A stretch of 64,000 bases of DNA from Haliotis asinina (taxonomy: Eukaryota; Mollusca; Gastropoda; Lepetellida; Haliotidae), in the NCBI RefSeq assembly GCF_037392515.1, contig NC_090288.1, forward strand, positions 1 to 64,000, read 5' to 3'. The position numbers and the translations under genes are program-made. Below are positions 1-64,000 of this stretch, in pieces. Every line of letters starts with the position of its first letter. The stretch's first letter is position 1. Under the pieces are notes generated by a model. It was not told the DNA's origin. It saw only the letters and a list, made by a program, of their open reading frames with translations, and did no database searches.

Positions 1-3000
1 CTAACCCTAACCCTAACCCTAACCCTAACCCTAACCCTAACCTAACCCTAACCCTAACCTAACCCTAACCCTAACCCTAACCCTAACCCTAACCCTAACC
101 CTAACCCTAACCCTAACCCTAACCCTAACCCTAACCCTAACCCTAACCCTAACCCTAACCCTAACCCTAACCCTAACCCTAACCCTAACCCTAACCCTAA
201 CCCTAACCCTAACCCTAACCTAACCCTAACCCTAACCCTAACCCTAACCCTAACCCTAACCCTAACCCTAACCCTAACCCTAACCCTAACCCTAACCCTA
301 ACCCTAACCCTAACCCTAACCCTAACCCTAACCCTAACCCTAACCCTAACCCTAACCCTAACCCTAACCCTAACCCTAACCCTAACCCTAACCCTAACCC
401 TAACCCTAACCCTAACCCTAACCCTAACCCTAACCCTAACCCTAACCCTAACCCTAACCCTAACCCTAACCCTAACCCTAACCCTAACCCTAACCCTAAC
501 CCTAACCCTAACCCTAACCCTAACCCTAACCCTAACCCTAACCCTAACCCTAACCCTAACCCTAACCCTAACCCTAACCCTAACCCTAACCCTAACCCTA
601 ACCCTAACCCTAACCCTAACCCTAACCCTAACCCTAACCCTAACCCTAACCCTAACCCTAACCCTAACCCTAACCCTAACCCTAACCCTAACCCTAACCC
701 TAACCCTAACCCTAACCCTAACCCTAACCCTAACCCTAACCCTAACCCTAACCCTAACCCTAACCCTAACCCTAACCCTAACCCTAACCCTAACCCTAAC
801 CCTAACCCTAACCCTAACCCTAACCCTAACCCTAACCCTAACCCTAACCCTAACCCTAACCCTAACCCTAACCCTAACCCTAACCCTAACCCTAACCCTA
901 ACCCTAACCCTAACCCTAACCCTAACCCTAACCCTAACCCTAACCCTAACCCTAACCCTAACCCTAACCCTAACCCTAACCCTAACCCTAACCCTAACCC
1001 TAACCCTAACCCTAACCCTAACCCTAACCCTAACCCTAACCCTAACCCTAACCCTAACCCTAACCCTAACCCTAACCCTAACCCTAACCCTAACCCTAAC
1101 CCTAACCCTAACCCTAACCCTAACCCTAACCCTAACCCTAACCCTAACCCTAACCCTAACCCTAACCCTAACCCTAACCCTAACCCTAACCCTAACCCTA
1201 ACCCTAACCCTAACCCTAACCCTAACCCTAACCCTAACCCTAACCCTAACCCTAACCCTAACCCTAACCCTAACCCTAACCCTAACCCTAACCCTAACCC
1301 TAACCCTAACCCTAACCCTAACCCTAACCCTAACCCTAACCCTAACCCTAACCCTAACCCTAACCCTAACCCTAACCCTAACCCTAACCCTAACCCTAAC
1401 CCTAACCCTAACCCTAACCCTAACCCTAACCCTAACCCTAACCCTAACCCTAACCCTAACCCTAACCCTAACCCTAACCCTAACCCTAACCCTAACCCTA
1501 ACCCTAACCCTAACCCTAACCCTAACCCTAACCCTAACCCTAACCCTAACCCTAACCCTAACCCTAACCCTAACCCTAACCCTAACCCTAACCCTAACCC
1601 TAACCCTAACCCTAACCCTAACCCTAACCCTAACCCTAACCCTAACCCTAACCCTAACCCTAACCCTAACCCTAACCCTAACCCTAACCCTAACCCTAAC
1701 CCTAACCCTAACCCTAACCCTAACCCTAACCCTAACCCTAACCCTAACCCTAACCCTAACCCTAACCCTAACCCTAACCCTAACCCTAACCCTAACCCTA
1801 ACCCTAACCCTAACCCTAACCCTAACCCTAACCCTAACCCTAACCCTAACCCTAACCCTAACCCTAACCCTAACCCTAACCCTAACCCTAACCCTAACCC
1901 TAACCCTAACCCTAACCCTAACCCTAACCCTAACCCTAACCCTAACCCTAACCCTAACCCTAACCCTAACCCTAACCCTAACCCTAACCCTAACCCTAAC
2001 CCTAACCCTAACCCTAACCCTAACCCTAACCCTAACCCTAACCCTAACCCTAACCCTAACCCTAACCCTAACCCTAACCCTAACCCTAACCCTAACCCTA
2101 ACCCTAACCCTAACCCTAACCCTAACCCTAACCCTAACCCTAACCCTAACCCTAACCCTAACCCTAACCCTAACCCTAACCCTAACCCTAACCCTAACCC
2201 TAACCCTAACCCTAACCCTAACCCTAACCCTAACCCTAACCCTAACCCTAACCCTAACCCTAACCCTAACCCTAACCCTAACCCTAACCCTAACCCTAAC
2301 CCTAACCCTAACCCTAACCCTAACCCTAACCCTAACCCTAACCCTAACCCTAACCCTAACCCTAACCCTAACCCTAACCCTAACCCTAACCCTAACCCTA
2401 ACCCTAACCCTAACCCTAACCCTAACCCTAACCCTAACCCTAACCCTAACCCTAACCCTAACCCTAACCCTAACCCTAACCCTAACCCTAACCCTAACCC
2501 TAACCCTAACCCTAACCCTAACCCTAACCCTAACCCTAACCCTAACCCTAACCCTAACCCTAACCCTAACCCTAACCCTAACCCTAACCCTAACCCTAAC
2601 CCTAACCCTAACCCTAACCCTAACCCTAACCCTAACCCTAACCCTAACCCTAACCCTAACCCTAACCCTAACCCTAACCCTAACCCTAACCCTAACCCTA
2701 ACCCTAACCCTAACCCTAACCCTAACCCTAACCCTAACCCTAACCCTAACCCTAACCCTAACCCTAACCCTAACCCTAACCCTAACCCTAACCCTAACCC
2801 TAACCCTAACCCTAACCCTAACCCTAACCCTAACCCTAACCCTAACCCTAACCCTAACCCTAACCCTAACCCTAACCCTAACCCTAACCCTAACCCTAAC
2901 CCTAACCCTAACCCTAACCCTAACCCTAACCCTAACCCTAACCCTAACCCTAACCCTAACCCTAACCCTAACCCTAACCCTAACCCTAACCCTAACCCTA

Positions 3001-6000
3001 ACCCTAACCCTAACCCTAACCCTAACCCTAACCCTAACCCTAACCCTAACCCTAACCCTAACCCTAACCCTAACCCTAACCCTAACCCTAACCCTAACCC
3101 TAACCCTAACCCTAACCCTAACCCTAACCCTAACCCTAACCCTAACCCTAACCCTAACCCTAACCCTAACCCTAACCCTAACCCTAACCCTAACCCTAAC
3201 CCTAACCCTAACCCTAACCCTAACCCTAACCCTAACCCTAACCCTAACCCTAACCCTAACCCTAACCCTAACCCTAACCCTAACCCTAACCCTAACCCTA
3301 ACCCTAACCCTAACCCTAACCCTAACCCTAACCCTAACCCTAACCCTAACCCTAACCCTAACCCTAACCCTAACCCTAACCCTAACCCTAACCCTAACCC
3401 TAACCCTAACCCTAACCCTAACCCTAACCCTAACCCTAACCCTAACCCTAACCCTAACCCTAACCCTAACCCTAACCCTAACCCTAACCCTAACCCTAAC
3501 CCTAACCCTAACCCTAACCCTAACCCTAACCCTAACCCTAACCCTAACCCTAACCCTAACCCTAACCCTAACCCTAACCCTAACCCTAACCCTAACCCTA
3601 ACCCTAACCCTAACCCTAACCCTAACCCTAACCCTAACCCTAACCCTAACCCTAACCCTAACCCTAACCCTAACCCTAACCCTAACCCTAACCCTAACCC
3701 TAACCCTAACCCTAACCCTAACCCTAACCCTAACCCTAACCCTAACCCTAACCCTAACCCTAACCCTAACCCTAACCCTAACCCTAACCCTAACCCTAAC
3801 CCTAACCCTAACCCTAACCCTAACCCTAACCCTAACCCTAACCCTAACCCTAACCCTAACCCTAACCCTAACCCTAACCCTAACCCTAACCCTAACCCTA
3901 ACCCTAACCCTAACCCTAACCCTAACCCTAACCCTAACCCTAACCCTAACCCTAACCCTAACCCTAACCCTAACCCTAACCCTAACCCTAACCCTAACCC
4001 TAACCCTAACCCTAACCCTAACCCTAACCCTAACCCTAACCCTAACCCTAACCCTAACCCTAACCCTAACCCTAACCCTAACCCTAACCCTAACCCTAAC
4101 CCTAACCCTAACCCTAACCCTAACCCTAACCCTAACCCTAACCCTAACCCTAACCCTAACCCTAACCCTAACCCTAACCCTAACCCTAACCCTAACCCTA
4201 ACCCTAACCCTAACCCTAACCCTAACCCTAACCCTAACCCTAACCCTAACCCTAACCCTAACCCTAACCCTAACCCTAACCCTAACCCTAACCCTAACCC
4301 TAACCCTAACCCTAACCCTAACCCTAACCCTAACCCTAACCCTAACCCTAACCCTAACCCTAACCCTAACCCTAACCCTAACCCTAACCCTAACCCTAAC
4401 CCTAACCCTAACCCTAACCCTAACCCTAACCCTAACCCTAACCCTAACCCTAACCCTAACCCTAACCCTAACCCTAACCCTAACCCTAACCCTAACCCTA
4501 ACCCTAACCCTAACCCTAACCCTAACCCTAACCCTAACCCTAACCCTAACCCTAACCCTAACCCTAACCCTAACCCTAACCCTAACCCTAACCCTAACCC
4601 TAACCCTAACCCTAACCCTAACCCTAACCCTAACCCTAACCCTAACCCTAACCCTAACCCTAACCCTAACCCTAACCCTAACCCTAACCCTAACCCTAAC
4701 CCTAACCCTAACCCTAACCCTAACCCTAACCCTAACCCTAACCCTAACCCTAACCCTAACCCTAACCCTAACCCTAACCCTAACCCTAACCCTAACCCTA
4801 ACCCTAACCCTAACCCTAACCCTAACCCTAACCCTAACCCTAACCCTAACCCTAACCCTAACCCTAACCCTAACCCTAACCCTAACCCTAACCCTAACCC
4901 TAACCCTAACCCTAACCCTAACCCTAACCCTAACCCTAACCCTAACCCTAACCCTAACCCTAACCCTAACCCTAACCCTAACCCTAACCCTAACCCTAAC
5001 CCTAACCCTAACCCTAACCCTAACCCTAACCCTAACCCTAACCCTAACCCTAACCCTAACCCTAACCCTAACCCTAACCCTAACCCTAACCCTAACCCTA
5101 ACCCTAACCCTAACCCTAACCCTAACCCTAACCCTAACCCTAACCCTAACCCTAACCCTAACCCTAACCCTAACCCTAACCCTAACCCTAACCCTAACCC
5201 TAACCCTAACCCTAACCCTAACCCTAACCCTAACCCTAACCCTAACCCTAACCCTAACCCTAACCCTAACCCTAACCCTAACCCTAACCCTAACCCTAAC
5301 CCTAACCCTAACCCTAACCCTAACCCTAACCCTAACCCTAACCCTAACCCTAACCCTAACCCTAACCCTAACCCTAACCCTAACCCTAACCCTAACCCTA
5401 ACCCTAACCCTAACCCTAACCCTAACCCTAACCCTAACCCTAACCCTAACCCTAACCCTAACCCTAACCCTAACCCTAACCCTAACCCTAACCCTAACCC
5501 TAACCCTAACCCTAACCCTAACCCTAACCCTAACCCTAACCCTAACCCTAACCCTAACCCTAACCCTAACCCTAACCCTAACCCTAACCCTAACCCTAAC
5601 CCTAACCCTAACCCTAACCCTAACCCTAACCCTAACCCTAACCCTAACCCTAACCCTAACCCTAACCCTAACCCTAACCCTAACCCTAACCCTAACCCTA
5701 ACCCTAACCCTAACCCTAACCCTAACCCTAACCCTAACCCTAACCCTAACCCTAACCCTAACCCTAACCCTAACCCTAACCCTAACCCTAACCCTAACCC
5801 TAACCCTAACCCTAACCCTAACCCTAACCCTAACCCTAACCCTAACCCTAACCCTAACCCTAACCCTAACCCTAACCCTAACCCTAACCCTAACCCTAAC
5901 CCTAACCCTAACCCTAACCCTAACCCTAACCCTAACCCTAACCCTAACCCTAACCCTAACCCTAACCCTAACCCTAACCCTAACCCTAACCCTAACCCTA

Positions 6001-6300
6001 ACCCTAACCCTAACCCTAACCCTAACCCTAACCCTAACCCTAACCCTAACCCTAACCCTAACCCTAACCCTAACCCTAACCCTAACCCTAACCCTAACCC
6101 TAACCCTAACCCTAACCCTAACCCTAACCCTAACCCTAACCCTAACCCTAACCCTAACCCTAACCCTAACCCTAACCCTAACCCTAACCCTAACCCTAAC
6201 CCTAACCCTAACCCTAACCCTAACCCTAACCCTAACCCTAACCCTAACCCTAACCCTAACCCTAACCCTAACCCTAACCCTAACCCTAACCCTAACCCCT
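1..6300. repeat. Telomere, (CCCTAA)n
   Basis: About 1,050 tandem CCCTAA hexamers run from the first base, so the G-rich strand (TTAGGG) points off the left end and this is a true chromosome terminus. From about position 230 to 6294 the tract appears unbroken. Five-base units (CCTAA) occur only near positions 41, 56 and 217, close to the outer end. The TTAGGG type is shared by molluscs, vertebrates and many other animals; it argues against most insects (TTAGG) and nematodes (TTAGGC). Confidence 0.98.
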
Positions 6301-7083
6301 AACCCTAACCCCTAACCCTAACCCTAACCCTAACCTAACCCTAACCCTAACCCTAACCCGTACCCTAACCCTAACCCGTACCCGTACCCGTACCCGTACC
6401 CGTACCCGTACCCGTACCCGTACCCTAACCCTAACCCGTACCCTAACCCGTACCCTAACCCGTACCCTAACCCGTACCCTAACCCTAACCCTAACCCTAA
6501 CCCTAACCCGTACCCTAACCCGTACCCTAACCCTAACCCGTACCCTAACCCGTACCCTAACCCGTACCCTAACCCGTACCCTAACCCTAACCCGTACCCT
6601 AACCCGTACCCTAACCCGTACCCTAACCCGTACCCGTACCCGTACCCGTACCCGTACCCGTACCCGTACCCGTACCCGTACCCGTACCCGTACCCGTACC
6701 CGTACCCGTACCCGTACCCGTACCCGTACCCGTACCCGTACCCTAACCTAACCCGAACCCGAACCCGTACCCGAACCCGAACCCGTACCCGTACCCGTAC
6801 CCGTACACGTACACGTACACGTACACGTACCCGTACCCGTACCCGTACCCGTACCCGTACACGTACACGTACACGTACCCGTACCCGTACCCGTACCCGT
6901 ACACGTACACGTACACGTACACGTACACGTACACGTACACGTACACGTACCCGTAACCGTACCAGTACCCGTACCCGTCCCCGTGCCCGTGCCCGTGCCC
7001 GTGCACGTGCACGTACACGTACACGTGACCTCACCCTTATCCTCAACCGTACCCTCACCCGTATCGCCTACCCGTACCCGTAG
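6301..7083. repeat. Telomere-proximal variant repeats (CCCGTA, ACACGT)
   Basis: Canonical CCCTAA gives way to CCCGTA hexamers, first mixed (6357-6628), then nearly pure CCCGTA (6629-6741), then CCCGAA, and finally alternating blocks of CCCGTA and ACACGT with some CCCGTG/CACGTG (6806-7026). The hexamer period is kept while sequence drifts away from the telomere. Both strands are open for long stretches and would encode simple dipeptide repeats such as Val-Arg or Gly-Tyr; these are not genes. Confidence 0.93.
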
Positions 7084-7742
7084 CCTACTACGGTGATTTA
7101 TTGCTTTATTTAGTCCCTTCCCTATCCCCAACCACAACAACAGACTTCCATCGATGACAACCGACTTTGCAGAATAATGGTGTGCGTATAGCACATGTTC
7201 TTCACATTTGGTTCACGGATATGCCACTACAACATCTTTCCATGGTGCGCACGAGTAGTCAAGATCTTCATACAATCAAGCATAAGTATGGTGAATATCA
7301 ACGAATAAGTGCAGCATTTTATACTAGGTGTGGTTATACTATTTCATAGTATATGTCACTATGGTTTGCATGTAGGGTTTAGCAAAGAAGCACAACATAC
7401 ACTGATCAATATAAAGTACGACTTTATTCAACATTGTGACATTTCAAAATATCTCCATAATCATAAAACCAAACATCAGCAATTATACTGTTAAATATCT
7501 AAAAAAACATAACTAACGCGCAAAGGAATAACATTTGAAATAAAGAGACAACACAACATCAATACACACTGGTAGAAAGTTTCACATAAGCAGAAAACAT
7601 ACGATGACAAGCAGGCTTGTCCCAACAGCAGATACACCTTCGTACCAATCAGACATATGATCTTTGTACTTGTGGTTCTTGGACAGAGCAAACATGAGAA
7701 CATGCCCAGACATAAGGACAGTCGATGACACAGGGTGGGTTC
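7084..7742. other. Subtelomeric unique-looking sequence, no gene seen
   Basis: AT-rich sequence with only short open frames (about 60-90 codons), none with recognisable domains or convincing splice context. I see no RNA gene or known repeat here. Confidence 0.5.
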
Positions 7743-7838
7743 TAGGACAATTCCCACCAGGACATTTACCACCTAGGGTAATTCCGACCAAGGGCATTTC
7801 CCGCCTAGGACAATTCCCATCCAGACAGTTCCCACCCC
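7743..7838 (-). repeat. Short ~17-bp repeat cluster, inverted partner of 8264-8353
   Basis: About five imperfect copies of a unit like GGACAATTCCCACCTAG. The reverse complement of the same unit forms a second cluster about 430 bp to the right, so the two clusters are an inverted pair. Confidence 0.7.
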
Positions 7839-8263
7839 GAAATAAAAGTAGCATGAAGAACATATTTCATTTTCAGGAATTATTTATTTCAACATATGTA
7901 CCATACAAAACAAACATGAACTACTGCCTTCTTCTTCACATACTGACATTAGGTTTGCCATGTTTGCCATGATATTGCCATGTTTGCATGTAGCGTGACC
8001 TCAAGTTCTCTACATTCTAATATTGTGGGCAACACTTTGGAAGAAGTCTATACACCGTCTGTAGGGGTACTCTGTGGCGATTGACTGCATGCGCTGCTAG
8101 CAGTCGCGATACTATTTCCTCCATCTATCTAAATTACATGAAGATGTGTGCATTTCATTCACTCATTTCATTTCTTTTCATCACTTCAGCGTGTGAGTAC
8201 ACAATACAACACAGCTCTAACAAAATCTGGTCAGGCGCGTGTGTGTGTTCATGCAGGACACAT
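7839..8263. other. Spacer between inverted clusters, no gene seen
   Basis: AT-rich sequence including a short direct repeat of TTTGCCATG-like words near 7950-7990. No coding signal that I can support. Confidence 0.45.
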
Positions 8264-8353
8264 CGTGGGAATTGTCCCAGGTGGGAATGGCTCTAGGTGG
8301 GAATTGTCCAGGTGGCTTCTGTCCAGGTGGGAATTATCCAGGTGAGAATTGTC
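8264..8353 (+). repeat. Short ~17-bp repeat cluster, inverted partner of 7743-7838
   Basis: Four to five imperfect copies of a unit like CAGGTGGGAATTGTC, the reverse complement of the unit at 7743-7838. Short open frames across it are repeat by-products. Confidence 0.7.
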
Positions 8354-8384
8354 ATGCTCCCGACAGGGTGGTTGCTGTTGTAGG

Positions 8385-8615
8385 GCTTCACAATGTCAGC
8401 TGGCAAGAACCTTCCAGGTTATAGAAAGGCCACCATCAGCACAATGACCAGACCAGTCCAAGATCGCCCAAGATCAGGAAGACCAAGAGTCAAGGCACCA
8501 TACGATGATTAAGTCCATCAGTCCACCTTCGGAACAGTTTCGTAAACAGCGACATCACCACAACAGGCCATTAGCAAACGAAAAGTCCTTTGAAGATTTG
8601 ATATCGCTCTCATAC
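8385..8615 (+). pseudogene. Decayed Tc1/mariner-like transposase fragment
   Basis: Reading from 8444, the frame gives Met-Thr-Arg-Pro-Val-Gln followed by DRPRSGRPRV, a motif typical of the region after the first helix-turn-helix of Tc1-family transposases. The frame meets TAA at 8510 and a second stop soon after, beyond which TATSP-like residues continue the resemblance. Upstream residues (8390-8443) are weakly compatible with the same domain. No catalytic DDE region and no terminal inverted repeats were found, so this is a broken N-terminal remnant. The family call rests on the one motif. Confidence 0.55.
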
Positions 8616-9195
8616 GAACCTTCAGTGTGGAGATCTTTTTCAGTGTGCAGCCAAATTATTTCACAGCACGATAACACAATTCCTACAATTCTTCAAGAAT
8701 ACCAGTCCTGTGCATTAACATCAAGGTATTGCCTTGACCAGCGCCTTATCCAGACACGAAGCTCATTGAACATCTATAGGATCATCTTGACTGTCAGCAC
8801 AGACAACGTGTATCACCTCAAGCAAACTGACAGGAAATAGAATATACTCACTACAGCTGCTCCTGTATCCTGTCTCCTGAAGTCACCTTTTTTGGCACCA
8901 TTACAGTGAACTCTCATTTGTGTCATTTTGACTTTTGACACCTTCACAAATTCATTATGAATTGCAGTACATGCAGAATCAGCATGACACTTTATTAGGA
9001 GGATATTTCAGTTTATAAAAGAGCTCTGATTAAACCCACATACATACTTGTTTCCATTTCATCGGTCAAGTCTTTTGCCCAGTAGTTTAGTTGCTAAGAA
9101 TTGGCAGTCACTTAGGTCCATATTACTGACATGCTGGTATCTTAAACAAAACAAGGTGCTATATTTAATAACAGTTTCATACCTATAAGTTCAGT
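8616..9195. other. Subtelomeric sequence, no gene seen
   Basis: AT-rich sequence with a single open frame of about 110 codons overlapping the transposase remnant in another frame. It has no recognisable domain and I do not support it as a gene. Confidence 0.45.
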
Positions 9196-10155
9196 ATGGG
9201 TAATGTCAACATGTGTGTGCTGTCAATATGCAATGTTTTGACAATACGCCACGTATGGTCACTATGTTGTGTACTATCAACATGTGAGTGCTGTCTGTAT
9301 GCAGGGTTCCGTCATTATGCCGTGTATTGTCAATATGCAGTGTTCCGTCAATATGCTGTGTACTGTCAATATGCTGTGTATTGTCAATATGCAGTGTTAA
9401 GTCAATATGTCATGTATTGTCAATATGCTTTGTATTGCCAATATGTCGTGTATTGTCAATATGCTTTGTATTGTCATTATGCAGTGTTCCACCAATACGC
9501 TGTGTATTGTCAATATGTAGTGTTCCACCAATACGCTGTGTATTGTCGATATCCACTGTTCCGTCAATATGTCGTGTATTGTCCATAGGCTTTGTATTGT
9601 CAATATGTCGTGTATTTTCAATATGCTTTGTATTGTCAATATGCAGGGTTCCACCAATACGCTGTGTATTGTCAATATGTAGTGTTCCACCAATACGCTG
9701 TGTATTGTCAATATGCACTGTTCCGTCAATATGTCGTGTATTGTCAATATGCTTTGTATTGACAATATGTCATGTATTGTCAATATGCTTTGTATTGTCA
9801 ATAGGAAGTGTTCCACCAATACGCTGTGTATTGACAATATGTAGTGTTCCACCAATACGCTGTGTATTGTCAATATGCAGTGTTCCGTCAATATGTCGTG
9901 TATTTTCCATATGCTTTGTATTGTCAATGTGCTGTGTATTGTCAATATGCTGTGTACTGTCAATATGCTGGGGGGTCTTTCCAACATGCCGTGTATTATC
10001 AAAATAGCATGTACATTCCATATGCTGTGTACTATCGATATGAAGTCTACTGTCAATGTGATGTCTAGTGTCATTATGCAATGTGCTGTCAATATGCCAT
10101 GTACCGTGAATACGACATATACTGTCAATATGGCGTGTATTTCCAACATACCTAC
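9196..10155. repeat. 18-bp minisatellite with 162-bp higher-order repeat
   Basis: Tandem 18-bp units of the type TGTATTGTCAATATGCTG, about 50 copies. Variant units containing TTCCACCAATACGC recur at 9487, 9649 and 9811, giving a 162-bp (nine-unit) higher-order repeat. Because 18 is divisible by three, several frames on both strands lack stops; these are not genes. Confidence 0.93.
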
Positions 10156-10612
10156 AAGAGGTATCATGATGATTCAACATACATAGCACAGATGTCATGA
10201 GGACTCAATAAAGCTGGTGCAGATGTCATGATGATTCAACATACCTAGCACAGATGTCATGAGGACTCAATAAAGCTGGTGCAGATGTCATGATGATTCA
10301 ACATACCTAGCACAGATGTCATGAGGACTCAATAAAGCTGGTGCAGATGTCATGATGATTCAACATACCTAGCACAGATGTCATGAGGACTCAATAAAGC
10401 TGGTGCAGATGTCATGATGATTCAACATACATAGCACAGATGTCATGATAACTCAACATACCGGGCACAGATGTCATGATGACTCAGCATACCTAGCACA
10501 TGTGTCATGCTGACTCAACATACATAGGACAGATGTCATGAAGACTTAACATACCTGGCACAGATGTCATGATGACTCAGCATACATAACACAGATGTCA
10601 TGATGACAAGGT
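10156..10612. repeat. 62-bp tandem repeat made of two ~31-bp halves
   Basis: Units beginning CACAGATGTCATGAGGACTC repeat at 62-bp spacing (for example 10187 and 10249). Each unit is two diverged halves sharing CAGATGTCATGA. The right end decays into single half-units (10430-10610). Confidence 0.9.
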
Positions 10613-11174
10613 ACCTGAAAGAAGTGTCAGGATGGCACAGCATACCGTTGGGTGGACAAATGGATGACACAAAAGGTCTTGCCCCGCTGAAACACATAAC
10701 TCAAAGTGTGGACGTAGATTTGTTTCATGTGGAGAAAAACACCAACGACATCATTAAACCACAAACAAAAAAATATTGTTAGTTAATAAGGAAGGCGTGA
10801 ACGCATTGTAAAATACACAGAGTATATCACAACATAGATAAAAAATTAGCAAACATCAGTTCACAGTGCTTCTGTCACAAAGAAAAATAATAGCATTTCT
10901 GGACTTGTCTATATCAGATTATTGAAGTTATTTCTTGTTCAACACTGAACATCCTCCTAGAATAATATGTTGATAAACCAATGAGTATTAAAAGCAAAAT
11001 ACACTATGGATTGATGGTTACTCTTGCAATCATCATCGGATGCAGCCTGCAGTATTTCCGGAGTATGGATTCCGGTCTTTCAGGGTTTTGTGCCTACGCA
11101 CGTTAAGCTGCAGAGGTGCTGTCACAATTAAACACACTTTTGTACTGACAACAGTTTGCAAACCTCTTTGTCAA
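10613..11174. other. 3' flank of the receptor gene
   Basis: AT-rich sequence downstream (in gene direction) of the receptor stop codon. It presumably contains the 3' untranslated region, but I could not identify a convincing polyadenylation signal on the minus strand. Confidence 0.4.
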
Positions 11175-12301
11175 TCAGACACGAGATATTCTCGAATCAT
11201 GTGCAAGGGGCTGCATCTGAAAGTCCTCGCCAACAGCACTACGTATGGGCGACACCTGGTGGCGGGATTGTCCACTTGATCTCAAGGAGTCCACACTTCC
11301 ATGATGCGATCTGCTAGAAATTGGAGCCATGTGTTGGGGGTTGGTTCTAGGTGGACGGGGTCTGTCTCTCGGCTGGTCCTCAGGACTTAAATGTTCTTGA
11401 TCTGGCAAAGGTGGTAGAGGAGGTCTTGTTTCGGCAGCTGACAGCTGAATGTAGGTGTTGGAGGGAGGCTGAGCAGTGTGTTGCTGAAGGAGGTGTAGTC
11501 TCTGCACTTCAAGAGCGGTAAGTGCTGCTTGCTGTTCAATTAGAGCTTGCTGGGTGGCAAGACTTTGCAAAATGGATGGATTGGACGTCAGTACAGGCGA
11601 AGTGTGTTGACTGAGCGGCCCCTGTGAAATGGACACGTTTGTGTCAATGACCGAATCATTCACTGGAGACACTGATGACAAAGGTGAACCCATGCAAGTT
11701 TCAGGCAGATGGTGTACATCTGCTCGATTCAGACTGGGACTCATACTGTGTGGAGGCACATTTGAAGTCTGTCCGTTATCAGTCATTTCTCTTTGAGTGT
11801 CAGTGAATCTGGGATTCTGATGAAACTGTAATGTTGAAGGTCGATTTTGCAGTACCTTTGGTACAACTCCTCTGGAAACACGTCCGTTTGCGTGCACTCC
11901 ATGTACACCTGATATGATTCCGTTTAGCATATCCTTCATCTCGACCTGATCACAGTGAGACGGGGACAAAGAAGTGCTCCTCTGACGAGTATCTGGCGTT
12001 TCACCTGCTCGTGACTGGCTAGAACTGGCCGTAGAATTCATTATCCCGGCGCTTGTGGAGGTTCCTCCGCTGGCATTTCGTTGGGATAAGGTATCATCTG
12101 CTCGAAACGCTTGGTTCACTTGTCCTCCAGGCTCATTCAGACTGTCATGGCTGCCATTCACGAAATAAATATGGTTGGGAGTTGTTGGTGTCCTGCGATG
12201 TGGACTTGCGGCTGGGTTCTGGTACACTCTTCTCTCGGAAACCGTCTGGTAGACATGTTCGTTGTTCACCGCTGCATATCTCTGTATATCTTTGCTCAAG
12301 C
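11175..12301 (-). CDS. Receptor exon 7: cytoplasmic tail and stop
   Basis: Terminal coding exon, 374 residues after completing the split Gly codon, ending at TGA (11175-11177). The acceptor is TTGCCAG before 12301, and the phase fits the phase-1 donor of exon 6 (Val-Thr then Gly-Leu-Ser-Lys). The sequence is low-complexity and rich in Ser, Pro, Gln, His and Thr, as expected for a disordered intracellular tail. Visible motifs: tyrosines in EHVYQTV, RRVYQNP and TYIQL contexts; a short Gln/Leu-rich segment that could form a coiled coil (ILQSLATQQALIEQQAAL); RPPLPPLPDQ, an SH3-ligand-type proline motif; and the C-terminal residues S-R-V, matching a class I PDZ ligand (S/T-x-hydrophobic). No kinase, cyclase or other catalytic domain is present. 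The function of these motifs is inference. Confidence 0.85.
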
Positions 12302-12900
12302 CTGGCAACATAGATAGACACTTATAAAGCACGAGAGGGCGTTATTATACAAAACACATCAGTCAATGAATACCCTGAAATAAAAGACATCAGTCAATTA
12401 ATACCCTGAAATAAAACACATCAGTCAATGAATACCCTGAATTAAAACAAATGAATCAACGCATAACCTGAAATAGAACACATGAATCAATACGCAATGT
12501 GAAATAGCACACATGGGTCAATACAAAATCTAAAATAGAACACGAGGGTCAATACGTAATCTGAATTAGAACACGAGGGTCCCCTTGTTACGACCCACGC
12601 ATTACAGGAGTAAAGATGTACACAATACGTAAAAACACACATCACATAGAACACATCAGTGAGATTCACACTATACTGGATATTAGAGCAAAGGCACACA
12701 TCACATAGAACACATCAGTGAGATTCACACTATACTGGATATTAGAGTAAAGACACACATCACATAGAACACATCAGTGAGATGCACACCATATGGGATA
12801 CAGGAGTAAAGACATGCTTCATTTAGAACACATCAGGGAGATCCACATTATATCGGATCTTAGAGTAAAGACACACATCACATACAACACATCATCTTAT
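12302..12900. repeat. Intron 6 minisatellites (~31-33 bp, then 59 bp)
   Basis: From about 12340 to 12560, units with CATCAGTCAATGAATACCC and variants repeat every 31-33 bp. From about 12600 to 12890, a related but longer 59-bp unit repeats (GAGATTCACA at 12661 and 12720, a variant at 12779). Both share the word AACACATCAGT, so the longer unit probably grew from the shorter one. Confidence 0.85.
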
Positions 12901-13190
12901 ACGTGAACGCGAATTCATAGACATTGTCTCAGTCAGTACATCTGTTGTCTCCACAAAGAGTAGCCCAGTCCCGTGTCACACAGTGATATTTTTTACAGAG
13001 ACAGGTGCTTCACAGCCGGATAGAAGCCATGTATCAGATTTATTTGAAGATCTAGTTATGTGGTGGTTTCAGTGAATGTGTAACAATGTTAAAAAGAGTA
13101 TAACCTGGAACCTGGAGTGTGGATCATGACACATCTTGGCAAGGCATTGTTGAAACATTAATCACATGGTCCCTGTTTGGGACACGTACA
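12901..13190. other. Intron 6, unique sequence
   Basis: Intronic sequence with no recognised repeat or exon. Confidence 0.4.
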
Positions 13191-13430
13191 CAATATCTAC
13201 TTGTCATATTGATCACGTGAGACCTGTGTGGAATAGGTAGGCAAATATTGATAATAATATTTACTTGTCATATTGATCACGTGAGACCTGTGTGAGACAG
13301 GTGGGTAACACTTCCCAGTGATCATGGTTATGCTGCACCTGTGTGGAACAGGTAGGCAATATTTAGTTGTCATATTGATCACGTGAGACCTATGTGGAAT
13401 AGGTAGGCAAATATTGATAATAATACTTGT
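13191..13430. repeat. Intron 6 degenerate tandem repeat (~64 bp)
   Basis: TTGTCATATTGATCACGTGA recurs at 13201, 13265 and 13367. Partial units lie between, sharing GAGACCTGTGTGGAATAGGT. Only about three and a half copies. Confidence 0.85.
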
Positions 13431-14437
13431 AATCCGTATTCTCAGTTTAGGGTCAGTGACACATATTGGCGATACCTTCCTGAATGGTTACAACCATGAT
13501 TCAAGGGTGCTTTATTGATATCTGTAGATGTTTGTAATAAGATAAAGGTGTGAGTGCTTGACAGTGTATTATTTCTATGGCAAATGTACACCTAAGCTGT
13601 GTCCCTACTGGAATGTTTACATAATAAGGAAGTGAGGTGGTTCACTTTGCCAAAATATGATTTGTGTCAGAGGTGATCAGATTTACAATCGCCGATTGTG
13701 ATTAAGGTTTTGAGGCACACATAACATTCTTTGTCTGTGAGCACATTGGCCTTTTCAGTCAACCTCAGTTGTCAGCTCTGGAGCTCAATAGTGCTAGATA
13801 GAACAAGTTTACTTTAACCTTATTTCAAATCGTCAAAATTCTGAACAGTGAACTAAAACTAAAATGTGTCCAGATTAATATTTTCACGCCTGGATAAACC
13901 ATGCAATTCCATACATAAATCATCACCATATTTATTATATATGGTGTAACATTAGTGATTAGCAGGTGCTCTCTGAGGGCGTGCATCGGTACTTTTATGA
14001 AAGTGGACACTGTTGCTTACAGGTCCCAACTGGAAGGATAAATACTCATATTAACAACTGCAATCCATTATCGGGTAATGTCAGTTTTAATTTGGTTCCT
14101 TCACCTACATTATGTGATGTTATTGTATACAGTTTCTGAGAGTGCTGGTTGTCGTTGTATAATGTAAACATGTAGATATTTTAAATTATAAGAGCAACCT
14201 ATGCAACATATTTTGTCATTACATTCAAGAAAAAGTCATCACCCTGCCAGCGTCGTGCTGTAAGAACTTTTCACAATCAGATGTGCTGCTTTCATCATGA
14301 AGGAACTCTCTGACGCTAATAGCAAGTATTTACCTATAACATTGGTCCTGATGTATCAGTGAGACACATGTAGGCTATGAAATTATTTGATACATTCACA
14401 CCTAGTGATATCTGTGATACTGATTGGAAATATTCAC
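13431..14437. other. Intron 6, unique AT-rich sequence
   Basis: About 1 kb of AT-rich intron following (in gene direction) the exon 6 donor. No exon, RNA gene or repeat that I can support. Confidence 0.45.
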
Positions 14438-14726
14438 CTGTCACCTTTATCCTGAGGTATCTGTAGGCAATCAGCAGGGCAATCACGAGGAGGATTAGAA
14501 ACAACGCAAAAATGACAACGATGATTATGTCAGCCACCCTGAAAGTCGTGTCTGGACCACTTTGTGATTGGGGTACGAGTGTTGGCCCAGCAGTTGTCGG
14601 CCGCATACAAGCTGAACACAGACTTCCACTACACTTAGCACTGACGACTGTGGGATAACCCAGGTGGTCGTAGAACTTTATCTTGTCTTTTTCGAGGCGC
14701 AGCCCAGTCCCTCCGTAAGACCCGAC
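14438..14726 (-). CDS. Receptor exon 6: juxtamembrane and transmembrane segment
   Basis: The 289-nt exon starts in phase 0 after CTCACCAG and ends in phase 1 at ACAG/GTGAAT (donor at 14437). It encodes 96 residues. Residues 1-12 (VGSYGGTGLRLE) complete the last strand of Venus-flytrap module 2, and the fit with exon 5 (TYVE then VGSY) supports the junction. A C-x4-C-x2-C motif follows (residues 32-40), then a Thr/Pro/Ser-rich stalk, then about 24 strongly hydrophobic residues (about 65-88, ADIIIVVIFALFLILL and on) followed by YRYLRIK, a positive stop-transfer. This gives an extracellular N-terminus and a single membrane pass. The short Cys motif takes the place that the full nine-cysteine domain occupies in metabotropic glutamate receptors, but it is far smaller. 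Confidence 0.88.
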
Positions 14727-17104
14727 CTGGTGAGTATCAAACTTTGTTATCGCAATGTCAAATGTAACAAATGTGATTTTCCACACATTATTTCAAACAA
14801 ATTTACATACAGCTGACAACTATACTCACATTATATCACACAATCGACAGAGAGATGACCAGTATACTCACGTTATATCAAACAATCGACATACAGCTCA
14901 CCAGCATACTGACGTTATCTCACAAACAATCGACATACAGCTCACTAGTATACCCACGTTATATCACACAATCGACATGCAGCTGACCAATATACTCACG
15001 TTATATCACACAATCGACATACAGCTGACCAGTATACACAAATTATATCACACAATCGACATACAGCTCACCAGTATACACACATTATCTCACACAATCG
15101 ACATAGAGCTGACTAGTATACACACGTTATATCCCACAATCGACATAGGGCTGACCAGTATACTCACATTGTATCACACAATCGACAAAGAGCTGACCAG
15201 TATACTCACGTCATATCACACAATCGACATACAGCTCACCAGTATACACACATTATCTCACACAATCGACATACAACTGACCAGTATACTCACGTTATAT
15301 CACACAATCGACATACAGCTCACTAGTATACACACATTATCTCACACAATCGACATAGAGCTCACCTGTATACACACATTATATCACACAATCGACATAC
15401 AGCTCACTAGTATACACACATTATATCACACAATAGACATACAGCTCACTAGTATACTCACGTTATCTCACAAACAATCGACTTACAGCTGACCAGTATA
15501 CACACATTGTATCACACAATCGACATACAACTGACCAGATTACTCACGTTATATCACACAATCGACATACAGCTCACCAGTATACACACATTATATCACA
15601 CAATCGACATACAGCTGACCAGTATACTCACGTTATATCACACAATCGACATACAGCTGACCAGTATACACACATTATATCACACAATCGACATAGAGCT
15701 GACTAGTATACACACGTTATATCCCACAATCGACATAGGGCTGACCAGTATACTCACATTGAATCACACAATCGACATAGGGCTGACCAGTAAACTCACA
15801 TTGTATCACACAATCGACAAAGAGCTGACCAGTATACTCACGTTGTATCACACAATCGACATACAGCTCACCTGTATACACACATTATATCACACAATCG
15901 ACATACAGCTCACCAGTATACACACATTATATCACACAATCGACATACAGCTCACTAGTATACTCACGTTATCTCACAAACAATCGACTAACAGCTGACC
16001 AGTATACACACACTGTATCACACAATCGACATACAGCTGACCAGTATACTCACGTTATATCACACAAACGACATACAGCTCACCAGTATACTCACATTAT
16101 ATCACACAATCGACATAGAGCTGACCAGTATACTCACGTTATATCACACAACCGACATACAGCTGACCAGTATACTCACATTATATCACACAAACGACAT
16201 ACAGCTCACCAGTATACTCACATTATATCACACAATCGACATACAGCTCACTAGTATACAAACATTATATCACACAATAGACATAGAGCTCACTAGTATA
16301 CTCACGTTGTATCACACAATCCACATAGAGCTGACCAGTATACTCACGTTATATCACACAACCGACATACAGCTGACCAGTATACTCACATTATATCACA
16401 CAAACGACATACAGCTCACCAGCATACTCACATTATATCACACAATCGACATACAGCTCACTAGTATACACACATTATATCACACAATCGACATAGAGCT
16501 CACAAGTATACATACATTATATCACACAATAGACATAGAGCTGACCAGGATACTCACGTTATATCACACAATCGACATACAGCTCACCAGTATACACACA
16601 ATATCTCACACAATCGACATACAGCTGACCAGTATACTCACGTTATATCACACAATCGACATACAGCTGACCAGTATACACACATTATCTCACACAATCG
16701 ACATAGAGCTGACTATTATACACACGTTATATCCCACAATCGACATAGGGCTGACCAGTATACTCACATTGTATCACACAATCGACTTAGGGCTGACCAG
16801 TATAATCACATTGTATCACACAATCGACAAAGAGCTGACCAGTATACTCACGTTGTATCACACAATCGACATATAGCTCACCTGTATACACACATTATAT
16901 CACTCAATCGACATAGAGCTCACTAGTATACACACATTATATCACACAATCGACATACAGCTGACCAGTATACTCACGTCATATCACACAAACCGCATAC
17001 AGCTCACCAGTATACTCACATTATATCACACAAACGACATACAACTCACCAGTATACTCACATTATATCACACAATCGACATAGGGCTGACCAGTATAAT
17101 CACA

Positions 17105-20100
17105 TTGTATCACACAATCGACATACAGCTCACTAGTATACACACATTATATCACACAATCGACATAGAGCTCACTAGTATACATACATTATATCACACA
17201 ATAGACATAGAGCTGACCAGTATACTCACGTTATATCACACAATCGACATACAGCTCACCAGTATACTCACGTTATATCACACAATCGACATACAGCTGA
17301 CCAGTATACACACATTATCTCACACAATCGACATAGAGCTGACTATTATACACACGTTATATCCCACAATCGACATAGGGCTGACCAGTATACTCACATT
17401 GTATCACACAATCGACGTAGGGCTGACCAGTATAATCACATTGTATCACACAATCGACAAAGAGCTGACCAGTATACTCACGTTGTATCACACAATCGAC
17501 ATACAGCTCACCTGTATACACACATTATATCACTCAATCGACATAGAGCTCACTAGTATACACACATTATATCACACAATCGACATAAAGCTCACTAGTA
17601 TACTCACGTTTTCTCACAAACAATCGACTTACAGCTGACCAGTATACACACATTGTATCACACAATCGACATACAGCTGACCAGTATACTCACGTTATAT
17701 CACACAAACCACATACAGCTCACCAGTATACTCACATTATATCACACAAACGACATACAGCTCACCCGTATACTCACATTATATCACACAATCGACATAG
17801 GGCTGACCAGTATAATCACATTGTATCACACAATCGACATAGAGATAACCAGTATACACACATTATATCACACAATCGACATAGGGCTCACCAGTATACT
17901 CACATTATATCACACAATCGACATACAGCTGACCAGTATACTCACATTATATCACACAATCGACATAGGGCTGACCAGTATACTCACGTTATATCACACA
18001 ATCGACATAGAGCTGACCAGTATACTCACGTTATATCACACAATCGACATACAGCTGACCAGTATACTCACATTATATCACACAAACGACATACAGCTCA
18101 CCAGAATACTCACATTATATCACACAATCGACATGCAGCTCACTACTATACACACATTATATCACACAATCGACATAGAGCTCACTAGTATACACACATT
18201 ATATCACACAGCAGACATACAGCTGACCAGTATACTCACGTTATATCACACAATCGACATACAGCTGACCAGTATACACACATTATATCACACAAACGAC
18301 ATACAGCTCACCAGTATACTCACATTATAACACACAATCGACATAGAGCTGACCAGTATAATCACATTGTATCACACAATCGACATAGAGATAACCAGTA
18401 TACACACATTATATCACACAATCGACATAGGGCTCACCAGTATACTCACGCTGTATCACACAATCGACATACAGCTCACCAGTATACTCACATTATATCA
18501 CACAATCGACATACAGCTCACTAGTATACAAACATTGTATCACACAATCGACATAGAGCTCACTAGTATACACACATTGTATCACACAATCTACATAGAG
18601 CTCACTAGTATACTCACGTTGTCTCACAAACAATCGACATAGAGCTGACCAGTATACTCACGTTATATCACACAATCGACATACAGCTCACCAGTATACT
18701 CACATTGTATCACACAATCGACATGCAGCTCATTAGTATACACACATTACATCACACAATAGACATAGAGCTCACTAGTATACTTACGTTATATCACACA
18801 ATCGACATGGAGCTCACCAGTAAACACATGAAATCACACAATCGACATACAGCTGACCAGTATACTCACGTTATATCATACAATCGACATAGAGCTGACC
18901 AGTATACTCACGTTATATCACACAGTCGACATACAGCTCACCTGTATACACACATTATATCACTCAATCGACATAGAGCTCACTAGTATACACACATTAT
19001 ATCACACAATCGACATACAGCTGACCAGTATACTCACGTTATATCACACAAACCGCATACAGGTCACCAGTATACTCACATTATATCACACAAACGACAT
19101 ACAACTCACCAGTATACTCACATTATATCACACAATCGACATAGGGCTGACCAGTATAATCACATTGTATCACACAATCGACATAGAGATAACCAGTATA
19201 CACACATTATATCACACAATCGACATAGGCCTCACCAGTATACTCACGCTGTATCACACAATCGACATACAGCTCACCAGTATACTCACATTATATCACA
19301 CAATCGACATACAGCTCACTAGTATACACACATTATATCACACAATGGACATAGAGCTCACTAGTATACTCACGTTATCTCACAAACAATCGACATAGAG
19401 CTCACTAGTATACTCACGTTATATTGCACAATCGACATAGAGCTGACCAGTATACTCCCGTTATATCACACAATCGACATACAGCTCACCAGTATACTCA
19501 CATTGTATCACACAATCGACATGCAGCTCACTAGTATACACACATTATATCACACAATAGACATAGAGCTCACTAGTATACTTACGTTATATCACACAAT
19601 CGACATAGAGCTCACCAGTATACTCACGTTATATCACACAATCGACATACAGCTCACCAGTATATTCACATTGTATCACACAATCGACATGCAGCTCATT
19701 AGTATACACACATTACATCACACAATAGACATAGAGCTCACTAGTATACTTACGTTATATCACACAATCGACATAGAGCTCACCAGTAAACACATGAAAT
19801 CACACAATCGACATACAGCTGACCAGTATACTCACGTTATATCATACAATCGACATAGAGCTGACCAGTATACTCACGTTATATCACACAGTCGACATAC
19901 AGCTCACCTGTATACACACATTATATCACTCAATCGACATAGAGCTCACTAGTATACACACATTATATCACACAATCGACATACAGCTGACCAGTATACT
20001 CACGTTATATCACACAAACCGCATACAGGTCACCAGTATACTCACATTATATCACACAAACGACATACAACTCACCAGTATACTCACATTATATCACACA

Positions 20101-23100
20101 ATCGACATAGGGCTGACCAGTATAATCACATTGTATCACACAATCGACATAGAGATAACCAGTATACACACATTATATCACACAATCGACATAGGCCTCA
20201 CCAGTATACTCACGCTGTATCACACAATCGACATACAGCTCACCAGTATACTCACATTATATCACACAATCGACATACAGCTCACTAGTATACACACATT
20301 ATATCACACAATGGACATAGAGCTCACTAGTATACTCACGTTATCTCACAAACAATCGACATAGAGCTCACTAGTATACTCACGTTATATTGCACAATCG
20401 ACATAGAGCTGACCAGTATACTCCCGTTATATCACACAATCGACATACAGCTCACCAGTATACTCACATTGTATCACACAATCGACATGCAGCTCACTAG
20501 TATACACACATTATATCACACAATAGACATAGAGCTCACTAGTATACTTACGTTATATCACACAATCGACATAGAGCTCACCAGTATACACACATGAAAT
20601 CACACAATCGACATACAGCTGACCAGTATACTCACGTTATATCATACAATCGACATAGAGCTGACCAGTATACTCACGTTATATCACACAATCGACATAC
20701 AGCTCACTAGTATACACACATTATATCACACAATGGACATAGAGCTCACTAGTATACTCACGTTATATCACACAATCGACATACGGCTGACCAGTATACT
20801 CACATTATATCACACAATAGACTTAGAGCTCACTAGTATACTCACGTTATCTGACAAACAATCGACATAGATCTCACTAGTGTACTCACGTTGTATCACA
20901 CAATCGACATACAGCTGACCAGTATACACACACTATATCACACAATTGACATAGAGCTCACCAGTATACTCACGTTACATCACACAGTCGACATAGACCT
21001 CACCAGTATACTCACGTTATATCACACAACCTACACGGAGCTGACCAGTATACTCACTTTGTATCACACAATCGACATAGAATTGACAAGTATACACACA
21101 TTATATCACAAAAAATCGACATACAGCTCACTAGTATACACACATTATATCACACAATCGACATAGAGCTCACTAGTATACTCACGTTATCTCACAAACA
21201 ATCGACATACAGCTCACCAGTATACGCACATGAAATCACACAATCGACATAGAGCTGACCAGTATAATCACGTTATATCACACAATCGACATACAGCTGA
21301 CCACTATGCTCACGTTATATTACACAATTGACATACAACTCACTTGTATACTCACGTTATCTCACACAATCGACATAGAACTGACCAGTATACTCACATT
21401 ATATCATGCAATCGACATAGAGGTCACCAGTATACACACATTATATCACACAATAGACATAAAGCTCACTAGTATACTCACGTTGTATCACACAATCCAC
21501 ATAGAGCTGACCAGTATACTCACGTTATATCACACAACCGACATACAGCTGACCAGTATACTCACGTTATATCACACAATAGACATACAGCTCACCAGCA
21601 TACTCAAATTATATCACACAATCGACATACAGCTCACTAGTATACACACATTATATCACACAATCGACATAGAGCTCACTAGTATACATACATTATATCA
21701 CACAATAGACATAGAACTGACCAGTATACTCACGTTATATCACACAATCGACATACAGCTCACCAGAATACTCACGTTATATCACACAATCGACATACAG
21801 CTGACCAGTATACACACATTATCTCACACAATCGACATAGAGCTGACTATTATACACACGTTATATCCCACAATCGACATAGGGCTGACCAGTATACTCA
21901 CATTGTATCACACAATCGACGTAGGGCTGACCAGTATAATCACATTGTATCACACAATCGACAAAGAGCTGACCAGTATACTCACGTTGTATCACACAAT
22001 CGACATACAGCTCACCTGTATACACACATTATATCACTCAATCGACATAGAGCTCACTAGTATACACACATTATATCACACAATCGACATACAGCTCACT
22101 AGTATACTCACGTTTTCTCACAAACAATCGACTTACAGCTGACCAGTATACACACATTGTATCACACAATCGACATACAGCTGACCAGTATACTCACGTT
22201 ATATCACACAAACCACATACAGCTCACCAGTATACTCACATTATATCACACAAACGACATACAGCTCACCCGTATACTCACATTATATCACACAATCGAC
22301 ATAGGGCTGACCAGTATAATCACATTGTATCACACAATCGACATAGAGATAACCAGTATACACACATTATATCACACAATCGACATAGGGCTCACCAGTA
22401 TACTCACATTATATCACACAATCGACATACAGCTGACCAGTATACTCACATTATATCACACAATCGACATAGGGCTGACCAGTATACTCACGTTATATCA
22501 CACAATCGACATAGAGCTGACCAGTATACTCACGTTATATCACACAATCGACATACAGCTGACCAGTATACTCACATTATATCACACAAACGACATACAG
22601 CTCACCAGAATACTCACATTATATCACACAATCGACATGCAGCTCACTACTATACACACATTATATCACACAATCGACATAGAGCTCACTAGTATACACA
22701 CATTATATCACACAGCAGACATACAGCTGACCAGTATACTCACGTTATATCACACAATCGACATACAGCTGACCAGTATACACACATTATATCACACAAA
22801 CGACATACAGCTCACCAGTATACTCACATTATAACACACAATCGACATAGAGCTGACCAGTATAATCACATTGTATCACACAATCGACATAGAGATAACC
22901 AGTATACACACATTATATCACACAATCGACATAGGGCTCACCAGTATACTCACGCTGTATCACACAATCGACATACAGCTCACCAGTATACTCACATTAT
23001 ATCACACAATCGACATACAGCTCACTAGTATACAAACATTGTATCACACAATCGACATAGAGCTCACTAGTATACACACATTGTATCACACAATCTACAT

Positions 23101-26100
23101 AGAGCTCACTAGTATACTCACGTTGTCTCACAAACAATCGACATAGAGCTGACCAGTATACTCACGTTATATCACACAATCGACATACAGCTCACCAGTA
23201 TACTCACATTGTATCACACAATCGACATGCAGCTCATTAGTATACACACATTACATCACACAATAGACATAGAGCTCACTAGTATACTTACGTTATATCA
23301 CACAATCGACATGGAGCTCACCAGTAAACACATGAAATCACACAATCGACATACAGCTGACCAGTATACTCACGTTATATCATACAATCGACATAGAGCT
23401 GACCAGTATACTCACGTTATATCACACAGTCGACATACAGCTCACCTGTATACACACATTATATCACTCAATCGACATAGAGCTCACTAGTATACACACA
23501 TTATATCACACAATCGACATACAGCTGACCAGTATACTCACGTTATATCACACAAACCGCATACAGGTCACCAGTATACTCACATTATATCACACAAACG
23601 ACATACAACTCACCAGTATACTCACATTATATCACACAATCGACATAGGGCTGACCAGTATAATCACATTGTATCACACAATCGACATAGAGATAACCAG
23701 TATACACACATTATATCACACAATCGACATAGGCCTCACCAGTATACTCACGCTGTATCACACAATCGACATACAGCTCACCAGTATACTCACATTATAT
23801 CACACAATCGACATACAGCTCACTAGTATACACACATTATATCACACAATGGACATAGAGCTCACTAGTATACTCACGTTATCTCACAAACAATCGACAT
23901 AGAGCTCACTAGTATACTCACGTTATATTGCACAATCGACATAGAGCTGACCAGTATACTCCCGTTATATCACACAATCGACATACAGCTCACCAGTATA
24001 CTCACATTGTATCACACAATCGACATGCAGCTCACTAGTATACACACATTATATCACACAATAGACATAGAGCTCACTAGTATACTTACGTTATATCACA
24101 CAATCGACATAGAGCTCACCAGTATACTCACGTTATATCACACAATCGACATACAGCTCACCAGTATATTCACATTGTATCACACAATCGACATGCAGCT
24201 CATTAGTATACACACATTACATCACACAATAGACATAGAGCTCACTAGTATACTAACGTTATATCACACAATCGACATAGAGCTCACCAGTAAACACATG
24301 AAATCACACAATCGACATACAGCTGACCAGTATACTCACGTTATATCATACAATCGACATAGAGCTGACCAGTATACTCACGTTATATCACACAGTCGAC
24401 ATACAGCTCACCTGTATACACACATTATATCACTCAATCGACATAGAGCTCACTAGTATACACACATTATATCACACAATCGACATACAGCTGACCAGTA
24501 TACTCACGTTATATCACACAAACCGCATACAGGTCACCAGTATACTCACATTATATCACACAAACGACATACAACTCACCAGTATACTCACATTATATCA
24601 CACAATCGACATAGGGCTGACCAGTATAATCACATTGTATCACACAATCGACATAGAGATAACCAGTATACACACATTATATCACACAATCGACATAGGC
24701 CTCACCAGTATACTCACGCTGTATCACACAATCGACATACAGCTCACCAGTATACTCACATTATATCACACAATCGACATACAGCTCACTAGTATACACA
24801 CATTATATCACACAATGGACATAGAGCTCACTAGTATACTCACGTTATCTCACAAACAATCGACATAGAGCTCACTAGTATACTCACGTTATATTGCACA
24901 ATCGACATAGAGCTGACCAGTATACTCCCGTTATATCACACAATCGACATACAGCTCACCAGTATACTCACATTGTATCACACAATCGACATGCAGCTCA
25001 CTAGTATACACACATTATATCACACAATAGACATAGAGCTCACTAGTATACTTACGTTATATCACACAATCGACATAGAGCTCACCAGTATACACACATG
25101 AAATCACACAATCGACATACAGCTGACCAGTATACTCACGTTATATCATACAATCGACATAGAGCTGACCAGTATACTCACGTTATATCACACAATCGAC
25201 ATACAGCTCACTAGTATACACACATTATATCACACAATGGACATAGAGCTCACTAGTATACTCACGTTATATCACACAATCGACATACGGCTGACCAGTA
25301 TACTCACATTATATCACACAATAGACTTAGAGCTCACTAGTATACTCACGTTATCTGACAAACAATCGACATAGATCTCACTAGTGTACTCACGTTGTAT
25401 CACACAATCGACATACAGCTGACCAGTATACACACACTATATCACACAATTGACATAGAGCTCACCAGTATACTCACGTTACATCACACAGTCGACATAG
25501 ACCTCACCAGTATACTCACGTTATATCACACAACCTACACGGAGCTGACCAGTATACTCACTTTGTATCACACAATCGACATAGAATTGACAAGTATACA
25601 CACATTATATCACAAAAAATCGACATACAGCTCACTAGTATACACACATTATATCACACAATCGACATAGAGCTCACTAGTATACTCACGTTATCTCACA
25701 AACAATCGACATACAGCTCACCAGTATACGCACATGAAATCACACAATCGACATAGAGCTGACCAGTATAATCACGTTATATCACACAATCGACATACAG
25801 CTGACCACTATGCTCACGTTATATTACACAATTGACATACAACTCACTTGTATACTCACGTTGTCTCACACAATCGACATAGAACTGACCAGTATACTCA
25901 CATTATATCATGCAATCGACATAGAGGTCACCAGTATACACACATTATATCACACAATAGACATAAAGCTCACTAGTATACTCACGTTGTATCACACAAT
26001 CCACATAGAGCTGACCAGTATACTCACGTTATATCACACAACCGACATACAGCTGACCAGTATACTCACGTTATATCACACAATAGACATACAGCTCACC

Positions 26101-29100
26101 AGCATACTCACATTATATCACACAATCGACATACAGCTCACTAGTATACACACATTATATCACACAATCGACATAGAGCTCACTAGTATACATACATTAT
26201 ATCACACAATAGACATAGAACTGACCAGTATACTCACGTTATATCACACAATCGACATACAGCTCACCAGAATACTCACGTTATATCACACAATCGACAT
26301 ACAGCTGACCAGTATACACACATTATCTCACACAATCGACATAGAGCTGACTATTATACACACGTTATATCCCACAATCGACATAGGGCTGACCAGTATA
26401 CTCACATTGTATCACACAATCGACGTAGGGCTGACCAGTATAATCACATTGTATCACACAATCGACAAAGAGCTGACCAGTATACTCACGTTGTATCACA
26501 CAATCGACATACAGCTCACCTGTATACACACATTATATCACTCAATCGACATAGAGCTCACTAGTATACACACATTATATCACACAATCGACATACAGCT
26601 CACTAGTATACTCACGTTTTCTCACAAACAATCGACTTACAGCTGACCAGTATACACACATTGTATCACACAATCGACATACAGCTGACCAGTATACTCA
26701 CGTTATATCACACAAACCACATACAGCTCACCAGTATACTCACATTATATCACACAAACGACATACAGCTCACCCGTATACTCACATTATATCACACAAT
26801 CGACATAGGGCTGACCAGTATAATCACATTGTATCACACAATCGACATAGAGATAACCAGTATACACACATTATATCACACAATCGACATAGGGCTCACC
26901 AGTATACTCACATTATATCACACAATCGACATACAGCTGACCAGTATACTCACATTATATCACACAATCGACATAGGGCTGACCAGTATACTCACGTTAT
27001 ATCACACAATCGACATAGAGCTGACCAGTATACTCACGTTATATCACACAATCGACATACAGCTGACCAGTATACTCACATTATATCACACAAACGACAT
27101 ACAGCTCACCAGAATACTCACATTATATCACACAATCGACATGCAGCTCACTAGTATACTCACGTTGTATCACACAATCGACATAGAGCTCACTAGTATA
27201 CACACATTATATCACACAGCAGACATACAGCTGACCAGTATACTCACGTTATATCACACAATCGACATACAGCTGACCAGTATACACACATTATATCACA
27301 CAAACGACATACAGCTCACCAGTATACTCACATTATAACACACAATCGACATAGAGCTGACCAGTATAATCACATTGTATCACACAATCGACATAGAGAT
27401 AACCAGTATACAAACATTATATCACACAATCGACATAGGGCTCACCAGTATACTCACGCTGTATCACACAATCGACATACAGCTCACCAGTATACTCACA
27501 TTATATCACACAATCGACATACAGCTCACTAGTATACAAACATTGTATCACACAATCGACATAGAGCTCACTAGTATACACACATTGTATCACACAATCT
27601 ACATAGAGCTCACTAGTATACTCACGTTGTCTCACAAACAATCGACATAGAGCTGACCAGTATACTCACGTTATATCACACAATCGACATACAGCTCACC
27701 AGTATACTCACATTGTATCACACAATCGACATGCAGCTCATTAGTATACACACATTACATCACACAATAGACATAGAGCTCACTAGTATACTTACGTTAT
27801 ATCACACAATCGACAAAGAGCTCACCAGTAAACACATGAAATCACACAATCGACATACAGCTGACCAGTATACTCACGTTATATCATACAATCGACATAG
27901 AGCTGACCAGTATACTCACGTTATATCACACAGTCGACATACAGCTCACCTGTATACACACATTATATCACTCAATCGACATAGAGCTCACTAGTATACA
28001 CACATTATATCACACAATCGACATACAGCTGACCAGTATACTCACGTTATATCACACAAACCGCATACAGCTCACCAGTATACTCACATTATATCACACA
28101 AACGACATACAACTCACCAGTATACTCACATTATATCACACAATCGACATAGGGCTGACCAGTATAATCACATTGTATCACACAATCGACATAGAGATAA
28201 CCAGTATACACACATTATATCACACAATCGACATAGGCCTCACCAGTATACTCACGCTGTATCACACAATCGACATACAGCTCACCAGGATACTCACATT
28301 ATATCACACAATCGACATACAGCTGACCAGTATACTCACATTATATCTCACAATCGACATAGGGCTGACCAGTATACTCACGTTATATCACACAATCGAC
28401 ATAGAGCTGACCAGTATACTGACGTTATATCACACAATCGACATACAGCTGACCAGTATACTCACATTATATCACACAAACGACATACAGCTCACCAGTA
28501 TACTCACATTATGTCACACAATCGACATACAGCTCACTACTATACACACATTATATCACACAAACGACATAGAGCTCACTAGTATACTCACATTATATCA
28601 CACAACAGACATAGAGCTGACCAGTATACTCACGTTATATCACACAATCGACATACAGCTGACCAGTATACACACATTATATCACACAAACGACATACAG
28701 CTCACCAGTATACTCACATTATATCACACAATCGACATAGGGCTGACCAGTATAATCACATTGTATCACACAATCGACATAGAGATAACCAGTATACACA
28801 CATTATATCACACAATCGACATAGGGCTCACCAGTATACTCACGCTGTATCACACAATCGACATACAGCTCACCAGTATACTCACATTATATCACACAAT
28901 CGACATACAGCTCACTAGTATACACACATTATATCACACAATGGACATAGAGCTCACTAGTATACTCACGTTATCTCACAAACAATCGACATAGAGCTCA
29001 CTAGTATACTCACGTTATATCGCACAATCGACATAGAGCTGACCAGTATACTCCCGTTATATCACACAATCGACATACAGCTCACCAGTATACTCACATT

Positions 29101-29975
29101 GTATCACACAATCGACATGCAGCTCACTAGTATACACACATTATATCACACAATCGACATACAGCTGACCAGTATACTCACATTATATCACACAATAGAC
29201 TTAGAGCTCACTAGTATACTCACGTTATCTGACAAACAATCGACATAGATCTCACTAGTGTACTCACGTTGTATCACACAATCGACATACAGCTGACCAG
29301 TATACACACATTATATCACACAATTGACATAGAGCTCACCAGTATACTCACGTTACATCACACAGTCGACATAGACCTCACCAGTATACTCACGTTATAT
29401 CACACAACCTACACGGAGCTGACCAGTATACTCACTTTGTATCACACAATCGACATAGAACTGACAAGTATACACACATTATATCACAAAAAATCGACAT
29501 ACAGCTCACTAGTATACAAACATTATATCACACAATCGACATAGAGCTCACTAGTATACTCACGTTATCTCACAAACAATCGACATACAGCTCACCAGTA
29601 TATGCACATGAAATCACACAATCGACATAGAGCTGACCAGTATACTCACGTTATATCACACAATCGACATACAGCTGACCAGTATGCTCACGTTATATTA
29701 CACAATTGACATACAACCCACTAGCATACTCACGTTTTCTCACACAATCGACATAGAACTGACCAGTATACTCACATTACATCATGCAATCGACATAGAG
29801 GTCACCAGTATACACACATTATATCACACAATCGACATAGAGCTCACCCGTATACACACATTATATCACACAATCGACATACAGCTCACCAGTATACACA
29901 CTTTATATCACACAATCGACATACAGCTCACTAATATACTCACGTTATCTCACAAACAATCGACAGAGAGATGAC
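17105..29975. repeat. 4,504-bp higher-order repeat inside the 42-bp array
   Basis: Blocks recur at exactly 4,504 bp: 17653/22157/26661, 18367/22871/27375, 18705/23209/27713 and 19165/23669/28173; 20891 recurs at 25395. Copies are almost identical, differing by scattered single substitutions. The third copy is shortened: the block at 25395 recurs at 29269 (3,874 bp), a loss of 630 bp, or 15 units. Within a copy, a 966-bp (23-unit) sub-duplication is visible (19165 and 20131). Recent unequal exchange or replication slippage of large blocks is the simplest reading. Confidence 0.93.
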
Positions 29976-30591
29976 CAGTATACTCACGTTATATCACACA
30001 ATCGACATACAGCTGACCAGCATACTCACGTTGTCTCACAAACAATCGACATACAGCTCACTAGTATACCCACGTTATATCACACAATCCACATACAGCT
30101 GACCAATATACTCACGTTATATCACACAATCGACATAGAGCTGACCAGTATAGACAAATTATATCACACAATCGACATAAAGCTCACTAGTATACACACA
30201 TTATGTCACACAGTCGACATAGAGCTCACTAGTATACTCACGTTTTCTCACAAACAATCGACATAGAGCTCACTAGTATACTCACGTTATATCGCACAAT
30301 CGACATAGAGCTGACCAGTATACTCCCGTTATATCACACAATCGACATACAGCTCACCAGTATACTGACATTGTATCACACAATCGACATGCAGCTCACT
30401 AGTATACACACATTGTAGCACACAATCGACATAGAGCTCACTAGTATACTCACGTTATATCACAAGCAATCCACAAAGAGCTGACCAGTATACACACATT
30501 ATATCACACAATCGACATAGAGCTGACCAATATACTCACGTTATCTCACACAATCGACATACAGCTGACCAGTATGCTCACATTATATCAC

Positions 30592-33500
30592 ACAACCTAC
30601 AAAGAGCTGACCAGTATACTCACATTGTATGAAGTTGCACAGAGCTGGCCAGTATACTCACGTTATATCACACAACCTACACGGAGCTGACCAGTATACT
30701 CACATTGTATCACACAACCTACAAAGAGCTGACCAGTATACTCACATTGTATGAAGTTGCACAGAGCTGGCCAGTATACTCACGTTATATCACACAACCT
30801 ACACGGAGCTGACCAGTATACTCACTTTGTATCACACAACCTACAAAGAGCTGACCAGTATACTCACATTGTATGAAGTTGCACAGAGCTGGCCAGTATA
30901 CTCACGTTATATCACACAACCTACACGGAGCTGACCAGTATACTCACATTATATCACACAACCTACAAAGAGCTGACCAGTATACTCACATTGTATGAAG
31001 TTGCACAGAGCTGGCCAGTATACTCACGTTATATCACACAACCTACACGGAGCTGACCAGTATACTCACATTGTATCACACAACCTACAAAGAGCTGACC
31101 AGTATACTCACATTGTATGAAGTTGCACAGAGCTGGCCAGTATACTCACGTTCTATCACACAATCTACAAAGAGCTGGCCAGTATACTCACAATACATCA
31201 CACAACCTACACGGAGCTGACCAGTATACTCACGTTATATCACACAATCGACATACAGCTGACCAGTATACTCACATTATATCACACAAACGACATACAG
31301 CTCCCCAGTATACTCACATTATATCACACAATCGACATACAGCTCACTACTATAGACACATTATATCACACAATAGACATAGAGCTCACTAGTATACACA
31401 CATTATATCACACAACAGACATAGAGCTGACCAGTATACTCACGTTATATCACACAATCGACATACAGCTGACCAGTATACACACATTATATCACACAAT
31501 CGACATACAGCTCACCAGTATACTCACATTATATCACACAATCGACATAGGGCTGACCAGTATAATCACATTGTATCACACAATCGACATAGAGATAACC
31601 AGTATACACACATTATATCACACAATCGACATAGGGCTCACCAGTATACTCACGCTGTATCACACAATCGACATACAGCTCACTAGTATACACACATTAT
31701 ATCACACAATCGACATAGAGCTCACCAGTATACTCACGTTATCTCACAAACAATCGACATAGAGCTCACTAGTATACTCACGTTATATCGCACAATCGAC
31801 ATAGAGCTGACCAGTATACTCCCGTTATATCACACAATCGACATACAGCTCACCAGTATACTCACATTGTATCACACAATCGACATGCAGCTCACTAGTA
31901 TACACACATTATATCACACAATAGACATAGAGCTCACTAGTATACTTACGTTATATCACACAATCGACATAGAGCTCACCAGTATACACACATGAAATCA
32001 CACAATCGACATACAGCTGACCAGTATACTCACGTTATATCATACAATCGACATAGAGCTGACCAGTATACTCACGTTATATCACACAATCGACATACAG
32101 CTCACTAGTATACACACATTATGTCACTCAATGGACATAGAGCTCACTAGTATACTCACGTTATATCACACAATCGACATACAGCTGACCAGTATACTCA
32201 CATTATATCACACAATAGACTTAGAGCTCACTAGTATACTCACGTTATCTGACAAACAATCGACATAGATCTCACTAGTGTACTCACGTTGTATCACACA
32301 ATCGACATACAGCTGACCAGTATACACACATTATATCACACAATTGACATAGAGCTCACCAGTATACTCACGTTACATCACACAGTCGACATAGACCTCA
32401 CCAGTATACTCACGTTGTATCACACAACCTACACGGAGCTGACCAGTATACTCACTTTGTATCACACAATCGACATAGAACTGACAAGTATACACACATT
32501 ATATCACAAAAAATCGACATACAGCTCACTAGTATACACACATTATATCACACAATCGACATAGAGCTCACTAGTATACTCACGTTATCTCACAAACAAT
32601 CGACATACAGCTCACCAGTATACGCACATGAAATCACACAATCGACATAGAGCTGACCAGTATCCTCACGTTATATCACACAATCGACATACAGCTGACC
32701 AGTATGCACACGTTATATTACACAATTGACATACAACTCACTAGTATACTCACGTTATCTCACACAATCGACATAGAACTGACCAGTATACTCACATTAT
32801 ATCATGCAATCCACATAGAGGTCACCAGTATACACACATTATATCACACAATCGACATAGAGCTCACCCGTATACACACATTATATCACACAATCGACAT
32901 ACAGCTCACCAGTATACACACTTTATATCACACAATCGACATACAGCTCACTAATATACTCACGTTGTATCACACAATCGACATACAGCTCACCAGCATA
33001 TTCCCGTTATCTCACAAACAATCGACATACAGCTCACTAGTATACCCACGTTATATCACACAATCGACATACAGCTCACTAGTATACACACATTATATCA
33101 CACAGTCGACATAGAGCTCACTAGTTTACTCACGTTTTCTCACAAACAATCGACATAGAGCCCACTAGTATACTCACGTTATATCGCACAATCGACATAG
33201 AGCTGACCAGTATACACACATTGTATCACACAATCGACATGCAGCTCACTAGTATACACACATTATATCACACAATCGACATAGAGCTCACCAGTACACA
33301 CACTTTATATCACACAATCGACATACAGCTCACTAATATACTCACGTTATCTCACAAACAATCGACAGAGAGATGACCAGTATACTCACGTTATATCACA
33401 CAATCGACAAACAGCTCACCAGCATACTCACGTTATCTCACAAACAATCGACATACAGCTCACTAGTATACCCACGTTATATCACACAATCGACATACAG

Positions 33501-36500
33501 CTGACCAATATACTCACGTTATATCACACAATCGACATACAGCTGACCAGTATAGACAAATTATATCACACAATCGACATACAGCTCACTAGTATACACA
33601 CATTATATCACACAGTCGACATAGAGCTCACTAGTATACTCACGTTTTCTCACAAACAATCGACATAGAGCTCACTAGTATACTCACGTTATATCGCACA
33701 ATCGACATAGAGCTGACCAGTATACTCCCGTTATATCACACAATCGACATACAGCTCACCAGTATACTCACATTGTATCACACAATCGACATGCAGCTCA
33801 CTAGTATACACACATTATATCACACAATCGACATAGAGCTCACTAGTATACTCACGCTATCTCACAAACAATCGACAAAGAGCTGACCAGTATACTCACA
33901 TTATATCACACAATCGACGTAGAACTCACCAGTATACACACATTATATCACACAATCGACAAAGAGCTGACCAGTATACACACATTATATCACACAATCG
34001 ACATAGAGCTCACTAGTATACTCACGTTATCTCACAAGCAATCCACAAAGAGCTGACCAGTATACACACATTATATCACACAATCGACATAGAGCTGACC
34101 AATATACTCACGTTATCTCACACAATCGACATACAGCTGACCAGTATGCTCACATTATATCACACAACCTACAAAGAGCTGACCAGTATACTCACATTGT
34201 ATGAAGTTGCACAGAGCTGGTCAGTATACTCACGTTATATCACACAACCTACACGGAGCTGACCAGTATACTCACATTGTATCACACAACCTACAAAGAG
34301 CTGACCAGTATACTCACATTGTATGAAGTTGCACAGAGCTGGCCAGTATACTCACGTTATATCACACAACCTACACGGAGCTGACCAGTATACTCACTTT
34401 GTATCACACAACCTACAAAGAGCTGACCAGTATACTCACATTGTATGAAGTTGCACAGAGCTGGCCAGTATACTCACGTTATATCACACAACCTACACGG
34501 AGCTGACCAGTATACTCACATTGTATCACACAACCTACAAAGAGCTGACCAGTATACTCACATTGTATGAAGTTGCACAGAGCTGGCCAGTATACTCACG
34601 TTATATCACACAACCTACACGGAGCTGACCAGTATACTCACTTTGTATCACACAACCTACAAAGAGCTGACCAGTATACTCACATTGTATGAAGTTGCAC
34701 AGAGCTGGCCAGTATACTCACGTTATATCACACAACCTACACGGAGCTGACCAGTATACTCACATTATATCACACAACCTACAAAGAGCTGACCAGTATA
34801 CTCACATTGTATGAAGTTGCACAGAGCTGGCCAGTATACTCACGTTATATCACACAACCTACACGGAGCTGACCAGTATACTCACATTGTATCACACAAC
34901 CTACAAAGAGCTGACCAGTATACTCACATTGTATGAAGTTGCACAGAGCTGGCCAGTATACTCACAATATATCACACAACCTACACAGAGCTGGCCAGTA
35001 TACTCACAATACATCACACAACCTACACGGAGCTGGCCAGTATACTCACGTTATATCACAAGCAATCGACAAAGAGCTGACCAGTATACACACATTATAT
35101 CACACAATCGACATAGAGCTGACCAATATACTCACGTTATCTCACACAATCGACATACAGCTGACCAGTATGCTCACATTATATCACACAACCTACAAAG
35201 AGCTGACCAGTATACTCACATTGTATGAAGTTGCACAGAGCTGGCCAGTATACTCACGTTATATCACACAACCTACACGGAGCTGACCAGTATACTCACA
35301 TTGTATCACACAACCTACAAAGAGCTGACCAGTATACTCACATTGTATGAAGTTGCACAGAGCTGGCCAGTATACTCACGTTATATCACACAACCTACAC
35401 GGAGCTGACCAGTATACTCACATTATATCACACAACCTACAAAGAGCTGACCAGTATACTCACATTGTATGAAGTTGCACAGAGCTGACCAGTATACTCA
35501 CGTTATATCACACAACCTACACGGAGCTGACCAGTATACTCACTTTGTATCACACAACCTACAAAGAGCTGACCAGTATACTCACATTGTATGAAGTTGC
35601 ACAGAGCTGGCCAGTATACTCACGTTATATCACACAACCTACACGGAGCTGACCAGTATACTCACATTATATCACACAACCTACAAAGAGCTGACCAGTA
35701 TACTCACATTGTATGAAGTTGCACAGAGCTGGCCAGTATACTCACAATATATCACACAACCTACACGGAGCTGACCAGTATACTCACATTGTATCACACA
35801 ACCTACAAAGAGCTGACCAGTATACTCACATTGTATGAAGTTGCACAGAGCTGGCCAGTATACTCACGTTATATCGCACAATCGACATAGAGCTGACCAG
35901 TATACTCCCGTTATATCACACAATCGACATACAGCTCACCAGTATACTCACATTGTATCACACAATCGACATGCAGCTCACTAGTATACACACATTATAT
36001 CACACAATCGACATAGAGCTCACTAGTATACTCACGTTATCTCACAAACAATCGACAAAGAGCTGACCAGTATACTCACATTATATCACACAATCGACGT
36101 AGAACTCACCAGTATACACACATTATATCACACAATCGACAAAGAGCTGACCAGTATACTCACATTATATCACACAATCGACATAGAGCTCACTAGTATA
36201 CTCACGTTATATCACAAGCAATCCACAAAGAGCTGACCAGTATACACACATTATATCACACAATCGACATAGAGCTGACCAATATACTCACGTTATCTCA
36301 CACAATCGACATACAGCTGACCAGTATGCTCACATTATATCACACAACCTACAAAGAGCTGACCAGTATACTCACATTGTATCACACAACCTACAAAGAG
36401 CTGACCAGTATACTCACATTGTATGAAGTTGCACAGAGCTGGCCAGTATACTCACGTTATATCACACAACCTACACGGAGCTGGCCAGTATACTCACTTT

Positions 36501-37545
36501 GTATCACACAACCTACAAAGAGCTGACCAGTATACTCACATTGTATGAAGTTGCACAGAGCTGGCCAGTATACTCACGTTATATCACACAACCTACACGG
36601 AGCTGACCAGTATACTCACATTATATCACACAACCTACAAAGAGCTGACCAGTATACTCACATTGTATGAAGTTGCACAGAGCTGGCCAGTATACTCACG
36701 TTATATCACACAACCTACACGGAGCTGACCAGTATACTCACATTGTATCACACAACCTACAAAGAGCTGACCAGTATACTCACATTGTATGAAGTTGCAC
36801 AGAGCTGGCCAGTATACTCACAATATATCACACAACCTACACAGAGCTGGCCAGTATACTCACAATACATCACACAACCTACACGGAGCTGGCCAGTATA
36901 CTCACGTTATATCACAAGCAATCGACAAAGAGCTGACCAGTATACACACATTATATCACACAATCGACATAGAGCTGACCAATATACTCACGTTATCTCA
37001 CACAATCGACATACAGCTGACCAGTATGCTCACATTATATCACACAACCTACAAAGAGCTGACCAGTATACTCACATTGTATGAAGTTGCACAGAGCTGG
37101 CCAGTATACTCACGTTATATCACACAACCTACACGGAGCTGACCAGTATACTCACATTGTATCACACAACCTACAAAGAGCTGACCAGTATACTCACATT
37201 GTATGAAGTTGCACAGAGCTGGCCAGTATGCTCACAATATATCACACAACCTACAAAGAGCTGACCAGTATACTCACATTGTATGAAGTTGCACAGAGCT
37301 GGCCAGTATACTCACGTTATATCACACAACCTACACGGAGCTGACCAGTATACTCACATTGTATCACACAACCTACAAAGAGCTGACCAGTATACTCACA
37401 TTGTATGAAGTTGCACAGAGCTGGCCAGTATGCTCACAATATATCACACAACCTACACAGAGCTGGCCAGTATACTCACAATACATCACACAACCTACAC
37501 GGAGCTGGCCAGTATACTCACGTTATATCACACAACCTACACGGA
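30592..37545. repeat. 122-bp composite unit zone of the 42-bp array
   Basis: At about 30592-31150 and 34150-37545 the array is built from 122-bp units, each made of two 42-bp units (with ACCTACACGG and ACCTACAAAG) plus one 38-bp shortened unit carrying GTATGAAGTTGCACAGAGC. GAAGTTGCAC recurs at 30631, 30753 and 30875. Ordinary 42-bp units lie between the two zones. A 1,856-bp block is duplicated (34887 onward and 36743 onward). Confidence 0.92.
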
Positions 37546-37566
37546 GTATACATTCATTATGACCAG

Positions 37567-37723
37567 TGAAATTATAGAAAACAACCCACATAGACATACA
37601 AGATACATTGCCTCATTAGGTTTCAGATGTTTAGGGTTAGGGTTAGGGTAACCCTAACCCTGAAATTATAGAAAACAACTCACATAGACATACAAGATAC
37701 ATTGCCTCATTAGGTTTCAGATG
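37567..37723. repeat. Interstitial head-to-head telomeric island between 63-bp direct repeats
   Basis: Positions 37631-37660 read (TTAGGG)3 followed directly by (TAACCC)2, so telomere repeats meet head to head. On each side lies the same 63-bp sequence (37567-37629 and 37661-37723), differing at one position (C/T near 37586 and 37680). The element lies just past the edge of the 42-bp array in intron 5, far from the true telomere. Confidence 0.95.
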
Positions 37724-38340
37724 ATCGTCATAACAATATGACAGTAGTGGTATAGGGCCAGATATAAATCTCACTCTAACTGCCAGACAGGAATCCGCCG
37801 TTTTAAATATCCTTCCTCCATCCAGCTTTATGCAGTTTCTACGTATAGCTTTTAATTTTTCTAGCAAAAGCTCAACTATTGAAATGTTTCATTTCCCCTT
37901 GTAAATTAAACGAAAGTAGAACCGTGCCATACAAATGAGGGACTGGTCTAGTTACAGTCTTGACTACAAAATTCTGACTACCACTCAATAATACATAAGA
38001 ATATGATATAATTCGAGCATTATTTTACACTGCAGAATTATGATATATCAAACAGTTAGGGCTGGGACGGGTCCACAATTTTCTACCGGGGTATCCCACC
38101 CTTACTTATAATGAAATGATCACGCATTACGTACATTCCTGACATCAAATTGGAAGAAATGCCAATATATGTATATTCTTCAGCTGGGAGGCTAAAATGT
38201 CGAGATTTTTAATATCTTTTCCATGTAATATATTCAAAAGAAGTGACTGTAAATTTTGTCGAAATCCTCAAACACAATACAACATTTGAACCATGATAGA
38301 ATCATATTATCCACTTTAATCTCTTAGTCACGTGATCATA
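37724..38340. other. Intron 5, unique AT-rich sequence
   Basis: Ordinary-looking intron between the telomeric island and the SINE. No exon or RNA gene that I can support. Confidence 0.45.
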
Positions 38341-38508
38341 GTGAGTGAGAATGGTTTTACGTCGCTTTCAACAGTCGTCCATCAAAATCTCGTCGAGGGA
38401 GACCAGAATTGGACTTTACACATTGTATCCGTGTAGGAAATCGAATCCAGGTTCTCGGCGTAACGAACCAACGCTTCAACCACATGGCTACCCCCACCGC
38501 TCCCACAT
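38341..38508 (-). mobile_element. tRNA-derived SINE, gastropod type
   Basis: On the minus strand the element starts GGAGCGGTGGGGGTAGCC near 38508, continues through GTGGTTGAAGCG (box A-like) and CTGGATTCGATTTCC (box B-like), then a body containing GTGTAAAGTCC, and ends at 38341 in TCACTCAC. From memory this matches a SINE abundant in abalone and related gastropods, whose sequence ends in GTGAGTGAG on the other strand; I could not run a search. It lies in intron 5, about 145 bp past the exon 5 donor. The short open frame on the plus strand across it is not a gene. Confidence 0.65.
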
Positions 38509-38651
38509 GACTCTAACGGGTCTGGGCATTGAGACGGGAACCGTGTCAAACTCATTACCCACCCGTCCCGGGTATCCAGGTTACGCTCGCAGCTAGAAAA
38601 CAGCCTAAAACTGCAACATATTAAGGCATTGGGCTTCCTGACTTTATCTAC

Positions 38652-40145
38652 CTCAACATATGTCTGTCCACTGACTTCCGCTTGTACATTGTAGATGGTG
38701 AACCCAATCGCTCCATTCCCGTCCTTGTCAAACAACGGCTGCAGTTGTGACTGTGGATTTTTCACTTCTCGGATTGTCTCCCAAACTCTGGATCTGTATA
38801 GCGAATCATAGTAGAAACGACATGGAAACACGTCCCCGAAATCCCGACACAGGGTGGCCTTCACCTTGTTCACACCTATCCCCGCCGCATATGTAGCATA
38901 CTGCACGTGTTTTACGCGCTGGTTGTCGAGATGATTTTTCATATTGTCACTGGTAAGACTATGACTGTCTGAACACTCTCTTTCTTTGATGTTGTTGAAG
39001 CCACCACGAATGTTGCAACTGAACTGACTTTGCCAGAATTCCTTGAACCAAGGGTTTCGGCGGTTGTTCCCGGGGGTTTTAGACAGCAAAGATTGAGAGA
39101 AACCAGGGAAAGGAGGTTCCAGCATCTGTTGTATCTTCAGCGTGATTGCTCCCCTTGTCGCTCTCTGACCACTTTCCAGGATGTACTGTTTGTTTCCCCA
39201 GTCTTCGCTGGCAACGACAACAAACTTTCCGTATTGTTCTTGGTCGTTGACTGCTTTCATGAAGTCCTTGAAACGAGTGTCAATACCAAAGAACACAACA
39301 ACCTGGGCGTCCTCAATTAAGAGCTCCTCAAGCACGTCTAAAAGTTCACGATCAACCCCGTTACTTGAACTCTCACTGATATTCTTAGGGTGGGAGACGC
39401 ATATTCCTGCAGCGTGAGCGTGTTGCTGGAACGCCAACATTCCTTTTGTGCCATAGTTATTGCTGACGTACAGCAAACTGACATACTCCCAGCCCATCTC
39501 AATAATGATCTGTACCATGGCCTTAGCTTGTTCAACATCACTAGGAACTGTCCGCAGGAAGTTGGGGAAGTTGACCCTGTCGTCCAAATCGGGACTGGAG
39601 GCTGCATATGACAAGACTGGGATATTTAGTCCATTGAAGAATCTAGCTAGAGGAATAGTTGAGTCACTGGACAAGGAACCTATGACAGCCACCGTCTGGT
39701 TCAGTGGAACGAGATGCCCGAATCTCTGTGACGGTCCACCAATGGAGGAGAAGTACTCAGATATGATGCTGGTCAGCCTAACAGAACTGTAACAGTCATC
39801 AAAGGCAACTGCACCAAATTTGAGGCCTGTTGTTTTCCTCATCTCCTCAACAGAATAAAGGAACGCCTCCAGGGCAATTGTATCACTGGAGACACTCCGG
39901 AACTTATCACAGTTGAAGGGGTTATCTTGGTCGGAACTATGAATGGAGAATATCCCCACCAAATACACGTCTCCCTTCACAAACACCATAGGCATGGTCC
40001 CAAATTCCACACATTCTTTGCAGTATCCTTTGCATATTGATCTCGGCAGAGAGGAGCCGGACATAATTTTATCTCCGTCTTTCATTACAACAGATGTGAG
40101 GTTCAATTCCAAACCTCTGGAAGAATAGGTCCCGACGTTTACAAA
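38652..40145 (-). CDS. Receptor exon 5: Cys motif 1 and entire Venus-flytrap module 2
   Basis: A single 1,494-nt exon (498 codons), phase 0 at both ends: acceptor TGATTTCAG before 40145, donor GAG/GTAGAT at 38651. It begins FVNVGTYSSRGLELN, the last strand of module 1, then LPRSICKGYCKEC (C-x3-C-x2-C), and then a complete ligand-binding module: GDVYLVGIFSIH, FDDCYS, VIGSLSSDSTIPLARFF, VLSYAASSPDLDD, FLRTVPSDVEQAKAMVQI, MGWEYVSLLYVSNNYG, and GNGAIGFTIYNVQ near the end. These segments match metabotropic glutamate receptor-like modules in order. The serines in VIGSLSS and YAASSPDL sit where amino-acid-binding Ser/Thr residues lie in glutamate receptors, so an amino-acid-like ligand is possible but unproven. 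Module 2 is intron-free, unlike module 1. Confidence 0.92.
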
Positions 40146-40235
40146 CTGAAATCACAACCATGAAGATATTAGTACATTTATGTCACAACAATAGTGTGTA
40201 GTATAGAAATAGGACTGATATTATTATGCCACTGG
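40146..40235. other. Intron 4, acceptor-side sequence resembling the 25-bp unit
   Basis: Between the exon 5 acceptor and the first clear array units. Positions 40150-40176 (AATCACAACCATGAAG, then ATATTA) resemble the 25-bp unit of the neighbouring array (AATACCACTATGAAG, then CCTATATTA), as if degenerate units extend to the splice site. Confidence 0.45.
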
Positions 40236-40570
40236 GAATTTTATGTTAAAACGCCACTATTACACCTTCACCAGAGCACCACTATTAAACCTTTACCACA
40301 GCACCACTATTACACCTTTCCCACAGCATCACTATTACACCTTTACCACAGCACCACTATTAAACCTTTACCACAGCACCACTATTACACCTTTCCCACA
40401 GCACTACTATTAAACCTTCACCACAGCACCACTACTAAACCTTCACCACAGCACCACTATTACACCTTCACCACAGCACCACTATTACATCTTTACCACA
40501 GCACCACTATTAAACCTTCACCACAGCACCACTATTAAACCTTTACCACAGCACCACTATTTAGTCATTG
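40236..40570. repeat. 25-bp minisatellite, subtype A
   Basis: About 13 copies of GCACCACTATTAAACCTTTA plus CCACA, period 25 bp. It shares the frame CACCACTAT-AA-CCT-TA with the larger 25-bp array to its right, so the two are diverged branches of one repeat. Confidence 0.92.
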
Positions 40571-40735
40571 CGACAGCACCAATATTACACTCTCACGTGT
40601 ATATTGCCAGAAATGCTTTAAGATTAAAATACAGTGCTACAGCGCCGCTATCGACCATACCTTACAGCACGAATATGAAGCTTATCCACATATTTACCAA
40701 CACAGTGTTATGACACTCTATCAACACCACTGTAA
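40571..40735. other. Intron 4 junction between two 25-bp array subtypes
   Basis: Degenerate sequence with scattered remnants of the 25-bp unit (GACAGCACCAATATTACAC, TACAGCGCCGCTATCG). No other feature. Confidence 0.5.
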
Positions 40736-43700
40736 TGCCTAAGTTACAACTATGAAGCTTGTATTACAACACCACTATGAAGCCTATGTTACAATACCAC
40801 TATGAAGCCTTTATTACAACACCACTATGAAGCCTGCATTACACCACCACTATCAAGCCTATATTACAATACAACTATGACGTCTGTATAACTCCACCAC
40901 TATGAAGCCTATATTACAATACCACTATGAAGCCTATATTACAACACCACTATGAAGCCTATATTACAATACCACTATGAAGCCTGTATTACAGCACCAC
41001 TATTAAGCCCATATTACAATACCACTATGAAGTCTGTATTACAACACCACTATGAAGCCTATATTACAATACCACTATGAAGCCTGTATTACACCACCAC
41101 CATGAAGCCTATATTACAATACCACTATGAAGTCTATATAACTCCACCACTATGAAGACTATATTACAATACCTCAATGAAGTCTGTATTACAACAACAC
41201 TATGAAGCCTATATTACAATACCACGATGAAGCCTACACTACAACACCACTATGAAGCCTGTATTACAAAACCACTATGAAGCCTGTATTACAAAACCAC
41301 TATGAAGCCTACATTACAACACCACTATGAAGCCTATATTACAATACCACTATAAAGCCTATATTACAACACCACTATGAAGCCTATATTACAATACCAC
41401 TATAAAGCCTATATTACAATACCACTATGAAGCCTATATTACAATACCACTATGAAGCTTGTATTACAACACCACTATGAAACCTATATTACAATACCAC
41501 TATGAAGTCTGTATTACAATACCACTATTAAGCCTATATTACAATACCACTATGAAGTCTGTATTACACCACCACTATGAAGCCTGTATTACAATGCCAC
41601 TATGAAGCTTGCATTACAACACCACTCTGAAGCTGATATTACAATACCACTATCAACCCTGTGTTACACCACCACTATGAAGTCTATTTTGCAATACCAC
41701 TATGAAGCCTGTATTACAACACCACTATGTAACCTATATTACAAAACCATTATGAAGCATGTATTACAATACCACTATGAAGCATATGTTACAATACCAC
41801 TATGAAGTCTGTATTACTCCACCACTATGAAGCCTATATTACAATACCACTATCAAGCCTGTATTACACCGCCACTATGAAGCCTGCATTACAATACCAC
41901 TATGAAGCTTGCATTACAACACCACTATGAAGCCTATATTACAATACCACTATCAAGCCTGTGTTACACCACCACTATGAAGCCTGTATTACAAAACCAC
42001 TATGAAGTCTATATTACAACACCACTATGACGCCTATATTACAATACCACTATGAACTCTGTATTACACCACCACTATGAAGCCTATATTACAATACCAC
42101 TATCAAGCCTGTATTACACAACCACTATGAAGCCTGTAATACAATGCCACTATGAAGCTTGCAATACAACACCACTATCAAGCCTATACAATACCATTAT
42201 CAAGCCTGTATTACAAAACCACTATGAAGTCTGTATAACAATACCACTATGAAGCCTATATTACAACACCACTATGAAGTCTGTATTACACCACCACTAT
42301 GAAGCCTGTATTACAATGCCACTATGAAGCTTGCATTACAACACCACTATGAAGCCAGTGTTACAATACCACTATGAAGCTTGTATTACAACACCACTAT
42401 GAAGCCTATATTACAATACCACTATGAAGCCTACATTACACCACCACTATGAAGCCTGTATTACAAGACCACTATGAAGCCTATATTACAACACCACTAT
42501 GACGCCTATATTACAATACCACTATGAAGTCTGTATTACACCACCACTATGAAGCCTATATTACAATACCACTATCAAGCCTGTATTACACAACCACTAT
42601 GAAGCCTGTAATACAATGCCACTATGAAGCTTGCAATACAACACCACTATCAAGCCTATACAACACCATTATCAAGCCTGTATTACAAAACCACTATGAA
42701 GTCTGTATTACAATACCACTATGAAGCCTATATTACAACACCACTATGAAGTCTGTATTACACCACCACTATGAAGCCTGTATTACAATGCCACTATGAA
42801 GCTTGCATTACAACACCACTATGAAGCCCATATTACAATACCACTATAAAGCCTATATTACAATACCACTATGAAGCCTATATTACAATACCACTATGAA
42901 GTCTGTATTACAACACCACGATGAAGCCTATTTTACAATACCAATATGAAGTCTGTATTACACCACCACTATGAAGCCTATATTACAATACCACTATGAA
43001 CTCTGTATTACTCCACCACTATGAAGCCTATATTACAATACCACTATCAAGCCTCTATTACACAACCACTATGAAGCCTGTATCACAATGCCACTATGAA
43101 GCTTGCAATACAACACCACTATCAAGCCTGTGTTACAATACCACTATCAAGTCTGTATTACAAAACCACTATGAAGTCTGTATTACTCCACCACTATTAA
43201 GCCTATATTACAATACCACTATGAAGCCTGTATTACAATGCCACTATGAAGTCTGTATTACAACACCACTATGAAGCCTACATTACAACACCACTATGAA
43301 GCCTGTATTACAAAACCACTATGAAGTCTATATTACAACACCACTATGACGCCTATATTAAAATACCACTATCAAGCCTGTATTACAGCACCACTATGAA
43401 GCCTATATTACAATACCACTATGAAGTCTGTATTACAATACCACTATGAAGCCTGTATTACAATACCACTATGAAGTCTGCATTACACCACCACTATGAA
43501 GCCTATATTACAATACCACTATGAAGCCTGTATTACAATACCACTATGAAGCCTGTATTACAATACCACTATGAAGTCTGTATTACACCACCACTATGAC
43601 GCCTATATTACAATACCACTATGAAGCCTGTATTACAACACCACTATGTAACCTATATTACAATAAAATTATTAAGCATGTATTACAATATCACTATGAA

Positions 43701-46700
43701 GCATATGTTACAATACCACTATGATGTCTGTATTACACCACCACTGTGAAGCCCATATTAATATACCACTATGAAGCCTATATTACAATACCACTATCAA
43801 GGCTATATTACAATACCACTATGAAGTCTGTATCACAACACCACTATGAAGCCTATATTACAATACCACTATGAAACCTGTATTACAAAACCACTATGAA
43901 GTCTATATTACAACACCACTATGACGCCTATATTACAATACCACTATGAAGTCTGTGTTACACCACCACTATGAAGCCTATATTACAATACCACTATGAA
44001 GTCTGTATTACAACACCACTATGAAGCCTACATTACAATACCACTATGAAGAATGTATTACAATAACACCATGAAGCCTACATCACAACACCACTATGAA
44101 TCCTGTATTACACCACCACTATGAAGCCTGTATTACAATGCCACTATGAAGCTTGCATTACAACACCACTTTGAAGCCTACATTACAACACCACTATAAA
44201 GCCTATATTACAACACCACTATGAAGCCTATATTACAATACCACTATGAAATCTGTATGACAACACCACTATGAAGCCCATATTACAACACCACTATGAA
44301 GCCTGTATTACTCCACCACTATGAAGCCTATATTACAATACCACTATCAAGCCTGTATTACACCACCACTTTGAAGCCTGTATTACAATGCCACTATGAA
44401 GTCTGTATTACAACACTACTATGAAGCCTTTATTACAATACCACTATCAAGTCTGTATTACAACACTACTATCAAGCCTGTATTACAATACCACTATGAA
44501 GTCTGTATTACAACACTACTATGAAGCCTATATTACATTACCACTATGAAGCCCATATTACAACATCACTATGTAACCTATATTACAAAACCATTATGAA
44601 GCATGTATTACAATACCACTATGAAGCATATGTTACAATACCACTATGAAGTCTGTATTACTCCACCACTTTGAAGCCTGTATTACACCACCACTATGAA
44701 GCCTGCATTACAATACCACTATGAAGCCTGCATTACAACACCACTATGAAGCCTATAATACAATACCACTATCAAGCCTGTATTACACAACCACTATGAA
44801 GCCTGTATCACAATGCCACTATGAAGCATGCAATACAACACCACTATGAAGCCTGTGTTACAATACCACTATCAAGTCTGTATTACAACACCACTATGAC
44901 GCCTATATTAAAATACCACTATCAAGCCTGTATTACAGTACCACTATGAAGCCTATATTACAATACCACTATGAAGTCTGTATTACAATACCACTATGAA
45001 GCCTATATTACAATACCACTATGAAGTCTGCATTACACCACCACTATGAAGCCTATATTACAATACCACTATGAAGCCTGTATTACAATACCACTAAAAA
45101 GCCTGTACTACAATACCACTATGAAGTCTGTATTACACCACCACTATGACGCCTATATTACAATACCACTATGAAGCCTGTATTACAACACCACTATGTA
45201 ACCTATATTACAATAAAATTATTAAGCATGTATTACAATATCACTATGAAGCATATGTTACAATACCACTATGATGTCTGTATTACACCACCACTGTGAA
45301 GCCCATATTAATATACCACTATGAAGCCTATATTACAATACCACTATCAAGGCTATATTACAATACCACTATGAAGTCTGTATCACAACACCACTATGAA
45401 GCCTATATTACAATACCACTATGAAACCTGTATTACAAAACCACTATGAAGTCTATATTACAACACCACTATGACGCCTATATTACAATACCACTATGAA
45501 GTCTGTATTACACCACAACTATGAAGCCTATATTACAATACCACTATGAAGTCTGTATTACAACACCACTATGAAGCCTACATTACAATACCACTATGAA
45601 GAATGTATTACAATACCACTATGAAGCCTACATCACAACACCACTATGAATCCTGTATTACACCACCACTATGAAGCCTGTATTACAATGCCACTATGAA
45701 GCTTGCATTACAACACCACTTTGAAGCCTATATTACAACATCACTATAAAGCCTATATTACAACACCACTATGAAGCCTATATTACAATACCACTATGAA
45801 ATCTGTATGACAACACCACTATGAAGCCCATACTACAACACCACTATGAAGCCTGTATTACTCCACCACTATGAAGCCTATATTACAATACCACTATCAA
45901 GACTGTATTACACCACCACTATGAAGCCTGTATTACAAAACCACTATGTAGTCTGTATTACTCCACCACTATGAAGCCTTTATTACAATACCACTATCAA
46001 GTCTGTATTACAACACTACTACCAAGCCTGTATTACAATACCACTATGAAGTCTGTATTACAACACTACTATGAAGCCTATATTACATTACCACTATGAA
46101 GCCTGTATTACAACATCACTATGTAACCTATATTACAATACCATTATGAAGTCTGTATTACACCACCACTATGAAGCCTATATTACAATACCACTATAAA
46201 GCCTGTATTACAACACCACTATGAGGCCTATATTACAATACCACTATGAAGCCTGTATTACAACACTACTATGAAGCCTATGTTACAATACCACTATGAA
46301 GTCTGTATTGCAATACTACTATGAAGCCTATGTTACAATACCACTATGAAGCCTGTATTACAACACCACTATGCGTCCTATGCTACAATACCATTATGAA
46401 GCATGTATTACAATACCACTATGAAGCATATGTTACAATACCACTATGAAGTCTGTATTACACCACCACTGTGAAGCCCATATTAATGAACCACTGTGAA
46501 GCCTATATTACAATACCACTATGAAGCCTATATTACAATACCACTATGAAGTCTGTATTACAACACCACTATGAAGCCTGTATTACAACACCACTATGAA
46601 GTCTGTATTACAACACCACTATGAAGCCTATATTACAATACCACTATTAAGTCTGTATTACTCCACCACTATGAAGCCTATATTACAATACCACTATGAA

Positions 46701-48690
46701 GCCTGTATTACACCACCACTATGAAGCCTATATTACAATACCAGTATGAAGTATGTATTTCAACACCACTATGAAGCCTACATTACAATACCACTATGAA
46801 GCCTGTATTACAATACCACTATGAAGTCTATATTACAACACCACTATGACGCCTATATTACAATACCACTATGAAGTCTGTATTACACCACAACTATGAA
46901 GCCAATATTGCAACACCACTATGACGCCTATATTACAATACCACTATGAAGTCTGTATTACACCACCACTATGAATCCTGTATTACAACACTACTGTGAA
47001 GCCTATATTACAATACCACTATCAAGCCTGTATTACACCACCACTATGAAGCCTATATTACAATACCACTATGAAGTCTGTATTACAATACCACTATTAA
47101 GCCTGTATTACAATACCACTTTGAAGTCTGTATTACAATACCACTATGAAGCCTATATTACAATACCACTATGAAGTCTGTATTACAACAGCAGTATGAA
47201 GGCTGTATTACAACACCACTATGAAGCCTATATTACAATACCACTATGAAGTATGTATTACACCACCACTATGAAGCCTGTATTACAACACCACTATGAA
47301 GCCTATATTACAACACCACTATGAAGCCTACATTACAATACCAGTATGAAGTATGTATTTCAACACCACTATGAAGCCTATATTACAATACCACTATGAA
47401 GCCTGTATTACAACACTGCTATGAAGCCTATTTTACAATACCACTATGAAGTCTGTATTACAACACTACTATGAAGCCTATATTACGATACCACTATGAA
47501 GACTGTATTACAACACCACTATGAAGCCTATCTTACAATACCACTATGAAGTCTGTATTACAACACCACTATGAAGCCTGTATTACAACACCACTATGAA
47601 GCCTATATTACAATACCACTATGAAGCCTACATCACAGCACCACTATAATGCCTAGATCACAACACCACTCTGAACTATATCTTACAAAACCTTTATAAT
47701 GTCTATATTACAACACCGCCATAGTGCCCTTATTTCAAAACACAGTGCCTTTGTCACAATGCACAACCAGAGGCATGTTACAATCGTGTATGATGAAAGA
47801 CCATATATACAGGGGTTACACTTTTCTCGATGCAGGAACAACACCACTATGACGCCTATATTACAATACCACTATGAAGTCTGTATTACACCACCACTAT
47901 GAATCCTGTATTACAACACTACTGTGAAGCCTATATTACAATACCACTATCAAGCCTGTATTACACCACCACTATGAAGCCTATATTACAATACCACTAT
48001 GAAGTCTGTATTACAATACCACTATTAAGCCTGTATTACAATACCACTTTGAAGTCTGTATTACAATACCACTATGAAGCCTATATTACAATACCACTAT
48101 GAAGTCTGTATTACAACAGCAGTATGAAGGCTGTATTACAACACCACTATGAAGCCTATATTACAATACCACTATGAAGTATGTATTACACCACCACTAT
48201 GAAGCCTGTATTACAACACCACTATGAAGCCTATATTACAACACCACTATGAAGCCTACATTACAATACCAGTATGAAGTATGTATTTCAACACCACTAT
48301 GAAGCCTATATTACAATACCACTATGAAGCCTGTATTACAACACTGCTATGAAGCCTATTTTACAATACCACTATGAAGTCTGTATTACAACACTACTAT
48401 GAAGCCTATATTACGATACCACTATGAAGACTGTATTACAACACCACTATGAAGCCTATCTTACAATACCACTATGAAGTCTGTATTACAACACCACTAT
48501 GAAGCCTGTATTACAACACCACTATGAAGCCTATATTACAATACCACTATGAAGCCTACATCACAGCACCACTATAATGCCTAGATCACAACACCACTCT
48601 GAACTATATCTTACAAAACCTTTATAATGTCTATATTACAACACCGCCATAGTGCCCTTATTTCAAAACACAGTGCCTTTGTCACAATGC
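40736..48690. repeat. 25-bp minisatellite, subtype B
   Basis: About 8 kb (roughly 310 copies) of CCACTATGAAGCCTATATTA plus CAATA. Higher-order structure includes a 472-bp period (42052, 42524, 42996) and a 1,550-bp duplication (for example 43631 and 45181, each carrying the rare variant CAATAAAATTATTAAGC). Since 25 is not divisible by three, frames stay open only by chance. Confidence 0.96.
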
Positions 48691-48766
48691 ACAACCAGAG
48701 GCATGTTACAATCGTGTATGATGAAAGACCATATATACAGGGGTTACACTTTTCTCGATGCAGGAA
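46911..48766. repeat. 928-bp tandem duplication crossing the array edge
   Basis: 46911-47838 is repeated at 47839-48766. Each copy holds about 750 bp of 25-bp array plus about 180 bp of non-repetitive flank (47660-47838, ending GATGCAGGAAC). I saw no differences between copies where I compared them, so the event looks recent. Confidence 0.93.
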
Positions 48767-49050
48767 CAGTAAGTGGGGCATATAAAGCATTACATTTACA
48801 GGGATCTTAATAGTGTTAGATAACTCTATAAGTGGAATATAAAAGTACAATACGCATACAGGAACTACACTTTTGTTACATTCAGATACAGTGAGTGGTT
48901 AATATAAAGACAATATACACACAATGGTTACAATAGGGAAGTTAAGACGGGGATTTAATTCACACAGTGGCCTCTCTCTTGCTCGACCCTAGATGGGCAC
49001 ATGTGTAATGGTGTCAAGACGACCACATATGTAACCTTTTTCATATTTGA
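48767..49050. other. Intron 4 spacer between the 25-bp and 31-bp arrays
   Basis: Non-repetitive sequence of about 280 bp, with two diverged copies of a TATAAA...ACA...CAGG word pattern. No gene seen. Confidence 0.45.
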
Positions 49051-52000
49051 TGAGTACATGAGTAAGCATGTTGATACTTGGCGACTATGTATCTAAGCAT
49101 GTTAATAGTTGGTGAGCACATGTAAATATGTTTATACTTGGTGAGTACATACGTAAATATGTTTATACTTGGTGACTACATACGTAAACATGCTGATACT
49201 TTGTGAGTACACATGTAAGCATGTTGATACTTGGTGACTACATACGTAAATATGTTTATACTTGGTGAGTACATACGTAAATATGTTTATACTTGGTGAG
49301 TACATACGTAAATATGTTGATACTTGGTGAGTACATACGTAAATATGTTGATACTTGGTGACTACATACGTACACATGCTGATACTTTGTGAGTACACAT
49401 GTAAGCATGTTGATACTTGGTGACTACATACGTAAATATGTTTATACTTGGTGACTACATACGTACACATGCTGATACTCTGTGAGTACGCATGTAAGCA
49501 TGTTGATACTTGGTGACTACATACGTAGGCATATTGATATTTGGTGACTAGATACGTAAACATATTGATACTTTGTGACTACATACGTACACATGTTGAT
49601 ACTTGGTGACTACACACGTAAACATGTTGATACTTTGTGACTACATACGTAAACATGTTGATACTTTGTGACTACACACGTAAACATGTTGATACTTGGT
49701 GACTACATACGTAAACATGTTGATACTTTGTGACTACATACGTAAACATGTTGATACTTGGCGACTACATACGTAAACATGTTGATACTTGGTGACTACA
49801 TACGTAAACATGTTGATACTTGGTGACTACATACGTAAACATGTTGATACTTGGTGACTACACACGTAAACATGTTGATACTTGGCGACTACATACGTAA
49901 ACATGTTGATACTTGGTGACTACATACGTAAACATTTTGAGACTTGGCGACTACATATGTAAACATGTTGGTACTTTGTGAGTACACATGTAAGCATGTT
50001 GATACTTGGTGACTACATACGTACACATGCTGATACTTTGTAAGTAGGCATGTAAGGATGTTGATACTTGGTGACTACATACGTAGGCATATTGATATTT
50101 GGTGACTAGATACGTAAACATATTGATACTTTGTGACTACATACGTAAACATGTTGATACTTGGTGACTACACACGTAAACATGTTGATACTTGGTGACT
50201 ACATACGTAAACATGTTGATACTTGGTGACTACATACGTAAACATTTTGAGACTTGGCGACTACGCACGTAAACATGTTGATACTTTGTGACTACAGACG
50301 TGTGCATGTTGATACCTGGCGAGTACAGATGTAAGAATGTTGATACTTGGCGAGTATATACGTAAACATGTTGATACTTGGCGACTACATACGTTAACAT
50401 GCTGATACTTTGTGAGTACACATGTAAGCATGTTGATACTTGGTGACTACGTATGTAAGCATGTTGATACTTGGTGACTGCATACGTACACATGTTGATA
50501 CTTGGTGAGTACAGATGTGAGCATGTTGATACTTGGCAAGTACAGATGTTACCATGTTGATACTTGGCAAGTACAGATGTTAGCATGTTGATACTTGGTG
50601 ACTACATACGTAAACATGTTGATACTTGGCGACTACATACGTAAGCATGTTGATACCTGGCGAGTACAGATGTAAGAATGTTGATACTTGGCGAGTATAT
50701 ACGTAAACATGTTGATACTTGGCGACTACATACGTTAACATGCTGATACTTTGTGAGTACACATGTAAGCATGTTGATACTTGGTGACTACGTATGTAAG
50801 CATGTTGATACTTGGTGACTGCATACGTACACATGTTGATACTTGGTGAGTACAGATGTGAGCATGTTGATACTTGGCAAGTACAGATGTTACCATGTTG
50901 ATACTTGGCAAGTACAGATGTTAGCATGTTGATACTTGGTGACTACATACGTAAACATGTTGATACTTGGCGACTACATACGTAAGCATGTTGATACTTG
51001 GCGACTACATACGTAAGCATGTTGATACTTTGTGACTACATACGTAAACATGTTGATACTTGGCGACTACATACGTAAACATGTTGATACTTGGCGACTA
51101 CATACGTAAGCATGTTGATACTTGGCGACTACATACGTAAACATGTTGATACTTGGCGACTACATACGTAAACATGTTGATACTTGGCGACTACATACGT
51201 ACGCATGTTGATACTTGGTGACTACATACGTAAACATGTTGATACTTGGCGACTACATACGTAAGCATGTTGATACTTTGCGACTACATACGTAAACATG
51301 TTGATACTTGGCGACTACATACGTAAGCATGTTGATACTTTGTGACTACATACGTAAACATGTTGATACTTGGCGACTACATACGTAAACATGTTGATAC
51401 TTGGCGACTACATACGTAAGCATGTTGATACTTGGCGACTACATACGTAAACATGTTGATACTTGGCGACTACATACGTAAACATGTTGATACTTGGCGA
51501 CTACATACGTAAACATGTTGATACTTGGCGACTACATACGTAAACATGTTGATACTTGGCGACTACATACGTAAACATGTTGATACTTGGCGACTACATA
51601 CGTAAACATGTTGATACTTGGCGACTACATACGTAAGCATGTTGATACTTGGCGACTACATACGTAAACATGTTGATACTTGGCGACTACATACGTAAAC
51701 ATGTTGATACTTGGCGACTACATACGTAAACATGTTGATACTTGGCGACTACATACGTAAGCATGTTGATACTTGGCGACTACATACGTAAGCATGTTGA
51801 TACTTGGCGACTACATACGTAAGCATGTTGATACTTTGTGACTACATACGTAAGCATGTTGATACTTTGTGACTACATACGTAAACATGTTGATACTTGG
51901 CGACTACATACGTAAACATGTTGATACTTGGCGACTACATACGTAAACATGTTGATACTTGGCGACTACATACGTAAACATGTTGATACTTGGCGACTAC

Positions 52001-53625
52001 ATACGTAAGCATGTTGATACTTGGCGACTACATACGTAAACATGTTGATACTTGGCGACTACATACGTAAACATGTTGATACTTGGCGACTACATACGTA
52101 AACATGTTGATACTTGGCGACTACATACGTAAGCATGTTGATACTTGGCGACTACATACGTAAGCATGTTGATACTTGGCGACTACATACGTAAGCATGT
52201 TGATACTTTGTGACTACATACGTAAGCATGTTGATACTTTGTGACTACATACGTAAACATGTTGATACTTGGCGACTACATACGTAAACATGTTGATACT
52301 TGGCGACTACATACGTAAACATGTTGATACTTGGCGACTACATACGTAAACATGTTGATACTTGGCGACTACATACGTAAGCATGTTGATACTTGGCGAC
52401 TACATACGTAAACATGTTGATACTTGGCGACTACATACGTAAACATGTTGATACTTGGCGACTACATACGTAAACATGTTGATACTTGGCGACTACATAC
52501 GTAAGCATGTTGATACTTGGCGACTACATACGTAAGCATGTTGATACTTGGCGACTACATACGTAAACATGTTGATACTTGGCGACTACATACGTAAACA
52601 TGTTGATACTTGGCGACTACATACGTAAACATGTTGATACTTGGCGACTACATACGTAAACATGTTGATACTTGGCGACTACATACGTAAACATGTTGAT
52701 ACTTGGCGACTACATACGTAAACATGTTGATACTTGGCGACTACATACGTAAACATGTTGATACTTGGCGACTACATACGTAAACATGTTGATACTTTGT
52801 GACTACATACGTAAACATGTTGATACTTGGCTACTTCATATGTACGCATTTTGATACTTGGTGATTTCATATGTAAGCATGTTGAATACTTTGTGACTAC
52901 ATACGTAAGCATGTTGATACTTTGTGAGTACACATGTAAGAATGTTGATACTTTGTGAGTACACATGTAAGAATGTTGATACTTGGCGACTACATACGTA
53001 AACATGTTGATACTTGGCGACTACATACGTAAGCATGTTGATACTTGGCGACTACATACGTAAGCATGTTGATACTTTGTGACTACATACGTAAGCATGT
53101 TGATACTTTGTGACTACATACGTAGCATGTTGATACTTGGCTACTTCATATGTACGCATTTTGATACTTGGTGATTTCATATGTAAGCATGTTGATACGT
53201 CATATGTAAGCATTTTGATGCTTGGCAAGTACACATGTAACCATATTGATACTTGGTGAGTGCATACGCAAGGATGTTGATGCTTTGGCGACAGCATACG
53301 TAAGCATGTTGACACTTGGTGAGTACAGATGTGAGCATGTTGATACTTGGCAAGTACAGATGTAAGCGTGTTGATACTTGGCGACTACATACATAAACAT
53401 ATTGATACTTGGCGACTACATACGTAAGCATTTTGATACTTGGTGAGTACAGATGTAAGCATATTGATACTTGATGAGTAATGTTGATACTTGGCGAGTA
53501 CAGATGTACGAATGTTGATACTTGGCGAGTATATACGTAATCATGTTGATACTTAGTACATACGTAAGCATGCTGATGCTTGGCGACTACATATGTACAC
53601 ATGTTGATGCGTGACATATTGAGTA
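49051..53625. repeat. 31-bp minisatellite
   Basis: About 4.6 kb (nearly 150 copies) of CATGTTGATACTTGGCGACT followed by ACATACGTAAA. The left third is diverse (GGTGAGTACAGATG variants) and contains a 341-bp (11-unit) duplication near 50230-50927. The stretch 50940-52800 is highly homogeneous, with a 372-bp (12-unit) block repeated (51820 and 52192). The array ends about 20 bp from the exon 4 donor. Confidence 0.96.
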
Positions 53626-53642
53626 AAATGAGAGCATGTTAC

Positions 53643-54455
53643 CTCATTGCCTGCCGTGACGGCATTAACGTGATATAGCACAGTCTCGGGTCCTCGGAGG
53701 ATGTCCCCAGTTTCTTTCTTGAAGGAAAAGTGACGTCGCTGAGATACATACTCGGACGGGACAAAAGAGTCTGGCAAGACTGTGAAGTTGACATCTACCT
53801 TTTTCAAAAAATTCCCAAACCGATTTTCCCTGACTACCTCTACTACTGAGGCACACAAAGGCTCAGAGGTGCCTTGACAGAGATGAGAAATGGCATTCTT
53901 CAAAGCAACGGCATATGCGTAAGTAGCATCGACTGTGGCAGCCACATAGTCTGACTGGGTCGCAAATAAATCGCCGCTGTTTGCTTGGCGCCCGTACTCC
54001 CTGAACAGAGGTGTAGAATCTTTAATGTTGGACCAGAAAACGTTTAACTCGCTGAATTCAACAGGTGATGGCGACAGTGTTAGCGTCCCTAATGCCACTC
54101 TATCGTTGCCGTTAAAAATGTCATACACTCTTCCCACAGAATCTGACATCAGCCAGTAGAAACCTGTCATCTTGGACTCGGCATAGTACGTCATGATGTC
54201 CTTGGCCACATCTCGCAAGCCGAAGTACACAACAGCCAGATGCTTGTCTTCTGTTGCCTCCTTGACTTGCCGCAGCTCGGCAAACAGATCCGGCCTGTCC
54301 ACAGTATCGGACACCTCCACAGACTTAATGAAACAAACCCCATTCTTTCTTCCCTCCTCTTTCAATAAAGAAGCAGCCGACCGACCATAAATGTCGCTAC
54401 TGTGCACCAAAGCCACGTAAGTCCAGTCAAGCTTTTTGAGTATGTCCAGTATGGG
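53643..54455 (-). CDS. Receptor exon 4: C-terminal part of Venus-flytrap module 1
   Basis: The 813-nt exon (271 codons) is phase 0 at both ends: acceptor TTGTTGTCAG before 54455, donor GAG/GTAACA at 53642. It starts PILDILKKLDWTYVALVHSS followed by DIYGRSAASLL, matching the W-x-Y-V-(x)-Y/G block of class C receptor ligand-binding modules; then GVCFIKSVEV, a central hydrophobic strand (LAVVYFGLRDVAKDIM), FYWLMSDSVG, and VDATYAYAVALKNAI, the conserved helix found near the end of such modules. Two nearby cysteines (HLCQGTSEPLC) are typical. It ends HVNAVTAGNE and joins FVNVGTYS in exon 5. Its 3' end is the last unique sequence before the 31-bp array. Confidence 0.92.
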
Positions 54456-54519
54456 CTGACAACAAAAGAAAAATCATTGAAGCAATAGCTGGCAGTTTAG
54501 AAGTTGGAAAGTACAATTT

Positions 54520-54636
54520 AGAACAAACTTTATGGATAATAACTTCTTTTATTCGTGTGACTTTTCCAATACAAGAATCTGTACCGAAACGTCGCTCTCA
54601 CAAATAGAAGAAGTCATTATCCACAAAGTTTGTTCT
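54520..54636. repeat. Fold-back element with ~36-bp inverted arms
   Basis: Left arm 54520-54555 and right arm 54601-54636 are imperfect inverted copies (AGAACAAACTTT, TGGATAAT, ACTTCTT) around a 45-bp centre containing ACCGAAACGTCGC. It could be a small non-autonomous element (MITE-like) in intron 3. I did not identify a target-site duplication with confidence. Confidence 0.65.
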
Positions 54637-54714
54637 ATCTAATAGTTGAGCACACAGGTAGTTTCGTAGATAAAGTCATTTCTTATCCGTGCCTGGTTGT
54701 GTGAGTATCAGTCT

Positions 54715-54895
54715 GACATAAACTGTGTCTGGTTAGGTATTGATCTGACATACACATCTACACTATCTGCTTGTGCTGTCCTTACTCTGATCTATACTAT
54801 CTGGTGTGTTGTCCTCACTCTGATCTACACTATCTGCTTGTGTTGTCCTCACTCTGATCTACACTATCTGCTTGTGTTGTCCTCACTGTGATCTA
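54715..54895. repeat. 36-bp minisatellite, left segment
   Basis: Four to five units, mostly 34 bp, of the repeat seen at 55715-56868 (CTGATCTACACTATCTGC, TTGTGTTGTCCTCA). It is the part of the intron 3 array left of the LINE fragment. Confidence 0.88.
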
Positions 54896-55007
54896 AATGT
54901 TGGCATGTCTACCCCTAAGAGTATGGTGTACGTTGAATGTGGGAGATTCCCTTTGTACATGATTTCTTACTCTCGCTGTTTGAAGTGGAAGGTGCAAAAT
55001 AATTAAT

Positions 55008-55705
55008 ATGCGACAACATCGTCTGCTCCAAAAAGTCTACAATATGATTGTTCATCTTGATAATATTGGTAAAAACACTTGGGCAACCCGTATTCGTAGT
55101 CTTTTGTTTAGATGCTGCTTTGGATTTGTCTAGTTATCCCAAACCCTGGGCGATGTCAATGCATTTATCAAACTTTTTCGTACCCTCGCTATCGATATCT
55201 TCAGTCAGGACCGGCATTCATCACTATATGAAAGTTCAAGATATGACTGTTATCGTGAGTTTAAATCTCTACATGAACCTGAGTCGTATCTGTACAACCT
55301 ACGTAATACAAACCTTCGTAATGCTTTCATACGCTTGAGACTTGGTCTAAATGAGTTAGGTATCAATCAAGGAAGACGTTCACCTATTATAGAATCACAA
55401 AGGCCCTGTCCATTCTGTAACACTGTTGAGAATGAATTTCACTTTTAATTTATTTGTCCTGTATATAATGATTTAAGGCAGATGTATTTCCCGTCATGGC
55501 TACGATCACACAAGAATGCTACAAAACTTTATTCAATACTTTCAAGTAAAGCATTCCTATTACAACATGAGACAGCTCTATTTCTTCACCATGCGCTCAT
55601 ATTGAAAAGAGATTCACTGTAACGTGTGTCATATGTTGTATATGTTTTACATACTATACATATATATTTTGTATATGGGCCACTGGCCTTCATACAATAA
55701 AGTGA
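55008..55705 (+). mobile_element. Decayed non-LTR retrotransposon (LINE), 3' end
   Basis: A frame beginning near 55008 encodes RLLQKVYNMIVHLD, NTWATRIRSLLFRCCFGFV, FKSLHEPESYLYNLRN, RLRLGLNELGINQGRR and then CPFCNTVENEFHF with FICPVYNDLRQMYFPSWLR. The C-x2-C-(x)-E-x2-H-(x)-C pattern is typical of the region after the reverse transcriptase domain of invertebrate LINEs. In-frame stops at 55131 (TAG) and 55446 (TAA) show it is dead; the natural end is TAA at 55620-55622. An AATAAA near 55697 and a GTGATTGATAATTGATA tail mark the 3' end. It splits the 36-bp array of intron 3, in the orientation opposite to the host gene. Confidence 0.8.
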
Positions 55706-55714
55706 TTGATAATT

Positions 55715-56868
55715 GATAACTGATCTATACTGTATCTGCTTGTGTTGTTTTCACTCTCATCTATACTGTAACTGCTGGTGATGTCATCGCTCTGATCTAC
55801 ACTGTATCTGCTTGTGTTGTCATCGCTCTGATCTACACTGTATCTGCTTCTGTTGTCCTCACTCTGATCCTCACTGTATCTGCTTGTGTTGTCATCACTC
55901 TGATCTACACTATCTGCTTGTGTTGTCCTCACTCTGATCTACACTGTATCTGCTTCTGTTGTCCTCAATCTGATCTACACTGTATCTGCTTCTGTTGTCC
56001 TCAATCTGATCTACACTGTATCTGAATGTGTTGTCATCGCTCTGATCTACACTGTATCTGCTTGTGTTGTCATCGCTCTGATCTACACTGTATCTGCTTC
56101 TGTTGTCCTCACTCTGATCTACACTGTATCTGCTTGTGTTGTCCTCACTCTGATCTACACTGTATCTGCTTGTGTTGTCATCGCTCTGATCTACACTGCA
56201 TTTGATTGTGTTGTCCTCACTCTGATCTACACTGTATCTGATTGTGTTGTCCTCACTTTGATCTACACTGTATCTGCTTGTGTTGTCCTCAATCTGATCT
56301 ACACTGTATCTGCTTGTGTTGTCATCGCTCTGATCTACACTGCATTTGATTGTGTTGTCCTCACTCTGATCTACACTGTATCTGATTGTGTTGTCATCGC
56401 TCTGATCTACACTGTATCTGCTTGTGTTGTCCTCACTCTGATCTACACTGTATCTGCTTGTGTTGTCATCGCTCTGATCTACACTGCATTTGATTGTGTT
56501 GTCCTCACTCTGATCTACACTGTATCTGATTGTGTTGTCATCGCTCTGATCTACACTGTATCTGCTTGTGTTGTCCTCACTCTGATCTACACTGTATCTG
56601 CTTCTGTTGTCCTCACTCTGATCTACACTGTATCTGCTTGTGTTGTCATCGCTCTGATCTACACTGCATTTGATTGTGTTGTCCTCACTCTGATCTACAC
56701 TGTATCTGATTGTGTTGTCCTCACTTTGATCTACACTGTATCTGCTTGTGTTGTCCTCACTCTGATCTACACTGTATCTGCTTCTGTTGTCCTCACTCTG
56801 ATCTACACTGTATCTGCTTGTGTTGTCATCGCTCTGATCTACACTATCTGCTTGTGTTGTCCTCACCT
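55715..56868. repeat. 36-bp minisatellite derived from the exon 3 splice donor
   Basis: About 32 copies of CTGATCTACACTGTATCTGC followed by TTGTGTTGTCCTCACT, period 36 bp. On the gene strand each unit contains ACAGTGTAGATCAGA next to GTGAGGACAACACA, closely matching the exon 3 end and donor at 56890-56925. Rare variants (GCATTTGATTG) recur at 144- and 180-bp spacing. Long open frames on both strands follow from the 12-codon period. Confidence 0.95.
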
Positions 56869-56902
56869 TGTTTTACGTGGTGTCAGGATGTGATGTACTC
56901 AC

Positions 56903-57158
56903 CCTGATCTGCACTGTGTCCGGTAGTGCTGTACGGTAGAAGTTGGTGTAGTTGAGAGTGAGATCAGCCGCTGTTGCCGACGGACTGATCATTGGTATTC
57001 CGGAAGCACTGAGAATTTTGGCTGCTGCCAGTGCCGTAACACTTCGAGAGGGTCCGATAATTCCTGCCATAATACAATACGATTTGGAAGCGAGATGGTA
57101 ATAAGCAGCGAGAGACACGGGACTTCTTAAGGCATCAGGTATTATTTCCTCCATCACA
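56903..57158 (-). CDS. Receptor exon 3: Venus-flytrap module 1, central part
   Basis: Encodes EEIIPDALRSPVSLAAYYHL, then MAGIIGPSRSVTALAAAKIL, IPMISPSATAADL, and FYRTALPDTVQIR. The I-I-G-P-S-(x)-S and S-A-T-A-A-D-L blocks match the ligand-binding core of glutamate-receptor-like modules. The donor is CAGG/GTGAGT at 56902, phase 0, joining PILDIL of exon 4. The 5' edge is uncertain: an in-frame TAA lies just upstream, and the likely acceptor CATAAAG before 57158 gives phase 2, while exon 2 ends in phase 1. A short missing exon, another start (GGAG before the Glu codon, phase 0) or an error could explain this. Confidence 0.8.
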
Positions 57159-57410
57159 CTTTATGCAAAATTACTTTCCAAGAACACTATGGTGTATATT
57201 CACCGTAAAATTAGTAACTCTTTCACGTCGGTTGTCAACATATGGCGAGGTGCTTTCTTTCACACCTCTTTATAAAATGGTCCTAAAGAAATGTGTATGA
57301 GTGGACGATGTTATCTAAAGGGGAGGAGGCTATGACTGCCGTTTCGGCAGTTTTATGGCGATGTTATGAAGAGGGCAGTAAAAGGCATTTGATTGATGTG
57401 GGAGGGTACG

Positions 57411-57483
57411 TGGTGAGTGAGTGAGTGAGGTATAATCTATAGTCACATCGGCAATATTTCAGCCATACTGTGACGATCTCTGG
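57411..57483 (+). mobile_element. SINE fragment (GTGAGTGAG end)
   Basis: GTGAGTGAGTGAGTGAGG followed by CACATCGGCAATATTTCAG and TGTGACGATCTCTG. It resembles the end of the same gastropod SINE type as at 38341-38508, here truncated and abutting the 20-bp array. The family call is from memory. Confidence 0.5.
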
Positions 57484-57720
57484 TAGGAGATGTGACATGA
57501 TAGTAAGAGATGATGGTAGGAGATGTGAGATAATGGTAGGAGATGTGAGATGATGGTAGGAGATATGAGGTGATGGTAGGACATGTGAGATGATAGTAAG
57601 AGATGTGAGATGATGGTAAGAGATGTGAGATGATGGTAGGAGATGTGAGATGATGGTAGGAGATGTGAGATGATGGTAGGAGATGTGAGATGATAGTAGG
57701 AGGTGTGAGAGGGTGGAACA
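57484..57720. repeat. 20-bp minisatellite in intron 2
   Basis: About 12 copies of GATGGTAGGAGATGTGAGAT. Units decay to the right into longer GAGAGATGTGAGAGAACA units (57720-57800). Confidence 0.93.
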
Positions 57721-58680
57721 GTGAAGGATGCAAGAGGATAATGAGAGATGTGAGAGAACACTGAAGAGTGTAAGAGAATAGTGAGAGATGTGACAGAACA
57801 TTCACTGATTGAAAAGGATAGTGAGAGAGCAGTGACTGATGGAAGGGGATAGTGAGAGAGCAGTGACTAATGGAAGAAGATAGTGAGAGAGCAGTTATTG
57901 ATGGAAGGGGATAGTGAGAGAGCAGTTACTGATGGAAGTGGATAGTGAGAGAGCAGTGACTGATGGAAGGGGATAGTGAGAGAGCATTCACTGATGGAAG
58001 GGGATAGTGAGAGAGCAGTGCCTGGTGGAAGGGGATAGTGAGAGAGCAGTGACTAATGGAAGAAGATAGTGAGAGAGCAGTTACTGATGGAAGGGGATAG
58101 TGAGAGAGCAGTGACTGATGGAAGGGGATAGTGAGAGAGCAGTGACTAATGGAAGAAGATAGTGAGAGAGCAGTTACTGATGGAAGGGGATAGTGAGAGA
58201 GCAGTTACTGATGGAAGAGGATAGTGAGAGAGCAGTGACTGATGGAAGGGGATAATGAGAGAGCATTTACTGATGGAAGGGGATAGTGAGAGAGCATTTA
58301 CTGATGGAAGGGGATAGTGAGAGAGCAGTTACTGATGGAAGGGGATAGTGAGAGAGCAGTGACTAATGGAAGGGGATAGTGAGAGAGCAGTGACTAATGG
58401 AAGGGGATAGTGAGAGAGCAGTTACTGATGGAAGGGGATAGTGAGAGAGCAGTTACTGATGGAAGGGGATAGTGAGAGAGCAGTGACTGATGGAAGGGGA
58501 TAGTGAGAGAGCATTTACTGATGGAAGGGGATAGTGAGAGAGCAGTGCCTGGTGGAAGGGGATAGTGAGAGATGTGAGAGAACAGTGACAGATGTAAGAG
58601 AGTAGTGAGATGTTTGAGAGAACAGTCAAAGATTAGGAGGATAGTGAATGACGTGAGGAAACAGTGGGAGATGAGGGAGG
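57721..58680. repeat. 31-bp purine-rich minisatellite in intron 2
   Basis: Main array about 57805-58570, roughly 25 copies of GGGGATAGTGAGAGAGCAGT followed by GACTGATGGAA, period 31 bp (57911 to 57942). It is flanked on both sides by irregular GAGATGTGAGAGAACAGTGA units, which link it to the 20-bp array. Strong purine strand bias. Confidence 0.93.
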
Positions 58681-58850
58681 ACAGTTTTGGTATTGCAATT
58701 CTTTTGTGGTGGTTTGTATACATACTGAAAACTAGAATGCCAGAGTTAATTATATCGCATTAGTTTATTGCTTGGTTTCACATCTGCAGTTTCAGCGTCA
58801 TTAAGTATGGACTAACTTCAAATCGGAATTGGAAGTAGCAGAAGATTTAC

Positions 58851-58973
58851 CTAGGTGGATAGATGGATCGTCCTTGGTACAGTTGATAATACCCGAGAGC
58901 GATGGGCTGACAACATCCAGAGCGTTCTGGACCACATATAGTGGGTTCTGGCAGTCGTCGTAGAGCTTCACGT
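58851..58973 (-). CDS. Receptor exon 2: Venus-flytrap module 1, early part
   Basis: The 123-nt exon has a good acceptor (CACTTCCAG before 58973) and a donor CTAG/GTAAAT at 58850. The first two bases complete an Asp codon begun in exon 1, giving PGIRF-D-VKLYDDCQNPLYV. The block L-Y-D-D-C-Q is the usual strand after the P-G-I-R/K-(x)-G motif of class C-type modules, with its conserved cysteine. It continues VQNALDVVSPSLSGIINC and TKDDPSIHL and ends in phase 1. Exon 1/2 phase fits well; the exit phase does not match the exon 3 acceptor I favour. Confidence 0.85.
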
Positions 58974-59161
58974 CTGGAAGTGATGAATCATAGTTGCAAT
59001 GAAATCGTCTTCATGTAAATTCTGAGGCACGGATTTTGCATTTGTTGACAGAAACTGTTTGAGCTAAACCAAATCTGAAAGCCTTGACTAATCTTGTAGA
59101 CGTATCTTTGACAAGCCGCCCCACTATGCAGCAAGAAATTACTCATTGTTTGGCATATTGC

Positions 59162-59164
<3 letters not shown>

Positions 59165-59235
<71 letters not shown>

Positions 59236-59243
59236 GAGAGAGA
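59165..59243. repeat. (TG)33 microsatellite with short GA tail
   Basis: 59165-59230 is 33 uninterrupted TG dinucleotides, followed by AAAGAGAGAGAGAG and short GACA repeats. It lies in intron 1. Confidence 0.97.
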
Positions 59244-59549
59244 GACAGACAGTCAGACAGAATGACTGGTCTGAAGTGGTAAATACATACTCACAAACAT
59301 AGTAGAATATATGAAGCATTCATTTTAGATCTATCGCCTTCAATGAAACATTTCCTACTGCATTCAGTAGTGACCATCTCAAGCATGTACAAACAAATTC
59401 ACAAACCCTCATTAGCGTGACAAAACACAATCCTATAGGTACATATTTAACGCAGCTAAGGGAAAACATGCATACTAACCGCGACAACACACTATACGTA
59501 CAAAACAAAATTCAATACTACTCCGAAAAAAACCAGCAATATATAACAG

Positions 59550-60235
59550 TACACAGTTAACACAATCCAACACTACACAGATGACCCCAAACATATTACA
59601 CAGATGAACACAAACACGCACTACACAGATAAACATGTACCTACACTACACGGATAAATACAAACACACTGCACAGATAAAGTCCAAAACTACACATATA
59701 AACAAAACAACACTACAAACACACACTACACAGGTAAACACAAACCACAAACACACACTTCACATATTAACACAAACACACTACACAGATAAACACAAAC
59801 ATGCACTACACACATTAACACATTCACACTACACAGAAAAACATAAACATATTAACACAAACACACTACACAGATAAACACAATCCAACACTACACATAT
59901 GAGCACAAACAAGCTAGACAGATGAACACATACAACACAGATAATCACACATTACACAGATAAACACAATCCAACACTACACATATAAGCACAAACACAC
60001 ACTACACAGATAAGCAAAATCACACACTACACAGATAAACACTATCCAACACTACACACATGAGGCACAAGCACTGCACAGATAAACACATACTACGCAG
60101 ATAAACACAAACACACACTACACAAGCAAAGACAAATACACACTATACAGATAAACACAATCCAACACTACACAAATAAAGAAAATCCAACACTACACAT
60201 ATTTACACAAACACACACAGTACTGGCAAAGCACA
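59550..60235. repeat. Degenerate AC-rich tandem repeat in intron 1
   Basis: Irregular units of roughly 26-28 bp built from CACTACACAGATAAACACAA and CCAACACTACACATAT variants. Open frames across it are compositional. Confidence 0.8.
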
Positions 60236-60254
60236 ATCCCAAACTCTGCATGTA

Positions 60255-61665
60255 TACATGTTAAAGTGTCTATGAATATTGTAATGTTAAAAGCATTTTG
60301 AATGCATGATATTGTTTGCTTTAATCATATTTTACTCGAAAATGAATTGGATTGGGCACAAATTATCCAGCTTAGGAACGCCCTCTCCTGAACTGAATAT
60401 TGTAATGTTAACGGCCTGAAGGTGTCGGGAATCTGTGACCGGGTGTAAACAACCCTGGAGTCAACTTTGTGGGTAGAGTCTTTCGGTGTTTTGAAAGCCC
60501 TAGTGTGCAGTCCACAACCCTGTGCACTTAAAAGAACCCACGGATCCGTTGGTATATGACCAGATGGTAGCCTCAGGAATATATGCAAACGCCTAGTTGC
60601 GGGTACAGCAACGTGCTGTAAACACGGACAAAGCACTGTCATTAAGTGTCCCAATCCACCCAGGTGTGAATGGGTACCTCGTAAGGATGGGAAATCCACA
60701 TTAACGGTGCGCCTAGTGGGCTGCAAGAGTTGTATGGTCCCCATTGAGCTGATATTGAAAATACGATGTGCCGTTGTGATGTAATGTTAAAGGCATGAAG
60801 AGTGTGTGGTATATAAATACAGTAATGTTAAAGGAATGAAGAGTGTGTAATGCCTATATACAGTTTGATTTTAAAGGCATGAATAGTGTGTGATGTCTGT
60901 GTACAGTTTAATGTTAAAAGCATGAAGAGTGTGTGATGCCTGCATACATTTTAATGTTACAGGCATGAAGAGTGCGTGACATATGAATACTGTAATGTTA
61001 AAGGCATGAAGAGTGTGTGATGTATGAATACTGTAATATTAAAAGCATGAAGAGTTTGTGATACACTGATATTTGAACACTCAAGGAATGGAGAATGTGT
61101 GATTTCTGTATACTGTAAAGTTAAATGCATGTAGACTGTTTAATTCCTCAATGTTGAAATGTTAAAGACATATACAATGTGTAATACCTGTATATTGTGA
61201 TATTAAGAGCATGTTGAATGCATGATACCTGTATTTTGTCGTGTTAGAGCATGTTGAATGCGTGATGTATGAATGCTATAACGTTAAGACCAGATACCTC
61301 TTTATCGTAATTTTACAGGCATGAAGAATGTGTAATGTATGTATATTGTAATTTAACATCGTTAAAGCATTGTTAAGGGAATGGAGGTTGTGTGATACAT
61401 GCATTGTGTAATGTTAAGAGCGTGTAGAATATTATGTGATGCATAGATATTGTAATGGTCAAGGCATATAGAATGAAGAACCCGTGTTTGTTGTATGTTG
61501 TATGCATGTAGATTTGTAGATTGTCCGTTTCTTGCACATGGTAATGTTAGTGGAATGTAGAATATGTTATACTGGTATATTGTAACATTAAGGGCGTGTG
61601 ATACCTGTATACTGTAATATTAAAAGTATGTTGAATGTCCGATGCGGGATGCATGTTTGCCATTA
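60255..61665. repeat. Degenerate ~41-bp tandem repeat in intron 1
   Basis: Units of the type GTAATGTTAAAGGCATGAAG followed by AGTGTGTGATGTATGAATACT recur at about 41-bp spacing (60992, 61033 and on), becoming more diverged to the right. Units on both sides of 60405-60775 show that a dispersed repeat inserted into the array. Confidence 0.85.
60405..60775 (-). mobile_element. Dispersed SINE-like repeat inserted in the 41-bp array
   Basis: On the minus strand this reads through ACTCTTGCAGCCCACTAGG, GGTACCCATTCACACCTGGG, AGTGCTTTGTCCGTG and CTGTACCCGCAACTAG. The word G-G-T-A-C-C-C-A-T-T with C-A-C-C-T-G-G-G-T is familiar from dispersed repeats of marine invertebrates, although I cannot name the family. 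A 139-codon open frame across it has no recognisable protein domain and is rejected as a gene. Confidence 0.5.
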
Positions 61666-62216
61666 TGTGTACAACACTGAGTGCTACCTGTCTTCCAATG
61701 TAGGATCAAAGAATGCGTGAATGTATGATCACATCAATTCCAGGCACGGCCATGGTTACTGATCCTCAGGTTACCATTGTACAGATACTCTAATTTGATC
61801 TCGTGGTCTCTTCAGCGAGTCACCTCGACCTAAGGGTTGTCTTCTTCCCGCTATCTGTGATAACTGAGGCAACTTCCTGCTACTTAACAAGGTATATGGA
61901 CGCCCCCAGGAGCTGCCTTCCACCTGCCTTGTCTCTATGGCCAGAGAGACTTAATGTCGGTGGGTGGCGTTAGAAGGAGTGGTCGTTACCTGAGTCACAA
62001 CGAAGCCTGGTGTTATTTGAGACAGATCACATCGTGGTATGGCTCGTGTTGTTGTCTATGCGTGACATGCATGACTGCTCGCCGGTTTTGACTTCCTAAT
62101 GACAACACAAATACCTCCCTCAGCACGTCAACATGTGTACATTTCGAGTTGTATCGTACATGACTAACCCTTGTTACAATAGTTTCTGGTGCTCACAAGT
62201 AACAATGGCAGCTTAC
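61666..62216. other. Intron 1, unique sequence next to exon 1
   Basis: About 550 bp of higher-GC sequence with no recognised exon or repeat. It follows the exon 1 donor (TTTG/GTAAGC) in gene direction. Confidence 0.45.
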
Positions 62217-62490
62217 CAAACCTGATTCCAGGAATAAATCCCTTGTTGAGTTTGTCGATGACCCAGCCGACTGCCACGTATGTCTGCAGAGCGTGTCGTG
62301 ATATGTCTCCACACATTCCATTCTGGCTCTCCCTCAGGCTGATGAAGAGGGATAGTCTCACCTGGGATATGTTGGATGTCCAGGACGGAGCTTGCACATA
62401 GCAGTAGTCCGCGCTGTATGTCAGCGACACCATGCAACACATCACCCCAGCGAACACACCCGACACACCTTCCAACATCATCCCTTTCAT
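62217..62490 (-). CDS. Receptor exon 1: signal peptide and start of Venus-flytrap module 1
   Basis: I chose ATG at 62490 because the residues that follow (MKGMMLEGVSGVFAGVMC, MVSLTYSADY) form a plausible signal peptide with cleavage near Ala-Asp. An upstream in-frame ATG at 62559 would add 23 mostly charged residues. The mature start continues FISLRESQNGMCG, HALQTYVAVGWVIDKLNKG and FIPGIRF, matching the usual opening of class C-type ligand-binding modules (a cysteine, then an A-(x)-(x)-W/I-D-x-L/I-N helix, then P-G-I-(x)-F/L). The donor is TTTG/GTAAGC at 62216, phase 1. This is the 5'-most coding exon I can find; non-coding first exons may lie further right. Confidence 0.82.
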
Positions 62491-63244
62491 GTTGGTAATT
62501 GTAAAAATCTCCAATTCAGGGCAGTGTCGTTGGACCTGCTTCTTTCTCGACCAAAACACTCATTTTCACAACTCCGCACCCGTGTTTCGCGTCCAATATA
62601 ATCAGGTAAACATCTACCTGAGGTGACCTAGATATAAAGAGCCCTCTAGCGGCCAGGTATTGCAACAATGCAGATTCAGCTGGTGGAGTCAGTGAAGCGC
62701 GTCTTGAACTTGTCTGTATACATACAGACATCAACACGGTTTTCATGGCATTTATTTGAATTTCTGTCACCGATTTCGGGGTTATCCCAAATATACCGTG
62801 ATATATGAAATATCTTTGAGCAGACACCGCCTATGAGTCACAAGTGTGGTGTTCTGGAGCTAGAATGAGAAGATCGATTAACTCATACTAGATATGTAGT
62901 ATAGGTAAGACAAGTTGCATAAACAAGTGTGCCATATTTATTCTACTCAATTTAGAATGGGCTTCATTTTCCCGATGGATAAAGTGACACAGGACAGTGC
63001 CTTCAGTTTGCTGTGACGGACTGCTTCGGGTACAGTATGTAGGTATACAGCCTTGTATAACAATCTGTATAGTCGGATCATGACCTAACAATGCAAATCA
63101 TATTGTCGAAATATTCTTATAATGCAGTTAATAGATTCGTGTTAGGTCTTATAATACAATCCGTATAGATGGGTTAACGTCTACGAAACCAATTCATACA
63201 TTCTAGATACAGTTTTTATGCTCCGCATACTCGGATTAAAATCT
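62491..63244. other. 5' flank of the receptor gene
   Basis: Probable 5' untranslated and promoter-side sequence. I see no TATA or initiator motif that I can defend. Short open frames here have no recognisable domain. Confidence 0.4.
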
Positions 63245-63317
63245 AACAATGTATGTATATATATATGTATATATATGTGTGTATGTATATATATATGTAT
63301 ATATATATTATATATGT
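63245..63317. repeat. TA/TG-rich microsatellite
   Basis: Alternating TATATATG and GTGTATG words with a run of TATATATATTATATATG. Simple sequence. Confidence 0.92.
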
Positions 63318-63565
63318 TCATATCATAACTTCGAAAAACGTATTGTGTGAGTTGTTCAGGTTTTTTTCATTTGTTTTTTTTTTTACCGATTGATAAGAAA
63401 TGAAACAATTAGTGACTTTTGCTTGCTAAGTTTGCAGTTATATATAAAACGTCGGGTTGCCATGTGTACTACTTGGATTACACGATGCCATTTAGAAAGT
63501 GGTCAAATGCAACGCATGTCATATTTCGGATTTCACTTCCTTAGTAAAGTACAAATTCTATTACT
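63318..63565. other. AT-rich flank, no feature seen
   Basis: Includes a T-run at 63360-63385. No gene or RNA seen. Confidence 0.4.
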
Positions 63566-63665
63566 TGTTTTTGGTTTAGTCCCATCCGGGATTCGAACTC
63601 GCACCCTCAGAGTCAGGCACCTGCTGTGGAAGTCGCAGTGGCTGAGCGGGCTAGGCGGCTGACTT
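63566..63665. mobile_element. tRNA-like SINE pieces in inverted orientation
   Basis: On the minus strand 63568-63612 ends GAGTTCGAATCCCGGATGGG, a clear box B (GTTCGAATCCC). On the plus strand 63632-63664 contains GTGGCTGAGCGGGCTAGGCG, a box A-like tRNA-Leu/Ser-type head. Both halves carry a GCCTGACT/GGCTGACT word, so they look like two opposed partial copies of a tRNA-derived repeat. It does not fold as a complete tRNA gene and I do not call one. Confidence 0.55.
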
Positions 63666-63721
63666 TGTGTGCTGTGCACCATGATTGAACAGTTTCAACA
63701 ACAGCCCAACGTGCCATATCT

Positions 63722-64000
63722 ATATCCTTACTATGTAATGTTTCAGAAGTTCTTGTGTCACCCGTGTGCCTACATAATGGCCTGGACTTCTTGTGTCTGC
63801 GGTGTCACTACATAATGGCCTGACGTTCTTGTGTCACCCGTGTCACTATGTAATGTTCCTGAACTTCTCGAGTCACCCGTGTCATTATGTAATGTTCCTG
63901 AACTTCTTGTGTCACCCGTGTCACCATGTAATGTTCCTGAACTTATCGTGTCACCCGTGTCACCATGTAATGTTCCTAAAGTTCTTGTGTCACCCGTGTC
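63722..64000. repeat. 39-bp minisatellite running off the window
   Basis: Units of ATGTAATGTTCCTGAACTTC followed by TTGTGTCACCCGTGTCACT at 39-bp spacing (63851 and 63890), about seven copies, continuing beyond 64000. Confidence 0.94.

What the first reader, a model, noticed from the sequence alone, without database searches (positions are those of the whole stretch)
55715..56925. Intron 3 minisatellite is an amplified copy of its own exon/splice donor
Seen directly: the end of exon 3 plus its donor (gene strand, ACAGTGCAGATCAGG/GTGAG) and the 36-bp repeat unit (ACAGTGTAGATCAGA/GTGAG) match at about 28 of 36 positions by hand, including donor bases and the downstream ACA-CACA. The next GTGAG, of the first array unit, lies exactly 36 bp past the true donor (56902 to 56866), so the real splice site is in register as unit zero. 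Most of the ~32 units therefore carry a potential GTGAGG donor. I infer that the array was seeded by tandem duplication of the splice junction. It could supply decoy or redundant donors to the spliceosome.
Basis: partly seen in the sequence, partly recalled or inferred. Interest (0 to 1): 0.85.

Follow-up and report, generated by a model that had tools for sequence, protein, structure and literature searches.

The report
Repeat array born from splice donor
A short repeat in a receptor gene's intron is a multiplied copy of that gene's own exon end and splice signal, and similar arrays start at the splice signals of several other genes in the same genome, so splice signals look like one of the places where such repeats are born.

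Summary
Exon 3's end plus donor matches the 36-bp array consensus at 28 of 36 positions, ungapped, in register (0 of 20,000 shuffles). An older copy, P1, lies between them (25/36 to the exon copy). All 29 genome hits of the unit (up to 3 mismatches) are in this intron. The exon end is colinear with glutamate receptors and the intron is shared with six paralogs, so copying ran from exon to array. The claim that most units keep GTGAGG is wrong: 15 of 32 do, pairing with U1 far more weakly than the true donor.

The larger result is recurrence. A paralog has an unrelated 47-bp array on its own donor at the same intron. Of 13 donor-word arrays examined elsewhere, 4 contain copied exon sequence and 2 more start at an exon's donor. 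Donor-word arrays are not clearly more numerous than a reversed-word control. Human ABCA7 and IFI6 are precedents. Most likely: a tolerated tandem duplication across a donor, amplified in the intron, with small splicing effect. How common this is remains unmeasured.

The parts
62217..62490 (-). Exon 1 of the host gene (signal peptide and start of ligand-binding domain)
   Evidence: open frame from ATG, GT donor; joins in frame with exons 2-4
58851..58973 (-). Exon 2
56903..57063 (-). Exon 3; its last 31 nt are the seed
   Evidence: colinear with mGluR4
56897..56905 (-). True splice donor AGG|GTGAGT
   Evidence: U1 duplex -11.5 kcal/mol
56898..56933 (-). P0, unit zero in block register: 31 nt of exon 3 + GTGAG
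   Evidence: 28/36 to array consensus, 25/36 to P1
56862..56897 (-). P1, diverged first intronic duplicate with AAG|GTGAGG donor; a TAA stop in the exon frame precedes that donor
55720..56866 (-). 36-bp minisatellite, about 32 units (TRF bounds); 15 of 32 units keep GTGAG
   Evidence: hits of the unit confined to this intron
54896..55719 (+). Insert splitting the array, probably the 3' fragment of a LINE-type element (identity by recalled motif only; bounds approximate)
   Evidence: ORFs; Pfam gave nothing significant, best E 0.093 and 0.13
54756..54895 (-). Second array of the same unit, 34-bp form, about 4 copies
53643..54455 (-). Exon 4; acceptor ...TTGTTGTCAG|CCCATA
   Evidence: ANF_receptor E 8.1e-18 for the ORF holding it

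Best explanation
A local tandem duplication copied the last 31 nt of exon 3 plus the start of the donor into the intron. Because the 5'-most donor stayed intact and strongest, the copy was removed with the intron and was nearly neutral. Slippage or unequal exchange then amplified it within the intron (the unit order shows multi-unit duplications), the donor copies decayed, and an insertion later split the array. Shown: homology, register, the intermediate copy, confinement of the unit to this intron, ancestry of exon end and intron position. Inferred: the duplication and amplification mechanism, near-neutrality, and at most a minor leak of splicing to P1, which would give a premature stop. The same process appears to have happened independently in other genes of this genome.
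For: 28/36 in register with shuffle controls; P0/P1 25/36 and P0/array 28/36; 29 of 29 genome hits of the unit in this intron...PDTVQIR|PILDILKK colinear with mGluR4; in the six other receptor loci whose match breaks at this junction the intron sits at the same codon and phase, five of them without such an array (positions read by eye); introns 1, 2 and 4 of the same gene hold arrays that do not resemble their donors (17, 17 and 16 of 30, inside the shuffle range); U1 pairing true donor -11.5, P1 -10.1, units -5.9 or weaker; donor-seeded array in the C1 paralog and beside NDUFS2-, acyl-CoA-dehydrogenase- and MnmG/MTO1-like exons.
Against: No RNA data, so donor use is unknown. No second species was available, so the unduplicated ancestor was not seen. 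P1 differs from P0 at 11 of 36 positions; lost units between them cannot be excluded. In the C1 paralog the exon-derived part is short: the last 30 exon nt as a whole score 18, inside the shuffle range (max 21); only the last 20 nt match (up to 17 of 20). In that paralog the 9 donor columns are invariant while 17 of 38 others vary (P 0.017, uncorrected), which pure decay does not predict. Donor-word arrays are not clearly enriched genome-wide.
Confidence: 0.85

Rival explanations
1. The array is maintained as a functional splicing device: the tandem donors collect U1 and tune splicing of intron 3 or feed decay-prone transcripts.
For: In 7 of 7 donor-seeded cases tested an in-frame stop precedes the next intact donor (chance about 0.013 with the donor hexamers fixed; post hoc, uncorrected). 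Donor columns are invariant in the C1 paralog. Exon 19 skipping rises with the length of the ABCA7 array (PMC5954066, passages).
Against: In the window array 17 of 32 unit donors lack GTGAG and the rest pair weakly. 5 of the 7 genes with this intron have no such array. In the 7-of-7 count the ACAD11-like case has its stop inside the donor itself (chance 1.0), and the MTO1-like case counts only because its next two copies have no intact donor. In ABCA7, use of the second unit's donor did not change with array length.
Confidence: 0.12
2. Reverse direction: the array came first and the exon border moved into it, so the exon end is an exonised unit.
For: The similarity alone gives no direction.
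Against: The exon end is colinear with mGluR4 without gaps, with D-T-x-Q shared; the intron sits at the same codon in the other six loci; P1 lies between exon and array and carries a stop.
Confidence: 0.02
3. Chance resemblance of a donor-like repeat to a donor.
For: Donor words are common in arrays; arrays with donor words are not clearly more numerous genome-wide than arrays with the reversed word.
Against: Shuffles, the 280-comparison control, and exon-only similarity outside the donor word (23 of 30, shuffle maximum 21).
Confidence: 0.01

Closest known systems
Human ABCA7 intron 18 VNTR (PMC5954066; passages read)
   Same: 25-bp intronic array that starts at the exon's own donor; use of a donor one unit downstream retains 25 nt and gives a premature stop
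   Different: As described there the array begins at the GT itself; here 31 nt of exon are in the unit (20 in the C1 paralog) and most unit donors have decayed; no expression data here
Human IFI6 (6-16) minisatellite (Turri et al. 1995; paper not held; known from its title in reference lists and one passage of PMC4526556)
   Same: Minisatellite that provides multiple splice donors; two downstream repeat units serve as donors
   Different: Different gene and unit; used donors are reported there and untested here
Intron gain by tandem genomic duplication (PMC4974935; search listing and start of abstract only)
   Same: Tandem duplication connected with splice sites
   Different: Here the intron is old and shared by paralogs; no new intron was made

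Membership tests
Donor-spanning intronic minisatellite (ABCA7/IFI6 type) | First repeat coincides with the exon's own donor | tested here: met
Donor-spanning intronic minisatellite (ABCA7/IFI6 type) | Later units carry donor sequence | tested here: met
   15 of 32 units keep GTGAG, and P1 does; the units pair weakly
Donor-spanning intronic minisatellite (ABCA7/IFI6 type) | Unit donors used in transcripts | not testable with these tools
   no RNA data
Donor-spanning intronic minisatellite (ABCA7/IFI6 type) | Copy number varies between individuals and affects splicing | not testable with these tools
   one assembly only
Intron gain by tandem duplication | Intron is new at this position | tested here: not met
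   same codon and phase in this gene and six other receptor loci
Class C receptor (mGluR-like) | ANF_receptor ligand-binding domain | tested here: met
   E 8.1e-18; mGluR4 E 4.3e-17
Class C receptor (mGluR-like) | Seven-helix membrane domain in the same gene | not tested
   exons after exon 4 were not traced through the large arrays

The most novel reading that the evidence does not exclude
In this animal, splice donors are a recurrent birthplace of minisatellites: a tandem duplication that spans a coding exon's donor survives because the copy is spliced out, and the intron then serves as a safe place for amplification. Arrays last longest when an in-frame stop lies before the next donor, so mis-splicing makes decay-prone RNA and not an altered protein. 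Acceptor-anchored arrays (one seen, upstream of the MTO1-like exon) would be the mirror case. If general, exon-derived arrays would be a distinct, datable class of minisatellite with a known seed.
Probability: 0.5. Interest if true: 0.75.

Novelty: new member of a known kind. Interest (0 to 1): 0.55.

Why it matters
The seed of most minisatellites is unknown. Here the seed still exists, is held in place by coding constraint, and can be aligned base by base with its array. Several apparently independent cases in one genome, two of them at the same intron of paralogous receptors, make the birth of minisatellites at splice sites testable by a simple genome-wide script, and give natural series of tandem donors for studying donor choice. 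Human ABCA7, where such an array is reported to raise Alzheimer's risk (PMC5954066), shows that the class can matter medically.

Tried and rejected
Rejected: chance; array-first direction; common ancestry of the window and C1 units (best local alignments reached by 518 and 135 of 1,000 shuffles for two unit variants); intron gain (position shared). Coding function of the open frames through the 36-bp array: 36 bp is 12 codons, both strands are open, and the exon frame meets TAA first; the one Pfam hit below 0.001 (E 1.6e-5) is under its curated cut-off.

Against the general reading: donor-word arrays are not clearly enriched. Places with three AGGTRAGT words: 2,434 against 1,864 for the reversed word; AGGTAAGT alone 606 against 675. 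These are overlapping places, not arrays. Grouped by eye over C1:3.5-64.2 Mb I count 13 donor-word and about 18 reversed-word arrays. The reversed word is no clean control, since GTGAGTGGA is itself donor-like: 1 of the 13 control edges read (L091) also begins at a putative exon/donor, where only 7 of the last 9 exon nt match. Those 13 are the first 14 control arrays less one near-identical inverted copy. A Pfam comparison of both sets of edges was prepared but not run. Of the 13 donor-word arrays, 7 showed no exon by eye upstream of the first listed place; for one of these (L081) the array's start was not reached. Of the 6 with an exon, 2 (RIM-BP-like, signal-peptide-like) have no significant exon-derived part (371 and 248 of 2,000 shuffles for the last 24 nt), and 2 are weaker at other lengths (MTO1-like 44 of 2,000 at 12 nt; membrane-helix gene 16 of 2,000 at 18 nt). 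One search tried to find other exons of the C1 gene, but its exon 1 and exon 4 queries were in a wrong frame; nothing from them is used.

Full report
What was checked. The host gene is on the minus strand. Its exons 1-4 join into 457 codons without a stop and encode the ligand-binding part of a metabotropic-glutamate-type receptor (ANF_receptor; mGluR4 E 4.3e-17).

The match. Exon 3 ends CAGATCAGG|GTGAGTAC at 56903/56902. Its last bases plus donor match the 36-bp array consensus at 28 of 36 positions without gaps and in exact register. None of 20,000 dinucleotide shuffles at fixed register (maximum 22) and none of 2,000 shuffles of the whole exon plus donor, scanned at every place and rotation (maximum 26), reach 28; the best 36-mer elsewhere in the window scores 21. 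Among 280 junction-array-strand comparisons in the window only donor 3 with the two arrays of its own intron stands out (25 and 23 of 30, next 19). The exon part alone also exceeds its shuffles (23 of 30 against a maximum of 21 in 200). Read in 36-bp blocks, P0 (56933-56898, 31 exon nt + GTGAG) is followed by P1 (56897-56862, 25/36 to P0, 23/36 to the consensus) and then by the array.

Direction. The exon end encodes ...PDTVQIR|PILDILKK and aligns without gaps to mGluR4 ...PSDTYQAQAMVDIVRA. A genome search with exons 3-4 listed 27 places (a lower bound): 2 are this gene, 19 span the junction in one frame, and 6 begin at it. In these 6 I read an intron at the same codon, phase 0, 11 codons after the same arginine (by eye). 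So exon end and intron are older than the array. The unit, with up to 3 mismatches, is found 29 times in the genome, each time in this intron (28 in the main array, 1 in the second). Introns 1, 2 and 4 of the same gene also hold arrays, but these do not resemble their donors (first 5 kb of intron 4 only).

What the array can do. 15 of 32 units keep GTGAG; 11 read GCGAT, 3 TTGAG, 3 other. Predicted pairing with the U1 5' end (U1 sequence recalled) is -11.5 kcal/mol for the true donor, -10.1 for P1, -5.9 for 13 units and -5.1 or weaker for the other 19 (12 of the 44 anchors listed there are false anchors at a second GAT word and are not counted).

A second case. The paralog on C1 (L063) has the same intron, and its array starts at its own donor: exon ...CACTCATGGAT|GTAAGTAG followed by 34 further units 47 or 48 bp apart. 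Unit zero matches the consensus at 40 of 47 positions, 20 of these positions being exon. Of the last 20 exon nt up to 17 match a unit (0 of 20,000 simple shuffles at fixed register); the last 30 exon nt as a whole score 18, inside the shuffle range, so the copied exon part is short. 32 of 34 downstream donor sites equal the true one. A 22-base core word with up to 2 mismatches has 35 genome hits, 34 of them in this array and one with 2 mismatches on C10. The 36-bp and 47-bp units are not related. Thus 2 of 7 genes with this intron have donor-seeded arrays of their own; 5 of 7 show none. In the C1 array 0 of 9 donor columns vary against 17 of 38 others (P 0.017, uncorrected; the units were found by a word that covers most donor columns, but their even spacing leaves no missed unit).

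Beyond receptors. A genome-wide scan for three AGGTRAGT words 22-52 bp apart listed its first places, which I grouped by eye into 13 arrays on C1:3.5-64.2 Mb. For all 13 I read 600 bp upstream of the first listed place; for one (L081) this did not reach the array's start. Six begin at the donor of an apparent exon. Exon identity: NDUFS2 (PDB E 4e-15; Pfam 1.7e-8), MnmG, the bacterial form of MTO1 (4e-16; Pfam 1.1e-18), RIM-binding protein 2 SH3 (1e-10; Pfam SH3 0.0074, under its cut-off), an acyl-CoA-dehydrogenase-family kinase-like domain (2.2e-13, ACAD11 itself 3e-6; Pfam APH 0.0015, under its cut-off). A membrane-helix exon and a signal-peptide exon are judged by eye only (no Pfam hit). Similarity of the last 24 exon nt alone to the array: NDUFS2 21/24 (0 of 2,000 shuffles), ACAD11-like 21/24 (0), membrane-helix gene 16/24 (0), MTO1-like 17/24 (3); not significant for RIM-BP (371) and the signal-peptide gene (248). 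So 4 of 13 carry copied exon sequence and 2 of 13 start at the donor only. Seven showed no exon. The MTO1-like exon also has an array on its other side that repeats the last 24 intron bases exactly at -46, -92 and -184.

Limits of that result. The 13 arrays are the first listed, not a random sample. The count of donor-word arrays is not clearly above the reversed-word control, and that control is itself partly donor-like. What supports recurrence is the case-by-case exon similarity, not enrichment. In 7 of 7 cases tested (window, C1 paralog, NDUFS2, ACAD11-like, RIM-BP, MTO1-like, membrane-helix gene; the signal-peptide gene was not tested) an in-frame stop precedes the next intact donor, chance about 0.013 with the donor hexamers fixed. 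This is post hoc and uncorrected; in the ACAD11-like case the stop lies in the donor itself, and in the MTO1-like case the stop comes after 14 codons while the unit is 13 codons long, so it counts only because the next copies have no intact donor.

Known relatives. Human ABCA7 intron 18 carries a 25-bp array whose first GT is the donor of exon 18; use of a donor one unit downstream retains 25 nt and gives a premature stop, independently of array length, while exon 19 skipping rises with array length (PMC5954066, passages). Human IFI6 uses two downstream repeat units as donors (PMC4526556, one passage; the 1995 paper is not held). I saw no paper that treats donor-seeded minisatellites as a general class in the listings of searches; these cover openly licensed papers only, and I opened passages of five papers.

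Verdict. The array is a real, amplified copy of its own exon/donor junction. The mechanism most likely is a tolerated tandem duplication across a donor followed by expansion in the intron. As a single locus it is a new member of a known, small kind; its apparent recurrence in unrelated genes of one genome is the part worth following.

Noticed in passing
L063:572-2196 (G000:C1, minus strand): Paralogous receptor with its own 47-bp, 35-unit array starting at its exon 3 donor; nearly all unit donors intact. The best locus for RNA tests.
   Followed up: yes
L078 (C1:11395382-11396082): NDUFS2-like exon whose last 24 nt (21 of 24 matching) plus donor GTGAGC are repeated every 44 bp downstream.
   Followed up: partly
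L082, L085, L086, L083, L080 (C1): Donor-word arrays that start at exons of ACAD11-, MTO1-, membrane-helix, RIM-BP- and signal-peptide-like genes.
   Followed up: partly
L085:62-353: Array upstream of the MTO1-like exon ends exactly at the acceptor and repeats the last 24 intron bases: an acceptor-anchored mirror case.
   Followed up: partly
L091 (C1:5021010-5021360): An array found with the reversed control word also starts at a putative exon/donor (GTGAGTGG); the exon-derived part is at most about 9 nt.
   Followed up: partly
54896-55719: Insert that splits the minisatellite; plus-strand frames look like the end of a LINE reverse transcriptase (recalled motif, no significant Pfam hit) with a short repeated 3' tail.
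   Followed up: partly
1-7082: Telomere repeat array of 6.6 kb followed by variant repeats; the receptor genes lie within 65 kb of the contig end.
   Followed up: no
14784-37535: 42-bp array of about 540 copies; the same TRF sub-row recurs at 18047, 22551 and 27055, i.e. every 4,504 bp, which suggests a large duplicated higher-order unit.
   Followed up: no
38382-40151: Second receptor ligand-binding ORF, uninterrupted (589 aa, ANF_receptor E 3.4e-41); an ORF with one apparent membrane helix (by eye) follows at 14334-14792 beyond the big array.
   Followed up: no
55904-56893: The 36-bp array is open for over 300 codons on both strands because 36 bp is 12 codons; a trap for gene finders.
   Followed up: yes
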